Assembly (NCBI GenBank): GCA_019751915.1
Contig: JAIEMS010000022.1
Span: 1 to 64,000, forward strand
Source: Burkholderiaceae bacterium
GTDB lineage: Bacteria; Pseudomonadota; Gammaproteobacteria; Burkholderiales; Burkholderiaceae_C
Length of the DNA stretch: 64,000 bases
Reading direction: 5' to 3'
Below, in pieces: positions 1 through 64,000 of the stretch (positions are counted from its first letter, which is position 1; every line of letters begins with the position of its first letter). The notes below the pieces were generated by a model. That model saw nothing but the letters and a program-made list of their open reading frames with translations, was not told the origin of the DNA and did not search any database. A program made the translations under genes and the position numbers.

Positions 1-84
1 GCTTATCGGCTGTATATTTTTAACGTTCCGCAAAAGCAACTTTAGAAGCTACTTTCAAACCCCGCTGCGATCAGCGAAGCCTTG
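1..84 (-). other. Probable rRNA operon leader (16S gene outside window)
   Basis: Read on the minus strand, this stretch follows a near-consensus promoter and ends at the window edge with ACAGCCGATAAGC, which resembles the leader just upstream of 16S rRNA in Burkholderiales. The preceding GAACGTTAAAAA could correspond to a boxA-like antitermination sequence, but the match is loose. No ORF is present. The rRNA gene itself is not in the window, so this rests on promoter strength, leader wording and lack of coding potential. Confidence 0.65.
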
Positions 85-85
85 A

Positions 86-115
86 ATTATAACAGGACTT
101 TTTATTTCCTGTCAA
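86..115 (-). promoter_or_regulatory. Consensus sigma-70 promoter, proximal rRNA-type promoter
   Basis: On the minus strand the -35 box is TTGACA (110-115) and the -10 box TATAAT (86-91), both perfect, with an 18-bp A-rich spacer. The downstream wording TCAAGGCTTCGCT recurs after two further -10 boxes at about 200 and 345. Such a strong promoter directed at the window edge fits a stable RNA operon. Confidence 0.8.
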
Positions 116-197
116 CATCAAGGGTCTTTACAACCCCCAACATCACCACCAAACTCAATCACCACCTCAGCAGCAATCCCGTCCAGCGAAGCCTCGT

Positions 198-227
198 ATT
201 CTACACCGCTTTTTAGCAACATATCAA
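198..227 (-). promoter_or_regulatory. Second tandem promoter, rRNA type
   Basis: On the minus strand TTGATA (222-227) and TAGAAT (198-203) are separated by 18 bp, followed by ACGAGGCTTCGCTG, nearly the same discriminator as the proximal promoter 112 bp downstream. Tandem promoters are usual for rRNA operons. Confidence 0.7.
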
Positions 228-341
228 CAAAACTTAGAAACTTTTTTCAAAGCCCCTCAACACCACCATCCGCAACCTCAGCTCTCGCCGAAACCGCAAA
301 CCATCAATCCCAAAAAGAATCAATCAGTAGCGAAGCCCTCG

Positions 342-371
342 ATTATGGCACAAAAAAACCACCAAAGATCA
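342..371 (-). promoter_or_regulatory. Third, weaker tandem promoter with extended -10
   Basis: CATAAT (342-347, minus strand) is preceded by TGC, an extended -10, and followed by CGAGGGCTTCGCT as in the other two promoters. The -35 position (about 366-371, TGATCT) is poor. It abuts the 3' end of the phosphoribosyltransferase gene. Confidence 0.5.
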
Positions 372-893
372 GAATTTCCACTTTTCCAGTAGCTTTTCTG
401 GATTCAAGTTGTCGTAAGCCTCGAAAGGCTGGTGAATCCACGGATTGGTAGGCAAAAATTCAACTGCATAGTCTGGCGAGAAGGTAGACAAACCTTTGGC
501 CCATATCACCGCGCTGCGCAACTCAGTGATCGACCCATAGCTGCTGCGCAGCATCTCCATCACAGCGTGCAGTGTTTGCCCAGAATCAGCCAAATCATCC
601 ACCAGCAGCACTCGCCCAGCGATGTGCCCTTTGGGGGTAGTGATGAAGTGTGCAATATCCAAGTGGCCTTGGATCGTTCCAGCCCCCGCACGGTAAGAAC
701 TGGTAGACATGATCGCCAATGGCTTATCAAAAATACGGCTCAAAATATCACCGGGGCGCATGCCTCCACGGGCGAGGCACAAAATAGTGTCGAACTCCCA
801 TCCAGACTGGTGGACTTTCAAGGCCAACTTTTCGATGAGGTTGTGGTACTCGTCGTAGCTCACATACAGGTGTTTACCGTCTTCTGTCAGCAT
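369..893 (-). CDS. Phosphoribosyltransferase (hypoxanthine/xanthine-guanine type)
   Basis: A 174-residue purine-salvage type I phosphoribosyltransferase, expected to transfer phosphoribose from PRPP to a purine base in the cytosol. The PRPP-binding loop VLLVDDLADSGQT is clear, as is the earlier CLARGGMRPG segment. I placed the start at the internal ATG at 893, preceded by GAGGAG at good spacing, rather than the upstream ATG at 983 which would read back through the purA terminator. It lies downstream of purA but is separated from it by a factor-independent terminator, so it probably has its own promoter. Substrate preference (hypoxanthine, guanine or xanthine) cannot be read from the sequence. 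Confidence 0.85.
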   Translation of the reverse strand: MLTEDGKHLYVSYDEYHNLIEKLALKVHQSGWEFDTILCLARGGMRPGDILSRIFDKPLAIMSTSSYRAGAGTIQGHLDIAHFITTPKGHIAGRVLLVDDLADSGQTLHAVMEMLRSSYGSITELRSAVIWAKGLSTFSPDYAVEFLPTNPWIHQPFEAYDNLNPEKLLEKWKF

Positions 894-958
894 GGGTGAC
901 TCCTCATTCAGTGGTTGTTCTGGTGAACACGCACGACACTCTATTGAACAGTGCCATG

Positions 959-992
959 AAAAAAAGCCCGAGGCACAAGCCAAGGGCTTTTA
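959..992 (-). terminator. Rho-independent terminator after purA
   Basis: On the minus strand AAAAGCCC pairs with GGGCTTTT around an inner GGC-TTGT-GCC hairpin and ends in a run of seven T. It lies 25 bp after the purA stop and separates purA from the phosphoribosyltransferase gene. Confidence 0.8.
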
Positions 993-1017
993 AATCGCAA
1001 AGCAGCCTATTTCTCTA

Positions 1018-2403
<1,386 letters not shown>

Positions 2404-2419
2404 TCAATTGTCAAATGCT

Positions 2420-3568
2420 TCAAATGGCTTGCACGACCCAGTGCCCTTGGGAGCACACCAGTTCGCGGTCGCAGCGAAATTCGTCCACTTCTGTTTCGTG
2501 ACCTGGCAGTACACAGACCACGGTTTCACCTTGGCCGCGCAACGCCACAATGGCAGCACGAATGGCTTCATCTTCACCCCAAGGTGCCCGAATAGCCGCC
2601 CGCAGCGCTCGCGCAGGAACGGCCTCGACCACCTGCTTTAAATCCAAACTAAAGCCCGCCGCCGGACGGTTACGGCCAAAGACAGCGCCTACTTCGTCGT
2701 AGCGGCCACCACGCACCAATGCATCGCTGGCACCTTGGGCATAAATGGCAAAACGTGCGCCGCTGTAGTAGGCATAGCCACGCAAGTCAGCCAAATCGAA
2801 GGTGATTTTTGCCTTACCAAGACGGGTAACGATCCATTTCAAATTGGACAGCGCTTCGTCCATGCCTGCAATGCCTTGAAAGGCTTTTTCAGCCTCAGCC
2901 AAGATGGATGCATCCCCGTACATTTGCAGCAGCGTTTGCAAGCCTTGGCGCGATACCTGCGGAAAATTCCGGGTCAGCGCTGCCAACTCGCTGGCATCTT
3001 TGGCAGCCAAGGCGGCGTGTATTTGGGGCAGTGCTTTCGGCCCGATGCTGCAACCGGCCAACAAAGCACGCACGATGCGGACATCGGCCAAATCAACGCT
3101 GGTGTCGCGCACGCCCGCCGTGTGCAAGCAGTCGAGTGCCAACTCAATGGCTTCGACATCGGCGTGCAAGCCGACGTGACCGTAAATTTCGGCACCAAAC
3201 TGCAGTGGCTCACGGGTCGCATGGGGGCGATCAGGCCAAGTGTGCAAAACCGGGCCGCAGTAGCACAACCGCGTGACACCTTGGCGATTCAGCAAGTGGG
3301 CATCAATGCGCGCCACTTGCTGGGTGGTGTCAGCACGCAAACCCATCATGCGACCTGAAATCTGATCGACCAGTTTGTAGGTTTGCAGATCGAGTGCCTC
3401 GCCCGTACCCGTTAGCAGCGACTCCAAATGCTCTAAGAGCGGTGGAATAACCAACTCGTAGCCGTAACTGCGTGCTGTATCAAGCAGCCCGCGACGGAGT
3501 TCTTCAATGTGTTGAGCCTCAGAGGGCAAAACATCGGCAATGTGATCCGGCAGAACCCAAGCGGACAT
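2420..3568 (-). CDS. hisZ: ATP phosphoribosyltransferase regulatory subunit
   Basis: A 382-residue HisRS-like paralogue lacking synthetase function. HisZ partners the short form of HisG to make the first enzyme of histidine synthesis allosterically competent. The N-terminus [17 protein letters not shown] is typical of Burkholderiales HisZ, and class II aaRS-like segments follow ([39 protein letters not shown]). The ORF runs further upstream, but the start is set at ATG 3568, which gives the family N-terminus. In many Burkholderiales hisZ follows hflX/hflK/hflC; here dsbB and the sulfate importer sit upstream instead. Confidence 0.93.
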
Positions 3569-3649
3569 GGAAATTGGTGTATCTGTTAAAAAATGGATTC
3601 TACCGGCTGGCAACAACCCCGCGCCACGCTCACCCGGTTCAGGGGTAAC

Positions 3650-4165
3650 TTAACGCAGGCCAGAGCGCCCACCACGCAGCAATAACACCAGCAACACCAC
3701 ACCAAATGCGGTAAACCAGAGAAACGACCAGTTGGCAATCGACCCGCCCAAAAATGTCCAGTCGATAGCGGTGCAGTCGCCTGAACCGCGAAAAATCATC
3801 GGAATCGCCCGACTTACGGGATAGCTTTCAACCATTCCGTAAAAATCGCGGCCACAGGTGACGATTTCGGGCGGGTACCACTGCAACCAGCTTTGGCGCG
3901 CTGCCGTAAAGGCACCAAAGCCACTGAACAGCAGCGCCAGCACCGACCAGCCGATTCTCCAGCCTTTTGTGCCTCTAGCGCTTGCCAAGCCTGTCGCGAT
4001 AGCTACAAAAATCAGAGCATAGCGCTGCACGATACACATCGGGCAAGGCTCCAGCCCAAGGCTGTTTTGTAAATAGAAAATGCCAAAGGCCAGCATGACC
4101 ACACAAGCAGCGCTCATCAGCGCCAGCACGCGGCGCGGGGCCGTATCCAACCAATTCAATACCAT
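3650..4165 (-). CDS. dsbB: Disulfide bond formation protein B
   Basis: A 171-residue inner-membrane quinone reductase that reoxidises DsbA. Four membrane segments are visible. The first periplasmic pair is CPMC, just after the first helix, and the second pair lies in the long loop (VTCGRDF and GSGDC). ATG 4165 is chosen because AAGGA precedes it and it clears the end of cysA; the ORF is open to 4246. The cytoplasmic loop between helices 2 and 3 is encoded by DNA matching a dispersed repeat of this genome (3965-4018). It lies 49 bp after cysA, in the same direction as the sulfate operon. Confidence 0.93.
   Translation of the reverse strand: MVLNWLDTAPRRVLALMSAACVVMLAFGIFYLQNSLGLEPCPMCIVQRYALIFVAIATGLASARGTKGWRIGWSVLALLFSGFGAFTAARQSWLQWYPPEIVTCGRDFYGMVESYPVSRAIPMIFRGSGDCTAIDWTFLGGSIANWSFLWFTAFGVVLLVLLLRGGRSGLR
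3965..4018 (+). repeat. Dispersed CTCTAGCGCTT repeat inside dsbB
   Basis: The wording CCTCTAGCGCTTGCCAAGC, then GCGATAGCTACAAAAATCAG matches the intergenic copies at 8371, 22880 and elsewhere. Here it is read in frame on the other strand as part of the DsbB loop around residues 50-65. One palindrome arm has decayed. Confidence 0.55.
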
Positions 4166-4214
4166 TTTTGTCCTTGTAGCCGCCCGGCTCTGGGCTGCCA
4201 CAACGGTAGCGGCA

Positions 4215-5339
4215 TCAGATGTTGGCGGCCTGATCGAGAAAAACACGGGCGCGGCGCGGTGTCACCACCAAGGTTTCACCTTCCCGCAGCCCTTGCTCCC
4301 TGAATTGCTGGGCCGGAATTTGCGCTTCAATCAGGGTTTCGGGTGACAGATTGTCGGTCGATTGGTGTTCTTCCAGCGCAATTAGTTCCAACCGCGCAAT
4401 CGGCCCGACCACAATCGCCCGACTCAATTGGACGACGATGCCGCGCGAACGCCCTTGGGCATCGACATCCTGACCGGGCACATAGCGCTGCACGTCCAAA
4501 TCGTGCGGGCGCACGTAGGCAGAGGCTTTGGCGTTTTGGGCTGCGCTGTGCTCGGGCGAATCGAGCTGCATCCCCTCCAGATGCACCAACCCTTCGTGGG
4601 CGCGACCATGAAATAAATTCACGTCGCCCAAAAAGCCATAGACAAACGGGCTGGCCGGGTGATCCCACACCTCTTGCGGCGAACCACTTTGCTCAATGCG
4701 GCCTTGGTTAATCACCACCACCCGGTCGGCCACCTCCAGTGCCTCTTCTTGGTCGTGGGTGACAAAAATGCTGGTGACGTGCAATTCGTCGTGCAGACGG
4801 CGCAACCAGCGGCGCAGTTCTTTGCGCACTTTGGCATCCAGAGCACCAAAAGGCTCGTCCAGCAACAGCACTTTGGGTTCGACCGCCAGCGCCCGCGCCA
4901 AGGCGATGCGCTGGCGTTGTCCGCCCGACAGTTGCGAGGGGTAACGGTCGGCCAGCCAGTCCAGCTGCACCAGTTGGAGTAACTCGGTCACTTTTTTCTT
5001 GATTTGCGCTTCGCTCGGGCGTTCGCCACGGGGCTTGACGCGCAGGCCAAAAGCCACGTTCTCGAACACCGTCATGTGCCGAAACAGCGCATAGTGCTGA
5101 AAGACAAACCCCACGCCGCGCTCGCGCACATGGACATCGGTGGTGTCTTCGCCCGAAAAATGGATGCTACCAACATCGGGTGCTTCTAGCCCGGCAATGA
5201 TGCGTAAAAGCGTAGTTTTGCCGCAGCCCGATGGCCCGAGCAGCGCGATCAGTTCGCCCGATTCAATGTTCAAACTGACATCGCGCAGCGCCTGAAAGCT
5301 GCCAAATTGCTTGCTGATATTGCGAATCTCAATGCTCAT
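4215..5339 (-). CDS. cysA: Sulfate/thiosulfate ABC transporter ATP-binding protein
   Basis: The 374-residue ATPase that drives sulfate import. The Walker A motif GPSGCGKTT, signature [15 protein letters not shown], Walker [12 protein letters not shown] and the switch histidine in VTHDQEEA are all intact. The C-terminal third is a TOBE-like regulatory domain, with [14 protein letters not shown] matching CysA rather than other importers. It is the last gene of sbp-cysT-cysW-cysA, 11 bp after cysW, and dsbB follows. Confidence 0.96.
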
Positions 5340-5350
5340 GGTATTTTCTT

Positions 5351-6265
5351 TCAGCGCGGGGCAGCGGTTGTAGCGGGCGTGGGCCGCTCAGGTGGCAATT
5401 CGGCAGCCGCCTTGAGCGCCTGTTCGTTGCGCCATTCGGCCACCGACTTGATGACCAACGTCACCAGCGCCAGCAGCGCCAGCAGCGAAGCGGCCGCAAA
5501 AGCTGCCACCGATTGGTACTCGTTGTACAAAATTTCGACATGCAATGGCAGCGTGTTGGTCTGGCCGCGAATGTGGCCCGAGACCACCGACACCGCACCA
5601 AACTCGCCCATTGCCCGGGCATTGCACAAAATGACCCCGTACAACAAGCCCCATTTGATGTTGGGCAGCGTGACATGCCAAAAGGTTTGCCAGCCGGTCG
5701 CGCCCAGCACGATGGCCGCCTGCTCTTCATCGTTGCCCTGCGCCTGCATCAACGGAATCAGCTCGCGGGCGATGAACGGGAAGGTGACGAACACCGTCGC
5801 CAGCACAATGCCCGGCACGGCAAAGATAATTTTGATGTCGTGCGCTTGCAACCACGGCCCGATCCAGCCGTTGGCCCCAAACATCAGCACATACACCAGC
5901 CCAGCCACCACCGGCGAGACTGAAAACGGCAAGTCCACCAGCGTGGTCAAGAACGCCTTGCCTTTGAACTCGTACTTGGCAATGCACCACGCCGCTGAAA
6001 TGCCGAACACCAAGTTCAGGGGCAGGGCGATGGCAGCGGCAATCAGCGTCAATTGGATCGCCGACCAAGCATCAGGCTCGGTCAAACCCGACCAATAAGC
6101 GCCCCATCCTTTACGCAAGGCTTCGGTAAAAACCGCTGCCAGCGGCAGCACCAAAAACAGCAACACAAAGGCCAAGGCCAGCGCTATCAAAAGGTAGCGC
6201 ACCCAAGCTGGCTCGGTAGTACCTGCCTTGGCACGCAAAACTTTACGGGGGGTAGCAGAACTCAT
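5351..6265 (-). CDS. cysW: Sulfate ABC transporter permease CysW
   Basis: A 304-residue inner-membrane permease with about six hydrophobic helices. The EAA-type coupling loop is [19 protein letters not shown] and contacts CysA. The start ATG at 6265 overlaps the cysT stop in an ATGA arrangement, which argues for translational coupling and against the longer ORF to 6295. The C-terminal tail is rich in Pro, Thr and Ala. Confidence 0.95.
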
Positions 6266-7116
6266 GCGGGTGCTCCTGCGTGGCGACGCTGCCAAGCTTG
6301 TAAGGCATTGATAAGCAACAACAGCGCAAACGAAATCACCAGCATCACCACAGCCACCGCCGTAGCCCCGGCGTAGTCGTACTGCTCTAGCTTGCCGATG
6401 ATGATGAGGGGGGTGATTTCAGAGACCATCGGCATATTGCCCGCAATGAAGATCACCGACCCATACTCGCCCACCGCGCGGGCAAAGGCCATGGCAAAGC
6501 CGGTCATCAACGCCGGGGTGATGGTCGGCAAAATGACCTTGTAAAAAATTTGCCAGCGCGTCGCTCCCAGCGAGGTAGCGGCTTCTTCGAGTTCTTTTTC
6601 AGCATCTTCGAGCACCGGCTGCACCGTGCGAACGACAAACGGCAGACCAATAAAAATCAGTGCGATCACGATGCCTGCGGGCTTGAACGCCAACTGAATG
6701 CCCAGCGGCTCCAGATACTGGCCGACCCAGCCATTGCCTGCTAGCAGCGCCGTCAGGGAAATACCGGCCACCGCCGTCGGCAAAGCAAAAGGCAAATCGA
6801 CCAACGCATCGATGATCTTTTTGCCCGGAAAGGGGTAACGCACCAGCACCCAAGCAATCAACAAACCAAAGACCAAATTGACCAGCGCCGCCAGCAGCGA
6901 AGCGCCAAACGTCAATTGGTACGAGGCCACCACGCGCGGCGAACTGATGGCTTCCCAGAACTGCGGCCACGTCAAGGTAAAGGTTTTGAACAGCAGCGCC
7001 GACAGCGGAATCAGCACGATGACGCTCAGATAAAACAGCGTGTAGCCCAGCGTAAGGCCAAAACCGGGCAACACCCGCTTGGCACCTTTGCTGCGTTGTG
7101 CGATGGTAGTGCTCAT
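6262..7116 (-). CDS. cysT: Sulfate ABC transporter permease CysT (CysU)
   Basis: A 284-residue permease that pairs with CysW. Six membrane segments are visible, with the coupling loop [22 protein letters not shown] and the conserved [16 protein letters not shown] stretch. It starts 3 bp after the sbp stop and overlaps cysW by 4 bp, so the operon is compact. Confidence 0.96.
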
Positions 7117-7119
7117 AAG

Positions 7120-8127
7120 TTACTTGGCACCGGGTGTGTAGAGCTTGTCAAACTGGCCGCCATCGTCAAAGTGAACCTTTTGCGCTTGGGCCAGCGAACC
7201 AAAATACTGCGCTACCGTGAACTGTTTCAGCGGCTTGAAGGTGCTGGCGTATTTTTTCAATACAGTGTCAGAGCGGGGCCGCAGCGCGTGCTTAGCGGCA
7301 ATTTCTTGGGCTTCGTCAGAATACAAATAGTCCAAATAGGCCTTGGCGAGTGCCTCAGTGCCTTTTTTGGCAACGGTGCGCTCGACCACGGCAACCGGAT
7401 TTTCGGCCACGATGCTGGAGGACGGATAGACCGCATCGACCTTGCCCGCGCCAAATTCGCGGTCAATCGAGATCGCTTCGGACTCGAAGGTAATCAGCAC
7501 ATCGCCCATGTTGCGCTGCAAAAAGATGGCAGAGGCATCGCGCCCGCCCTTGCCCAGCACGGGCACGTTTTTGTAGAGTTTGCCGACAAACTCTGCGGCT
7601 TGGGCATCGGTGCCGCCCTTCTCGCGCACAGCGCCCCATGCGGCAAGGTAGGCGTAGCGGCCATTGCCACCCGTTTTCGGGTTCACCACCACCACTTGCA
7701 CGCCGGGCTTGATCAAATCGGCCCAGTCTTTGATGTTTTTCGGGTTGCCGTTGCGTACCAAAAACAGCATGGTCGAGGTGGTGGGCGATGCGTCGTGCGG
7801 GAATTTTTTGGCCCAATCTTTGGCAATGACACCGTTGGTGGCCAAAAATTCAAGGTCGGTGGTGGTGTTCATGGTGACGACATCGGCGGCCAGTCCATCT
7901 TTGACCGCCCGCGCTTGGGCGCTGGAGCCGCCGTGGGCCTGATCGACTTTGACCTCTTTGCCGGTCGTTTTTTTGTAGTGCGCGACAAAAGCGGCGTTGT
8001 AGTCTTTGTAAAACTCGCGGGCCACGTCGTAAGAGGCATTGAGCAGCGTATTGCTTTGCGCCGCCACCACACCGCTGGCAAGCAGTGCCACGGTAGCCAA
8101 AAGGGATTTGAGTTTCAAGGAGTTCAT
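7120..8127 (-). CDS. sbp: Periplasmic sulfate-binding protein
   Basis: A 335-residue solute-binding protein for the CysATW importer. The N-terminus is a classical Sec signal peptide (basic MNSLKLK, hydrophobic LLATVALLASGVVA, likely cut after the alanines near residue 23). Mature landmarks are NASYDVAREFY, the binding loop HGGSSAQARAV and GGNGRYAYLAAWG. It is first in the operon, and a sulfur-type promoter element lies 48 bp upstream of its ATG. Sbp and the thiosulfate-binding CysP are close relatives; I prefer Sbp. Confidence 0.93.
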   Translation of the reverse strand: MNSLKLKSLLATVALLASGVVAAQSNTLLNASYDVAREFYKDYNAAFVAHYKKTTGKEVKVDQAHGGSSAQARAVKDGLAADVVTMNTTTDLEFLATNGVIAKDWAKKFPHDASPTTSTMLFLVRNGNPKNIKDWADLIKPGVQVVVVNPKTGGNGRYAYLAAWGAVREKGGTDAQAAEFVGKLYKNVPVLGKGGRDASAIFLQRNMGDVLITFESEAISIDREFGAGKVDAVYPSSSIVAENPVAVVERTVAKKGTEALAKAYLDYLYSDEAQEIAAKHALRPRSDTVLKKYASTFKPLKQFTVAQYFGSLAQAQKVHFDDGGQFDKLYTPGAK

Positions 8128-8174
8128 GGGGCGTGGCTGAAAAAGCGGGAGATAGTGCAGATTTTGCGGAGTTG

Positions 8175-8198
8175 TCTTTAAAACTCAAAAGAATATAT
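8175..8198 (-). promoter_or_regulatory. Sulfur-type promoter element upstream of sbp
   Basis: A 24-bp sequence whose minus-strand core is ATTCTTTTGAGTTTTAAAGA, exactly repeated at 9037-9060 upstream of the hydrolase gene. Both copies end 48 bp from their start codons, and GATTTTGC lies just downstream in both. TTTAAA could serve as a -10, with an activator such as CysB binding above; the activator is an inference. Confidence 0.7.
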
Positions 8199-8312
8199 TT
8201 TTGTTTGTTTATCAGAAATCGTAATAAACAGACTTGCTAGCCACATCTACACCGACAATCAAAAATCATAGCAACAAAACCAATAGGGTAAAGCGCTACA
8301 GGTCTATTTTTA

Positions 8313-8334
8313 TCAAAAATGGCACGCAAGTGCC
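8313..8334 (-). terminator. Terminator-like hairpin after the hydrolase gene
   Basis: On the minus strand GGCAC-TTGC-GTGCC is followed by ATTTTTG. The stem is only 5 bp, so this is a modest call, but it is correctly placed downstream of the hydrolase and upstream of the sbp promoter. Confidence 0.45.
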
Positions 8335-8370
8335 TCCCAGCGGCCCAAAGACCCAATTTTTAGATCCAAT

Positions 8371-8420
8371 GAGCCTCTAGCGCTTATCTAGCCAAGGCTT
8401 ATAGCTATAGAAAACATAGC
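8371..8420 (+). repeat. Dispersed CTCTAGCGCTT repeat
   Basis: GCCTCTAGCGCTTATCTAGC followed by AAGGCTTATAGCTATAG and an A-rich segment ending in TAGC. It resembles the copies at 22880, 30970, 43930 and those inside dsbB and gluQRS. It sits just downstream of the hydrolase stop. Confidence 0.65.
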
Positions 8421-8428
8421 ATAAAGTC

Positions 8429-8989
8429 TCAGGCACTCACTGTGGGCGCAAACTGGGTCTCACTGGCACCGGTGAGCGACTGCAACAAGGCCCAGCCCAA
8501 CGGCCATTCGCCGTGACCCGATTCGATGTTGATGTGACCGGCGTTTTGCAGCCGAACAAACTCGCTGCCCCAAGCCCGGGCATAGGCACCCGCCAGCCGG
8601 ATCGGGCAATACGGATCGTTGCTGCTGGCAACAATCATGCTGCGGTAAGGCAAGGCGGTACAGGGCACCGGGGCAAAGTCGCTGAGAATGGCGCGGCGCT
8701 CGGGATCGGCCGGAGCCACCAACAAAGCACCATGCACCCGAGCAGCAACCTCAGGACGCATATGGGTGCTGGCAATACAGCCCAGACTGTGGGCCACGAT
8801 GACCACCGGGTGTGGCGCTTCCAGCACCGTCTTTTCTAACTGGCCGACCCAAGCAGCGCGTGAGGGCGTAATCCAGTCGTCTTGCACCACGCGGCGCGCA
8901 CCGGCAAGGCGCTGCGCCCACAGGCTTTGCCAGTGGCCTGGGCCTGAATCACGCCAGCCGGGAACAATGATGATGGACGTTTTGGTCAC
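8429..8989 (-). CDS. RBBP9/YdeN family alpha/beta hydrolase
   Basis: A 186-residue serine hydrolase of the RBBP9/YdeN type. The N-terminus IIIVPGWRDSGPGHWQSLW is characteristic, the nucleophile serine is in VAHSLGC, the acid in ASSNDPYC and the histidine in NAGHINIESGHG. The substrate is unknown. The gene has its own promoter carrying the same 24-bp element as sbp at the same distance from the start, so it is probably part of the sulfur regulon; a role in releasing sulfur from an organic compound is only a guess. It lies between the sulfate importer and the encapsulin operon. Confidence 0.9.
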   Translation of the reverse strand: MTKTSIIIVPGWRDSGPGHWQSLWAQRLAGARRVVQDDWITPSRAAWVGQLEKTVLEAPHPVVIVAHSLGCIASTHMRPEVAARVHGALLVAPADPERRAILSDFAPVPCTALPYRSMIVASSNDPYCPIRLAGAYARAWGSEFVRLQNAGHINIESGHGEWPLGWALLQSLTGASETQFAPTVSA

Positions 8990-9036
8990 GCTGACAACTA
9001 CTCTTTGGTTGCAATGACAGCGATTTTGCAGGCGAC

Positions 9037-9060
9037 TCTTTAAAACTCAAAAGAATATAT
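9037..9060 (-). promoter_or_regulatory. Sulfur-type promoter element upstream of the hydrolase
   Basis: Identical over 24 bp to 8175-8198, in the same orientation and also 48 bp from the start codon it serves. The flanking GATTTTGC on the gene side is shared as well, giving about 38 bp of similarity. Confidence 0.7.
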
Positions 9061-9169
9061 ATCTTTTACTTTATCTCTAAAGTATCTAAAAGATCAGGCA
9101 CCGCAACCCCATTGACGCGGAGGCAACCCGTCGCACCCACCGTGGGCAGTGCGCGGGCTACCGGCACCT

Positions 9170-11212
9170 CTACCCGGCGCGGCGCTGCTGGGCCAAGCGT
9201 TGCACCACAGCAGTCAGACGGTCGATTTCCTCGAAAGTGTTGTAGAACGCCAGCGAAGGGCGCACCGTGGTTTCTACCCCCATACGGCGCAAAATGGGTT
9301 GGGCGCAGTGGTGGCCGGTGCGCACGGCAATGCCTTCTTCGTTGAGTGCTTCGCCGACCTCGGCGGTGGTGTAGCCCGCCAGCACAAACGACATCACACT
9401 GGCCTTGTCCGCGGCTGTACCAATCAAGCGCACACCGCGAATATCGCCCAGCGCCTTCATGCCGTAGCACAGCAGATCGTGCTCATAGCGCGCGATGTTT
9501 TCAATGCCGACGCGGTTCACGTAGTCAATGGCCGCACCCAAACCCACAGCGTCCGCGATGTTGCCAGTGCCTGCCTCAAACTTGTTCGGAATGGGCTGAA
9601 ACACCGTCTTCTCGAAGGTGACATCGGCAATCATGTTGCCACCGCCTTGCCACGGCAGCATATCTTCGAGCACTTCGCGCTTGCCCCAGACGACACCAAT
9701 GCCGGTCGGCCCGAACACTTTGTGCCCCGAGAACACAAAAAAGTCCGCGCCAATGGCCTGCACATCCACCCGCATGTGCGAAATCGACTGCGCCCCATCC
9801 ACCAGCACCTTGGCACCTGCGCGGTGCGCCAACTCAACGATCTGCTGAACCGGCACCACGGTGCCCAACGCATTCGACACCTGCGTCACCGAGACCAACT
9901 TGGTGCGGCTGTTGAGCAGTTTTTGGTACTCATCGAGCAGCACTTGGCCCGAATCATCGACCGGAATGACCCGCAACTTGGCACCTTTGGCGGCGGCAAG
10001 CTGCTGCCAAGGCACGATGTTGGCATGGTGCTCTAAATTCGAGACGATGATCTCGTCGCCCTCACCAATGTGCTGCCAGCCCCAACTTTTGGCGACCAAA
10101 TTGATCGCCTCGGTAGTGCCGCGCACAAAGATCACCTCGTCGACATCCGGCGCGTTGATGAAGCGGCGCACACGCTCTCGGGCACCTTCGTAGGCATCGG
10201 TAGCGCGGGCTGCCAATTCATGGGCGGCACGGTGGATGTTGGAGTTCTCGTGGGCGTAGAAGTAGGCGATTCGGTCGATAACCGATTGCGGCTTGTGCGT
10301 AGTGGCAGCGTTGTCGAGCCAAGCCAAAGGCCGGCCATTGACGCGCTCTTGCAGCACCGGAAAATCACGCCGCACGGCATGCACATCAAACACGGGGTGC
10401 GCGCTGCGGCCCGCCTGCGGCACCGCACCTGCCTGTGCGGGATGGGCGGGCGTGGTGTAACCACCGGGCAGCACCACGGCATCGACGAAGTAAAACTTCG
10501 GCTGCGCCGAAGGCACAGTCGAGGGCACAGTCGAGGGCACAGTCGAGGGCACACCAGCGCCAGCAGTCGGCGTTGTGACACTGGGCACCTCAGGCTGAGC
10601 AAATGGCAAACGCGAAAGCGCACCCAGCGCATCTGGCGACGCAGGCAAAGCCCCCGTGCTGCGTCCACCCAGCGCGGGATGGCTGTGCTGATCGCTCACA
10701 AAGTAAAACGGCGATGCTGCTGCCGACGCATCAGCCGCCGCAGGCACACCCAGCACATCGCTACCAAAGCGTGGCTCGTAGGCGGGCAAAGTGCTGACCA
10801 GTCTATCGGGCACCCCATTGCCAGCGGGCGCATGGGGCAGCAGTGCCGGAGCACGGTGTGCCAGCGATGCCAGCGGCGTGGGCGATGCAGGCACCAGATT
10901 GCCACCGGGCACCACACCCTGCGGAAACGGCGTACCGGGCACATTGGGGCCAAAACCAGCCGGACTGGCCAGCGGCGAACCCGCCGGTGCGATGTTTACC
11001 GGAGCCTGCACACCGGGCGGCACCGAAAAAGCTTGTCCCACGCCGGGCGCAGTCGCTGGCAGCGTAGAAGGCAAATCGCCCGCAAAATCAGGCTGTTGAC
11101 CCGGCAGGGCTGAAAAAAAGGCTGTCGCCATGCGCGCCAGCAGTGCCGGATCCATAGGAACCTCAGGGGCGTGCGGCACGCCCACAGGGGGAGATGCAAG
11201 AGTAGTCACCAC
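9170..11212 (-). CDS. Encapsulin-targeted cysteine desulfurase (Family 2A cargo)
   Basis: A 680-residue fusion of a disordered targeting segment and a SufS-type PLP cysteine desulfurase, which removes sulfur from cysteine to give alanine and an enzyme persulfide. The catalytic part starts near residue 275 (FDVHAVRRDFPVL); the PLP lysine is about K498 in SGHKVFGPTG and the persulfide cysteine about C636 in RTGHHCAQP. Residues 1-270 are rich in Pro, Ala, Gly and Ser with short ordered-looking motifs: LLARMATAFFSALP (24-37) and FYFV twice (169-172, 240-243). Known Family 2A cargo uses such an N-terminus to enter the shell. The start is GTG, 9 bp after the encapsulin stop; Met20 is a possible alternative. 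A 12-bp tandem repeat encodes STVP repeats near residue 225. Confidence 0.93.
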   Translation of the reverse strand: MVTTLASPPVGVPHAPEVPMDPALLARMATAFFSALPGQQPDFAGDLPSTLPATAPGVGQAFSVPPGVQAPVNIAPAGSPLASPAGFGPNVPGTPFPQGVVPGGNLVPASPTPLASLAHRAPALLPHAPAGNGVPDRLVSTLPAYEPRFGSDVLGVPAAADASAAASPFYFVSDQHSHPALGGRSTGALPASPDALGALSRLPFAQPEVPSVTTPTAGAGVPSTVPSTVPSTVPSAQPKFYFVDAVVLPGGYTTPAHPAQAGAVPQAGRSAHPVFDVHAVRRDFPVLQERVNGRPLAWLDNAATTHKPQSVIDRIAYFYAHENSNIHRAAHELAARATDAYEGARERVRRFINAPDVDEVIFVRGTTEAINLVAKSWGWQHIGEGDEIIVSNLEHHANIVPWQQLAAAKGAKLRVIPVDDSGQVLLDEYQKLLNSRTKLVSVTQVSNALGTVVPVQQIVELAHRAGAKVLVDGAQSISHMRVDVQAIGADFFVFSGHKVFGPTGIGVVWGKREVLEDMLPWQGGGNMIADVTFEKTVFQPIPNKFEAGTGNIADAVGLGAAIDYVNRVGIENIARYEHDLLCYGMKALGDIRGVRLIGTAADKASVMSFVLAGYTTAEVGEALNEEGIAVRTGHHCAQPILRRMGVETTVRPSLAFYNTFEEIDRLTAVVQRLAQQRRAG
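10509..10552 (-). repeat. 12-bp tandem repeat in the cargo linker
   Basis: The unit GAGGGCACAGTC (plus strand) occurs about three and a half times in tandem and encodes the STVP/PSTV repeats around residues 222-234 of the desulfurase. Such repeats can change copy number and hence linker length. Confidence 0.8.
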
Positions 11213-11221
11213 GCGATCACT

Positions 11222-12157
11222 TTATTTGTAGGTATCAGGGTAGTCGTGGTACTTGTTGATCTCCACATCGTCCAGCACCGCCAGTGCATCGGGTGTCAAC
11301 ACCGCTAGCGAGCAATACAGCGAGATCAGGTACGACGCAATCGCATGGTTGTTGATGCCCATAAAGCGCACCGACAGGCCCGGACTTTGTTCACCGGGCA
11401 GACCCGGCTGGTACAAACCGACCACGCCTTGGCGTTTATCACCCACACGCAGCAGCAAAATTTTGCTCTTGCCATCGGCCACGGGCACTTTGTCCGAAGG
11501 AATCAACGGAACACCGCGCCACGTAATGAACTGCGAACCAAACAGGCTCACGGTGGGCGGCGGTGTGCCACGGCGGGTGGCTTCGCGGCCAAAGGCAGCA
11601 ATCGCCAGCGGGTGGGCCAAGAAGAAAGCGGGCTCTTTCCAGACCTTGGTTAAAAGCTCATCCAAGTCGTCGGGCGTGGGCGCACCAGTGAGCGGAAAAA
11701 TACGCTGTTCATCCGTCACTTGGGCCAGCAAACCATACTCGGGGTTGTTGATGAGTTCGCTTTCTTGGTTTTCTTTGATGGTTTCGATGGTCAGGCGCAG
11801 TTGCTCCTTGACCTGATCGTGTGGGCTGCTATAGAGGTCAGAGATGCGCGTGTGCACGTCCAACACGGTGCTGACACCATTGAGGAAAAACTCGCGTGGA
11901 TGCTCTTCGTACTCGACAAAGGTGCGCGGCAACTGCTTGTTGTCTTTTTCTTTGGCAGTGCAAACGACCTTGATGTCCTCAGGATTTTTCACCCGATTGA
12001 GGCGGTAAATACCGGCCTCGACCGGTGTCCATTGCAGCAGGTGCGTCAGCCAGCGCGGCGTGATGGTCGAGAGCTGTGGTGCCGTTTTGGTCGCGTTGGC
12101 TAATTGCCGTGCGGCGTTATCGCCGAGTGCGGTGGTACCGCCTACTGTTGCCGACAT
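11222..12157 (-). CDS. Family 2A encapsulin shell protein (SrpI-like)
   Basis: A 311-residue HK97-fold shell protein of the SrpI/Family 2A class, which assembles into a hollow protein compartment. Recognisable segments are the N-terminal arm (NATKTAPQLSTITPRWLTHLLQW), the VNRVKNPED-like YRLNRVKNPED, FVEYEEHPREFFLNGVSTVLDVHTRI, and the C-terminal stretch ending in VEINKYHDYPDTYK. Length and motifs match Family 2A and not the shorter Family 1 encapsulins. GGAG lies upstream of ATG 12157. The cargo desulfurase follows immediately. An XRE regulator, serine acetyltransferase and rhodanese precede it in the same direction. Confidence 0.95.
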   Translation of the reverse strand: MSATVGGTTALGDNAARQLANATKTAPQLSTITPRWLTHLLQWTPVEAGIYRLNRVKNPEDIKVVCTAKEKDNKQLPRTFVEYEEHPREFFLNGVSTVLDVHTRISDLYSSPHDQVKEQLRLTIETIKENQESELINNPEYGLLAQVTDEQRIFPLTGAPTPDDLDELLTKVWKEPAFFLAHPLAIAAFGREATRRGTPPPTVSLFGSQFITWRGVPLIPSDKVPVADGKSKILLLRVGDKRQGVVGLYQPGLPGEQSPGLSVRFMGINNHAIASYLISLYCSLAVLTPDALAVLDDVEINKYHDYPDTYK

Positions 12158-12242
12158 ATCGAAACTCCGTGTTCAAAAATCGAAAAAACAAAAAACCAGT
12201 TCAGGAAAAACCAAACGAGTGTCAAAGTTTGCAGGCCGCACT

Positions 12243-12512
12243 TCAACAGGCTATAGCCGCCAACTGCAAGCCCCGCACCAGATTGGCTTGGCTCAGAACC
12301 TCACCACGCATCACCAGCGTCGAGGGGGTGATGCCCAACGAACGTGCCAGTTTTTCGATGGTTTGCAGCGAAGCAATAGCGTCGCCGCGCTCGACCTCGC
12401 CGACATACGAACGGTTCAGGTCGGAATACTCGGCCAGCCGCTCTTGTGACCAGCCGTAGGCCTCGCGCGACTGGCGCACCGCCACGCCAAAACTTTTGAT
12501 GAGCGTGGTCAT
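12243..12512 (-). CDS. XRE family small transcriptional regulator
   Basis: An 89-residue protein that is essentially one helix-turn-helix domain (GVAVRQSREAYGWSQERLAE, then LNRSYVGEVERGDAIASLQT, then IEKLARSLGI). The ATG at 12512 overlaps the stop of the serine acetyltransferase gene (ATGA), so translation is coupled; the longer ORF to 13004 is only frame read-through over that gene. It lies 85 bp upstream of the encapsulin start. Its likely role is local control of the operon. A perfect 6-6-6 palindrome at 14025-14042 in the operon's promoter region is a candidate operator. Confidence 0.88.
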   Translation of the reverse strand: MTTLIKSFGVAVRQSREAYGWSQERLAEYSDLNRSYVGEVERGDAIASLQTIEKLARSLGITPSTLVMRGEVLSQANLVRGLQLAAIAC

Positions 12513-13447
12513 AGGCAGTCCTTTTGCACCGCTGCGGACGGCTGGTGCGGTAGGCCCTCGCGCGATATGGCCTGCGTGACATGGCCCCCCGGCGGTACAT
12601 CGTGCGTGACCCATACATTGCCGCCAATCACCGCCCCCTGACCGAGCGTGACGCGGCCCAAAATCGTGGCCCCGGCGTAGATCACCACGTCGTCCTGCAC
12701 CACGGGGTGGCGCAGCAGACTTTTTTGCGGGTAGCCGTTTTCGTCGGCCGGAAAGCTCTTGGCACCCAGCGTCACCGCTTGGTACAGACGCACCCGCTGG
12801 CCGATCACCGCTGTTTCGCCAATCACCACGCCCGTACCGTGGTCGATAAAAAAGCCCGCGCCAATTTGTGCACCGGGGTGAATGTCGATCCCCGTTTGGC
12901 TGTGTGCCAACTCGGCCACAATGCGCGCCAGCAGCACCAGCCCCAGTTGGTACAGGCGGTGCGCCAACCGGTGGTGAATCATTGCCAGCACACCGGGGTA
13001 GCACAGCAACACTTCATCCACACCGCGCGCGGCTGGGTCGCCTTGGTAGGCTGCCAACACATCGGTATCGAGCAAGCGGCGAATCTGCGGCAGCGACTGG
13101 GCAAACGCACGGGTAGCGGCCAGCGCATCGGTCTGAATATTGCCGCCTTCACCGCCGGTATGGCGGCGGCTGTAGCGCAACTCCAGCGCCACCTGCCCCA
13201 GCAGGGCATGCAATGCAGCATCCAGCTGGTGGGCGACAAAAAAATCTTCGCTCTCTTGGCGCAGGTCATACGGGCCTAAGCGCATCGGAAACAGCGCGGC
13301 CTTGAGTTGCTCAACGACTTGCTCTAATGCCTCGCGCGAGGGAAACTCGCGCCCACCCGGCTCCTGTGAACGGTTTTGGGATTCGCGCCACTCGCGGCGC
13401 ACGGCATGCAATGACTCGGTGATGTCGGCAATATCAAAAGTAGACAT
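12509..13447 (-). CDS. epsC: Serine O-acetyltransferase, EpsC type
   Basis: A 312-residue enzyme that acetylates serine to O-acetylserine, the carbon skeleton for cysteine synthesis. An alpha-helical N-terminal half is followed by left-handed beta-helix hexapeptide repeats from about residue 185 (GIDIHPGAQIGAGFFIDHGTG and VVIGETAVIGQRVRLYQAVT), with the catalytic histidine in DHGTG. The long N-terminus fits the EpsC form rather than CysE. It follows the rhodanese gene by 15 bp. A product that feeds cysteine synthase next to a cysteine-consuming desulfurase suggests a closed sulfur loop, but no cysteine synthase gene is in the window. Confidence 0.93.
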   Translation of the reverse strand: MSTFDIADITESLHAVRREWRESQNRSQEPGGREFPSREALEQVVEQLKAALFPMRLGPYDLRQESEDFFVAHQLDAALHALLGQVALELRYSRRHTGGEGGNIQTDALAATRAFAQSLPQIRRLLDTDVLAAYQGDPAARGVDEVLLCYPGVLAMIHHRLAHRLYQLGLVLLARIVAELAHSQTGIDIHPGAQIGAGFFIDHGTGVVIGETAVIGQRVRLYQAVTLGAKSFPADENGYPQKSLLRHPVVQDDVVIYAGATILGRVTLGQGAVIGGNVWVTHDVPPGGHVTQAISREGLPHQPSAAVQKDCL

Positions 13448-13462
13448 AGGCTGGCCCCGGCT

Positions 13463-13942
13463 TCAGTCTTGCACCCACGGCAGTCCGTGGTAGCGCCAGC
13501 CGTCGTCCTTGCCGCGCTGCTGCGCAGCGTCGATTTCGCCCTCAAAGCCTTCCAAAACATTAAAGACATGGACAAACCCAGCAGCGGCAGCAGCCTCGGC
13601 GGCCAACACCGAACGCTTGCCACTGCGGCACAGCAGCAGCGCCACGGCCTCCTTGCCGCCGTTGCTGCCCAGCTTGGACTCTAGTTCGCGCACGAAGCGT
13701 GGATTGCGTGTCAGCGCGGTGCCCGTGGCCCAAGCCACATGCACACTGCCCGGAACATGACCGACAAACTTGCGCTCCTCGGCGGTGCGCACATCCACCA
13801 GCACCGCCTGCTCTGCCTGCACCAGCGCCCAAGCGATGGTGGGATGAACTCCACCGGCATACAACAAGCCCTGTGCAACGGCCTGTGCATGTGCCTGCTC
13901 CAATGCAGCGGGAAGGGTGATTTCTGCAGTGTCAGAACCCAT
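13463..13942 (-). CDS. Rhodanese-like sulfurtransferase
   Basis: A single-domain rhodanese of 159 residues. The active loop CRSGKRS holds the persulfide cysteine, and DVRTAEERKFVGHVPGSVHVAW and VFNVLEGFEGEID are family landmarks. The C-terminus KDDGWRYHGLPWVQD is also typical of single-domain rhodaneses. No signal peptide is visible, so it acts in the cytosol. AGGAG lies before ATG 13942. As first gene of the encapsulin operon it may carry sulfane sulfur from the encapsulated desulfurase; that partnership is inferred from position. Confidence 0.92.
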   Translation of the reverse strand: MGSDTAEITLPAALEQAHAQAVAQGLLYAGGVHPTIAWALVQAEQAVLVDVRTAEERKFVGHVPGSVHVAWATGTALTRNPRFVRELESKLGSNGGKEAVALLLCRSGKRSVLAAEAAAAAGFVHVFNVLEGFEGEIDAAQQRGKDDGWRYHGLPWVQD

Positions 13943-14024
13943 GAAAAACGTCTCCTAGCAAACGGTTGGTGTCGATAGGCATCGAATTTACGGGCAAACA
14001 AATCGCCAGTAAACGAATAAAAAC

Positions 14025-14042
14025 TTGGTTCAAAACAACCAA
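14025..14042. promoter_or_regulatory. Perfect palindrome upstream of the encapsulin operon
   Basis: TTGGTT-CAAAAC-AACCAA is a perfect 6-6-6 inverted repeat about 85 bp upstream of the rhodanese ATG, the first gene of the operon. It is a candidate site for the operon's XRE protein or the adjacent LysR regulator; neither is shown. Confidence 0.45.
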
Positions 14043-14118
14043 AACATCTAAAGACAGCCTGCATTTGCAAATCTACGCTCTCATATCTCCCTGCTCACCT
14101 TGAAACTACCAGCTCCCC

Positions 14119-15060
14119 TCAAAGAGCACTCTTTCGACCAGCAACACCGCGCCCACGGGCGCTGCTGCACCCCGGCATCGACTCGGCCAAATAATCCAAA
14201 AAATGCCGTACTGCCGGAGCCAACCCACGGCGCGACGGAAATACCGCATGGACGATGCCGGGGGTCGGTGCCCAATCGGGCAACACCCGTACCAAGCGCC
14301 CTTGGTAAATCTCCTCTTGGCACATGTAATCGGGCAACCAGCCAATGCCTGTGCCAGCCAATGCCGCAAATTTGAGTGTCAATAAATCGTCGGCCACATA
14401 GCGCGGACTGTGCTGCACTACCTGCTCCTCGCCCTGCGGCCCGATCAGGTGCCAAGTGGCACGGCCATCGGGGGCTGACATAGCGATGCTGTCCATACCC
14501 GCCAGCTCATCCAATGATTTGGGTGTGCCTTGGCGCTCTAGCAAATCAGGACTGGCAACCAACACCTGCTCCGCCGTGTCGAGCCGCTTGACCACCATGC
14601 TGGCGCTGTCGTCGAGCGAGGAGCGAACGCGCAGGGCCACATCCACACCCTCTTCCACCAAATTGACCGCCCGGTTGCTGACCTGCAAATCGACCCGCAC
14701 CAACGGATAACGGGCCAAAAATGCTGGCATCAACTCCGCCAGAACGGTCTGTGCCAACGTCACCGGGCAACTCACACGCAAGGTGCCGCGCGGCTCAGTC
14801 TGCACTTGGGCCACGGTGTCTGCCGCCGCCTGTGCCGATTCGCGCAGAGCTTGGCAGTGGCGCAGGTAGGCTGCTCCGACTTCGGTCACAGACAGTTTGC
14901 GCGTAGTGCGCTGCAGCAAACGCACCCCCAATTGCGCCTCCAGCGCCGACACCCGGCGCGACAAGCGCGATTTCGGAACATCCAGCGCCCGACTGGCTGC
15001 TGCAAAACCACCACGCTCGACCACTTCGGCAAAGAACAGCATGTCGTTCAAATCTTGCAT
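14119..15060 (-). CDS. LysR family regulator
   Basis: A 313-residue LysR-type regulator. The N-terminal winged helix reads FAEVVERGGFAAASRALDVP then KSRLSRRVSALEAQLGVRLLQR; the rest is the periplasmic-binding-like effector domain (GTLRVSCPVTLAQTVLAELM). It is divergent from the azoreductase gene with a palindrome between them, the usual layout for a LysR gene controlling its neighbour. Relatives of this subgroup often answer to quinones or electrophiles. It is the gene just upstream of the encapsulin operon and on the same strand, but 176 bp away. Confidence 0.92.
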   Translation of the reverse strand: MQDLNDMLFFAEVVERGGFAAASRALDVPKSRLSRRVSALEAQLGVRLLQRTTRKLSVTEVGAAYLRHCQALRESAQAAADTVAQVQTEPRGTLRVSCPVTLAQTVLAELMPAFLARYPLVRVDLQVSNRAVNLVEEGVDVALRVRSSLDDSASMVVKRLDTAEQVLVASPDLLERQGTPKSLDELAGMDSIAMSAPDGRATWHLIGPQGEEQVVQHSPRYVADDLLTLKFAALAGTGIGWLPDYMCQEEIYQGRLVRVLPDWAPTPGIVHAVFPSRRGLAPAVRHFLDYLAESMPGCSSARGRGVAGRKSAL

Positions 15061-15078
15061 CGGCTACCTCTTGGTTGA

Positions 15079-15100
15079 TTGTTCTAAAAATAGAACCAAT
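15079..15100. promoter_or_regulatory. Palindromic operator between lysR and azoR
   Basis: GTTCTA-AAAA-TAGAAC (15081-15096) is a perfect inverted repeat, with outer ATTG/CAAT bases extending it imperfectly. It sits 20 bp upstream of the LysR start and about 95 bp upstream of azoR, where a LysR protein would repress itself and activate its neighbour. Confidence 0.65.
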
Positions 15101-15191
15101 TAATGTAAATTTAGCTACTTATCAATTCATTGTGCCAAATTCATAATTCCTCCACGGTCACACCTGTGGCCCCCATCTTCAGGAGAAATTC

Positions 15192-15827
15192 ATGCAACTG
15201 CTTCACATCGACTCGGCTATCACCGGTGCCAACTCCGTTTCTCGCCAACTGACAGCACAAATCGTCGCTGCATGGAAAAGCACCCACCCCGACACTCAGG
15301 TAAGTTACATTGATTTGGTTGCCAACGCTCCCGACCATTTCACGATAGATGCCATGGCCCCACGCACAGGCCAGACCGAAGGCTTGAGCGAATCCCAAAA
15401 ACAAGAAAATGCCGTGTCAGAACAATTGGTCAGCCAATTTTTGGCCGCTGATGTGGTGGTCATTGGCGCGCCGTTCTACAACTTTGGCATTCCCAGCCAA
15501 CTCAAGGCGTGGATTGATCGCATTGCCCAACCGGGCCGGACTTTCCAATACACCGCCAATGGCCCCAAGGGTCTGGCCCAAGGCAAAACTGTCATCATCG
15601 CTTCGACCCGTGGCGGCGTGTACTCGACCAGCGAAGGGGGTCGGGCAATGGAGCACCAAGAAAGCTATTTGCAAACCGTGCTGGGCTTTTTTGGTATCAC
15701 CGATGTGCGCTTTGTCCGCGCTGAGGGTGTTGCCATGGGCGATGCGGCCAAAGCATCGGCCCTCGAAAGTGCGGGCCGCGACATCACCGCAGCAACCCAT
15801 CAGGCCCGCGCAGCGCAAGTGGCCTAA
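15192..15827 (+). CDS. azoR: FMN-dependent NADH azoreductase
   Basis: A 211-residue flavodoxin-fold enzyme that reduces azo compounds and quinones with [24 protein letters not shown] binds the FMN phosphate, and [18 protein letters not shown] is the flavin-site loop. AGGAG precedes ATG 15192. It is divergent from the LysR gene and likely induced by quinones or other electrophiles through it. Confidence 0.95.
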
Positions 15828-15838
15828 AACGCATCCCT

Positions 15839-15867
15839 CCAAGGGCCGTTACTTCATCGGCCCTTGG
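15839..15867. terminator. Ten-bp hairpin between convergent azoR and dnaE
   Basis: CCAAGGGCCG pairs perfectly with CGGCCCTTGG around a 9-nt loop, between the ends of two converging genes. There is little T tract on either side, so it may act as an RNA 3'-end barrier rather than a classical intrinsic terminator. Confidence 0.55.
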
Positions 15868-15869
15868 GG

Positions 15870-18800
15870 TTATTCGTAGGCAATGGTGGCGACACCATCG
15901 CCTGCCTGCCCTGCCCATGCCGCCAAAGCAGCATCGGTGGGGTAGGTGCGGTGGGATTCGCCCAGTTGCAGTTCAGCGCCAGCGCTGCCTTGCTCTGACG
16001 CACACCGCACCTGCAAGCGCACCCGCAGGCCATGCTGCAACTCCCCGTGCTCAGTGGCCTCATGCCTGCAAGGATGCTCGCGCAGCAGCCGGGCGATATC
16101 AGGCACCCTGTCGCCCACCACAAGGTGCAGGTATTTACCAAAGCGACAACGTGCTGTGGCCAAGTCCCATACCTGTTGCACCACAAAACGGGCTTCAAAG
16201 CCGTTGCGCCCCGGCTGCAAGCGGCCACTGACAATCACCAATTCGTCTTCCTTGAGCCATTCTCGGTAGGTATTGACGACCGACTCACTGGCCGATGCCT
16301 CGACCCGAGCCGAAGTATCGTCCAACATAAAAATGCCCTGCTTGCCACGCATGCCATTGACCATGCGGAACCCACCCACAATGCCTGCTACCGTTTGGGT
16401 ATCACGGGTGTCGATCAAGTCGCTGATACGGGTGCGTACAAAACGGCCAACCTCGCGCGCCACTTCATCGAACAAATGACCTGAGAGATAAAAACCCAAA
16501 GCAGGTTTTTCGTAGGTCAAGCGCTCTTTGACCCCCCACGGCAGCACATCGACCAAGTCTGGCTCTTCGGTACTCGAGCCATGCGATTGGGCACCCATCA
16601 GGTCAAACAACCCCCCTTGGTTGGCATTGGCCAGCGTTGCCGCAGAGAACTCAAAAGCCCGGTCAATCGATGCCACCAAAGCCGCTCGGTTGGGATGAAT
16701 CGAATCAAATGCCCCAGCCTTGATGAGGGCATCGACCGTGCGCTTGTTTAACTTACTGCGCTCAACCCGGACACAAAAATCAAACAAACTGGTGAACGGG
16801 CCAGCCGTGCTGCCCTTTAAACCCTCGCCACGCCCCTCACGGGCCGCCACAATCGCTTCAATAGCTGCTTGCCCCGTGCCCTTGACCGCACCCAAGCCAT
16901 AGCGAATGACTTTGTCTGCAACTGGCTCAAAACGGTGGTTGCCACGGTTGACATCTGGTGCTTCAAAGCGAATACCAAAATTCTTTTGCGCATCCTCCAA
17001 CAACACCTTGAGTTTGTCGGTGTCGTCCATTTCGACCGTCATGTTGGCGCAAAAGAACTCGGCGGTGTAATGCACCTTGAGCCAGCCCGTGTGGTACGCC
17101 AGCAAAGAATAAGCGGCAGCGTGGGACTTGTTAAAGCCATAGCCCGCAAACTTTTCCATCAAGTCAAAGACCTCGTCGGCCTTTTCGGTCGATAAGCCGT
17201 TCTTGGCGGAGCCTTCACGGAAAATCGCCCGGTGCTCGGCCATTTCTTCGGCTTTTTTCTTGCCCATCGCCCGGCGCAGCAAATCGGCACCGCCCAGCGA
17301 GTAACCGCCCAAAATTTGCGCCGTCTGCATCACCTGCTCTTGGTAGACCATGATGCCGTAGGTCTCCGAGAGCATCTCGGCCACCAGCGGGTGCGGGTAC
17401 TCGACCGGCTCCTTGCCATGTTTGCGGTTCACAAAGCTAGGAATCAAATCCATCGGGCCGGGGCGGTACAACGCATTCAGGGCGATCAGGTCTTCGAGCC
17501 GCGTCGGACGCGCCTCTTTCAACATGCCCTGCATACCCCGGCTTTCAAACTGAAACACTGCCTCGGTTTTGCCATCCGAAAACAGCTGGTAAGTATCAGC
17601 ATCGTCAAGGCGAATATCCTCGAACGCAAAATTTTCTTGCCCCTTGTGGCGCTGGACAATGAATTGGCGGGCAATCTCCAAAATGGTCAGCGTCGCCAAG
17701 CCCAAAAAGTCAAACTTCACCAAGCCTATGGCCTCGACATCGTCCTTGTCGTACTGGCTGACTGCCGAGGTGCTGCCCGGCTGCTGGTACAGCGGGCAAA
17801 AGTCGGTCAGTTTGCCCGGGGCAATCAGCACACCTCCGGCGTGCATGCCGACGTTGCGCGTGAGGCCTTCGAGCTTTTGTGCCAACGCCAACAACGTTTT
17901 GACCTCATCTTCTTTGGCCAAGCGTTCCGCCAAAACCGGCTCGACCTCAATCGCACCAGCAATGGTGATGTGCTGACCGGGTTTGTTCGGAATCAACTTG
18001 CTGATGCCATCGCAAAAGGTGTAGCTCATGTCCAGCACCCGCCCAACATCGCGGATGGCAGCGCGGGCGGCCATCGTGCCAAAAGTGGCGATCTGGCTGA
18101 CGGCTTCTCGACCGTATTTGCCTTTGACATACTCAATCACGCGGTCGCGGTTGGACTGGCAAAAATCGATATCAAAGTCGGGCATCGAGACCCGCTCGGG
18201 ATTCAAAAATCGCTCAAACAACAGGTTGTATTCGAGCGGGTCCAGATCGGTAATTTTGAGCGCATAGGCCACCAGCGAGCCAGCGCCCGAACCCCGACCC
18301 GGCCCAACGGGGCAACCATGGGCCTTCGCCCACTGAATAAAGTCGCCCACAATCAAAAAATAACCCGGAAAACCCATCTTCAAGATGGTGTTCAACTCAA
18401 ATTCGAGCCGCTCCATATAACGTGGTCGCTGCTGCTCACGCTGGTCGGTATCGGGGTAAAGGTGCCCCAAGCGCTCCTCTAATCCTTGGTGCGAAACATA
18501 GCGAAAATAATCTTCGACCGACAAAATTTGCCCATTGACCGGCGGAATCGGGAAGTTAGGCAACTGCGGCTTGCCCAGCACCAGCGTCAAATTGCAACGC
18601 TGGGCAATTTGCACCGTATTGGTCAACGCCGAAGGCACATCGGCAAACAACGCCTGCATTTGTGCCGATGTCTTGAAATACTGCTCGCGGGTAAAGCGGC
18701 GCACACGGCGCTGGTTGCCCAAAATTTCCCCCTCAGAGATGCACACCCGCGCTTCGTGGGCATCGTAGTCGTCCTCGGCGGCAAACTGCACCGGATGGGT

Positions 18801-19385
18801 GGCAACCACGGGCAAATTCAGGCGCGCAGCCAATTGGGCTGCCGCCGCCACATGCACTTCATCGTCAGGGCGGCCAGCGCGCTGAATTTCGATATAAAAA
18901 CGGTGCGGAAACAAGCCAGCCAAGCGCAGGGCCAAATTGCGGGCTCGATCCTCATCACCCCGCAACAGCGCCTGCCCGACCGGGCCGGCCTGTGCACCCG
19001 ACAGTGCGATCAAGCCCTCACTCAGCTCCTCAAGCCAAGTCCAAGTGCAAACGCAAGGGGTTTGCATCTTGGGCACTTCGCGTGTCCAAGCACGGGCCAA
19101 TAGCTCCGATAAATTCAGGTAGCCCTGTGTGCTTTGCACCAATAAAACCATCCGCGATGGCGGAGCAGTGCCCTCACCTTCGAGCAAAATTTCAGCGGCC
19201 AAAATCGGCTTGATTCCTTTGCTTCTGGCAGCTTTGTAAAACTTGATGGCACCAAAAAGGTTATTGAAATCGGTGATCGCCAAAGCAGGCTGGCCGTCGG
19301 CGGCGGCGGCTTTGACCACCTCATCGATACGATTGGTACCGTCAACGACGGAAAACTCGGTGTGCAGGCGCAAATGAACAAACAT
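15870..19385 (-). CDS. dnaE: DNA polymerase III subunit alpha
   Basis: The 1171-residue replicative polymerase. It begins with a PHP domain (FVHLRLHTEFSVVDGTNRI), and the palm carries the metal ligands in MPDFDIDFCQSNRDRVIEYV. GPGRGSGAGSLVAYAL, the finger segment YRPGPMDLIPSFVNRKHGKE and the late OB-fold (DTQTVAGIVGGFRMV) are in place. ATG 19385 gives the usual MFVHLRLHTE-type N-terminus; the ORF extends 8 codons further. Length fits type 1 DnaE. It is transcribed divergently from bamD. Confidence 0.97.
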   Translation of the reverse strand: MFVHLRLHTEFSVVDGTNRIDEVVKAAAADGQPALAITDFNNLFGAIKFYKAARSKGIKPILAAEILLEGEGTAPPSRMVLLVQSTQGYLNLSELLARAWTREVPKMQTPCVCTWTWLEELSEGLIALSGAQAGPVGQALLRGDEDRARNLALRLAGLFPHRFYIEIQRAGRPDDEVHVAAAAQLAARLNLPVVATHPVQFAAEDDYDAHEARVCISEGEILGNQRRVRRFTREQYFKTSAQMQALFADVPSALTNTVQIAQRCNLTLVLGKPQLPNFPIPPVNGQILSVEDYFRYVSHQGLEERLGHLYPDTDQREQQRPRYMERLEFELNTILKMGFPGYFLIVGDFIQWAKAHGCPVGPGRGSGAGSLVAYALKITDLDPLEYNLLFERFLNPERVSMPDFDIDFCQSNRDRVIEYVKGKYGREAVSQIATFGTMAARAAIRDVGRVLDMSYTFCDGISKLIPNKPGQHITIAGAIEVEPVLAERLAKEDEVKTLLALAQKLEGLTRNVGMHAGGVLIAPGKLTDFCPLYQQPGSTSAVSQYDKDDVEAIGLVKFDFLGLATLTILEIARQFIVQRHKGQENFAFEDIRLDDADTYQLFSDGKTEAVFQFESRGMQGMLKEARPTRLEDLIALNALYRPGPMDLIPSFVNRKHGKEPVEYPHPLVAEMLSETYGIMVYQEQVMQTAQILGGYSLGGADLLRRAMGKKKAEEMAEHRAIFREGSAKNGLSTEKADEVFDLMEKFAGYGFNKSHAAAYSLLAYHTGWLKVHYTAEFFCANMTVEMDDTDKLKVLLEDAQKNFGIRFEAPDVNRGNHRFEPVADKVIRYGLGAVKGTGQAAIEAIVAAREGRGEGLKGSTAGPFTSLFDFCVRVERSKLNKRTVDALIKAGAFDSIHPNRAALVASIDRAFEFSAATLANANQGGLFDLMGAQSHGSSTEEPDLVDVLPWGVKERLTYEKPALGFYLSGHLFDEVAREVGRFVRTRISDLIDTRDTQTVAGIVGGFRMVNGMRGKQGIFMLDDTSARVEASASESVVNTYREWLKEDELVIVSGRLQPGRNGFEARFVVQQVWDLATARCRFGKYLHLVVGDRVPDIARLLREHPCRHEATEHGELQHGLRVRLQVRCASEQGSAGAELQLGESHRTYPTDAALAAWAGQAGDGVATIAYE

Positions 19386-19522
19386 AGCACCCGATTGTAG
19401 AAAGCCCACTGGCAGGCCACCATGCCAAAGTCAGCCCAAAACACCAGCCCCGGTACAATGGCGGCTCTGATTCCGGCCTGTGCCCTCCCCTGCCGTGCGG
19501 CGCCCGGCTCTCCCAAGACACC

Positions 19523-20353
19523 ATGTTCCTTATTGCCAGAAAGCTGTCTGCCATGCCGCGTGCGTCCCTTGCGATTTTTCCTGTCCTACTGGCCGTGAGC
19601 GTATCTTTGGTCGGTTGCTCCAGCACCACCGAAGATAAAACCGCAGGTTGGACCACCGACCGTATTTACGCCGAGGCCCGCGAAGAAGTCAGCAGCGGTG
19701 CCTACGACAAGGCCGTGCCCTTGCTCGAAAAGCTCGAAGGCCGCGCTGCCGGTACACCACTGGCCCAGCAAGCCCAGCTTGACAAAGCCTATGCCCAATT
19801 TAAGAGCGGCGAGAAACCACAGGCCATCGCCACCCTTGACCGCTTCATGAAGCTGCATCCGGCCAGTCCTGCGCTGGACTATGCGCTGTACCTCAAAGGG
19901 CTGGTGAATTTCAACGATGAGCTGGGTATGTTCTCGTGGATTTCACGCCAAGATTTGTCTGAGCGCGACCAAAAGGCCGCCAAAGACTCGTTTGAAGCCT
20001 TTCGCGAACTCAGCACCCGCTTTCCTGAGTCGCGCTACGCCCAAGACGCGCGCCAGCGCATGACCTACATCATCAATTCGCTGGCCCAGTACGAAGTGCA
20101 TGTAGCGCGCTACTATTTTCAGCGCGGTGCTTATGTCGCTGCCATTGGCCGTGCCCAAAGCGCACTGGCCGATTACAAAGAGGTTCCAGCCCTCGAAGAA
20201 GCCTTGTACATCCTGATTCAGTCCTACGACGCTTTGGGGATGAACCAGTTGCGTGACGATGCCCGCCGGGTGATGGATGCCAGCTATCCCAAAAGCCCCT
20301 ACCTTATGCACGGACTTCAGGGCAAATCACAACCTTGGTGGAAGCTTTGGTGA
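19523..20353 (+). CDS. bamD: Outer membrane assembly lipoprotein BamD
   Basis: A 276-residue lipoprotein of the beta-barrel assembly complex. The lipobox is SLVGC with the lipidated cysteine at about residue 32 from ATG 19523; Met11 would give a shorter signal peptide and cannot be excluded. Helical TPR-like repeats follow (IYAEAREEVSSGAYDKAVPL and YPKSPY near the end). The PP2C gene begins 4 bp after its stop. Confidence 0.93.
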   Translation: MFLIARKLSAMPRASLAIFPVLLAVSVSLVGCSSTTEDKTAGWTTDRIYAEAREEVSSGAYDKAVPLLEKLEGRAAGTPLAQQAQLDKAYAQFKSGEKPQAIATLDRFMKLHPASPALDYALYLKGLVNFNDELGMFSWISRQDLSERDQKAAKDSFEAFRELSTRFPESRYAQDARQRMTYIINSLAQYEVHVARYYFQRGAYVAAIGRAQSALADYKEVPALEEALYILIQSYDALGMNQLRDDARRVMDASYPKSPYLMHGLQGKSQPWWKLW

Positions 20354-20357
20354 GTGC

Positions 20358-21143
20358 ATGGCCAAGGCCTTTCGCCTGACGGCATCCACTGGCATTCACA
20401 AGGGTGACCGTGCATACCAACAAGACCAAGTAGCCCTGTTAGCCCACCCACGCTTTAATGGCTGCGTGCTGGGTGTGTTGGCCGATGGCATGGGCGGACG
20501 CAGTGGTGGGCGCAAAGCCTCTGATCAGGTGATGATGACCGCTCGCCAGTTGTTCGAGCGCTACTCCCCCGAACACGATGATGCCCCCGTTGTTCTGAAG
20601 AACATGGTGCAAGAGGCGCACACGGTCATCCGCCTCACGGCCATTTCTTCAGAGCAAGAACCCCACAGCACCGTGGTGGCCTTTTTGATCAATCCACGCG
20701 GTGATTGTTATTGGGCGCATTCGGGTGATTCGCGCATCTACCATTTCAGGAACGGGGAGATGGTTCGGCGCACCATCGACCATTCTTATGTGCAAGCACT
20801 GGTCGATCGCGGTGAAATCACTGACGAAGAAGCCAACCACCATCCAAAATCAAACATTCTTTTAGGGTGTTTGGGCACCGAAAACGATCCCCCCATCGGT
20901 ACGCACACCATCGCCCGGCTCGAACCGGGCGATGCGCTGATGGCCTGTAGCGATGGCATTTGGCACTATTTTTCGCCGAGCGAGATGGCCTCAGTGGTGG
21001 AATCGCTGACCCCGCGCGAAGCCACCGAATTTTTGATCGAAAAAGCCCGTTCACGCGGACGGGGGGTCGGCGACAACCTATCGCTGGCAATTGTCAAAAT
21101 TGAAGCCCTGCAAGAACCGAAAAAGCCCCTCGGACGGATTTAA
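20358..21143 (+). CDS. PP2C family serine/threonine phosphatase
   Basis: A 261-residue metal-dependent phosphatase. Metal-binding motifs are visible: GDRAYQQDQ, VLADGMGGRSGG, WAHSGDSRIY, MACSDGIWHY and GVGDNLSLAIV. It has no membrane segment or fused domains. ATG 20358 lies 4 bp after the bamD stop; the ORF is open upstream inside bamD. A partner kinase is not in the window. Coupling to bamD suggests constitutive expression. Confidence 0.92.
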   Translation: MAKAFRLTASTGIHKGDRAYQQDQVALLAHPRFNGCVLGVLADGMGGRSGGRKASDQVMMTARQLFERYSPEHDDAPVVLKNMVQEAHTVIRLTAISSEQEPHSTVVAFLINPRGDCYWAHSGDSRIYHFRNGEMVRRTIDHSYVQALVDRGEITDEEANHHPKSNILLGCLGTENDPPIGTHTIARLEPGDALMACSDGIWHYFSPSEMASVVESLTPREATEFLIEKARSRGRGVGDNLSLAIVKIEALQEPKKPLGRI

Positions 21144-21154
21144 AAAAGAGACTT

Positions 21155-21769
21155 TTACGGCGCTGGCAAAGGGGCAACGGGTGCTCGCCCCGGCGGATTT
21201 TTTTCAGCCCGGCTGCGTTCTACTTGCAGTCTGTGGGCTTGGGCAGCATCGCGCTTTTGTATCAGGCGCGCACGGGCCTGCTCTGCCTCCACTGCACGCT
21301 CGGCAGCAATGCGGCGATGCTCTTGCTGGCGTGCCTGTGCTGTTTCGGGTTTGGCGGGTACCTTGCGGGGCTGAGGGCTGGCAGGCTCCTTTGGCGCAGC
21401 GATTGCATTGCCGGCAGGACTGGCGGCAGCAGAATGCGCTTGGATCCGCCCCTCAATGTCTTGCAAGCGTTGATCGGCCCGCTGGCGGCGCGCTTGGGCA
21501 TCGATGGCGGCCTCCTGCTCATGCACGCTGGCCCGCTCAATCCGGGCTTTGCGGCGCTCAGCCCGCAAACAGTCTTCGACGATAAAACGCTGGTAGCAGG
21601 CAGCTTCGGCTTGGTGTAGGCGCTGATCGATTTGAGCTCTTTGGGCTTTCAGTGCAGCGCGCTCAGGGGCTGACACATCGGCCTGATCTGGTGTTGCTCC
21701 GGCATACGACAACGCCGATACCATCCCCCAACAAGCCCACACCGCACGCCGTAAAACCGGCCAAGGCAT
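21155..21769 (-). CDS. Small exported protein of unknown function
   Basis: I do not recognise a function. The 204-residue product starts with a likely signal peptide (RRAVWACWGMVSALSYAGA), then a charged helical region rich in Arg, Ala and Glu that probably forms coiled coil, interrupted by a Pro/Ala segment near residues 115-145. A cysteine pair sits in CYQRFIVEDC near residue 60. Its ATG overlaps the zapE stop (TGATG), so translation is coupled to zapE. Similar short proteins appear near zapE in related genomes as far as I recall. Confidence 0.7.
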   Translation of the reverse strand: MPWPVLRRAVWACWGMVSALSYAGATPDQADVSAPERAALKAQRAQIDQRLHQAEAACYQRFIVEDCLRAERRKARIERASVHEQEAAIDAQARRQRADQRLQDIEGRIQAHSAAASPAGNAIAAPKEPASPQPRKVPAKPETAQARQQEHRRIAAERAVEAEQARARLIQKRDAAQAHRLQVERSRAEKNPPGRAPVAPLPAP

Positions 21770-22872
21770 CACGTCAACCCCGTATCGACAATGCGGCGCT
21801 CCAACGCCAAGAATTCTTTGGACTGCATCTCGTTAAGGCGCGAGATCGTGCGCGGGAACTCATGTGCCAACGGGCCTTCGGTATAGAGCTGCTCTGGTGG
21901 TACCGCAGCCGAGACAATCAGTTTGACGCGCCGGTCGTAGAGCACATCAATCAACCACGTAAAACGCCGCGCCGCCGATGCCATACTGACCGGCATATAC
22001 GGCACGCCCGACAGCATCACGGTATGGAATTGGTTGGCAATTTCGAGGTAATCGTTTTGCGAACGTGGGCCATCGCACAACGCTTTAAAGTCAAACCACA
22101 CCACGCCACCGGCCTTGCGCCGAGCGCGAATTTCACGGGCCTCGATTTGCAGCACCGGTTCTTCGTCGTGGATTTCAGCGAGCTGGTCGAAAGCCTGCGT
22201 CATTTCTGCATCGGCTTGCGCCCCCAGCGGAGTGTGGTAGAGCCTCACGTGCTCTAGTGTGCGGCGGCGGTAATCTGTTCCGTTGTCCACATTGATGACT
22301 TCCATGCGCTGGTTCAGCAGCGCAATGGCGGGCAAGATGCGGTCACGGTGCAAGCCGTTAGGGTACAAACCGTTTGGCTCAAAATTAGAGGTCGTAACAA
22401 AACCAACGCCGTTTTGAAACAGTGCCATCAACAAGCGGTGCAAGATCATCGCGTCGGTGATGTCGGCCACATGGAACTCATCAAAACAAATGAGTTTGTA
22501 GCGCTTGGCAATGCGCGCACCCAGCACATCCAGAGGATTTTGCGTACCTTGCAAACCCGCCAACTCGCGGTGAACCTCCCGCATGAACTCGTGAAAATGC
22601 AGGCGCACTTTGCGCTTGAGCGGTACGGCGTTAAAAAAGCAATCCATCAGAAAGCTCTTGCCACGCCCAACACCGCCAAACATGTAAACGCCCTTCGGAA
22701 TCTCCGGGCGAACCAACAGTTTTTTGAAAGCATTGGAGCGGCGCGCCTTATAGGCCGCCCACTCGTCAGCGCAGCGCTGCAATGCCTCGACAGCGCGCAG
22801 CTGGGCAGGATCGCTCTGGAAGCCTTTAACGACCAGCTCGGCTTCGTAGGCATGAATGACAGAAACAGACAA
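21769..22872 (-). CDS. zapE: Cell division ATPase ZapE (AFG1 family)
   Basis: A 367-residue P-loop ATPase of the AFG1/ZapE family, linked to Z-ring stability under stress in other proteobacteria. The Walker A motif GGVGRGKS lies at residues 66-73 and Walker B is LICFDEFHV; FHEFMREVH and FVTTSNFEPNGLYPNGLHR are family signatures. It follows lpdA after an 83-bp gap holding a dispersed repeat, and the exported unknown is coupled downstream. Confidence 0.94.
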   Translation of the reverse strand: MSVSVIHAYEAELVVKGFQSDPAQLRAVEALQRCADEWAAYKARRSNAFKKLLVRPEIPKGVYMFGGVGRGKSFLMDCFFNAVPLKRKVRLHFHEFMREVHRELAGLQGTQNPLDVLGARIAKRYKLICFDEFHVADITDAMILHRLLMALFQNGVGFVTTSNFEPNGLYPNGLHRDRILPAIALLNQRMEVINVDNGTDYRRRTLEHVRLYHTPLGAQADAEMTQAFDQLAEIHDEEPVLQIEAREIRARRKAGGVVWFDFKALCDGPRSQNDYLEIANQFHTVMLSGVPYMPVSMASAARRFTWLIDVLYDRRVKLIVSAAVPPEQLYTEGPLAHEFPRTISRLNEMQSKEFLALERRIVDTGLT

Positions 22873-22879
22873 AGTGGCG

Positions 22880-22946
22880 CCTTTTTGCTATTAAAATCAT
22901 AGCTACTAGCGCTTACTATTCAAGCGCTAGAGCCACTTTTTGCTTC
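22880..22946 (+). repeat. Dispersed palindromic repeat, best preserved copy
   Basis: CTAGCGCTT (22906-22914) and AAGCGCTAG (22922-22930) form a perfect 9-bp stem with a 7-nt loop, flanked by TTGCTATTAAAATCATAGCTA and AGAGCCACTTTTTGC. It fills the lpdA-zapE gap and serves as the reference for the more decayed copies. Confidence 0.75.
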
Positions 22947-22955
22947 AAACTTCGA

Positions 22956-24383
22956 TCAGAAGTTCAGAGTGCGCTTGTCCACGGCCAAAGCGGCCTCTTT
23001 GGTGGCTTCGCTCAACGATGGGTGCGCGTGGCAAATGCGAGCGATGTCTTCAGCGCTGGCCTTGAATTCCATCGCAACCACAGCTTCCGAAATCAATTCA
23101 GAAGCCATCGGGCCCACGATGTGAACGCCCAAGATTTCGTCGGTCGTGGCATCGGCCAAGAACTTGACCATACCTGTGGTATCGCCCAGTGCGCGCGCAC
23201 GGCCATTGGCCAAGAACGGGAAAGTGCCAGCCTTGTACTTCACACCATCGGCCTTGAGCTGCTGCTCAGTGCGGCCAACCCAAGCAATTTCAGGGCTGGT
23301 GTAGATGACCCAAGGAATGGTGTCAAAGTTGACGTGCCCGTGCTGACCAGCGATGCGCTCGGCCACAGCAACGCCTTCTTCTTCGGCCTTGTGCGCCAGC
23401 ATCGGGCCACGCACCACATCGCCCACCGCCCAAACGCCGGGCAAGTTGGTTTTGCAATCGCCATCGACCACAATGGCACCGCGCTCATCGAGCTGCAAGC
23501 CAACCGCTGCGGCATTCAGGCCGGTGGTGTTGGGAACACGACCGATGGAGACGATCAACTTGTCCACGTCCAGCGCTACGGATTCGCCCTTAGCGTTGGT
23601 GTAGGCAATGCTCACGCCCTTTTTGCCATTTTTGATCTCGCCGACCTTCACGCCCAATTCGATCTTCAGGCCCTGCTTATCGAAGGCTTTTTTGGCTTCC
23701 TTGGCGATTTGTTCATCGACTGCGCCCAAAAATGTCGGCAGACCTTCGAGCACAGTCACTTCTGCACCCAAACGGCGCCAGACCGAACCCATCTCCAAAC
23801 CGATCACGCCCGAACCAATCAGGCCCAGCTTCTTAGGAACAGCGCCAATACGCAACGCGCCGTCGTTGGACAGAATGTTTTCTTCATCAAAAGCGACACC
23901 CGGTAAAGCGCGGGCGCTAGAGCCGGTCGCAACGATGATTTGCTTGCCAACCAGCGTTTCTTCGGCAGTGCCTGTCACTTGGATTTCGTAGCCACCTTCG
24001 ACTGCCTTGGCAAAAGCACCACGGCCATGGAAAAAGCTAATCTTGTTCTTCTTGAACAGGTACAAGATACCGTCGTTGTTTTGCTTCACAACGGTGTCTT
24101 TGCGGGCAATCATCTTGGCAACGTCCATTTTGACGTCTTTGGCCGTAATGCCGTGCTCGGCAAAATGGTGGTTAGCGTGGTCAAAATGCTCCGACGATTG
24201 CAGCAGCGCTTTGGATGGAATGCAACCGACATTGGTGCACGTACCACCGGGTGCAGGGCCACCCTTGTCGTTTTTCCATTCGTCGATACAAGCGACGTTA
24301 AAACCCAGTTGGGCTGCACGGATGGCGGCAATGTAACCGCCGGGGCCAGCGCCGATGACGACGACATCAAATTGTTTGCTCAT
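22956..24383 (-). CDS. lpdA: Dihydrolipoyl dehydrogenase (E3)
   Basis: A 475-residue FAD enzyme that reoxidises the lipoyl group of 2-oxoglutarate dehydrogenase. The FAD motif is GAGPGG, the redox pair C49/C54 is in [13 protein letters not shown], the NAD site has [17 protein letters not shown], and the C-terminal catalytic motif is [13 protein letters not shown] 24383 gives [11 protein letters not shown]. It is the third gene of sucA-sucB-lpdA, 88 bp after sucB, with a branched hairpin in the gap. Confidence 0.96.
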
Positions 24384-24411
24384 AGGAATCTCACTCAATC
24401 GGTTAAAGAAA

Positions 24412-24457
24412 GACCCACCGATGGGCAGCGGCATATGCCGGGCCACACGGGTGGGTC
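24412..24457 (-). other. Intercistronic hairpin between sucB and lpdA
   Basis: GACCCACC (24412-24419) pairs with GGTGGGTC (24450-24457), and the inner palindrome GGCATATGCC (24430-24439) forms a second hairpin. No T run follows, so processing or partial attenuation is likelier than full termination. Confidence 0.5.
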
Positions 24458-24471
24458 GATACTGTCAGGGT

Positions 24472-25725
24472 TTAGATGTCAAACAGCAGGCGCGAAGGAT
24501 CTTCCAGCGCTTCCTTCATGGCAACCAGACCCAGCACGGCTTCGCGGCCATCAATAATGCGGTGGTCGTAAGACATGGCAAGGTAGTTCATGGGGCGAAT
24601 GACGATTTGGCCGTTTTCAACCACTGCACGGTCTTTGGTCGCGTGAACGCCCAAAATAGCCGATTGCGGTGGGTTGATGATGGGGGTAGACATCATCGAG
24701 CCGAAGGTGCCACCGTTGGAGATGGAGAAGGTGCCGCCCGTCATTTCTTCAATGCCCAGCTTGCCTTCAGCGGCTTTTTTGCCAAACTCGGCAATCTTTT
24801 TCTCGATGTCGGCAAAGCTCATTTGGTCGGCATTGCGCAAAATCGGCACCACCAAACCACGGGGCGAACCGACAGCGATACCGATGTCAAAGAAGCCGTG
24901 GTACACGATGTCATTGCCATCGACCGAAGCGTTCAGCACTGGGTACTTCTTCAAAGCATGGACTGCCGCCTTGACAAAGAAGCTCATGAAGCCGATCTTG
25001 ACACCGTGTTCCTTGCTGAAAGCATCTTGGAACTTCTTGCGCATTTCCATCACTGGTGCCATGTTCACTTCATTGAACGTGGTCAAGATGGCATTGGTCG
25101 ATTGCGATTGCAACAGACGCTCGGCAACACGGGCACGCAGGCGGCTCATGGGCACGCGCTGCTCAGGGCGATCACCCAAGCTCTGGGCCGAAGGCGCAGC
25201 CACTTGGGGCAAAGACTTGGTTGGAACGCCTGTAGGGATTGTGCTTGGAGCTACAGATTTTGTAGCACCGGCAGCCACAGCACCCAGCACATCACCCTTG
25301 GTCACGCGGCCATCTTTACCCGTACCCGTGACAGCAGAGACCGACAAATTGTTGTCGGCCAGCAACTTAGCAGCCGCAGGCATAGCCACATCACCCTTGT
25401 TAGCAACAGCGGCAGGTGCTGCCGCAGGTGCAGCAGCGGCCACTGGGGCAGCCGCAGCCGCAGGTGCAGCAGCGCCAGCGGTGGCTTCGGTGTCGATCTT
25501 GGCAATCAATTGCTCTGCGGCCACGGTAGCACCATCGGCCTGAATGATTTCTGCCAACACACCAGCGGCAGGTGCAGGCACTTCCAGAACCACCTTGTCG
25601 GTTTCGATTTCGATGAGAATTTCATCGATAGCAACCGCCTCGCCAACTTTCTTTTTCCAAGTCAGCATGGTGGCTTCAGCCACGGATTCAGAAAGTTGTG
25701 GAACCTTAACTTCTACGATAGCCAT
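24472..25725 (-). CDS. sucB: 2-oxoglutarate dehydrogenase E2, dihydrolipoyl succinyltransferase
   Basis: A 417-residue E2 subunit. One lipoyl domain carries the lipoylated lysine at about K44 ([11 protein letters not shown]). An Ala/Pro linker (about 85-110) leads to the E1/E3-binding domain ([20 protein letters not shown]), a second linker and the catalytic domain ending with H388-x3-D392-G ([11 protein letters not shown]). It follows sucA by 48 bp. Confidence 0.96.
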
Positions 25726-25773
25726 ATCAATTCTTTCGGTATTGGGTTTTGTTCTAAATGGGGGTTGCTGACC

Positions 25774-28644
25774 TTATTTGGTCAAGACAAAACCCTTGAG
25801 CTTGCTGAATGCGCCTTCGACCAGCGATTTTTGCTGCTCTTGGTGCAGGTGCGAGTAACCCACGGCAGGCGATGCCGAGGCAGCACGACCGGAGTAACCC
25901 AGCTTCTGACCTTCTTGCATGTTTTCGTGGATGTAGTGCTGCACGAAGAACCAAGCGCCCTGATTTTGTGGCTCATCTTGGCACCACACGATGTCGGTTG
26001 CGTTGGGGTACTTCTTCAGTTCAGCAGAGAAGGCCTTGTGCGGGAACGGATAGAGCTGCTCGACACGCAAAATCGCCACGTCGTCCAGCCCTTTTTCTTC
26101 GCGCTTCTTGACCAAGTCGTAATAAACCTTGCCCGAGCAAGCGATGACACGCTTGACCTTATCGCCCTTGAGTTCTTTGCTCTCAGGGATGACCGTTTGG
26201 AACGAACCCTTAGTGAACTCAGACAACGGCGAAGTGGCATCCTTGTTACGCAACAACGACTTGGGCGTAAAGATGATCAACGGCTTGCGCAGGTCACGCA
26301 CGATTTGACGGCGCAGCACATGGAAGATTTGGCTGGCCGTGGTCGGCTGGACAATCTGCATATTGGTATCGGCAGCCAGTTGCATAAAGCGCTCCAGACG
26401 CGCAGAGCTGTGCTCTGGGCCTTGGCCTTCGTAACCGTGGGGCAACATCAGCGTCAAGCCGTTGGCGCGGCCCCACTTGACTTCGCCAGAGGCAATGAAC
26501 TGGTCAATCACCACTTGAGCGCCGTTGGCAAAGTCGCCAAACTGGGCTTCCCAAATGACCAAAGTGTTCGGATCAGAGCCAGCGTAGCCGTATTCAAAGG
26601 CCAGCACCGCCTCTTCCGACAGAATCGAGTCGATGACAACGAACGGTGCCTGATTTTCCGCTACGTTTTGCAGAGGCACATAAGTGCCGGTGTCCCACTT
26701 TTCACGGTTTTGATCGTGAATAACAGCATGGCGGTGCGTGAAGGTACCGCGACCGCAGTCTTCGCCCGACAAACGCACAGGGTAACCACCTGCCACCAGC
26801 GACGCAAAGGCCATATGCTCGCCCATACCCCAATCGACATTAACGTCGCCGCGCCCCATTGCCGCACGGTCGTCGTAGACCTTTTTCACCAATTGGTGTG
26901 GCGTAACGCTGGACGGAATGGTGGTGAGCTTTTCAGACAAGCGCTTCCACTCGGTCAGTGGAATGGCGGTATCGCCTGCATCTGTCCACTTCTTGCCGAC
27001 AAAGGGCGACCAATCAACCGCATATTTCCTCTTGAAGTTGGTCAGAACAGGCTCATCGACCGTGTGCTTGCCTGCATCCATGGCAGCACGGTAGGCCTTG
27101 GACATATCGTCGCCCAGCGTGGCTCCCAAACCTTGGGCTGCCAATTTGTCTGCGTAAAGCTTGCGGGTACCGGGGTGAACCGCGATCTTTTTGTACATCA
27201 ACGGCTGCGTCAAGCTGGGGGTATCTTGCTCGTTGTGGCCCAGTTTGCGGAAGCAGGTAATGTCGACCACCACATCTTGCGCGAATTCCATGCGGAATTC
27301 CAATGCCAGTTGTGCCGCCAACACGACCGCTTCAGGATCATCGCCATTGACGTGCAGTACCGGCGCTTCGACCATCTTGACGATGTCGGTGCAAAACACG
27401 GTCGAACGCATATCGCGCGGGTCAGAAGTGGTAAAGCCAATCTGGTTGTTGATGATCAGGTGAACGGTGCCGCCTGTGGTGTAACCACGGGTTTGGGCCA
27501 AAGCCAAAGTTTCTTGGTTGACACCTTGGCCGCCAAAGGCCGAGTCGCCATGCACCAACACCGGCAGCACTTGGCGACCTTTGGGATCAGCGCGGCGGTC
27601 CATACGGGCACGCACCGAACCTTCCACCACGGGGTTGACGATTTCCAAATGCGATGGGTTGAACGACAGCGACAAATGCACTGGGCCGCCGGGGGTAGCC
27701 ACATCGGAGCTAAAGCCTTGGTGGTACTTCACGTCACCAGCTGGCAGATCTTCGGGGGCGGTATGGTCAAACTCGGCGAACAGGTCGGCAGGCATTTTTC
27801 CCAGCGAGTTCACCAGCACGTTCAAGCGACCACGGTGGGCCATGCCGATGACAATTTCTTGCACACCTTTGGTACCGGCGGACTGAATCAGCTCGTCCAT
27901 CGCGGCAATGAAGCTTTCGCCACCTTCGAGCGAGAAACGCTTTTGGCCGACGTATTTTGTGTGCAGATAACGCTCTAGGCCCTCAGCCGCAGTCAGGCGA
28001 TCCAGAATGCGTTTTTTCTTGTCTGCACCGAAGCTGGGTTTGCTGCGAATGCTTTCCAGCTTCTGTTGCCACCAGCGTTTTTGCGCTTGGTCGCTGGTGT
28101 ACATGTATTCGGCACCCAAGGTGCCACAGTATGTTTCGCGCAGTGCATTGAGCAAATCGCGCAAGGACATGGTGTCCTTGCCAAAAAACGTGTTGCTGGT
28201 GTTGAACACGGTTTCTTGGTCGGCATCACTGAAACCGTAAAACGAGGGTTCCAACTCAGGAATGGCGGGGCGCTCGATGCGTTTGAGCGGGTCCAAATCG
28301 GCCCAGCGCTGGCCCACATTGCGGTAAGCAGCAATCAACTGCTGCACGGCTGTGCGCTTGCGACCCATCTCGGCATCGGCACTGGCTACGACGACCTTGG
28401 TACCACCTTGCTTGGCACGTTCGGCAAAAGCATTGACCACGGGCAGGTGGGGCACATCTTTGGCGTTGCTACCGTCTGTCGCGGGCACATGCTGCAAAGC
28501 GTCGAAATACTCACGCCAGTTGTCAGGCACGCTGCCAGGGTTGGCGAGATAGTTCTCGTACATCTCTTCGACATAAGGCGCATTGCCGCCGAAAAGGTAA
28601 GTGTTGCCTTGGTAGGCTTGATAGACGGTTGTCGTATCGCTCAT
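25774..28644 (-). CDS. sucA: 2-oxoglutarate dehydrogenase E1
   Basis: The 956-residue thiamine-diphosphate E1 subunit, which decarboxylates 2-oxoglutarate in the TCA cycle. IGMAHRGRLNVLVNSLGK, the ThDP region around NNQIGFTTSDPRDMRST, and LPHGYEGQGPEHSSARLERF are visible. GGAGGT precedes ATG 28644. First gene of the operon. Confidence 0.97.
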   Translation of the reverse strand: MSDTTTVYQAYQGNTYLFGGNAPYVEEMYENYLANPGSVPDNWREYFDALQHVPATDGSNAKDVPHLPVVNAFAERAKQGGTKVVVASADAEMGRKRTAVQQLIAAYRNVGQRWADLDPLKRIERPAIPELEPSFYGFSDADQETVFNTSNTFFGKDTMSLRDLLNALRETYCGTLGAEYMYTSDQAQKRWWQQKLESIRSKPSFGADKKKRILDRLTAAEGLERYLHTKYVGQKRFSLEGGESFIAAMDELIQSAGTKGVQEIVIGMAHRGRLNVLVNSLGKMPADLFAEFDHTAPEDLPAGDVKYHQGFSSDVATPGGPVHLSLSFNPSHLEIVNPVVEGSVRARMDRRADPKGRQVLPVLVHGDSAFGGQGVNQETLALAQTRGYTTGGTVHLIINNQIGFTTSDPRDMRSTVFCTDIVKMVEAPVLHVNGDDPEAVVLAAQLALEFRMEFAQDVVVDITCFRKLGHNEQDTPSLTQPLMYKKIAVHPGTRKLYADKLAAQGLGATLGDDMSKAYRAAMDAGKHTVDEPVLTNFKRKYAVDWSPFVGKKWTDAGDTAIPLTEWKRLSEKLTTIPSSVTPHQLVKKVYDDRAAMGRGDVNVDWGMGEHMAFASLVAGGYPVRLSGEDCGRGTFTHRHAVIHDQNREKWDTGTYVPLQNVAENQAPFVVIDSILSEEAVLAFEYGYAGSDPNTLVIWEAQFGDFANGAQVVIDQFIASGEVKWGRANGLTLMLPHGYEGQGPEHSSARLERFMQLAADTNMQIVQPTTASQIFHVLRRQIVRDLRKPLIIFTPKSLLRNKDATSPLSEFTKGSFQTVIPESKELKGDKVKRVIACSGKVYYDLVKKREEKGLDDVAILRVEQLYPFPHKAFSAELKKYPNATDIVWCQDEPQNQGAWFFVQHYIHENMQEGQKLGYSGRAASASPAVGYSHLHQEQQKSLVEGAFSKLKGFVLTK

Positions 28645-28954
28645 ATTCCGCTGACCTCCGCTTTCCTTTAGAAAGCATTAGCTGGTTTAAGAAACCTTCC
28701 GCGGCACGGCTGAACCGGTTGGCGGATGCGACTGTGGCTGGGGAAGGGCCTGATTACGGGCGTAATTGTGCCACCGAAAATCCCTCTGCGCGAAGCCCAA
28801 GGAATCGTTTCGATCAGGGTAAACATGGATTTCACGGAACTACAGCCCACAAGACACGGGCTTTTGAATATGCATTACGCTCAATGCCAACTCTGTACGG
28901 GTATGATGGAGGGCTTGGTCAGTAGGCGCAAAAGTGCGCTCACTGACTGCAAAT
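28645..28954. other. Divergent intergenic region, sucA to tRNA-Arg
   Basis: No ORF is convincing. Near the sucA start there is a good ribosome binding site. On the plus strand TATGAT at 28902-28907 followed by GGAGGGCTTGG resembles the -10 and discriminator of the promoters at the left edge and may start the tRNA transcript, though no clear -35 is seen. Confidence 0.5.
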
Positions 28955-29031
28955 CTGCCCATAGCTCAACTGGATAGAGCAATAGCCTTCTAAGCTATAG
29001 GTCGGGGGTTCGAGTCCCTCTGGGCAGGCCA
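28955..29031 (+). tRNA. tRNA-Arg(TCT)
   Basis: A complete 77-nt cloverleaf. Acceptor arms CTGCCCA and TGGGCAG pair fully, with discriminator G and an encoded CCA. The anticodon stem ATAGC/GCTAT closes the loop CTTCTAA, anticodon TCT at 28989-28991. The T arm is GGGGG-TTCGAGT-CCCTC with one G-T pair. An intrinsic terminator follows 31 bp later. Confidence 0.97.
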
Positions 29032-29062
29032 AATCACAGTTTCACACCGCATCGCACTATTG

Positions 29063-29098
29063 AAAAAGCCCGCTACTTCACAAGTAGGCGGGCTTTTT
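29063..29098 (+). terminator. Intrinsic terminator after tRNA-Arg
   Basis: AAAAAGCCCGCTACTT pairs with AAGTAGGCGGGCTTTTT apart from one bulged base, around a CAC loop. A-run and T-run flank the stem, so it could work in both directions. Confidence 0.88.
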
Positions 29099-29233
29099 GT
29101 TTGTACCATGCCGTGAAATCGACCACCTACAATCACAGCACCAAAATACTGATTTTTCAGGCTCCGATTCCCATAACGCAGTGTTGGCATGGGTTTCGGA
29201 TGGACTCTCGACCCCCGGCCCCCACTCAATCTC

Positions 29234-29869
29234 ATGTCAAATTACAACGCTCCCTTTGAAATCCACGTGCATGGCGAGGTGCTGTTGAGCCCGGACACCA
29301 AGTATGAGCAACTGCAAGAGGCCCTTAAACCCTTGTGGCAGTATGCCGGAGCGCGGTCACTGGCCGATGGCGCTGCCAGCGCCTACGAAGAAGAACCAGG
29401 CATCAAATTTGATGCCCAAGAGCATGTGCTGCGTATGTGCTGGACAGTGCGCGGCGACGAGGATTTTCGCCAATCCCTCGACGAGATGTGCATGAGCCTG
29501 AACGAGCTGGCCGAACAAGGCGCTGCCATTGAGGTCACGTTCTACGATGCCGAGTTTGACGACGAAGAAGATGAAAGCGACAGCGAATCGCGCGACGATT
29601 TTGTCATGCTCTTTGTCGGGCCTACGCCAGCAGCGATCATGCAGGTGCAACGCGATTTGCTGGTGCAAGACGTTGTCAACATGATGGAGCGCCACTTCGA
29701 TGGTTCGGAGCTGGGCGGCGTTGTCACTGAAATCGACAAGCTGTTCACCCAGCGCTTTGATGCACTGGTCAATTCTCTCGAAATTGGCAAACCCCCCCGT
29801 GGCCCAGGTGGCCCTGGCAACGGTCATGGGGGCAATGGCGGCGGTCGCCGTCCACGCCATCTGCACTGA
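29234..29869 (+). CDS. DUF6806 family conserved protein
   Basis: A 211-residue protein with no known function, which I match to the DUF6806 family of Comamonadaceae from its opening FEIHVHGEVLLSPDTKYEQ and CWTVRGDEDFRQSLDEMCMS. An acidic run (DDEEDESDSESRDD) lies near residue 115 and the C-terminus is a Gly/Arg-rich tail (about 190-211) that could bind nucleic acid. ATG 29234 is preferred over the upstream ORF start because it gives the compact family N-terminus. It converges with the DUF6172 gene. Confidence 0.75.
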   Translation: MSNYNAPFEIHVHGEVLLSPDTKYEQLQEALKPLWQYAGARSLADGAASAYEEEPGIKFDAQEHVLRMCWTVRGDEDFRQSLDEMCMSLNELAEQGAAIEVTFYDAEFDDEEDESDSESRDDFVMLFVGPTPAAIMQVQRDLLVQDVVNMMERHFDGSELGGVVTEIDKLFTQRFDALVNSLEIGKPPRGPGGPGNGHGGNGGGRRPRHLH

Positions 29870-29889
29870 ACATCGCCCTTGCGCTGGCT

Positions 29890-30225
29890 TCAATCGCCAA
29901 CGTAGGGTGCAGCCGTAGGCTCTTCGACCGGGCCTTTGGCTGGGGGTGCTTTGCGCTGGCCGTGGCAGGCCAAAATTTCGATGTAAAACTGCGTGCCACC
30001 GTCTTTTGCCAAAGTATCGACCAAGCCAATCAAAGCGCCGACGGGTGCATCTACCGCTTCGCCTTGGGTAGGGCCAAATTTGCAAGCGAAGTCCCAATAA
30101 TCGACACCCTCCGGGAGTGCGCGGCTGCGTTCCCGTTTGAGGTATTTGCGAATTTCGTGCTTGGTAGCATCAAGGACGCGGTCACTGTTTTTGCCTTCAA
30201 TATGAAGCTGGAATGTTTTTCTCAT
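29890..30225 (-). CDS. DUF6172 family conserved protein
   Basis: A 111-residue protein of unknown function, matched from memory to DUF6172 (opening MRKTFQLHIEGKNSDRVLDA and KYLKRERSRALPEGVDYWDF). It is highly charged at the N-terminus, has no membrane segment, and ends with a Pro-rich tail. Residues KHEIRKYLKRERSR would suit nucleic acid contact. It is divergent from the exonuclease gene. Confidence 0.75.
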   Translation of the reverse strand: MRKTFQLHIEGKNSDRVLDATKHEIRKYLKRERSRALPEGVDYWDFACKFGPTQGEAVDAPVGALIGLVDTLAKDGGTQFYIEILACHGQRKAPPAKGPVEEPTAAPYVGD

Positions 30226-30348
30226 GGGTGTGTCCTCGAATACGTGACGGGGGATGAAGTCGCCCTAGATGGACGCTTTAGCGGGCGCTGATTATGCGGC
30301 GGCGCGCACCGGACGGTGTAACACGTTATCCTGCAGCAGGAATTTCTC

Positions 30349-30948
30349 ATGCATACCACCCCCCCAACGCACCCACATAAAGAGCAGATTGCGCTCCTCG
30401 AACCCTTTGACCACCTTGGCCTTGATCGCATTCAGCTGGTCTCGACTCCAGCGCAGGCAGAACAAGCCCGGGCGACGCTCATGACCTTGCCCTTTTGGGG
30501 TTTTGACACCGAATCGAAACCCACCTTCGTCAAAGAGGAGGTTTCGCAAGGCCCGCACATCGTGCAACTGGCCTCGCTGGAGCAGGCTTGGGTATTTCAA
30601 TTGCACGACCCCGGTTGCCGTGCCATCGTGGCCCAACTGCTGGCCCTGCCACGTATCACCAAGGCCGGGTTTGGCTTGGGTGACGACCGAAAACGCATCA
30701 CCGCCCAGTTGGGTATACAGCCCGAAAAGGTGCTGGACCTTAACAGCATCTTTCGCCAGCAGGGATACCGTAAAGACATGGGCGTCAAGGGGGCAGTGGC
30801 GGTGCTTTTCAATCGGCGCTTTAGCAAATCAAAAAGGGCCACCACATCCAACTGGGCCAACCCTCGCCTCACCGAGGCACAACTGGTCTACGCTGCCAAT
30901 GATGCCTATGCCGCAGCCCACGTTTACCATGCGCTAGGATTGGTATGA
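30349..30948 (+). CDS. 3'-5' exonuclease, DEDD family
   Basis: A 199-residue single-domain exonuclease of the RNase D/WRN type. Metal-binding motifs are FDTESKP (Exo I), GFGLGDDRKR (Exo II region) and YAANDAYAAAHVY (Exo III, Y-x3-D). There is no HRDC domain, so it is not full RNase D. The middle section LDLNSIFRQQGYRKDMGVKG then AVAVLFNRR fits this subfamily. Substrate (RNA or DNA) cannot be settled. Confidence 0.9.
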   Translation: MHTTPPTHPHKEQIALLEPFDHLGLDRIQLVSTPAQAEQARATLMTLPFWGFDTESKPTFVKEEVSQGPHIVQLASLEQAWVFQLHDPGCRAIVAQLLALPRITKAGFGLGDDRKRITAQLGIQPEKVLDLNSIFRQQGYRKDMGVKGAVAVLFNRRFSKSKRATTSNWANPRLTEAQLVYAANDAYAAAHVYHALGLV

Positions 30949-30969
30949 GACGGACCAAAGCGCTCACAG

Positions 30970-31021
30970 CAACTCCTAAAATAATAGCAAACTATCCTTA
31001 CTGAATGCAGGCTAGAGCATA
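30970..31021 (-). repeat. Degenerate dispersed repeat
   Basis: On the minus strand ATGCTCTAGCCTGCATTCAGT then AAGGATAGTTTGCTATTATTTTAG follows the layout of the 22880 copy with a broken palindrome. It lies between the ends of the exonuclease and aminotransferase genes. Confidence 0.5.
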
Positions 31022-31064
31022 AAAACACTGTAAATTTAGCTCCAAAGCCGGTTTTGGCCCTCGT

Positions 31065-32255
31065 TCACAGCGCTTGCGCCAGCCGTGCGACCCCTTCGCG
31101 AATTTTGCCGATGTCAGCCGTGGCAAACGACAGGCGCAAAGTAGCTGGATCAGGGTTTTGGGCAAAAAATGGTGTCCCGGGCACAAAAGCGACACCCTTT
31201 TCGATAGCCCTCTTGGCCAAAGCGCCAGCGTCTTGCTCTTTGCCACCAGCCCCGGTCAAGCGCAGCCAGACAAACAAACCACCGCGCGGCTGAACAAACT
31301 CCACACCAGCGCCGATGTCTTGGCGCAAGGCATCGCACAAAGTTTGGGCACGTTGCGCATAGACAGCACGCACCTTTGCCAAGGTGGCAGGCATACGCCC
31401 AGCTTTCAGGTACTGCGCGGCCACGGCTTGGGCAAACGTGCTGGTGTGGGCATCGCTGAACTGCTTGCACATCACCGCATTGGCAAGCAATGCAGGCGGT
31501 GCAATCAACCAACCAATGCGCAACCCCGGAGACAACACTTTGCTCAAAGAGCCACAGTAGGCTAACCAATCGCGGCTACCAGGCACTTCGCGCGACAACG
31601 CCAACAGGCTAGGCGGTGGTGGCTCGCCAAAATACAAATCGCCGTAGGGATCGTCCTCGACCACCAACGTTTGGTACTTCAGAGCCAGTTCCAACACCTT
31701 CTTACGCCGCTCTAAGCTCAACGTAGCGCCGCTGGGATTGCCAAAGGTCGGAATCAAATAAACCAATTTAGGCCGGTGCTGGGCGATCAGCGCTTCGAGT
31801 GCGTCGGTCTGCACGCCATCGCCATCGATAGGAGCGCTGATGATTTCGGCACCATACAACCGAAAACACTGGATGGTTGCTAAAAAAGTGGGGCCTTCAA
31901 CGATGACTTTATCGCCGGGGCTGATCATGGTTTTGCCAATCAGGTCCAGTGCCTGCTGGCTACCTGTGGTGACGATGAGTTGCTCGGGAGCCACATCGGA
32001 CGCGCCCTTTTCGGCCATGAAGCCACTGAGCTGCTGGCGCAGCGGTTGGTAGCCCTCCGTGGCACCATATTGCAGGGCCGCACCGGGTTCTTCGGTCAAG
32101 GCAGACTCGGTCGCAGCGCGAATGCCATCGACATCAAACATAGCGCTGTCTGGAAAACCCCCAGCAAAACTGATAATACCGGGCTTGCCCAGCAGTTTAA
32201 AAAGTTCGCGGATGGCCGATGTTTCGACGTGATCTAAACGTTGGGCAAATTGCAT
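31065..32255 (-). CDS. PLP-dependent class I aminotransferase (2-aminoadipate/KAT-like)
   Basis: A 396-residue fold-type I aminotransferase. SFAGGFPDSAMFDVDGI and LQYGATEGYQPLRQQLSGFM are typical of the MocR-related 2-aminoadipate/multisubstrate group; the PLP lysine is in GSLSKVLSPGLRIGW and the arginine binding the substrate carboxylate is in LRLSFA. ATG 32255 is used because upstream codons run across the nth start region. It is divergent from nth by 72 bp. Substrate is undetermined. Confidence 0.9.
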   Translation of the reverse strand: MQFAQRLDHVETSAIRELFKLLGKPGIISFAGGFPDSAMFDVDGIRAATESALTEEPGAALQYGATEGYQPLRQQLSGFMAEKGASDVAPEQLIVTTGSQQALDLIGKTMISPGDKVIVEGPTFLATIQCFRLYGAEIISAPIDGDGVQTDALEALIAQHRPKLVYLIPTFGNPSGATLSLERRKKVLELALKYQTLVVEDDPYGDLYFGEPPPPSLLALSREVPGSRDWLAYCGSLSKVLSPGLRIGWLIAPPALLANAVMCKQFSDAHTSTFAQAVAAQYLKAGRMPATLAKVRAVYAQRAQTLCDALRQDIGAGVEFVQPRGGLFVWLRLTGAGGKEQDAGALAKRAIEKGVAFVPGTPFFAQNPDPATLRLSFATADIGKIREGVARLAQAL

Positions 32256-32327
32256 GGCATCAAAATTTGGGTAGGTACAGAATCTGGCATTGTGCCCACC
32301 TGCGCCGGGGCCTCTACACTGCTCGCC

Positions 32328-32969
32328 ATGAAAACCGCGCTGATTGAACCCTTCTTTGCCACCCTCAAGGCCGCTACCCCAGAACCGCGCACCGAGCTGG
32401 AATACACCAGCCATTTTGAATTGCTGACAGCAGTCCTGTTGTCGGCACAAGCCACGGATGTGAGTGTCAACAAAGCCACGCGCAAGCTGTTTGCCGTGGC
32501 CAACACACCGCAAGCGATGCTTGATTTAGGCCAAGAAGCGCTGGAGGGCTACATCCAAACCATTGGCCTGTTTCGCAGCAAGGCCCGGCATCTGATTGCC
32601 ACCTGCGAAATCTTGCTTCAACAACATGGCGGCCAAGTGCCGGACACCCGCGAGGAGCTACAGCAACTGCCCGGTGTAGGCCGAAAAACAGCCAACGTCG
32701 TGCTGAACATAGCCTTCGGCCAACCCACCATGGCAGTGGATACGCATATTTTCCGGGTGGGCAACCGCACCGGATTAGCCCCCGGAAAAACCCCATTGGC
32801 GGTAGAAATGCAGCTTTTAAAACGTGTACCACCAGCGTATGCGGTCGATTCACACCACTGGCTGATTTTGCTCGGACGCTACGTCTGCCAAGCGCGCAAA
32901 CCACGCTGCTGGGAGTGTGTCGTGGCTCCCTATTGCGATCACGCGCCGAAAACGCCCACCCCGCCATAG
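32328..32969 (+). CDS. nth: Endonuclease III
   Basis: A 213-residue DNA glycosylase/AP lyase for oxidised pyrimidines. The helix-hairpin-helix LPGVGRKTANVVLNIAFG carries the catalytic lysine, and the catalytic aspartate is in AVDTHIFRVGNR. The iron-sulfur ligands C-x6-C-x2-C-x5-C are intact (CQARKPRCWECVVAPYC). The start at 32328 gives MKTALIEPFFATL. Confidence 0.96.
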   Translation: MKTALIEPFFATLKAATPEPRTELEYTSHFELLTAVLLSAQATDVSVNKATRKLFAVANTPQAMLDLGQEALEGYIQTIGLFRSKARHLIATCEILLQQHGGQVPDTREELQQLPGVGRKTANVVLNIAFGQPTMAVDTHIFRVGNRTGLAPGKTPLAVEMQLLKRVPPAYAVDSHHWLILLGRYVCQARKPRCWECVVAPYCDHAPKTPTPP

Positions 32970-32993
32970 CGATGGGGTTGGTGTACGTTGCCT

Positions 32994-34061
32994 TTAACTG
33001 GGAGACTTCTCAGCCACGCCCGCCGAGGCAAAACTCGCCATCTCGCGCAAAATGGCACAGGCCGACTCCAACAACGGCCAAACCAACGCTGCACCCGAAC
33101 CTTCACCCAAGCGCAAGCCCAACTCAAGCAGCGGCTGTACCTGCATTTGCGCCAGCATCAGCGCATGGCCCGGTTCGCCCGATTGGTGGGCAAAAATGCA
33201 GCGTTGCAGCACTGTGGGTTGCAGGCGTGCTGCCACCAAAACGGCAGCGCTGGTAATAAAACCATCGACCACAATCACCCGGCGTTCAGCAGCAGCCTGC
33301 AGAACAGCGCCGGTCATGGTTGCCACCTCAAAGCCACCCAGCGCTGCCAACACGTCAAGCGGCTCGACGGCTGCTGCATTGGCCTGCAACGCTTGCTGGA
33401 GCACCACCCGCTTACGGGCGACTCCGGCAGCATCCAGCCCAGTGCCGGCACCGATGCAATCGACCAAATTGAGATCGCACAGACGCGACAACAAAAGCGA
33501 TGCCACCGAGGTATTGCCAATTCCCATCTCGCCCAGCAATAAGGCATTACCGGGCAAGCCACGCACCACCGCCATACCGTTGGTCAGTGCCTGCACACAC
33601 TGTGCAGCTGTCATGGCTGGGCCGACCGAGGCATCTTGCGTGCCCAAGGCCACCTTGTACGACAGCAACTGTGGTTGCCCCGGTACGGTTGGGCGCGGCG
33701 CGATGTCGCGGGCGACACCACAATCGACCACACTCAGAGCCAAACCATGCTGGCGCGCCAACACACTCACAGCAGCGCCACCGGACAAAAAGTTTTCAAC
33801 CATCTGCCAAGTCACATCGCTGGGGTAGGCAGAAACGCCACGGGCCGCTAAACCGTGGTCACCTGCAAACACCACCATTTGCGGCATTTGCAGGGCGGGG
33901 CTGTCGGTGCCCAAAATCTGCCCCAACTGCAACGCCAAGGCCTCCATGCGACCCAATGATCCCTGTGGCTTGGTTTTACCATCCAGCTTGTGCTGTAACG
34001 TATTTGTCAGTGCTGAGTCGGTCAGATCGACCAAAGCTGGAAGTTCAAAATGCAAGGGCAT
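32994..34061 (-). CDS. cobT: Nicotinate-nucleotide-dimethylbenzimidazole phosphoribosyltransferase
   Basis: A 355-residue enzyme that makes alpha-ribazole phosphate for the lower ligand of cobalamin. GKTKPQGSLGRMEALALQLG, VFAGDHGLAARGVSAYP, LLGEMGIGNTSVASLLLSRL and GFEVATMTGAVLQAA are family motifs. ATG 34061 (MPLHFELPAL) is chosen over a TTG four codons upstream. It is downstream of cobQ by 42 bp in the same direction. Confidence 0.95.
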   Translation of the reverse strand: MPLHFELPALVDLTDSALTNTLQHKLDGKTKPQGSLGRMEALALQLGQILGTDSPALQMPQMVVFAGDHGLAARGVSAYPSDVTWQMVENFLSGGAAVSVLARQHGLALSVVDCGVARDIAPRPTVPGQPQLLSYKVALGTQDASVGPAMTAAQCVQALTNGMAVVRGLPGNALLLGEMGIGNTSVASLLLSRLCDLNLVDCIGAGTGLDAAGVARKRVVLQQALQANAAAVEPLDVLAALGGFEVATMTGAVLQAAAERRVIVVDGFITSAAVLVAARLQPTVLQRCIFAHQSGEPGHALMLAQMQVQPLLELGLRLGEGSGAALVWPLLESACAILREMASFASAGVAEKSPS

Positions 34062-34103
34062 GGGATGTACCAAGATTCAAAATGGGGGTGCCATTTTCAT
34101 CCC

Positions 34104-35609
34104 TCAGCGCACCAATGCATCCAGTACCCCGACATCAAAATGTTGCTCCACATAGTCGGCCATGCCATCAAATACGCTGTCAAGCGTCGGCGTGGTGGCA
34201 CCAAACAAGGCACACAACACCGCAGAATCTTCGAGCAAGCCATGCAGGTACAGGCCCAGCACATTGCCCGCCGGATTTTGCCAAGCCAAACCGGGTAACA
34301 CCTCGCGCGCCACGTCGCCTTTGGCAGCCATTGCCGGGTGCTGTGCCGTCTGGCCGTGGTGTATTTCATACCCGGCCACTTCAACACCCGAGAGCGTAGC
34401 CCATGCACCCGTAAGAAAACCAAAGCGGGCTTGTGTACGCCGCACGGTTTTGGCTGCTTCAAACACGGTCACCAAGGGCAATAAGCCAAGACCAGGGCCA
34501 TTTCCATCAATGCCATCGGTATCAATCAACGCCTCACCCAGCATTTGAAGACCACCGCAAATGCCCAACACAGTTCCCCCACGGGCAGCATGCGCTGCCA
34601 CAGCAGCATCTAGCCCCTGTGCCCGCAGCCAAGCCAGATCGGCTGCCGTGGCTTTAGAGCCGGGCAGAACGATCCAATCTGACGGGCGCAACCCAGCCAC
34701 ATCAGCGGGGCTACGCGCCCAAAGCAAGCGCACCCCGGGTATATTTTTGAGGGGCTGAAACTCGTCGATATTGCTCAAGCGTGGGTAAGCAATAACCGCC
34801 ACAGTGGTATGCACGGCACCGCAGCTACGGCTGCGGTCGTCAAAAACACCATCTTCTTCAGGCAAGCCATGTTGCCACCACATCGGCAGCGTAGCTACGG
34901 TAGGCACACCCGTGCGCTCTTGGAGCATCTGCGGCGCGGGCGACAACAGTGTCGCGTCGCCCCGAAACTTGTTCAGCACAAACCCATGAATCAGCGCCCG
35001 CTCATCGTCTGGAAGCAGCGCCCACGTGCCATACAAATGGGCAAAAGCGCCGCCACGGTCAATATCCGTGACCAGCAAACAACGCGCTTGTGCATGCCGC
35101 GCGACACGCATATTGACGATATCACTGGCGTGCAAATTGATTTCGGCGGGTGATCCTGCCCCCTCAATCACCACCACATCGTTTTCTGCGCACAAGGCAT
35201 CCAACGCAGCAGCAATCTGCGGCCACACATGCACACTGCGGCCACGCCAAGGCATCGCAGTGAGCGTCTCACTCACCTTGCCCAACAGTACCACTTGACT
35301 TTTGGTATCGGCCTCGGGCTTGAGTAAGAGCGGATTCATTCGCACTTCAGGCAGGGCACATGCTGCCAGCGCCTGAAAATACTGGGCGCTGCCAATTTCA
35401 CCCAAAACACCATCAGGCCCCTCCACAACACGAGCGTTGTTGCTCATATTTTGAGCCTTAAAGGGGGCCACTTTAAACCCCTGACGGGCGTAGTAGCGGC
35501 ACAGCGCGGTAGCCAGCCAGCTTTTGCCTGCGCCGCTGGTGGTACCAAGAACCATCACGCAGTGGGCGGTGCCCAAAGCGGGTTTACGAAAAGGTAGTGA
35601 AGAATTCAT
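34104..35609 (-). CDS. cobQ: Cobyric acid synthase
   Basis: A glutamine-dependent amidase of about 500 residues that amidates adenosylcobyrinic a,c-diamide. The ATP-binding N-terminal half starts with MVLGTTSGAGKSWLATALCR and FKAQNMSNNA; the C-terminal glutaminase has the nucleophile cysteine in GICGGLQMLG and the histidine in GLYLHGLLED. Two ATGs nine bases apart (35609, 35618) are possible starts. No cobalamin riboswitch is seen ahead of it. A strong hairpin separates it from the cco assembly genes. Confidence 0.95.
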   Translation of the reverse strand: MNSSLPFRKPALGTAHCVMVLGTTSGAGKSWLATALCRYYARQGFKVAPFKAQNMSNNARVVEGPDGVLGEIGSAQYFQALAACALPEVRMNPLLLKPEADTKSQVVLLGKVSETLTAMPWRGRSVHVWPQIAAALDALCAENDVVVIEGAGSPAEINLHASDIVNMRVARHAQARCLLVTDIDRGGAFAHLYGTWALLPDDERALIHGFVLNKFRGDATLLSPAPQMLQERTGVPTVATLPMWWQHGLPEEDGVFDDRSRSCGAVHTTVAVIAYPRLSNIDEFQPLKNIPGVRLLWARSPADVAGLRPSDWIVLPGSKATAADLAWLRAQGLDAAVAAHAARGGTVLGICGGLQMLGEALIDTDGIDGNGPGLGLLPLVTVFEAAKTVRRTQARFGFLTGAWATLSGVEVAGYEIHHGQTAQHPAMAAKGDVAREVLPGLAWQNPAGNVLGLYLHGLLEDSAVLCALFGATTPTLDSVFDGMADYVEQHFDVGVLDALVR

Positions 35610-35652
35610 GGGATGCATTGTGCTGAATGTAAGCACTCAGCATGGCATCCCA

Positions 35653-35674
35653 GCTGCCTCTGTCAAGAGGCAGC
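35653..35674 (-). other. Nine-bp hairpin between the fixH and cobQ genes
   Basis: GCTGCCTCT and AGAGGCAGC pair perfectly around GTCA. There is no T run. It probably marks the 3' end or stabilises the end of the cco transcript; a second weaker hairpin (TGCTGA/TCAGCA) follows toward cobQ. Confidence 0.5.
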
Positions 35675-35687
35675 GACCGGGCGACTC

Positions 35688-35978
35688 TTACCGTGGTCGA
35701 TCCTGTTGTGGTGTGGCCGCATGATTGCGTCCATTTACAGCGGGGACAAGATCGGCTCGAACATCTTTCAAGGTGCTGTTAATCTCGATTCCTTTGCGAT
35801 AGTAATCACTATCAACGACTGGGTCTGGTGTGCGCACAGCCAACCACAACGTATAAAACCCAGCAACAACAACAGCTGCAGGGCCAAAGATAATTAACCA
35901 TACATAGCCAAATTTCCACCATGGAGTGGAGGAAGAAGGCGCAACAGGGGTTTTAGGTGCACTAGAAACTGATGTCAT
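35688..35978 (-). CDS. ccoH: FixH-like cbb3 oxidase accessory protein
   Basis: A 96-residue membrane-anchored protein with one strong helix (YVWLIIFGPAAVVVAGFYTLWLAV) and a periplasmic tail containing DSDYYRKGIEIN, a known landmark of FixH/CcoH proteins, which stabilise the cbb3 complex. It is shorter than the 150-residue Rhizobium type, lacking most of the extracellular domain. It follows ccoG by 24 bp and is A+T-richer than surrounding genes. Confidence 0.85.
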   Translation of the reverse strand: MTSVSSAPKTPVAPSSSTPWWKFGYVWLIIFGPAAVVVAGFYTLWLAVRTPDPVVDSDYYRKGIEINSTLKDVRADLVPAVNGRNHAATPQQDRPR

Positions 35979-36002
35979 GAAATTTGTCCTAAAAGAAATA
36001 AA

Positions 36003-37448
36003 TCAACGAGGAACCAAAAAGACAGACTTTTCAATCACATGTGCAGTTGCACCAACTGCTTCAATATCAAAATTGACAGGATGTGAGCCTGATGGCAGAG
36101 AACCATAAGGAATCTGTAACCGCACAGCAATCCAGCGTGATTGGGCGGCATCAACCTTCAAATCAGCATCAGATAAAACTTCAACACCATTGAGGCCACT
36201 GGCACTGATGCGGTAGCTTTGTGCAGATTCAGTGGCATTCATGATTTGAAGTCGGTAAACATTTTCTAATTTTCCGCCAGCCACAATACGAGATAAGGAA
36301 GTGCGGTCACGTACCACATCCACCTTGAGCGGCGTACGTGTGACCAAACTGGCCAGCATCGCAACGCACAACGCCACAAGTATGGAGGTGTAAACCAAAA
36401 CCCTTGGTCTGAAGACACGGCGAACAATTTCTGACTTTGTCCAGCCCTTAGAAACCGCATGTTGTGTTGAAAAACGAACCAATCCACGTGGATAATGCAT
36501 TTTATCCATCACGGTATTGCAAGCATCAACACACAAACCGCAGCCAATACACTCGTATTGCAATCCATTTCTAATATCAATGCCAACCGGACAAACTTGC
36601 ACGCACAATGTGCAATCGATGCAGTCACCCAAGCCTTTGGCCTTGTAATCGACTGTTTTATTCCGTGGGCCGCGTGTTTCCCCCCGAACCCCATCGTAGC
36701 TAACAATCAGGGTATCTTTATCAAACATTGCGCTTTGAAATCGCGCATAAGGGCACATATATTTGCAAACTTGCTCACGCAGAAAACCTGCGTTTCCATA
36801 CGTTGCAAAACCGTAAAATAATACCCAAAAAATCTGCCAAGCGCCTTGAAATTGGATTAACTCTGCACCCAATTCACGAATTGGCACAAAATAACCAACA
36901 AAGGTAAAACCTGTCCATGCCGAGATAGCAATCCACAGGATTTGCTTAAGTGATTTTTTCCATATTTTCTCAGCAGTCCACCCGCTTGAATCCAATCGTA
37001 GACGGGCACTTCGATCCCCTTCAACCTTGTGCTCTATCCACATGAAAATTTCGGTATAAACCGTTTGTGGACAAGAAAAACCGCACCACAACCGTCCAGC
37101 GACTGCAGTAAACAAAAATAGCGATAACGCAGAAATAATCAACAAACCCGTAAGATAAATAAAATCTTGCGGATAAAGAACCAAACCGAAAATGTAAAAA
37201 CGCCGGGCTCCAATATCAAAGAGCACCATTTGGCGCTGACCCCATTCGAACCACGGCAACCCATAAAAAACCAACTGCGTTAAGAACACCATAGCCCAAC
37301 GCCAGCGCGCAAAAAACCCGCTGATAGATCGCGGGTAAACTTTTTTCTGAGCCTCGTACAACGAGACAAGATCATCTTGCGGCTTAGATTCTGGTGCTAT
37401 GGGTGCGATTGGAATAACTTTTCGCGGTTTCTCATCAGGAGAATTCAT
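36003..37448 (-). CDS. ccoG: Cytochrome cbb3 assembly protein CcoG
   Basis: A 481-residue iron-sulfur membrane protein that supports copper reduction and oxidase assembly. It has several membrane segments, WCGFSCPQTVYTEIFMWIEH in a cytoplasmic loop, and two ferredoxin clusters (DCIDCTLCVQVCPVGID; ECIGCGLCVDACNTVM), then a C-terminal Ig-like domain. ATG 37448 is chosen over an upstream GTG. Sampled rows have only about 37-40% G+C, well below flanking genes. A UUCG hairpin lies just upstream. Confidence 0.95.
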   Translation of the reverse strand: MNSPDEKPRKVIPIAPIAPESKPQDDLVSLYEAQKKVYPRSISGFFARWRWAMVFLTQLVFYGLPWFEWGQRQMVLFDIGARRFYIFGLVLYPQDFIYLTGLLIISALSLFLFTAVAGRLWCGFSCPQTVYTEIFMWIEHKVEGDRSARLRLDSSGWTAEKIWKKSLKQILWIAISAWTGFTFVGYFVPIRELGAELIQFQGAWQIFWVLFYGFATYGNAGFLREQVCKYMCPYARFQSAMFDKDTLIVSYDGVRGETRGPRNKTVDYKAKGLGDCIDCTLCVQVCPVGIDIRNGLQYECIGCGLCVDACNTVMDKMHYPRGLVRFSTQHAVSKGWTKSEIVRRVFRPRVLVYTSILVALCVAMLASLVTRTPLKVDVVRDRTSLSRIVAGGKLENVYRLQIMNATESAQSYRISASGLNGVEVLSDADLKVDAAQSRWIAVRLQIPYGSLPSGSHPVNFDIEAVGATAHVIEKSVFLVPR

Positions 37449-37471
37449 GGTCAGCAGCACTCTTTCAGTTT

Positions 37472-37493
37472 GGCTGGCACCGAAGTGCCAGCC
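37472..37493 (-). other. UUCG tetraloop hairpin between ccoP and ccoG
   Basis: On the minus strand GGCTGGCAC-TTCG-GTGCCAGCC forms a perfect 9-bp stem closed by C(UUCG)G, among the most stable RNA tetraloops. No T run follows. It sits 51 bp after ccoP and 24 bp before ccoG. Confidence 0.75.
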
Positions 37494-37544
37494 GGGTAGC
37501 GCAACGATTTGCGCTACTTGTCTTCAAGACCTTCGAGCAAGAAA

Positions 37545-38444
37545 TTACTTGTTCGAAAATCCCCAGACATACGATGCCAGCACGTCAAGCTGGGCTGGCG
37601 TCAGCTTGCCAGCTTGTGCCGGCATCTGATTAACCTTGCCATTATTAATCATCGCTGTAATGGCCGCTTCTCCCCAGCCATGAAGCCAGATGTCATCGGT
37701 CAAGTTAGGCGCGCCAATAGCATGCATCCCTTTACCGTCCACACCGTGGCAGGCAGCGCAGGCAGCAAACTTTGGCTTACCCAGCGATGCACGAACTGCA
37801 TCGTGTGGGCTACCAGAAAGACTGAGAACGTAGTTAGCAAGATTGCGAACATCTTCTGGGGCTCCAACGGCAGCAGCCATAGGAGGCATGTTACCGATAC
37901 GACCCTTTTCGAGAGTTTCACGAATTTTCTCGGGTGTACCGCCGTGCAACCAATCATTGTCGGTCAGGTTCGGAAAACCCTTACCACCGCGAGCATCAGA
38001 ACCGTGGCACTGCGCGCAGTTATTCATGAAAAGACGCTCACCAATAGCCTTGGCCTGAGGGTCTTTTGCTCGCTCTTCAGGCTTCATAGCGGCAAAACGT
38101 GCGTACAAAGGTTCCAACTCTTGCTGGGCCTTGGCTACTTCAGCGTCGTAAGCACCGTATTGGCTCCAACCCCACTGACCGGGAAACTTCCCAGCGCCAG
38201 GATACAGGGCCAAATAACCCAGTCCAAAAATAATGGTCAAAACAAACAACCACATCCACCACCGTGGCATTGGGTTGTTCATTTCGGTCAGGTCTTCGTC
38301 CCAGACATGGCCTGTGGTGTTGTCGCTGGTCGATGCGACTTTCTTTCGCGCTGTCATCCAAAGCAGGAGCAAACAGGCAAAGATGCCGATGATCGAAATC
38401 CCGGCCACGTAAACCGACCAGAAATTGCTAGTGAAGTCACTCAT
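37545..38444 (-). CDS. ccoP: cbb3 cytochrome c oxidase subunit III
   Basis: A 299-residue dihaem cytochrome c that passes electrons to CcoO/CcoN. Two N-terminal membrane segments (IGIFACLLLLWM; MWLFVLTIIFGLGYLAL) are followed by haem sites NNCAQCH and AACAACH, with methionine ligand regions NMPPM and NQMP. Length fits the family. It follows ccoQ by 24 bp. Confidence 0.97.
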   Translation of the reverse strand: MSDFTSNFWSVYVAGISIIGIFACLLLLWMTARKKVASTSDNTTGHVWDEDLTEMNNPMPRWWMWLFVLTIIFGLGYLALYPGAGKFPGQWGWSQYGAYDAEVAKAQQELEPLYARFAAMKPEERAKDPQAKAIGERLFMNNCAQCHGSDARGGKGFPNLTDNDWLHGGTPEKIRETLEKGRIGNMPPMAAAVGAPEDVRNLANYVLSLSGSPHDAVRASLGKPKFAACAACHGVDGKGMHAIGAPNLTDDIWLHGWGEAAITAMINNGKVNQMPAQAGKLTPAQLDVLASYVWGFSNK

Positions 38445-38468
38445 GGTGTGTTCTCGTTCTGGTGGTAT

Positions 38469-38606
38469 TTAGTCTTGTTGAAAAGGGAGCTGTGCTGCCT
38501 CGTCAAATCGGGATCTATTGTTGCGCGCATACGCCCAAACCCAGATACCGATAAAACAGGCAAATGAAACCAGCGTAACCACAACTCGCATGGTGGTGAT
38601 GTCCAT
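38469..38606 (-). CDS. ccoQ: cbb3 oxidase small subunit CcoQ
   Basis: A 45-residue protein. It has one membrane helix (VVVTLVSFACFIGIWVWAYA) and a short charged tail RNNRSRFDEAAQLPF, which is the CcoQ/FixQ pattern. AAAGG lies 8 bp before ATG 38606. It fits exactly between ccoO and ccoP. Its known role is stabilising CcoP in the complex. Confidence 0.92.
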   Translation of the reverse strand: MDITTMRVVVTLVSFACFIGIWVWAYARNNRSRFDEAAQLPFQQD

Positions 38607-38620
38607 GGGTAGCGCCTTTC

Positions 38621-39253
38621 TTATTTAAGCGCCAAGCCCAGAACCTGAAGGTAGGCGACCAATGCATCCATTTCTGTCTTGCCTTTGACTTCGTCAGCAG
38701 CAGCAGCAATTTGCTCATCGGTGTAAGGCACACCCACAGTGCGCAACGCCTTCATTCGCGGTGCAAGCACAGTAGGATCAACCGTGCTTTTTTCCAACCA
38801 GCTATAGGCAGGCATATTCGACTCTGGAACCACATCGCGTGGATTGTTCAAGTGAATACGATGCCATTCATCGCTGTATTTACCACCGACACGGTGCAAA
38901 TCAGGGCCAGTGCGCTTGCTACCCCATTGGAATGGGTGGTCGTACACAAACTCACCCGCCACTGAGTAGTGACCGTAGCGCAATGTCTCAGCACGGAAAG
39001 GACGAATCATCTGCGAGTGACAGTTATAGCAACCCTCGCGCAGATAAATATCGCGCCCCACCAACTGAAGCGCAGCGTAAGGCTGCACGCCCTTGACTGG
39101 CTCCGTAGTGGACTTTTGGAAGAACAACGGCACGATTTCAACCAAGCCGCCAAAGGCAATCACCAGAACGATCAAAACGATCATCAGGAAATTGTTGGTC
39201 TCCAGCGTTTCGTGGGAGAAACCAGTCGATGCTTTGTTGTTATGTTCGGACAT
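38621..39253 (-). CDS. ccoO: cbb3 cytochrome c oxidase subunit II
   Basis: A 210-residue membrane-anchored monohaem cytochrome c. A single N-terminal helix ([21 protein letters not shown]) precedes [17 protein letters not shown] with the haem site [13 protein letters not shown] holds the methionine ligand. It starts 19 bp after ccoN. Confidence 0.97.
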
Positions 39254-39272
39254 AAATGGAACTCCTCGGGTC

Positions 39273-40715
39273 TCAGGCGTGCGCCGGCTGAACGGCAGGG
39301 ATGGCCACAGTGACCGAGCGACCAGAAATGCTTGTCATCGCCACGTTCCAGGCCATCATGATCATGCCAGTCAGGTAAAGAATACCGCCCGTGAAGCGAA
39401 TCACGTAGAACGGATACGTAGCCTTAACACCTTCAACGAAGGTATAGGTCAGCGTACCGTCGGTATTGATAGCACGCCACATCAGGCCTTGCATCACACC
39501 GGCAATCCACATCGCAGCAATGTAGAGCACGATACCAATGGTCGCGAGCCAGAAATGGATTTCGATCGCTTTGACCGAATGCATCTTTTCCTTACCAAAC
39601 AGGCGCGGAATCAGGTAGTACATCGAACCCATCGTGATCAAGCCCACCCAACCAAGGGCACCAGCATGCACGTGACCCACAGTCCAGTCGGTGTAGTGAC
39701 TCAGGGCATTCACTGTCTTGATAGCCATCATGGGGCCTTCGAATGTAGACATGCCGTAGAACGACAGCGACACAATCAGGAAGCGCAAGATAGGATCATC
39801 ACGCAGTTTGTGCCAAGCGCCCGACAGAGTCATGATCCCGTTGATCATGCCGCCCCAGCTTGGTGCAAGCAAAATCAGCGAAAACACCATACCCAGCGAT
39901 TGCGTCCAGTCAGGCAAAGCCGTGTAGTGCAAGTGGTGTGGGCCAGCCCACATGTAAGTGAAAATCAACGCCCAAAAGTGGACGATCGACAAGCGGTAGC
40001 TGTACACCGGACGACCCGCTTGCTTAGGAATGAAGTAATACATCATGCCCAAAAAGCCCGCTGTGAGGAAGAAGCCCACCGCGTTGTGGCCATACCACCA
40101 CTGAACCATCGCATCTTGCACACCAGCGTAAGCCGAGTAGCTCTTCATGAAGCCTGCAGGAATGGCTGCGCTGTTCACAATATGCAGCACTGCAACGGCC
40201 AAGATGAAGGCGCCATAGAACCAATTGGCAACGTAAATATGCTTGACCTTGCGCATACCTACAGTACCAAAAAAGACGATGGCATACGCGACCCAGACCA
40301 CTGCGATCAGGATGTCGATGGGCCATTCGAGTTCTGCGTATTCCTTGCCTTGGGTGTAACCCAGTGGCAAGCTAATGGCCGCAGACAAAATGACCAACTG
40401 CCAGCCCCAGAACGTAAACGAAGCAAGGGAACCTGCAAACAAGCGAACTTGGCAAGTGCGTTGAACCACGTAGTAGCTGGTAGCGAACAAGGCGCTACCA
40501 CCAAACGCAAAGATCACCGCGTTGGTGTGCAAAGGACGCAAGCGCCCATAGCTTAACCACGGAACACCGAAGTTGAGTTCGGGCCAAGCAAGCTGGGCGG
40601 CGATAAAAACGCCTACCAGCATGCCAACCACCCCCCAGACTACGGTCATGATAGAAAACTGCCGCACGACACCATCGTTGTAGTGGGCAGCATCTGCTTT
40701 TTTGGGAATATCCAT
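39273..40715 (-). CDS. ccoN: cbb3 cytochrome c oxidase subunit I
   Basis: The 480-residue catalytic haem-copper subunit of the high-affinity oxidase for low oxygen. About 12 membrane segments are visible, with histidine ligands in [42 protein letters not shown] and [19 protein letters not shown] lies before ATG 40715, giving [14 protein letters not shown]; the ORF opens further upstream across the FNR box. An ANR/FNR box 53 bp upstream indicates induction when oxygen falls. Confidence 0.97.
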
Positions 40716-40767
40716 CGGGCACCTCTTGATTTGAGCGAAAGTATTAACCGGATAACTGGTAGTGTTT

Positions 40768-40781
40768 TTGACAGGGGTCAA
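40768..40781 (-). promoter_or_regulatory. FNR/ANR-type box upstream of ccoN
   Basis: TTGAC-AGGG-GTCAA is a perfect dyad that fits the TTGAT-N4-ATCAA consensus except at the symmetric fifth positions. It overlaps the last codon and stop of ccoS and lies 53 bp ahead of ccoN, a fitting place for anaerobic activation. Confidence 0.8.
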
Positions 40782-40915
40782 TTATCGCGAAGAATGCGCT
40801 CACCTTCTTGTTCCACGTTCTCAAATTGACCTCGGTACACAGCCCACCACAAACCCAGTAGGATCAACAGCACCAGTACCACTGACAGCGGAATTAATAA
40901 GTAAAGAATGTCCAT
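40778..40915 (-). CDS. ccoS: cbb3 oxidase maturation protein CcoS
   Basis: A 45-residue single-pass protein ([20 protein letters not shown], then [18 protein letters not shown]). The hydrophobic helix followed by W-x2-x-Y/QFEN..EGERIL is the CcoS pattern, needed for haem insertion into the oxidase. It sits between ccoI and ccoN. Its stop overlaps the FNR box. Confidence 0.93.
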
Positions 40916-40939
40916 GCACTGGTTCCAGTGGTTATACCT

Positions 40940-43342
40940 CTAAGGAGAGCGCGTTCTGCGCACCGATCGCACCAACTCTTGCGCAGGATTGAGCGGCGGC
41001 AATGACCGCGATAGGCGGGCAGCATTAAGCACCACCCACAATGAACTCAGTGCCATCCCTAATCCAGCGAGCCAAGCGGGCATGTAGCCTGCAACGGCCA
41101 ATGGCACGCTCAGAGCGTTGTACCCAGCAGCCCACCACAAGTTTTGGCGCACCACACGCAAGGTGCGTCGCGCCAATACGATGGCCTGAGGAATCAACTC
41201 TAGGCTGCCCCCTAAGACGACGAAATCGGCCTTCGATTGTGCCAGTGCTACGGACTGCCCAAACGCAAATGACACATGTGCCCCTGCCAGCACCGGGCCA
41301 TCATTGAGTCCATCCCCCACCATCGCCACACGCAGCCCCTGGGCTTGCATCGTTTGCAGGGCTTGCAGCTTGTCTTGCGGTGTGCAGTCTGCGCGCCAGT
41401 GCTCAATGCCTGCTTGCCCTGCGATACGTGCCACAGCCTGCGATCTGTCGCCAGAAAGCAGTTGAACTTGCACGCCGACTTGGCGCACAGCGCTGATGGC
41501 ATCTACAGCCTGTGGACGCAAGTCCTCGGCCAAATCGAATCGCGCCCATTCGACGGGTGCAGAGCCCTCTTCTTGTCGCGCCAAAAAAACCTGTTGCGTA
41601 TTGCCGCTTTCGCCCGGTATCGCCCCGGTGTAGCGCGGTGAACCCAACAAAATCCGGCCTGCTGGCACTATGCCTTGGGTGTCCTGCACCCAGGCACTCA
41701 AGCCATGTCCCACTTGCTCCTGCACTTGACTGACCTGCCAGCGTCCATGAGCGACCGCTCCTTGCACTGCTGCTGCAGTAGCCAACGCACGCGATACCGG
41801 ATGCAAAGAATGTTCGGCCAGCGCAGCCGCCAACGCCAAAGCGTCCTGCGATGACAAGCCTTGGCTGGGATGAATCGCCTGCATCACCATACCGTCACGG
41901 GTCAAAGTGCCAGTTTTGTCAAAAACGACCGTATCGATATCAGCCAAAGCCTCCAAACCCTGCAAATTACGCACCAATACGCCGTGGCGCGCGAGCGTAC
42001 CTGCCGCCGACAACATAGCCACCGGGGTAGCCAGCGACAAAGCACACGGACAAGTAACGATGAGCACCGATACCGCAACCATGAGTGCATGGCCCGGATC
42101 GGTCGGCCACCACCACACTGCCGCCAAGGCAGCAGCCACCAACACAGCCACTAAAAATGGCCGCGCTACCCGGTCTGCCACCTGTGCGAGACGGGGCTTT
42201 TGCAGCGATGCGCTTTCCATCAAGGCAACGATTTGCCCAAACCGGGTCGCAGCGCCCGTACCCTGTACACAAACCTCCACCGCCGATTGCAGGTTGTAGC
42301 TGCCTGCGGTGACCATATCGCCTTCGGTACGGGGCACAGGGGTCGATTCACCCGTCAGCAGCGCCTCGTCTGCCAAGGTCTGGCCGATGGTAATTTGCCC
42401 ATCGGCCGGAAACGCCTCACCGGGCAACACACGCACCACATCTCCGACCCCCAGTCGGCGCACCGCCACACGCTCAAACGTACCATCGGGGTTTCGCCGT
42501 TCAATGCTGTCAGGAAGCCGGTTCATCACGGCCTCTAGGGCCCCTGCCGTGCGATCACGCAGGCGCAGCTCTAACCAACGACCCGTCAACAGAAAAAAGA
42601 CAAACATGGTCAGAGAGTCAAAAAACACCTCCCGACCAAATAACCCAGAAGGATCGAAAGTACCCGCCGTGCTAACAGCAAAGGTAATGGCCATCCCGAG
42701 CGCGACTGGCAAATCCATGCTGACTCGGCGCTGGCGGATATCGCGCAGAGCGCTGGTAAAAAATGGCCCACAAGCAAACAGCACCACCGGCAACGTAATA
42801 ACCCACGAGGCCCAACGCAGCAGGCGCTCCATCTCGGGTGAGAGATCGCCGGGCAAAGCTACGTAGGCAGGCCACGCATACATCATCACCTGCATCATGC
42901 AAAACCCAGCCAACAGCCAGCGCCACAAAGCACGTCGGTTTTCTTGGCGGCGCTGCTCACGGGCCATCGCATCCATCGCCGGAAGTGCGCTGTAACCAGC
43001 TTGGCGCACCGCTGCCATCCACTGCGATGGCAAAACCAGCGCGGGTTGCCACACCACCCGTGCACGGTGGGTGGCGGCACTAACCTCAGCCTGCGCTACA
43101 CCGGGTACGGCACGCAGTGCATCCTCAATCGTCAGGGCGCAGGCAGCGCAGTGCATCCCCTCAATCAAAACGTGCGACTCCCAAGGGCCAGTGGCAGTTG
43201 CCTCTGAACCACCTTCAGCACAGGGCCGACCAAAGGTCGCCCATTCTTGGCTGTCATCGAGTAACTTTTGTGCTTCTTGGAGGGATTGCACCTGCGCCGG
43301 ATCGAGGGGATGACCCGCTTGCGGAACGACCTTGGAATTCAT
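40940..43342 (-). CDS. ccoI: Copper P-type ATPase for cbb3 oxidase assembly
   Basis: An 800-residue P1B ATPase that supplies copper for CcoN. It has one N-terminal metal-binding site in IEGMHCAACALTIEDAL, membrane motif CPC (VTCPCALSLATPV), phosphorylation site DKTGTLT, TGES loop and GDGLNDGPVL hinge. The second ATG (43342) is preferred because GGAG has proper spacing from it. It lies 24 bp upstream of ccoS, first in the ccoI-S-N-O-Q-P-G-H order, and is divergent from the universal stress gene. Confidence 0.96.
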   Translation of the reverse strand: MNSKVVPQAGHPLDPAQVQSLQEAQKLLDDSQEWATFGRPCAEGGSEATATGPWESHVLIEGMHCAACALTIEDALRAVPGVAQAEVSAATHRARVVWQPALVLPSQWMAAVRQAGYSALPAMDAMAREQRRQENRRALWRWLLAGFCMMQVMMYAWPAYVALPGDLSPEMERLLRWASWVITLPVVLFACGPFFTSALRDIRQRRVSMDLPVALGMAITFAVSTAGTFDPSGLFGREVFFDSLTMFVFFLLTGRWLELRLRDRTAGALEAVMNRLPDSIERRNPDGTFERVAVRRLGVGDVVRVLPGEAFPADGQITIGQTLADEALLTGESTPVPRTEGDMVTAGSYNLQSAVEVCVQGTGAATRFGQIVALMESASLQKPRLAQVADRVARPFLVAVLVAAALAAVWWWPTDPGHALMVAVSVLIVTCPCALSLATPVAMLSAAGTLARHGVLVRNLQGLEALADIDTVVFDKTGTLTRDGMVMQAIHPSQGLSSQDALALAAALAEHSLHPVSRALATAAAVQGAVAHGRWQVSQVQEQVGHGLSAWVQDTQGIVPAGRILLGSPRYTGAIPGESGNTQQVFLARQEEGSAPVEWARFDLAEDLRPQAVDAISAVRQVGVQVQLLSGDRSQAVARIAGQAGIEHWRADCTPQDKLQALQTMQAQGLRVAMVGDGLNDGPVLAGAHVSFAFGQSVALAQSKADFVVLGGSLELIPQAIVLARRTLRVVRQNLWWAAGYNALSVPLAVAGYMPAWLAGLGMALSSLWVVLNAARLSRSLPPLNPAQELVRSVRRTRSP

Positions 43343-43445
43343 TGGCATGCTCCAAGCTTACCGCTTTTGCATGCCATACTGGTTAACGGCCTTGCCCTCA
43401 AAAAATACACTGCGCCAGCAAACCATTCTGCAGGAGGAATCTTTC

Positions 43446-43889
43446 ATGTACCAGCATATCTTGATTGCCACCGATGGCTCCGAATTGTCTGAAAAAGCAG
43501 TTCAGAGCGGCCTGTCACTGGCGGCCCTCGCGGGCGCCAGCGTAGTGGCCCTTAAAGTGGTGCCGCGCTACCCGCACAGCTATTTTGAAGGCGGCATGCC
43601 GGTAGATGCCAGTGATATCGAGCAGATCGAAAAACAATGGAGCGACGCTGCCCAAGCGTTGGTCGATACCGTCAAAACCCAAGGCAGCGCGCAGGGGGTG
43701 GCCGTCAAAACCGTGATTGCCAAATCCGACTTGGTGGCCGAAGCAGTGATTGCCACCGCCAGAAAATACGAGTGCGACCTGATTGTCATGGCCTCCCATG
43801 GCCGCAAGGGTATCAAGCGCTTGTTGCTGGGCAGTGAAACCCAGCACGTCCTCACGCACTCGCATATTCCGGTGCTGGTACTGCGCTAA
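43446..43889 (+). CDS. Universal stress protein (UspA family)
   Basis: A 147-residue cytosolic UspA-fold protein. HILIATDGSELSEKAVQSGL opens the fold, and MASHGRKGIKRLLLGSETQH is the nucleotide-binding glycine segment ending in S/T. AGGAGG precedes ATG 43446. Being divergent from ccoI it may share oxygen-dependent control, but no clear FNR box is seen in the 103-bp gap. Confidence 0.93.
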   Translation: MYQHILIATDGSELSEKAVQSGLSLAALAGASVVALKVVPRYPHSYFEGGMPVDASDIEQIEKQWSDAAQALVDTVKTQGSAQGVAVKTVIAKSDLVAEAVIATARKYECDLIVMASHGRKGIKRLLLGSETQHVLTHSHIPVLVLR

Positions 43890-43900
43890 AGAGCACCTTC

Positions 43901-43921
43901 AAGCCAAAATCTTGGTTTTTT
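43901..43921 (+). terminator. Weak intrinsic terminator after the stress gene
   Basis: AAGCCAA pairs with TTGGTTT (one G-T) around AATC and runs into six T. The stem is A+T-rich and short. Confidence 0.45.
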
Positions 43922-43929
43922 CAGTCTAA

Positions 43930-43985
43930 TCGGTTGGTAGCCCTTATCTACCAACGATAAGTAGCTATCAATAAAATAGCAAAAA
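43930..43985 (+). repeat. Dispersed palindromic repeat
   Basis: GTTGGTAG (43933-43940) and CTACCAAC (43948-43955) form an 8-bp stem, followed by GATAAGTAGCTATCAATAAAATAGC as in the 22880 copy. The stem sequence differs but stays self-complementary, which suggests structure is conserved. Confidence 0.6.
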
Positions 43986-43995
43986 ACTACCCGAC

Positions 43996-45438
43996 TCACC
44001 GCTGATTTTTGAAGCAAAGGCCTTCCATCTCTTTGGATGCGGCTGCTCTACCCTGCGCTAGCAGACTGCGATGCTTGTCAATTCGCTTGAGGTCGTACAA
44101 ATAGTTCACCATCAGGCCATACGACTGCTTTTGTCCTTTGTCCGATGGATCGCCCGCCCAATTGAGCCGCTCAACGCGCGCACCGTTGCCCAAATGAAAG
44201 CGGGCCACAGGATCGGCAGGCTTGCCACCCGGCAACTCCCGTGCCAAATAGTGAGCTGCGCACTGCACCAGCCATTGGCACACGGGCGATTTGGCATCAA
44301 GTTCTGCTGCCTTGTCGCACGCGACCAGCAGAAGCGGCACTTGCAGTGCTTCAGGCGAAGCCACATTCACGGCACGGGCCAGTTCAGTGCGTTGCTTTTC
44401 ACCTGCCAGACTGAGCATGGCTTGAGCATTTTTAGCCAGCCAAGGCCGAAAGCCCGGAATCGGCGACAACGTGGCAAAGGTGCGCAAACGGGGAAACTCA
44501 GCGCACAGTGTCTCGACGACATTTTTGATGAGTGAATCACCAAAGCTGACACCGCGCAGGCCGGTTTGGGTGTTGCTGATCGAATAGAAAATTGCTGTGC
44601 TGGCACGGGCAATATCAACCGGTGCAGCCGCCTCGTCCAGCAACGGCGTGATGCTGCTAGAGATGCTGCTGACCAGTGCCACCTCGACAAAAATCAGCGG
44701 CTCATTGGGCAAACGTGGGTGAAAAAAGCCATAGCAGCGCCGGTCACTATCGAGGCGATTTTTCAGGTCAGCCCAACTGCGAATGTCGTGCACAGCCTCG
44801 TACTTGATGAGTTTTTCGATCAGCGATGCGGGCGAATCCCAGCTCAGGCGTTGCAGCTCTAAAAATGCCACATCAAACCAGGTCGAAAACAAATGCTCTA
44901 GTTCGGCATCCAGAGCGGCCAACCGCTTATCGTCTTTGAGAAATAACAACAACTCAGCGCGTAAATCGAGCAAGAAACGCATTCCTTGCGGTGGTACCGC
45001 AAAGCGTTGCAAAAGCCGGGTGCGCGGCGATACCAGCGCCCGGCGCAAGGTGATTTCTGCCTGACTCTCTTCGTCGGTGCCCGCTGCAGCTTCGTAACGC
45101 TGGCGTGCCGATTTAAACCGCGTCGCATCCGGAGCAAACTGCTCGCACATCAGCAGCCACAGATCGTAGCGCTCTAGGGGCTTGGCCTGTGCGTACCAAT
45201 CCGCCACCACTTGGGCACGACGACCGCCTTCGAGTTCGCTGGTACGTGGCTCGATCACAGCTTGCAAATCGGCCAGCACACGGCGCAGTACACGGGGCGA
45301 AAGCGCTTCGTCAGCGCGTCGCAACGTTGCTTGGAGTCGCTCATGGGTGGTGCGCGGTGCGGTTTTATCGACCGATTCGGTGGGTTTTGAGCGCAGGCGC
45401 GAGACACCGCGGGCGATCCAGTCGGGAGCATTTTTCAT
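43996..45438 (-). CDS. Malonyl-CoA decarboxylase
   Basis: A 480-residue MCD family enzyme that converts malonyl-CoA to acetyl-CoA and CO2. The helical N-terminal domain runs to about residue 170 and the acyltransferase-like catalytic domain carries FFHPRLPNEPLIFVEVALV, STAIFYSISNTQTGLRGVSF with the catalytic serine region, and the late histidine in VARFHLGNGARVERLNW. ATG 45438 is chosen since the longer ORF adds unlike residues. No other malonate genes lie nearby, so it may balance malonyl-CoA. Confidence 0.92.
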   Translation of the reverse strand: MKNAPDWIARGVSRLRSKPTESVDKTAPRTTHERLQATLRRADEALSPRVLRRVLADLQAVIEPRTSELEGGRRAQVVADWYAQAKPLERYDLWLLMCEQFAPDATRFKSARQRYEAAAGTDEESQAEITLRRALVSPRTRLLQRFAVPPQGMRFLLDLRAELLLFLKDDKRLAALDAELEHLFSTWFDVAFLELQRLSWDSPASLIEKLIKYEAVHDIRSWADLKNRLDSDRRCYGFFHPRLPNEPLIFVEVALVSSISSSITPLLDEAAAPVDIARASTAIFYSISNTQTGLRGVSFGDSLIKNVVETLCAEFPRLRTFATLSPIPGFRPWLAKNAQAMLSLAGEKQRTELARAVNVASPEALQVPLLLVACDKAAELDAKSPVCQWLVQCAAHYLARELPGGKPADPVARFHLGNGARVERLNWAGDPSDKGQKQSYGLMVNYLYDLKRIDKHRSLLAQGRAAASKEMEGLCFKNQR

Positions 45439-45609
45439 GGCATCAGAAAAGAAAGATGGGAGCAAACAACGACCCACGGCACCGGACATCAACGGACAAC
45501 GCCACGCCCGATACCGCAGTGGCAACTATGCAGCAAAATTCACTAACTTTGCGCCATCGTGGTCGATTGAATGCGTAACTTCAGGTTTCTGAAACCAAAA
45601 CCGAAAAAT

Positions 45610-48396
45610 TCACCCCAACAACTGCAACCCCGGCGGCAACCCTTCGCCAAAGCTGCGCCGCTGGTCGGCCTCGCCCAATTGCACCACCTCATTCACCATC
45701 GTGATCCAGCTTTGCGGTGCCCTGACAGCGACCAAGCGACGCACGACCTCTTGGCGCAACGGAAGTGGCAAATCGCGAGCACGGTCACCACTGCAACGGG
45801 CAATCTGGGCAGCCGCAAAGGCGGCTGGCTCCAGCGCCTTCCAATCCAGCGCCAGCAAGACCTCCAGCCAGACAAGCGCCGACTCGGGCGGGACGACGTT
45901 GTGCACGCTGCCGTACAGCGGCACACGCGCACCAATACGGCCCACCGCCCACCAAGTCTGAGGGTTTTCAGCTGAGCGTTGTAATCGCTCTAACAGCCAG
46001 TGTCCAACGTCGATGCGGTGTGCTGCGGGTATCTGCTCTAGCGCTGCGGTCAGGCGTACCATATCGTCGTAACTGCCATGCAGCGGTGATTTAGCCCGGG
46101 GAGCCGCTGCCACATCTTCCAGATGCCCCACCAGCGACGGCAACAGCGCCAATTGCTGCGCCTGCGTCAAACCGGCAGCAGCACGGCGCCACAGCGTCCA
46201 CCACTCCGACCAATTGGCACTTTCTGTAGCGTACTGAATGCCTTGCGGAAATATCTCCCAAAGCTGCTCAATACGCCAAGCATCCAGCGCTGCTCCCAAG
46301 CCGGGACGAAGGCAATATCCAGCCAAATTGAGCCAGACACGCTCATGCTCGGCGGTACGGCGGCGGCGGCGGGCGCGTGCTAACAAAGCATCAAACAGCG
46401 CCCGCAACAACGGCAAATCCCAGTCTTGGCGTGGGCCGAGAAAATGTTCTAAATGAACACGAAGCTGCCGCACGGCCTTCGCATCTGGTGGCGGCACCGT
46501 TGTGCCAAAAATGCGGTCTATCCGTTGCAGTGCGTCGGGCAAGCGGGGATGCTGTGCAATCGGGTGCTGAGGTGGTGCCTGACTCCCATCCGCCTCGATA
46601 CCACCGCGCAATTGAAAGGCGAGCAGCCAGCGTTGATCGGCATCTTCGGTACTGACGCAGTGCACCTCGAGGGTACCGACCTCGGTCATGCTGGCCGTCA
46701 GTTGAACGCGGACATCGACCCGACGCCGCCCTTCAGGTGCGGGCAGTACGGCAGAAATCGCCGGCAAGCGCACGAAATGATCTTCACTGCCAAAATCATT
46801 GGACAAATCGACCAAATCACCCGCCTGCCAAGGGGTATCGGCCACCGACGACACCAAATGAAAACGCACGGCCTGCCCCAAACGCAGGGAGAAAGTGTGG
46901 CTCTTGAGGTGCGTTTCTACCCCCTCGCTGGTACCTCGCGGCAAAATGCAAATGCCCCGTTCGCACTGTTTCTTATCTTCGAGTACCAAGAAATAACTGC
47001 GGGCCGAACCGCCACCGATGCCGCGCTCCAAGCCAGAAACGCGCCCTGCACGCACCAAGGCATGGGCGACTGCCCCACGGGCCACAGCAACGTCGGGGGC
47101 ATCGTTGTGCAGAACGTGAATCGGGCCACCGCGCCAATCGGTCAGGACATCTGTGATGCGCTGGGCCAGTACGGAAGAACGAAACACACCACCGTTGAGC
47201 AGCAAGGTATCTGGAATGGGCAGATCGTAACGACCCAAAAAAGCAGCCAGATGGCGGGTCATGGCTGGGTCAGCAGGATAGGGCAGACCCCACTCGACAA
47301 TGCCCGAGCGCCGTCGCTGCGGGCGTGCACTGGCATCCTCGCGCGGCATAAAACCATCCACCAACCAATCCTGTACCTCCTGCCGGGTCAACTGTGCTGA
47401 ACGTGCAGCCCCCACCAGTCGGGAGCCAGCTCCCAGCAACGTGATCCCGACCGACTCGGGTGCATCGCTGGACAAAAGCTGCTCTTTGGCTGCGCGACAG
47501 CGCTGAACAAGTTGGGCAAAACGAGCAGCAGTCAATGGTGCTGACTCCCCAAAGCGCGGCTCCATCCGCCGCGCCAAAGCCAAATCCATGTTGTCGCCAC
47601 CGAGCATCAGGTGCTCGCCAACACCAATGCGGGTCAATTCGGGCGCTTGGTCATCCCCGGTCACAGCAATCAGTGTCAAATCGGTGGTGCCACCGCCGAT
47701 ATCGCACACCAACACCAGCTTGGAATGCTCCAATTGGGTCGCCAAACTAGCCCGGTGACGAAACAACCAATCATGAAAAGCTGCCTGCGGCTCTTCGAGC
47801 AAGCGCAGATGGGGCAAACCGGCAAGGTGTGCCGCCTCAATGGTTAAAGCGCGCGCACCTTCATCAAACGAGGCCGGCACCGTCAAGACAATATCTTGCT
47901 GCTCTAGTGCAGCATCCGGAAAACGGGCATTCCATGCTGCGCGCACATGGGCCAAATAGCCAGCGCTGGCAGCTACTGGCGAAACTTTCGCCACATCGTC
48001 ACCAGCGCCCCAAGGCAAGATAGCGGCGGTGCGGTCCACCCCCGGATGCGACAACCAACTTTTGGCGCTAGAGACCAAGCGCCCGGGGACTCTAGCGCCC
48101 AAATCACGGGCATAGCACCCCATAACGGCTGGCACTGCACCGGCCACCGGGGTAGGCTCTGTCGATAAGGGCCAAGGCAATACCAGAGCTGCCGAAGGTA
48201 GCTCGCCCGTGGCAGGGTGGTAGCGCACCGAAGGCAGAAGCGGTTGGGCGGCGACTTGACCGGGGCCAACCAATTGATCAATCGGCAACAGCTCCACCGA
48301 TAAACCACCTTGCGTCGCAGCATTGGCATGGTCGGCGTAAGCCACCACCGTGTGGCTGGTGCCCAGATCAATGCCGACGGTGTAGCGTGCAGCCAT
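45610..48396 (-). CDS. Hsp70 family protein with C-terminal DUF3731 domain
   Basis: A 928-residue protein. The N-terminal 430 residues are an Hsp70 ATPase (GIDLGTSHTVVAYADH phosphate-1; CDIGGGTTDLTLIAV phosphate-2; LLNGGVFRSSVLAQRI adenosine). No canonical DnaK substrate domain follows; instead a beta-rich section and a helical region (about 620-920) that I match to DUF3731. The partner Hsp70 gene ends 24 bp upstream. No DnaJ or GrpE gene is near. The role of this Hsp70 pair is not established. Confidence 0.88.
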   Translation of the reverse strand: MAARYTVGIDLGTSHTVVAYADHANAATQGGLSVELLPIDQLVGPGQVAAQPLLPSVRYHPATGELPSAALVLPWPLSTEPTPVAGAVPAVMGCYARDLGARVPGRLVSSAKSWLSHPGVDRTAAILPWGAGDDVAKVSPVAASAGYLAHVRAAWNARFPDAALEQQDIVLTVPASFDEGARALTIEAAHLAGLPHLRLLEEPQAAFHDWLFRHRASLATQLEHSKLVLVCDIGGGTTDLTLIAVTGDDQAPELTRIGVGEHLMLGGDNMDLALARRMEPRFGESAPLTAARFAQLVQRCRAAKEQLLSSDAPESVGITLLGAGSRLVGAARSAQLTRQEVQDWLVDGFMPREDASARPQRRRSGIVEWGLPYPADPAMTRHLAAFLGRYDLPIPDTLLLNGGVFRSSVLAQRITDVLTDWRGGPIHVLHNDAPDVAVARGAVAHALVRAGRVSGLERGIGGGSARSYFLVLEDKKQCERGICILPRGTSEGVETHLKSHTFSLRLGQAVRFHLVSSVADTPWQAGDLVDLSNDFGSEDHFVRLPAISAVLPAPEGRRRVDVRVQLTASMTEVGTLEVHCVSTEDADQRWLLAFQLRGGIEADGSQAPPQHPIAQHPRLPDALQRIDRIFGTTVPPPDAKAVRQLRVHLEHFLGPRQDWDLPLLRALFDALLARARRRRRTAEHERVWLNLAGYCLRPGLGAALDAWRIEQLWEIFPQGIQYATESANWSEWWTLWRRAAAGLTQAQQLALLPSLVGHLEDVAAAPRAKSPLHGSYDDMVRLTAALEQIPAAHRIDVGHWLLERLQRSAENPQTWWAVGRIGARVPLYGSVHNVVPPESALVWLEVLLALDWKALEPAAFAAAQIARCSGDRARDLPLPLRQEVVRRLVAVRAPQSWITMVNEVVQLGEADQRRSFGEGLPPGLQLLG

Positions 48397-48420
48397 ACCA
48401 GTGTGAGCTAGCCAGCGCAG

Positions 48421-50265
48421 TCAATGGCTGACATCACTGCGCGCATCAAGCTGTACCTTCCAACGCTCAGTTCCCCCTGCTGGCAGGGCTTCCAGCTCTA
48501 AGGTTCCAGCTTCGGTCACCCGGGCGTGGAGCTTGACCCGAACCACTTCGCCGGCAGCACGCCCTTCAGCGGGCAAACAGGCTTGGATTTCGGCCAATTC
48601 TTGCAATTCGTCTGGCCCCCAGAAATCCAGCAAAGTTCCCACCTGATCTTGGCGACGCACCGATGAACCAAAAAAGCGAAAACGCACCGGCTCACCCACC
48701 ACCAAGCCAAACTCCTGTGCTGGCAAAGCCGCATCGGTACCCTCTTCCATACCAAACGGTGCCAAACACAGCGCCTGAATGGGTGGTTCCATACCGGGAA
48801 TGGCGGGCATCGACGACTCAACGGCAATGTAATAGGCTTGTGCTGTACCACCCCGAATCCGCACACCACGCCCACGCCGAACATAGCCGTAGTAAGCGGC
48901 ACCCCGTGCCACAGCCAAATCCAAATCAGCGCCCCCCAGCAAACGCGCTGGAGCTGCGCCCTCGGCAACCAACCAACCGTTGAGAATCGACAAAATCCGC
49001 TGCGCTAGCAAATCGGACTTCAGCACCCCCCCATTGAACAGCACGGCCGTTGGATGCAAAAAGGTCGCGTCATCGACCCTCGCTGCGCCAAAACCGTCTA
49101 GCTGCGCCGTGGCACCACGCTGGCGACTTAAAAAGGCCGCCAAATGCCGGGTAATAGCAGCGTCTTGGGCATAAGGCAGTCCGAGCTGGGTCAAACCACC
49201 ACGGGCACGACTGACAGGCTGATCGGAGACCGCAGCAGCAGGGAAGAAGCCCTCCAGCAAGCTCTGTGTGAGTTCTTCGCGCGTCACCTCAGTGCGAATA
49301 GAACCGCCAATGAGTTTCGAACCCCGACTCGGCACCACCACCGGCACAGCCTGCACCGTAGCGTCACTGAGCAACGTCTCTTTGGCACTGCGACACGCAT
49401 GGGCCAGCGCGCGCGTTTGCCACGCATCAAGTTGCTTGCCTTGTGTTGCCAACTTGCGTGCTACGCCATAGGCCAATGCCAAATCCATGTTGTCGCCGCC
49501 GAGCAAAATATGCTCACCCACAGCCACACGGTGCAATTCGAGGTTACCCTCGCGCTCTAGCACCGCAATCAACGACAAGTCGGTAGTACCACCGCCAATA
49601 TCCACCACCAAGATGGTGTCCCCTTGGCGCACTTCCTTGCGCCACTGGCCGTCACTTTGTTGAATCCAACTGTAAAGTGCCGCTTGCGGCTCTTCGAGCA
49701 AGGTCAGGTGGCTAAAACCTGCCGTCTGCGCTGCCTCGGCGGTCAATTCACGCGCAGCAGGGTCAAACGAGGCCGGAATAGTGATGGTGATATCTTGGGC
49801 ATCAAACAGCGCCTCCGGATGCTGCTGATTCCATGCGGCACGCAAATGCGCAAGGTAACGTACTGATGCTTCCAAAGGGGAGATACGCTCGATTTCAGCG
49901 GATGCTTCAGCAGGCAAAATGGCCGCACGCCGATCCACACCCGCATGGCACAACCAGCTCTTGGCACTCGACACCAAACGAGTGGGGGTCGCAGCACCGC
50001 GTGTGCGGGCCAATTCGCCCACAGCACAGTTTTCTGACGACGGCCAAGGCAGTGTCAAATCACCCGGGGCCAGTTCGCTGGCGTGGGGCAGGTACAAGAA
50101 CGAGGGCAGCAAAGCTTTATTCTCTAGGGTGCCCGGAGCCGTCAATTGGGGCACTTGCAACACACCTTGCACCACTTTTTCACCATCGCTGGTTTGGGTA
50201 TCGACCCAAGACAAGGCACAGTGCGTGGTGCCCAAATCAATCCCAATCGTATAGCGGGCGCTCAC
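48421..50265 (-). CDS. Hsp70 family protein, shorter partner
   Basis: A 614-residue Hsp70-like ATPase with phosphate motifs GIDLGTTHCALSWVD and VDIGGGTTDLSLIAV, and LFNGGVLKSDLLAQRI. It shares segments with the longer paralogue (RLVSSAKSWLCHAGVDRRAAILP) and so comes from duplication. The C-terminal 130 residues are short and beta-rich. It starts at GTG, overlapping the DUF2760 stop as GTGA, so translation is coupled. Confidence 0.9.
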   Translation of the reverse strand: MSARYTIGIDLGTTHCALSWVDTQTSDGEKVVQGVLQVPQLTAPGTLENKALLPSFLYLPHASELAPGDLTLPWPSSENCAVGELARTRGAATPTRLVSSAKSWLCHAGVDRRAAILPAEASAEIERISPLEASVRYLAHLRAAWNQQHPEALFDAQDITITIPASFDPAARELTAEAAQTAGFSHLTLLEEPQAALYSWIQQSDGQWRKEVRQGDTILVVDIGGGTTDLSLIAVLEREGNLELHRVAVGEHILLGGDNMDLALAYGVARKLATQGKQLDAWQTRALAHACRSAKETLLSDATVQAVPVVVPSRGSKLIGGSIRTEVTREELTQSLLEGFFPAAAVSDQPVSRARGGLTQLGLPYAQDAAITRHLAAFLSRQRGATAQLDGFGAARVDDATFLHPTAVLFNGGVLKSDLLAQRILSILNGWLVAEGAAPARLLGGADLDLAVARGAAYYGYVRRGRGVRIRGGTAQAYYIAVESSMPAIPGMEPPIQALCLAPFGMEEGTDAALPAQEFGLVVGEPVRFRFFGSSVRRQDQVGTLLDFWGPDELQELAEIQACLPAEGRAAGEVVRVKLHARVTEAGTLELEALPAGGTERWKVQLDARSDVSH

Positions 50266-50816
50266 AATTCCACCTCTGCTTGGGCAACAATCGCGTGGTT
50301 ATGGCTATCAGACTGGTGCGGCAGACGGGTATCGGTCACGCGCCATCCCCGGTGGCTCAAACTACCAACAAAGGGCGGTTGGCCGACAACGTTGCCCGTG
50401 ACACGTACCTGCGTCGCATCAAAGCCCGCCGCCAGCGTGATACGACTGCCCTCACTCTCACTGCGCACCGGTTCTAGGCTGAAGTGTTCGCGCAGCACTT
50501 TACGGCAACCTTCGTGAACCACCCGCGCGGCAGCACCGATATCGGCATCACCATAAAGCGCCACATCTTCCTCGATAAAGTCGATAAAACGGGCCTCGCG
50601 TTGCAACAATCCAAGCAACTGTAGCGCCGGCGCTTCTGAAGGGTGCTGCACAGCAGAGGCGGCAGGTGCGGCCACTGGAGTCACCGGAGTGACAGGGAGT
50701 TCGCCTTCGCGCAGTTGTTCAACGCGGCTGGCAAATTCAGGGCTTGCAATGATGGAAAAAAAACTGCTGACGGCCAGCGCAATGCGGCTCAACAAGGATG
50801 GGGGCTGTCGTGTCAT
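50262..50816 (-). CDS. DUF2760 family protein
   Basis: A 184-residue protein at the head of the Hsp70 operon, recognised as DUF2760 from LLGLLQREARFIDFIEEDVA and DADIGAAARVVHEGCRKVL. The N-terminus has a hydrophobic stretch (LSRIALAVSSFFSIIAS) that may anchor it. A Pro/Val linker at residues 40-62 separates it from the domain. A partner or client adaptor for the two Hsp70 proteins is likely from position only. Confidence 0.85.
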   Translation of the reverse strand: MTRQPPSLLSRIALAVSSFFSIIASPEFASRVEQLREGELPVTPVTPVAAPAASAVQHPSEAPALQLLGLLQREARFIDFIEEDVALYGDADIGAAARVVHEGCRKVLREHFSLEPVRSESEGSRITLAAGFDATQVRVTGNVVGQPPFVGSLSHRGWRVTDTRLPHQSDSHNHAIVAQAEVEL

Positions 50817-50817
50817 A

Positions 50818-50921
50818 TTTCAATCTACGCCTTTCAAGAGGCGACTTTGGAGAGGCTGGCCCTATCCCAAGGCAATTTTATCCCCCTGAAGGGGGTGGGT
50901 TTCAAACCGAAGTTAGTTTTT
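50818..50921 (+). promoter_or_regulatory. Leader element upstream of diguanylate cyclase, copy 1
   Basis: It opens with TTTCAATCTACGCCTTTC AAGAGGCGAC, a hairpin (GCCT/AGGC) preceded by a CRISPR-repeat-like start, and continues with ATCCCCCTGAAGGGGG and GGTTTCAAACCGAAGTTAG. Parts recur at 57411-57480 before the second diguanylate cyclase gene. It lies in the divergent gap next to the DUF2760 gene. Confidence 0.5.
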
Positions 50922-50972
50922 GCTCTATAGAGCCTCAAGGGCATAAGCGGCACGATATTACCTAACCTGACC

Positions 50973-51797
50973 TTGGGCTATCCCGGAAAGACAGACAAAG
51001 GCAGGGTTACACTGTCGCAACTGCACCAGCTATTTGCCGTGTCCCCAACTCCACCCACCCACTTTGTTGACCTGCGTGATTTGCGCCTGGAGACAGCCCG
51101 CGCGCTGGTGGGGTCGGCTGGTGCAACCAATTCCACCGAAACTCCAGCGTCTCACTTGCAGCGCCTGATTGATGGACTGTGCGAGTTGTCTCTCAAAGAC
51201 TCGCTGACAGGTTTGGCCAACCGACGCCACTTTCACACCGTGCTAGAACGCGAAATTGACCGGGTGGCACGCTCAGGTGAGGCAGCATTGCTACTGCTAC
51301 TGGACATTGACCATTTCAAAAAAGTCAACGACACCCACGGACATTTGGCAGGTGACTTAGTATTGCAAGTGGTATCGCAAACTCTGAGTGCCTGCTTGCG
51401 CCCTATGGATACCCTAGCACGTTACGGTGGAGAGGAATTTGCTGTCGTGCTGCCGGTATGCAATGCGGCCTCTGGTCGGACCATGGCAGAACGCATCCGC
51501 CGAGCCGTCGAAGCGATACCGGTACGCATTGCTCCTGGCAAAGAAATCCACGTCACCATCAGCATTGGCGGCGCTTTTGCGTTGCAATGGATTCGTTCGA
51601 CCACCGCGTTATGGATTGACCGCGCGGACCTGCACCTCTACAAGGCAAAATCAGCCGGCCGCAACCGCGTACATATTGAAGAGCAACCTGACAGCACCGT
51701 GACGGCCGAAGAAAAGGGGCTGCTGTTTGGCCCACTTGGCACACCGTCCGGCTGGGGCGATCTGCCCCCTTCCAATTCCACCGACAGCGCCTTTTGA
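50973..51797 (+). CDS. Diguanylate cyclase (GGDEF)
   Basis: A 274-residue GGDEF protein making c-di-GMP. The active site is YGGEEF, the metal region is LLLDIDHFKKVNDTHGHLAGD, and an inhibitory RPMD (RxxD) lies five residues ahead of it. The N-terminal 80 residues have no known sensor domain and no membrane segment. No ATG is in frame upstream of the domain; TTG 50973 is the longest option and GTG near 51041 another, so the start is unsure. The ParA gene starts 10 bp after it. Confidence 0.88.
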   Translation: MGYPGKTDKGRVTLSQLHQLFAVSPTPPTHFVDLRDLRLETARALVGSAGATNSTETPASHLQRLIDGLCELSLKDSLTGLANRRHFHTVLEREIDRVARSGEAALLLLLDIDHFKKVNDTHGHLAGDLVLQVVSQTLSACLRPMDTLARYGGEEFAVVLPVCNAASGRTMAERIRRAVEAIPVRIAPGKEIHVTISIGGAFALQWIRSTTALWIDRADLHLYKAKSAGRNRVHIEEQPDSTVTAEEKGLLFGPLGTPSGWGDLPPSNSTDSAF

Positions 51798-51807
51798 AAG
51801 CGATGAG

Positions 51808-52644
51808 ATGAGCGACGCGCCGTCCAACCCCACCCTCCTCGCAGACGCCAACCAGGTGCCTGCGCGTGCCGGTGCCCGCATCATTGCCGTCACCAGCGGC
51901 AAGGGCGGCGTGGGCAAGACCTTTGTTTCTGCCAATCTGGCCGCAGCGCTCACGCGGCGCGGTCATCGTGTGCTGGTACTCGATGCCGATCTGGGCTTGG
52001 CCAACCTTGATGTAGTGCTGAACCTGCACCCCAAGGTCACCTTGCACGACGTGTTTACCGGCAAAGCCCGTTTGGATCAAGCGGTGATTGCCGCCCCCGG
52101 AGGCTTCTCGGTCGTGCTGGCTGGTTCAGGCATGGTCGAGTATTCGCGCCTGACTTCTGAAGTACGCGCCCAATTCTTGCAGGTCATTCAAACGCTAACG
52201 CCACGTTACGACATGATCTTGCTCGATACCGGTGCCGGTATCTCCGATGTGGTGCTATTTTCAGTGTCGCTGGCCCCTGAGGTGCTGATCGTGGCAACCC
52301 CCGAACCCACTTCATTGACCGACGCTTACGCCGCAATCAAGGTACTGGCTACACAACAAAAACGCCAACACGTTCGCTTAGTCGTCAACCAAGCAGCACG
52401 CCCAGGCGATGGCCGTGCGATTACAGGCCAACTGCAACAGGTGCTTGATCGCTTTGTCGTGACCGATTCAGGCCGACCCCTGCGCCTGATTCACATGGGT
52501 GACATTCCCGCTGACCCTGCAGTGCGCGAAGCGGTCATGCGCCGCCAGCTTCTGCAATTGCAAATGCCGGGCTGCCCGGCAGCACTGGCTATTTCGCAAT
52601 TAGCCAACAAAATTGAAGAAACCCTGCTCAAGCGCATCGCCTGA
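51808..52644 (+). CDS. MinD/ParA family ATPase (FleN/FlhG-like)
   Basis: A 278-residue deviant Walker A ATPase. TSGKGGVGKTFVSANLAAAL, the Walker A' LVLDADLGLANLDVVLNLHP and LLDTGAGISDVVLFSVSL place it in the MinD/FlhG group. ATG 51808 follows the cyclase stop closely. FlhG relatives set flagellar number, but the amphipathic tail of MinD is not clear (IEETLLKRIA), and no flagellar genes are adjacent. A neighbouring c-di-GMP gene and FapA homologue suggest surface or polarity control. Confidence 0.88.
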   Translation: MSDAPSNPTLLADANQVPARAGARIIAVTSGKGGVGKTFVSANLAAALTRRGHRVLVLDADLGLANLDVVLNLHPKVTLHDVFTGKARLDQAVIAAPGGFSVVLAGSGMVEYSRLTSEVRAQFLQVIQTLTPRYDMILLDTGAGISDVVLFSVSLAPEVLIVATPEPTSLTDAYAAIKVLATQQKRQHVRLVVNQAARPGDGRAITGQLQQVLDRFVVTDSGRPLRLIHMGDIPADPAVREAVMRRQLLQLQMPGCPAALAISQLANKIEETLLKRIA

Positions 52645-52656
52645 GCACATCAGGCG
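52638..52656. terminator. Hairpin between convergent ParA and FapA genes
   Basis: CGCCTGA pairs with TCAGGCG around a 5-nt loop, overlapping the ParA stop codon, followed by GTTTAAAAA. Weak as a classical terminator. Confidence 0.4.
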
Positions 52657-52665
52657 GTTTAAAAA

Positions 52666-54273
52666 TCAGCGGTTTAGTGGCAAGGTGGTTCCTTGAGCAC
52701 CGGTAAAGACCATGTGGCCGTCCTCGCCCAAAGCAAAAACACCCGGACCAAATTCACTGCGCAAGCGGGCCGTGAGTTTGCCAATTGATAGGTCTATAGC
52801 ACCATCTGCACCACTGCCAATCTCGACCTTGGCCGTTTGCATCAATGCCAGTTCTTTTTCAAGCTCGGTACGTTCTGCCAGCGACTTACTCCATGCTTGC
52901 ACCGCATGCTGCCACGATGCTTTGGCGCGTTCGAGCACGCCTTGGGGGTCGCCAATAGACTGCAAATGCTTGACCAGCTTGCTCAAGCGCACTTCGGCGG
53001 CTTCCTCTTCGGCCACACGCGCTTGCAATTGGGCATATTTTTCGTCCAGTTCTGGGTTCATGGCCACCACGACCCGGGTCGTTCCTGCTTTGTCTGAACC
53101 CAGTCTGCCAACGCGCACCAACAACATCGCCGTAGTTGAACCACCAATCAACCTGCCACGCCGAAGATCAGAACCGATGATGATCTGATTCAATGAGTGC
53201 AACTCGCATTCCAAGGCCATGTCTTTGAGCGAAATCACCGTGCCTGCCTCAATGCGAACACCTTCAGCAAACCGGGCACTGACCGCCCCACCCGCGCGCA
53301 ACTTGGCACGGGCAATGACACCGCCGCTGATTTGAATATCGCCTCCAGCTTCGAGGGTGCCGGAATCGACCATTCCATTGACCACAATATCTCCGGTGGC
53401 CTTGACTGTCATGCCTTGTACCACTTCACCGGTAATGTGAACATTGCCGTCGAAGTGAATGTTGCCGGTCGCCATATTGACCTCTTTGAGGTTCAGGATG
53501 GGTTCGATCATCACGCCGCAATCGACCCGCACTGGCTGTCCACTGACCGCAGCCACCAACAAATCGGCATCTTCAGCGGAGACTTCTGCACCTTTTGCAG
53601 CAGCACCAAAACGCTTGTCACGCCCAGCGTGCGCCGCCAAGACACGGCCCTTGACCGTATGACCGGCCACACCCAACGTGGCTGGTGTACGCCGCATCAA
53701 GGCAGCGCCCACCTGTACGGTCAAAATTTCCCCACGTTCTCGGTAGTCAATCAGTCCATTTTCATCGAGCTTGGGTTCACGGTTGACCGTGTATTCAATC
53801 AGCTCATCAAATGTGGCATCGACACCATGTACCGGTGGTGCCCCAGCCGCCACAGGAAAGCTGGTGCAACTGCCCAATTGACAAACTTGCTCAATGGCCG
53901 TTTCGTCGATACCGAACACCACCCCTGCAGCGGACAGCGCCTGCATGATGGCCTCTTGGGTGACGGCCTTACCTCCCATCGGAGGAATGACCGTCAACAT
54001 GGCCGTCATGTCGTCGTGGCTGGTGTGCACCTGTATTTGTGCATCAAAACGCTTAGCAACCTCAATGCCAAACGAGGTCTCTTGGACATTGCACATCTTG
54101 GCCGCGCTGTCAACGGCAACGGCATCAATCTGGCAGTCGCCATAGCCCTCTTGTATCAGCAAAGCATGCAACGTCGTACTGTCGATGGTGGGCCGCCCCT
54201 CAACGGGCTGAGAAACCAACAAAATTTGACCGTCCGCTTCGTTGAACGCAATGCCCGGAAAATGAATTGACAT
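52666..54273 (-). CDS. FapA family protein (DUF342)
   Basis: A 535-residue polymer-like protein of the FapA/DUF342 family. After a mixed N-terminal domain comes a right-handed beta-helix with repeated GDIVVNGMVDSGTLEAGGDI, QISGGVIARAKLRAGGAVSA and RIEAGTVISLKDM units (about residues 290-390), then a long coiled coil (about 410-490). Related proteins in other bacteria are tied to polysaccharide or flagellar assembly. It converges on the ParA gene. Confidence 0.88.
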   Translation of the reverse strand: MSIHFPGIAFNEADGQILLVSQPVEGRPTIDSTTLHALLIQEGYGDCQIDAVAVDSAAKMCNVQETSFGIEVAKRFDAQIQVHTSHDDMTAMLTVIPPMGGKAVTQEAIMQALSAAGVVFGIDETAIEQVCQLGSCTSFPVAAGAPPVHGVDATFDELIEYTVNREPKLDENGLIDYRERGEILTVQVGAALMRRTPATLGVAGHTVKGRVLAAHAGRDKRFGAAAKGAEVSAEDADLLVAAVSGQPVRVDCGVMIEPILNLKEVNMATGNIHFDGNVHITGEVVQGMTVKATGDIVVNGMVDSGTLEAGGDIQISGGVIARAKLRAGGAVSARFAEGVRIEAGTVISLKDMALECELHSLNQIIIGSDLRRGRLIGGSTTAMLLVRVGRLGSDKAGTTRVVVAMNPELDEKYAQLQARVAEEEAAEVRLSKLVKHLQSIGDPQGVLERAKASWQHAVQAWSKSLAERTELEKELALMQTAKVEIGSGADGAIDLSIGKLTARLRSEFGPGVFALGEDGHMVFTGAQGTTLPLNR

Positions 54274-54514
54274 ACTTATAAAAGTTCAGTGGAGTGCGTG
54301 GAATGCTCTCGGGCCAAAGGCCGAAGCTTGCACTTTACAGGCTTGTTTGCCCCTTGAACACGCAAATTCCAAAGAATTGCTGACTTCAAGCATGCAAATC
54401 AATCGCCCGCATTTCGGCATTTTTGGCCTTCGATCGCAACGGCAGCCCAGCGCGTGTAGAGTGCGAACGTGTGATGCTCCCTACCTGATTCATCCTTGCC
54501 CTGAAAGGCTTTTC

Positions 54515-55627
54515 ATGCCCTCTCGCACTCCTACTCCCGCTCCCCGTCTTCGGCGCGCCCGTACTTCCGGTACATCGACCCCCGCCAGCGCACCACGCCA
54601 CTTTGCTGTGGTTGGTGCGGGCATGGCGGGGATTGTTTGCGCACGCACACTGGTGCAGGCAGGGCACCATGTCACTGTGTTTGAAGAGTCTGACCAAGTT
54701 GGCGGACGCACAGCGACCCACAATACCCCGTCTGGCTGTTTTGATGCCGGGGCGCAGTATTTCACGGTGCGTGATGAGCGCTTTGCCCAAGCCCTAGACA
54801 CCGTGCCAGGGGTGTTTAGACCTTGGAGTGCTACCGCAGTGCGCGTGCTCGATGCCGTTGGCCGCGTCGCCATTGCCAGTCGCCCGCCCACCGAAGCCCA
54901 CTGGGTTGCCAGTCCGGGCATGGATGCGCTGGTGCGTGCTTGGGCACAGCCACTGCAGCAAAGCGGTAGTCTGCGGGTAGATGCCCGCGTCCTGCGCATC
55001 GGACGTGATCGGGTTCAACCGCAGGGCTGGCAGCTACACACCGAGACAAGCGAGGGTGCTTTGCAAGTGGTGGCAGGGTTTGATGCCGTGCTGCTGGCAA
55101 TTCCAGCGCCGCAAGCACATGCTTTATTGACCGCATCGGGGCTAGAAAGCACGCTCAACAGTCCTTTAGCCGATGTGTTGATGGTGCCATGCTGGACGCT
55201 GATGCTGGCTTTTCCGCAAGCCGTACGTCCAGACTTGACCACGCTAGGCCCACAATGGAACGCTGCACGCAGCACCCACCACCGCCTTGGGTGGGTAGCG
55301 CGCGAGTCCTCCAAACCCGGTCGCAACAGCATTGAGCGCTGGACGGTGCAAGCCAATCCAGCATGGTCGCACGAACACCTCGAAGACGATGCGCCCCGTG
55401 TCCAAGCCAAGTTGCTCAAGGCTTTTTCGGAAGTAACGGGCATCCGCGCCGAACCCAGCTACGTCGAGATGCGCCTGTGGCGTTACGCGCAGACCTCTTG
55501 GCCCTTGGGCAGTAGCCATTTGTGGGACAGCGCCATCGGCATCGGTGCCTGTGGCGACTGGTGCTTGGGCCACCGACTTGAGGACGCATTTATTTCTGGC
55601 CTCGAAATGGCCCTTGCCGTGGCATGA
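54515..55627 (+). CDS. FAD-dependent amine oxidoreductase, renalase-like
   Basis: A 370-residue flavoprotein. After a Pro/Arg/Thr-rich 30-residue leader comes [20 protein letters not shown] for FAD, then [20 protein letters not shown] and [15 protein letters not shown], and the C-terminal FAD contact [23 protein letters not shown] 54515 has AAAGG before it. The stop overlaps the gluQRS start (ATGA). Substrate is unknown. Confidence 0.9.
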
Positions 55628-56604
55628 ACGCCCGCGCCAGCGCCCACCGCTACACAGGGCGGTTTGCGCCCTCTCCTACCGGGCCGCTGCATGCAGGCTC
55701 GCTGGTAGCGGCGCTGGCCAGCTGGCTGGATGCCCGTGCCCATCACAACGGGCGCTGGCTGGTGCGGATAGAAGATGTCGATACGCCCCGCTGCAGCCCC
55801 GGTGCGGACCACATCATCCTGCAACAACTGGCCGCCTGTGGTTTGCTGCCAGACGAAGCACCGCAGTGGCAGTCGGCGCGCAGCACCCTGTACCAGCAGG
55901 CACTGGCGCAATTGCTAGCCCAAGGCATGGCCTACCCCTGTGCCTGCTCACGCAAAGACATCGCGCAAGCCCATGCCGCCCAAGGCCACGCCCGCGAACG
56001 CCATGCGGCGCTGCCCTACCCCGGCACCTGCCGCAACGGGCTGCGTGGGCTGCCAGCACGGGCTTGGCGCTTGAATGTGGATAAATCTGAGTCAAAAGCG
56101 GCTCTAGCGCCTGTTCAGCAAGAAAAGTCAGCTCCTTTTTTTATAGCAGATAAAATCCTCCAGTGGTATGACAGGCGCTTGGGAGCGCAACAGCAAAACG
56201 TGGCGCAAAGCGTTGGTGATTTTGTTCTTTTGCGTGCCGACGGTCTGTGGGCCTACCAGTTGGCCGTGGTGGTCGATGACGGTGCCCAAGGGGTCAGCCA
56301 TGTGGTGCGCGGCGAGGATTTGGCCGACAACACACCGCGCCAAATTTTGCTCCAGCAGGCACTGGGCCTGCCCACGCCGCACTACTTGCACACGGTGCTG
56401 GTGCGAGGTGCCGACGGCGAAAAGCTCTCCAAACAGCACGGCGCTCCCGCTGTCAACACCGATCATCCCTTGCAAGCCTTGTCCCAAGCTGCCACCCTGC
56501 TGGGCTTACCGCCGATAGCGCCTTCAAGTCACAGCACTCTGGCCGATGCACTGGCACTGTGGGTGGCCGCGTGGAGGCATCTCTACAATCGGCACCGTGA
56601 CTGA
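55624..56604 (+). CDS. gluQ: Glutamyl-Q tRNA(Asp) synthetase
   Basis: A 326-residue truncated GluRS paralogue that attaches glutamate to queuosine in tRNA-Asp. The HIGH-type motif is [18 protein letters not shown], the KMSKS-type is KLSKQHG, and zinc ligands lie in YPCACSRKD and YPGTCRNG; it lacks the anticodon-binding domain. Residues about 157-178 ([19 protein letters not shown]) are unlike family members and are encoded by a copy of the dispersed repeat. It is coupled to the flavoprotein gene and overlaps trmB by 8 bp. Confidence 0.94.
56093..56150 (+). repeat. Dispersed repeat inside gluQRS
   Basis: AAAAGCGGCTCTAGCGCCTG then TTCAGCAAGAAAAGTCAGCTCC and an eight-T run ending TATAGCAG follows the pattern of the intergenic copies. 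It is in frame and adds about 20 residues before the YDRRLG segment. Confidence 0.6.
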
Positions 56605-57376
56605 ATCTGACCTAACACCCGCCCCCCTCGGTGCAGCCGCTGGCTTGCCCCACACCCCTTTGACCACTGCCACAGGTGCCACCGGCACCTCGCCGCCCGA
56701 TGTGGCCCATCCCAAAACCATCAAAAGCTTTGTTCGCCGGGCCGGTCGCACCACCACCGGCCAAGCCAAAGCCTTTGAAGACTTGGGGCCACGCTTTATC
56801 TTGCCCTACACCGCCCAACCGTTGGATGCCAACGCTGCCTTTGGCCGCGCAGCACCATTGATTCTGGAAATCGGTTTTGGCATGGGTGAAGCCACTGCCC
56901 ACATCGCCCGCGTGCGCCCGGATGACAATTTTTTGTGCTGTGAAGTCCACGAACCCGGCGTGGGCGCATTGCTCAAACGCATTGGCGAACAGGGCCAGAC
57001 CAATATTCGCATCCTGCAACACGACGCGGTCGAAGTCATCGACCACATGCTGGCCCCAGCGAGCCTAGACGGCATCCACATTTTTTTTCCAGACCCTTGG
57101 CACAAGAAAAAGCACAACAAACGCCGCCTGATTCAATCGCCCTTGGTGGCTAAACTGGCCGCACGGCTCAAACCCGGTGGCTACCTGCACTGCGCCACCG
57201 ACTGGCAGCCCTACGCCCAGCAAATGCTGCAAGTGCTCGGTGCCGAGCCGCTGCTGCGCAACAGCGCCAGCGACTACGCACCCCAACCCGCATACCGCCC
57301 CCTGACCAAATTTGAAAACCGTGGCCTGCGCTTAGGCCACGGTGTTTGGGATTTGGTTTTTTTGCGCCGCGATTGA
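56597..57376 (+). CDS. trmB: tRNA (guanine-N7-)-methyltransferase
   Basis: A 259-residue SAM enzyme methylating G46 of tRNA. SAM motif [16 protein letters not shown], then [20 protein letters not shown] and [20 protein letters not shown], and the late [17 protein letters not shown] are clear. The start is set at GTG 56597 (MTESDLTPA), eight bases before the gluQRS stop; ATG 56546 would overlap further. The first 60 residues are Thr/Pro/Ala-rich and probably flexible. Confidence 0.92.
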
Positions 57377-57410
57377 ACCAAATCTCCTCCCAAAGGGCCA
57401 TTGCCCTGCG

Positions 57411-57480
57411 TTTCAATCCACGCCTCTGCACAGGCATTCCATCCCCCTGACGGGGGAGGTTTCCAACTGAAGTGAGTTTT
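57411..57480 (+). promoter_or_regulatory. Leader element upstream of diguanylate cyclase, copy 2
   Basis: TTTCAATCCACGCCTCTGCA CAGGC starts like the first copy and like a CRISPR repeat; ATCCCCCTGACGGGGG and GGTTTCCAACTGAAGTGAG follow, the latter ending 2 bp before ATG 57483. Two hairpins are likely (GCCT/AGGC and CCCCCTGACGGGGG). Confidence 0.5.
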
Positions 57481-57482
57481 AG

Positions 57483-58502
57483 ATGAAGCCCATTTTGCAA
57501 AATCTGGTCGAGATGACCGGCCACCGTGACCACCTTCGCTTGGAGGTTTCCGTGCTGTCCACCATCGAAAAACTGACCGGCATCTTGGCGGTGCGCTCGC
57601 TGGAGATATTTACGCTGGGCGACGTGCTGCACGTACGCCCCCGCACTTGGCGCGGCCCTGAAGATTGGGTTTCAACCGACGAAGATGCCGCCAAAGACCC
57701 ACGCCGCGAGCCTCTGAGCAACTACCCAGAGCTGCAGGCCTGCGTGCTCGACCACGGCGCTTTGGCAAAAGCGTCGGGCACAGTGGGCGGCAAAAAACGC
57801 TACACACTCTGGTTGCCGGTGTGGATGAACGACAAAGTCACCACCTGCCTAGAGGTCAGCCAAGTCAGGCGCTTTTCGGCACACCGGATCGACGTGATGA
57901 TCGGCATCTTCAGCGTTTACCAAAACTACCAAAGCTTGCTCGACTACAGCGAACGCGATGCTCTGACCGACCTGTACAACCGCAAAACGTTTGATGAACA
58001 GTTTGCGCGCCACGCCAGCACCCGGGCTGACGATGCCGAAGCCCCGACGGCACAAAACCAACAATGGTTGGCAGTGATCGACATCGACCACTTCAAGCAA
58101 GTCAACGACCGCTTTGGTCATCTGTATGGCGACGAAGTGCTGATTTTGATGGCCAACACCCTGCGCAGTTCGTTCCGGCCCCATGACCGAATTTTTCGCT
58201 TTGGTGGTGAAGAGTTTGTCGTGCTGCTGCGCTCGACCAATTTGGCTACGGCACAGCAAATTTTTAACCGCTTTCGCAAAACGGTCGAAAACCAGCATTT
58301 TCCGCAGGTGGGGCGCGTCACCGTCAGCGTCGGCTTTGTTTCAACGGCGGCAGGTTCTTCGGTCGAGATTTTGGGCCAAGCCGACCAAGCCCTGTATTTT
58401 GCCAAGGAAAATGGCCGCAACCAAGTGCGCTACTACGGCGATTTGGTGGCCCAAGGGCTATTACAAACCAAAGTTCACCACGACGACGTTGAGTTGTTTT
58501 AA
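57483..58502 (+). CDS. Diguanylate cyclase with N-terminal sensor domain
   Basis: A 339-residue protein. An N-terminal region of 150 residues (VLSTIEKLTGILAVRSLEIF; RYTLWLPVWMNDKVTTCLEV) looks GAF-like but is divergent. The GGDEF domain begins near residue 160: VIDIDHFKQVNDRFGHLYGD, inhibitory RPHD five residues before FGGEEF. Intact residues predict activity. A leader element shared with the other cyclase gene precedes it. Confidence 0.92.
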   Translation: MKPILQNLVEMTGHRDHLRLEVSVLSTIEKLTGILAVRSLEIFTLGDVLHVRPRTWRGPEDWVSTDEDAAKDPRREPLSNYPELQACVLDHGALAKASGTVGGKKRYTLWLPVWMNDKVTTCLEVSQVRRFSAHRIDVMIGIFSVYQNYQSLLDYSERDALTDLYNRKTFDEQFARHASTRADDAEAPTAQNQQWLAVIDIDHFKQVNDRFGHLYGDEVLILMANTLRSSFRPHDRIFRFGGEEFVVLLRSTNLATAQQIFNRFRKTVENQHFPQVGRVTVSVGFVSTAAGSSVEILGQADQALYFAKENGRNQVRYYGDLVAQGLLQTKVHHDDVELF

Positions 58503-58547
58503 TGTGTTGCTACTTCGCTTTTTTGTTCAAATCTTGATTGATCGATC

Positions 58548-61262
58548 ATGGGCACTCCACAACATACCCCTTGGCACACCCTCTCTGGCGATGCTGCAGC
58601 GCAAGCGCTGGAGGCGCACCCTGCGGAGGGCTTAACCCGCTCTGCGGTGGAGCAACGCCTGAGCACTTACGGTGAGAATAAATTGGACGAAGCGGCGGCG
58701 CGTCCGTTGTGGCTCAAATTTATCGATCAATTCAAAAACTTTCTGGTCATCGTTTTGCTATTGGCCGCTGGGTTAGCGTGGACCATTGGTGACTTGAAAG
58801 ATTCGGCGGTCATTTTGATCGTTGTGGTCTTGAACGCAGGCCTTGGTTTTTGGCAAGAGCACCGGGCAGAGCGCACATTGGCGGCGCTCAAAGATATGCT
58901 GGCAGCGCACGCCCGGGTGCGCCGTGACGGGCAGGTGACCGAGGTAGCAGCCAGTCAGTTGGTACCGGGCGACATTGTTTTGCTCGAAGCCGGTGATAAG
59001 GTTCCTGCCGATGGCCGCCTGCTGGTGGCCCACAATCTGGAGGCAGAAGAGGCGGCATTAACCGGCGAATCCCACGCGGTCAACAAGCACACCCGTGCCC
59101 TTGAAGGGGCAGATCTGCCACTGGGCGACCGTGTGAACCTTCTGTTCATGAACACGGTGCTGACCCGTGGCCGCGCTGAACTGCTAGTCACCAACACCGG
59201 TATGCGCACCGAAATGGGCAAACTTGCCGGAATGATTGCCGGTGCCGACGAAACCAGCACACCGCTGCAACGCCAACTCGATACCTTGGGCAAAAAATTG
59301 GCCGCGATGGCTGGTGTTGTCGTGGGTGTGATTTTTGGGATCAATTTTGTCCGGGGCTTGCCGTTGGCAGAAGCGGCAATGACCGCCATTGCGCTGGCGG
59401 TTGCGGCCATTCCAGAGGGGTTACCGGCTGTCGTGACAGTAACCTTGGCGATTGGGATGTGGAGAATGGCAAAGAACCGCGCCATTCTCAAAAAATTATC
59501 TGCCGTAGAGACACTTGGCTCGACCACGGTGATTTGTTCCGACAAAACGGGAACCCTGACCTTAAACCAAATGACCGCCCGCGCTGGCTGGTTTGCTGGG
59601 CAGTCTTTCACGGTCAATGGCGAGGGTTACAACGCCGAGGGCAGCATTGAAACCAGCGCCGATACCGATTTGCGCCCCTATCTGTTGCCAATGGCCTTGT
59701 GTACGGATTCACGCATCAACGATGGTCAACTGATTGGTGACCCGACCGAAGGCGCGCTGTGGGTGCTGGCACAAAAAGGCAGGGTTGATCCGATCACAGA
59801 ACAGACGCGTCACCCGCGTATTGCTGAAGTTCCTTTTGATTCGGCCTACAAATTTATGGCGACCTTTCACCAAACGGGTGAAGGGGTAGAAATGTTCATC
59901 AAAGGAGCGCCGGATGTTTTGCTGGCGCGCTGCTCGCGTTACCTCAGTTCAGAGGGCGAGCAAACCCTTGACAACACCTGCCGCCTGCACATTGAAAAAG
60001 AAAATCTGGCCTTGGCCGACCAAGCCTTGCGGGTTTTGTCTGTGGCCCGGCGTACCATCCCAGCCGGTGATTTTGACCCCGCCGGTGATCTGATGGTCTG
60101 GGCGAATGACTTAACCTTCCTTGGGTTGGCTGGTTTGATGGATCCGCCACGCGCTGAAGCCAAAGAAGCCATTGGGTTGTGCATGAAGGCAGGCATCCAA
60201 GTCAAAATGATTACCGGCGACCACAAAGCCACGGCGGCAGCTATCGCCCGTGAGCTGGGCTTGCATGGCGAGGTCATGAGCGGTGCTGAACTGGATGCGC
60301 TAGACGACACTGCCTTGGCAGCCCGCGTGAACGACACGACCGTTTTTGCCCGCGTTTCACCTACGCACAAGGTGCGCATTGTGCGTGCGCTCAAGGCGCT
60401 AGGCCATGTGGTTGCCATGACCGGCGATGGTGTCAACGATGCCCCGGCCTTGAAAGCCGCCGATATTGGGGTTGCCATGGGCATCACCGGAACCGCCGTG
60501 ACCCGCGAAGCAGCAACACTGGTTTTGACCGACGATAACTTTGCCACCATCGTTCGCGCGGTGCAAGAAGGCCGCGTGGTTTACGACAACATCACCAAGT
60601 TTGTTCGCTTTCAGTTGTCCACCAATATTGCTGCGATCTTGACGGTGCTGACGGCTACTTTGCTGGGCTGGCCCGCACCATTTACCGCCATTAATCTGCT
60701 GTGGATCAACATCATTATGGATGGGCCACCGGCCATGACGCTGGGCATTGAGTCCGCTCGACCCGGGATCATGAACGACAAGCCCCGGTCGCAACACGCG
60801 CAAATTTTGACCCTTGGACGCTTGGTGCGTCTGGCACTTTATGGCCTAACGATGATGGTCGGAACGCTGTTTATGTTCCAGTCTGGCCTTGCCAGCGGGG
60901 GGCAAGATTACGCTTTAACACTGGCTTTCACGACCTTTGTGCTGTTTCAATTTTTTAATGTCTTCAATGCCCGCTCAGAGTACAGCACCGTTTTCAACCA
61001 GAATTTTTTCAGCAATGGCAAACTTTGGCTTGCCTTGGGTGCTGTTCTAGGAATGCAAATATTGGCTGTCCACTGGATTCCGGCACAGTCTATTTTTGAC
61101 ACCGTCGATCTGAAACTGAACGACTGGCTGTGGGCCATTGCTGTCGCGTCTTCGGTACTTATTTTGGATGAAGGCCGCAAGCTCCTCATGCTGCTTGCGC
61201 GGCCTACACCAGCAAAGCCGATGGCTTTTGACACCACCGGCCACTCTGGGCCTTCATTTTGA
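58548..61262 (+). CDS. P-type cation ATPase (Ca2+/Mn2+, P2A SPCA-like)
   Basis: A 904-residue P2-type ATPase. It has the cation N-terminal domain (GLTRSAVEQRLSTYGENKL), TGES loop, M4 motif AIPEGLP, phosphorylation site CSDKTGTLTLNQ, hinge GDGVNDAPAL and M6 INIIMDGPPA. M6 resembles the Golgi SPCA/PMR1 pumps, which export Ca2+ or Mn2+, more than SERCA. The sites of M5 could shift specificity. It stands between the cyclase and alaS. Confidence 0.93.
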   Translation: MGTPQHTPWHTLSGDAAAQALEAHPAEGLTRSAVEQRLSTYGENKLDEAAARPLWLKFIDQFKNFLVIVLLLAAGLAWTIGDLKDSAVILIVVVLNAGLGFWQEHRAERTLAALKDMLAAHARVRRDGQVTEVAASQLVPGDIVLLEAGDKVPADGRLLVAHNLEAEEAALTGESHAVNKHTRALEGADLPLGDRVNLLFMNTVLTRGRAELLVTNTGMRTEMGKLAGMIAGADETSTPLQRQLDTLGKKLAAMAGVVVGVIFGINFVRGLPLAEAAMTAIALAVAAIPEGLPAVVTVTLAIGMWRMAKNRAILKKLSAVETLGSTTVICSDKTGTLTLNQMTARAGWFAGQSFTVNGEGYNAEGSIETSADTDLRPYLLPMALCTDSRINDGQLIGDPTEGALWVLAQKGRVDPITEQTRHPRIAEVPFDSAYKFMATFHQTGEGVEMFIKGAPDVLLARCSRYLSSEGEQTLDNTCRLHIEKENLALADQALRVLSVARRTIPAGDFDPAGDLMVWANDLTFLGLAGLMDPPRAEAKEAIGLCMKAGIQVKMITGDHKATAAAIARELGLHGEVMSGAELDALDDTALAARVNDTTVFARVSPTHKVRIVRALKALGHVVAMTGDGVNDAPALKAADIGVAMGITGTAVTREAATLVLTDDNFATIVRAVQEGRVVYDNITKFVRFQLSTNIAAILTVLTATLLGWPAPFTAINLLWINIIMDGPPAMTLGIESARPGIMNDKPRSQHAQILTLGRLVRLALYGLTMMVGTLFMFQSGLASGGQDYALTLAFTTFVLFQFFNVFNARSEYSTVFNQNFFSNGKLWLALGAVLGMQILAVHWIPAQSIFDTVDLKLNDWLWAIAVASSVLILDEGRKLLMLLARPTPAKPMAFDTTGHSGPSF

Positions 61263-61277
61263 ACGTCGTGTGGGGGG

Positions 61278-64000
61278 TTATGCGCTCAGGCGCGCTGTGA
61301 CCCATCCCAGCACCGAAGCCAGCGCCGCAGGCAAGCCCGCAGCGTTGGTACCGCCAGCCATTGCCATATCGGGCTTGCCACCGCCCTTGCCGCCGACCTG
61401 ACCGGCGACAAAGTTCACCAACTCACCGGCCTTGATGCGTCCCACGCTGTCGGCGGTGACACCAGCGGCGATCTGCACCTTGTCGCCCTCGACGGCGGCC
61501 AGCACAATGGCAGCGGTCTTGAGCTTGTCTTTGAGCTTGTCCATCGTGTCGCGCAGTGTTTTGGCATCGGCACCGTCCAAGCGCACCGCCAGCACCTTGA
61601 GGCCACTGATTTCCACCGCTTGGCCGACCAGCTCATCGCCTTGCGACGAGGCCAGCTTGCCTTTGAGTGCCGCCACTTCTTTTTCGAGGGCCTTGATTTG
61701 CTCCAGTGCCTGCCCAATGCGGCCCGGCAGTTCCGCCACCGGGGCCTTGAAGCTGCCAGCGGCTTGGGTCACGGTGTCTTCAAGCTGCTGCAAGTAGGCC
61801 AGTGCATTTTGGCCGGTGACGGCCTCGATGCGGCGTACGCCTGCGGCCACGCCACCTTCGGCGACAATTTTGAACACACCGATGTCGCCAGTGCGCTGCA
61901 CATGGGTGCCGCCGCACAGTTCGCGGCTGCTGCCAATGTCCAAAACACGCACCGTCTCGCCGTATTTTTCGCCAAACAGCATCATGGCACCGGTTTTTTG
62001 GGCCGATTCGATGTCCATCACCCGCGCTTGGGCAGCGGCGTTGGTAAAAATTTCGTCGTTGACCAAGCCTTCAATCTGGCGGATTTGGGCATCGGTCACT
62101 GGGGCGTTGTGGGCAAAGTCAAAACGGGTGCGTTCGGCATTGACCAGCGAACCCTTTTGCTGCACATGATCGCCCAGCACTTCGCGCAACGCCTTGTGCA
62201 TCAGGTGGGTGGCCGAGTGGTTGCGTACTGTGGCCGCGTGGACGGCAGTGTTGACAGCCGCATCGACATGGTCGCCGACATTGAGCGTGCCTGCTTCCAG
62301 GGTGCCGTGGTGACCGAACACATCGGCCTTGATTTTCAGGGTGTCGGTGACCGCAAAACGGGCCGAGCCGCTGGTCAATTGGCCTTCGTCGCCGACCTGC
62401 CCGCCGCTTTCGGCGTAGAACGGCGTTGAATCGAGCACCACCACACCGTTTTGACCCTGTTTAAGGGCTGCAACGCTGACTCCATCTGCATAGAGTGCTA
62501 CGATTTTTGCAGTGGTTTGAAGCTGCTCATAGCCGACAAAGGTGTTGCCAGCGCCCGTGTATTCGAGCGCCTTGTCCATTTTGAATTTGCCAGCAGCACG
62601 GGCTTGGGACTTTTGCTTTTCCATCGCCACGCTAAAACCAGCTTCATCGACCTCAACACCACGCTCACGGCAGACATCGTTAGTCAAATCCAGCGGAAAA
62701 CCGTAGGTATCATGTAATTTAAAGGCTACATCTCCAGGAATATAAAGGGCTAACTTCACATCTTCACTGGTAAGAGATCTCAAAATAATTTTTTCTTTAT
62801 GTTGCGTAGCCAAATCTAAAAACTGATGTGTAGCAATATTATTTGCATCACCAGAAACAAACATGAGAATTTTCGAATTCTCCAACACATTCATTCTTGA
62901 TCGAGCTTCTTCGTCAGACAAAACCCTAAGTGCAAGCTCAAACCAATCCTTTGCGGAATCGATTGCTTCCTTCGAATGAGGCATCACATTTTTTACAGGG
63001 TAGAACGTTCCATTCCATTCAAAAACAGCATCAAAAATACGTGTTTCCCAGCCTAATCCCCATCTTTGTTGAGGCGGAATAACTTTCGTTGAACTTCCAA
63101 TAGCCTTTGCAGATGCCTGTAACTGTAAGAATCTGGTTGTTGTGTAATCTTCCAAAATCTCCATGCCATTGGCCAGCGTTTCAAAGAAGCGCTCTTCCTC
63201 GACCTTCAGAATGTCGGTGATGCGGGCCTCTTGCGCCCGCAGTTGTGGGTAAGCATCGCCCATCAAACGCACCAAATCGGCCACCAGTTTGTGGAAAAAC
63301 GGTGTTTTTTGGCCCAGCTTGTAACCGTGGCGAATCGCCCGGCGCACAATGCGCCGCTGCACATAACCCCGGCCTTCGTTGCTCGGAACCACACCATCAC
63401 TAACCAAAAATGCGGTGGCGCGAATGTGGTCGGCAATGACGCGCAGCGATTTGTTCGACAGGTCTTTTTCGCCAGTTTCGCGCGATGCCGCTTGGATCAG
63501 CGCGTCAAACAGGTCGATTTCGTAGTTGCTGTGCACGTGCTGCAAGATCGCCGCCAACCGCTCCAGCCCCATGCCGGTGTCCACGCAAGGCGCAGGCAGC
63601 GGCGTGACCTTGCCCTGCTCGTCCATGTTGAACTGCATGAACACGTTGTTCCAGATTTCGATGAAACGGTCGCCGTCTTCTTCGGGGCTACCGGGCGGGC
63701 CACCGGGAATGTGGTCGCCGTGGTCGTAAAAAATTTCAGAACACGGGCCGCACGGGCCGGTGTCGGCCATCATCCAGAAATTGTCGGACTTGTAGCGCCC
63801 GCCCTTGTTGTCGCCAATGCGAATCACACGGTCTGCGGGCAGGCCGATTTCTTTCGTCCAAATGTCGTAGGCCTCGTCGTCTTCGGCATAGACCGTCACC
63901 AACAAACGCTCGGCGGGCAATTGGTACACCTGTGTCAGCAACTCCCAAGCCCATTGCAGCGATTCGCGCTTGAAATAGTCGCCAAAGCTCCAGTTGCCCA
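61278..64000 (-). CDS. alaS: Alanyl-tRNA synthetase (5' end outside window)
   Basis: Charges tRNA-Ala. The gene is cut at the right edge; the visible reading frame begins about residue 95 of the usual protein ([12 protein letters not shown]) and continues about 906 codons. Aminoacylation motifs ([30 protein letters not shown]), the editing site [11 protein letters not shown] and [13 protein letters not shown], and the C-terminal C-Ala domain are intact. Between MEILED and [15 protein letters not shown] an in-frame block of about 137 codons (62736-63146) replaces a loop normally of 10-15 residues. The full protein would be near 1000 residues rather than about 875. Confidence 0.95.
62736..63146 (-). 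other. In-frame A+T-rich insertion in alaS
   Basis: Codons for about 137 residues, from [10 protein letters not shown] to LKLALYIP, sit between EILED and GDVAFKL of AlaS. By hand count 62761-63120 has about 39% G+C against 50-60% in sampled flanking rows. The translation looks like a folded alpha/beta domain ([38 protein letters not shown]) with no intein ends. No terminal repeats are visible. Confidence 0.8.

Follow-up and report, generated by a model that had tools for sequence, protein, structure and literature searches.

We identified in a Burkholderiaceae bacterium a Family 2A encapsulin operon that probably carries its own regulator, a small XRE protein predicted to repress an upstream promoter (P1) from one operator (O1) and to activate an internal promoter (P2) from another (O2), the latter lying within the final codons of the regulator gene itself. 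In this proposed circuit, XRE bound at O1, across the start of P1, would repress rhodanese-EpsC-XRE, and XRE bound at O2, at about -42.5, would activate a weak P2 driving shell and cargo; the compartment would come later, after XRE has built up, with its production kept separate from that of the sulfur-metabolism genes. Judging from published members of the family, the SrpI-like shell would package the SufS-type cysteine desulfurase through the long tail at the enzyme's N-terminus, while EpsC would supply cysteine synthesis and the rhodanese would take sulfane sulfur outside the compartment. XRE binding, P1 and P2 activity, and the sign and timing of control are what we infer here, and position is the sole basis for the predicted assignment of repressor and activator roles. 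If correct, the circuit would be a new control layer for encapsulin compartments and would carry over to a metabolic compartment the controller-protein design familiar from restriction-modification; the regulator-operator pair, conserved in at least 21 genera, is a directly testable handle on separate production of shell and cargo versus rhodanese and EpsC.

The operon lies in the 64,000-nucleotide stretch of DNA analysed here (the window). As the sequence-only reading had described, five genes run in the same direction with gaps of at most 85 bp and one ATGA overlap, and all were confirmed on the minus strand: a rhodanese-like sulfurtransferase (13463..13942; PF00581, 2.7e-13; CRSGKRS at residue 105), an EpsC-type serine O-acetyltransferase (12509..13447; NF041874, 164.3 bits, cut-off 150), a small, controller-protein-like XRE regulator of 89 aa with an HTH only (12243..12512; HTH_3, 9.5e-14), a SrpI-like Family 2A shell (11222..12157) and a cargo cysteine desulfurase (9170..11212). 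The gaps in this order were 15, -4, 85 and 9 bases, the xre/epsC overlap being the 4-base ATGA (xre coordinates were taken from its ATG). The full five-gene set was found by tblastn in 68 of 80 fetched relatives, and the grouping is therefore not due to chance. EpsC scored 169.6 against the general cysE model TIGR01172, below its cut-off of 210.65, and was ruled out as the sole serine acetyltransferase, as a separate CysE above the cut-off is encoded on contig C20. No known RNA was found in the operon at gathering scores; the rest of the window yielded just a sucA motif and one tRNA. A survey of 1281 desulfurase operons found serine acetyltransferase and rhodanese to be the most enriched Family 2A accessories (PMC8346489), common in such operons, not required, and both present in ours; that these two genes belong to Family 2A operons is thus already in print, where the earlier reading had offered their cooperation with the compartment as an inference. 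In gene content the operon is of a known kind, an ordinary Family 2A member, and its novelty lies in the XRE gene.

Shell and cargo both scored above the curated Family 2A cut-offs, bearing out their earlier identification. The shell matched NF041162 over the full profile (residues 11-306; 525 bits, cut-off 380) and PF19307 (9.4e-102), and its best PDB match was 8t6r (1.8e-170), which we take to be the Acinetobacter baumannii Family 2A encapsulin. It also exceeded the cut-off of the 2B model NF041163 (415.7 vs 400), yet this score was below that for NF041162, and the best stretch spanned only positions 211-449 of the 450-position profile. By these profile matches, the shell is a SrpI-type HK97-fold protein lacking the Family 2B cNMP-binding domain. 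A duplicate shell gene was ruled out, as PF19307 matched only once in the genome.

The desulfurase matched NF041166 (928.7 bits, cut-off 800) and PF00266, with SGHK starting at residue 495 and HHC at residue 634. Of the earlier claim that its N-terminus is disordered, what stood is the composition: the first 270 residues (60% P/A/G/S/T, 7% charged, no Cys or Trp) fit a disordered tail. Family 2A cargo motifs have been described as LARLANEFFS and AASPYYFLDG (PMC8049743), and the tail contains the motif-like LARMATAFFS at residue 25 and FYFV at residues 169 and 240. Over 78 loci, the strict motif 1 occurred in 7 and the loose motif 2 in 77; relatives carried motif 1 variants such as LARMANALF. 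As read from these features, the neighbour of the shell is a SufS-like desulfurase with a long N-terminal tail and loading motifs, as is typical of Family 2A cargo. A start at the ATG of residue 20 was disfavoured, as the close relatives L002-L004 keep residues upstream of this position and have Ile or another residue there. In the gene-distance correlation, desulfurase values were unreliable owing to fragmentary alignments and were left out.

The xre gene was present, directly upstream of the shell gene, in 74 of the 80 relatives, spread over 21 named genera. The PDB chains nearest to XRE were those of C.AhdI and C.BclI (C.AhdI, 2.3e-17 by profile), and it matched the PADLOC Control_protein model at 6.4e-16. 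Like the restriction-modification C proteins C.AhdI, C.BclI, C.Esp1396I and C.Kpn2I, XRE is small and consists of an HTH domain only, sharing the stretch RSYVG.VERG with C.AhdI, and thus has the sequence character of a controller protein; as a scan of nine neighbouring proteins in the window found no restriction or methyltransferase enzyme, our classification goes no further than a likeness in its way of working. The action of C proteins depends on their position near -35 (PMC4041747, PMC5282649), and the putative XRE sites resemble theirs in having a dyad with a largely conserved central TATA. However, XRE sits in an encapsulin operon and its dyad core is GGCTATAGCC, with GGCT/AGCC rather than the GACT/AGTC of the published C-box. 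It is possible, although we hold this more tentatively than the circuit itself, that a restriction-modification type of controller was recruited to time an organelle, turning off the upstream sulfur genes through O1 and turning on shell and cargo through O2, at a class II activator position, to give a delayed, self-limiting second wave. Relocation of xre in the xre-less genomes was rejected, since the best matches were at most 43% identical in four of six, with no clear ortholog.

The putative operator O2 (TTGGCGGCTATAGCCTGTTGA; 12243..12263, minus strand) takes in the final codons of xre together with its stop. Each of the 75 xre loci (74 relatives and the window) matched its consensus, TTGRYGGCTATAGCMTGTTGA, at the end of xre, with 15-21 of 21 bases, compared with best matches of 11-14 in nine xre-less loci; the related loci that yielded this consensus are also those that supply the counts, and shuffles leave their shared ancestry in place. 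Mean pairwise identity was 0.889 in O2, 0.324 in the spacer and 0.562 at xre third positions (the reversed locus L114 was left out of these identities and of the xre-less comparison). TTGRYGGCTATAGCMTGTTGA terminates in a -35-like TTGA, and a -10-like hexamer, picked at each locus by likeness to GACACT at spacing 17 or 18, follows 17-18 bp further. This hexamer had A2 and T6 in 75/75 loci (spacing 17 in 57, 18 in 18), whereas control two-spacing windows avoiding 17 and 18 had A2/T6 in at most 14; exact GACACT was present in 48/75 loci (shuffles: mean 0.065, maximum 1). We predict that O2 and these elements (TTGAAG-17-GACACT; 12218..12246, minus strand) make up an internal shell-cargo promoter, P2, with its operator near -42, an activator position, and with a transcript start that we estimate from the -10 to be near 12211. 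With such conserved control sites at the XRE gene, the five genes probably form two transcription units.

As a dyad, O2 is imperfect, with symmetry scoring highest at the CTATAG centre (0.447; another centre, 0.412), and the TGTTGA side may be conserved as a -35 alone. The central ATA was present in 75/75 loci and the preceding T in 68. At the codon level (63-64 of the 75 loci aligned there), Ile within O2 was encoded by ATA in 61/61 cases, vs 110/5231 Ile codons of the operon's other genes; Leu was TTG in 59/61 and Ala was GCT in 56/60. Among xre-less loci, L078 carried a site resembling O2 ahead of its shell gene, with 2 mismatches to the 13-mer, and one of six xre-less relatives reached 16 of 20 for the dyad there.

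These observations also bear on whether the operon is simply of the ordinary Family 2A kind, transcribed as a single unit from P1, with XRE a plain autorepressor and the conserved xre end a matter of protein or inherited sequence and not of a promoter. The short gaps and ATGA overlap would suit a single transcript, as would the relatedness of the loci and the P2 hexamers, which are far from consensus (a generic promoter scan called neither P1 nor P2). However, we consider this explanation unlikely, because a rare Ile codon was invariably kept, O2 survived also where the xre frame ends elsewhere, and the 17/18 spacing and hexamer A2/T6 persisted while the spacer was only 32% identical. A roadblock, in which O2-bound XRE stops elongating polymerase at the end of xre and limits shell and cargo instead of activating them, is more improbable still: O2 does fall within the xre frame in the window and at most loci, and C.Kpn2I is reported to bind within the gene that encodes it and to stall polymerase there (PMC6237814), but this would leave unexplained both the conserved hexamer 17/18 bases downstream and the operator centre near -42. 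That GACACT instead forms the loop of an attenuator hairpin in the xre-shell gap is very improbable, and we set it aside as a general explanation, as the signal is real (GACACT stems averaged 10.9, above all 200 arm-swap controls, mean 9.2 and maximum 10.1, with strong stems in certain Variovorax and Delftia loci, a number of them followed by T runs) but confined to a minority of loci, with a score of at least 15 in only 15/75, a window stem of 5 pairs (score 12), and A2/T6 kept in every locus.

A test less biased than counts within the consensus-defining loci returns us to the proposed activation of P2. The exact 16-mer core of O2, GGCTATAGCMTGTTGA, occurred in 15 of 200 family genomes, one copy each, and 14 of the 15 sites lay immediately upstream of a shell gene and pointed the same way; the remaining site sits within an unrelated reading frame. 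This amounts to 14/40 shell genomes vs 1/160 others (Fisher 2.6e-10), with the exact core absent from 26/40 shell genomes.

The SrpI of Synechococcus elongatus PCC 7942 (pANL) is 73.4% identical to the window shell (95% of query) and likewise has a packaged desulfurase, CyD, with N-terminal motifs (PMC8049743), and EpsC and rhodanese genes beside it; however, its genes run cysK-epsC-srpI-cyd-rhodanese, and that stretch showed neither an XRE homolog nor an O2-like site above chance. The A. baumannii shell is 82.8% identical over 97%, and its locus (L119) likewise has rhodanese and EpsC homologs upstream, with no XRE homolog found and no O2 above chance; sulfur-storage work on this encapsulin is cited in PMC12407261. 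SrpI is induced by sulfate starvation in Synechococcus (PMC8049743), and no dedicated regulator of Family 2A encapsulins is named in the available text of that paper or in the other literature examined. The large-scale survey, which describes the same two accessories as in the window operon, does not contain XRE, helix-turn-helix, HTH, promoter or operator in its main text (PMC8346489), and our literature search found no paper joining encapsulins with the XRE family.

Upstream of the rhodanese gene, the putative second operator O1 (TCGATGCCTATCGACACCAA; 13966..13985, minus strand) is degenerate in the window, matching 17 of 20 positions of a degenerate dyad related to O2, and it abuts a -10-like TAAATT of the putative P1 (13985..13990, minus strand). 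The dyad reached at least 15 of 20 in 54 of 73 loci (shuffles, 1.1%; two of the 75 xre loci were dropped, having no usable rhodanese upstream stretch), and TAnnnT adjoined it in 39 of these 54 (shuffles: mean 6.9, maximum 15). O1 was missed in 19/73 loci and, with one locus per genus, in 8/20 genera; 6/73 epsC upstream stretches also reached the threshold, as did sites in three of six xre-less relatives (18 of 20 in L036, 15 in the other two). A dyad placed over the upstream promoter is in a predicted repressor position. Upstream of the P1 -10 lies a T-rich box (GTTTTTATTCGTTTACTGG; 14006..14024, minus strand), and its first 14 bases have no second copy in the genome, even with 1 mismatch allowed. 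A shared sulfur-starvation box was rejected, as TATTCTTTTGAGTTTTA occurs only twice in the genome (up to 2 mismatches), upstream of a hydrolase gene and of sbp, and has only TATTCKTTT in common with the P1 box; CysB as a common controller of the P1 box and the TATTCTTTTGAGTTTTA sites would be a guess on our part.

The sequence-only reading had placed five genes (rhodanese, EpsC serine acetyltransferase, xre, shell and cargo desulfurase) at 9170-13942, and a sequence check of the window confirmed their positions, all on the minus strand. Its assignment of shell and cargo to Family 2A also held, both scoring well above the curated model cut-offs; the curated models name the five products rhodanese, EpsC, HTH_3 protein, Family 2A shell and Family 2A cargo desulfurase. 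The shell exceeded the Family 2B cut-off too, but with a lower score and with the N-terminal half of the 2B profile uncovered. The best solved matches were 8t6r for the shell (1.8e-170) and 8kg1 for the catalytic part of the cargo (1.2e-191), and the desulfurase retains the catalytic stretches SGHK and HHC, which begin at residues 495 and 634. Both cargo tail motifs published for Family 2A (PMC8049743) have similar stretches in the window's cargo tail. The operon's compartment is almost certainly a Family 2A encapsulin, and is not novel but an additional member of an already known family. By eye, a tandem 12-base repeat encoding VPST was seen in the cargo tail (about 10552-10507, minus strand).

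A genome scan supplied the relatives compared, the best 80 of at least 580 confirmed, and all five genes were present in 68 of these 80. Six of the 12 incomplete loci lacked xre, one (L069, Herminiimonas contaminans) lacked epsC, and five were short of one or two end genes, apparently at a contig end. Among the matches listed, the nearest named relatives were Giesbergeria, with shells 97-98% identical, which makes a close member of Comamonadaceae the probable source of the window. Of 200 genomes sampled from the family, 40 had a PF19307 match (weak in G071), as did 6 of 229 in a class sample. PMC8346489 counts 1281 Family 2A desulfurase operons. The XRE regulator, with two predicted sites and a predicted internal promoter, is a variant of this known operon, of which the literature searched, including a term search of PMC8346489's main text, yielded no description.

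The xre product has 89 residues, in which a domain search returned nothing besides the HTH. Among solved structures it is closest to two controller proteins, C.AhdI and C.BclI (4.4e-10 and 3.3e-9 in a single-sequence search; 2.3e-17 and 5.5e-16 with a profile of 20 orthologs), and its best PADLOC match was the control-protein model (6.4e-16). Residues L32 N33 R34, Y36, G38 E39 and E41 R42 were invariant in the 20 orthologs. No xre homolog was detected by tblastn in stretches from Synechococcus, Methylosinus, Azospirillum, Aliarcobacter or Acinetobacter; the Azospirillum stretch carries an annotated XRE gene of a different kind, divergently placed.

A putative operator for this regulator, O2, reads TTGGCGGCTATAGCCTGTTGA at 12263-12243 (minus strand). 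The 21-mer was found upstream of the shell gene, at or near the end of xre, in all 75 xre loci (the window and the xre-bearing loci among the best 80 of at least 580 relatives), with 15-21 of 21 bases matching the window. Where translated, it encodes LAAIAC-stop or a variant, with ATA as the Ile codon in 61 of 61 cases versus 2.1% in the rest of the operon, and the site persists in loci whose xre frame terminates elsewhere; the unusual codons and this persistence argue that the constraint acts on the DNA. Mean identity between loci was 0.889 for O2, 0.562 for xre third codon positions and 0.324 for the 15 spacer bases directly downstream.

We searched the 200 family genomes for the exact O2 core, GGCTATAGCMTGTTGA, regardless of encapsulins. 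It occurred in 15 genomes, once in each, and 14 of these sites lay upstream of a shell gene and in the same orientation as it, with 241-292 bases between site and profile match; the fifteenth was inside an unrelated reading frame. The core was thus present in 14 of 40 shell genomes versus 1 of 160 without a shell (Fisher p 2.6e-10), in a test not wholly independent, as the pattern was derived from relatives, and the reversed control pattern gave zero matches in the 200 genomes. The other 26 shell genomes were without the exact core. In the window's own genome, the core GGYGGCTATAGCC has exactly one copy. At G003:C1 (about 1338677-1339398) the shell match is split into two overlapping pieces, suggesting a frameshifted gene, with an intact O2 core upstream.

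On its right side O2 ends in TTGA, the start of the upstream hexamer of a predicted internal promoter for shell and cargo, P2 (TTGAAG-17-GACACT). A second hexamer, 17 bases (57 loci) or 18 (18 loci) past the first, the spacing being assigned per locus by the better GACACT match, had A2 and T6, the pair of bases that matter most in a sigma-70 -10 element, in 75 of 75 loci, and was GACACT in 48; control spacing pairs that left out 17 and 18 gave an A2/T6 hexamer in at most 14 loci. With one locus per genus, O2 (16-21 of 21) and the A2/T6 hexamer occurred together in 21 of 21. The CTATAG centre of O2 lies near -42.5 (or -43.5) relative to P2, the usual binding position of class II activators, lambda CI among them. 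Published C proteins that occupy sites upstream of -35 act as activators (PMC5282649). The weak hexamers of P2 would be compatible with an activator-dependent promoter, and we consider O2/P2 probably a real regulated promoter. L069 retains O2 and P2, though its fetched operon is without an epsC homolog. Variovorax loci (such as L058, L051, L062 and L048) have a strong hairpin between xre and shell, followed by T-rich stretches, whose arms have changed yet still pair and whose loop holds the -10-like GACACT; this hairpin is possibly a terminator, one that transcripts from P2 would evade.

Upstream of rhodanese, a second candidate operator, O1 (dyad TTGRYGGCTATMGCCRYCAA; 17 of 20 at window 13985-13966, minus strand), reached at least 15 of 20 in 54 of 73 loci (shuffles 1.1%); the control stretches preceding the cargo gene and epsC gave 0 of 72 and 6 of 73. 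A TAnnnT hexamer directly adjoins it in 39 of the 54 (shuffles, mean 6.9, maximum 15), and with one locus per genus O1 was present in 12 of 20 tested. So placed, O1 would obstruct polymerase at P1, the putative promoter there; the joint scheme, an activator at P2 and a repressor at P1, is put forward tentatively.

Of the six relatives without xre, five differ from the O2 13-mer at 4-5 positions and L078 at 2, and in one of the six the shell's upstream stretch matches the dyad at 16 of 20. A 21-mer scan gave best matches of 11-14 of 21 in nine further xre-less loci, and 20 and 18 of 21 in two further xre-bearing ones. However, an O1-like site was retained in three of the six, which counts against a simple one-to-one match. 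L036 (Duganella sp. 1411) has an O1-like dyad at 18 of 20, yet neither xre nor O2.

Downstream of the operon, also on the minus strand, lie an RBBP9-like serine hydrolase (8989-8429) and the sulfate-transport genes sbp, cysT and cysW. Among the best 80 of at least 580 relatives, sbp or cysT and neighbours were near the operon in 7 (flanks up to 7 kb, some shorter), a linkage that is recurrent, not general. Because a second, canonical CysE is encoded elsewhere in the genome, EpsC is not the sole O-acetylserine source. The 17-mer TATTCTTTTGAGTTTTA stands upstream of the hydrolase (9057-9041) and sbp (8195-8179), on the minus strand, and these are its only two occurrences in the genome with up to 2 mismatches allowed; similar boxes precede hydrolase or sbp genes in some relatives too, and it is possibly a sulfur-limitation activator site. 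The window also holds an Rfam sucA RNA motif at 28649-28731 on the minus strand (84.7 bits, gathering 40).
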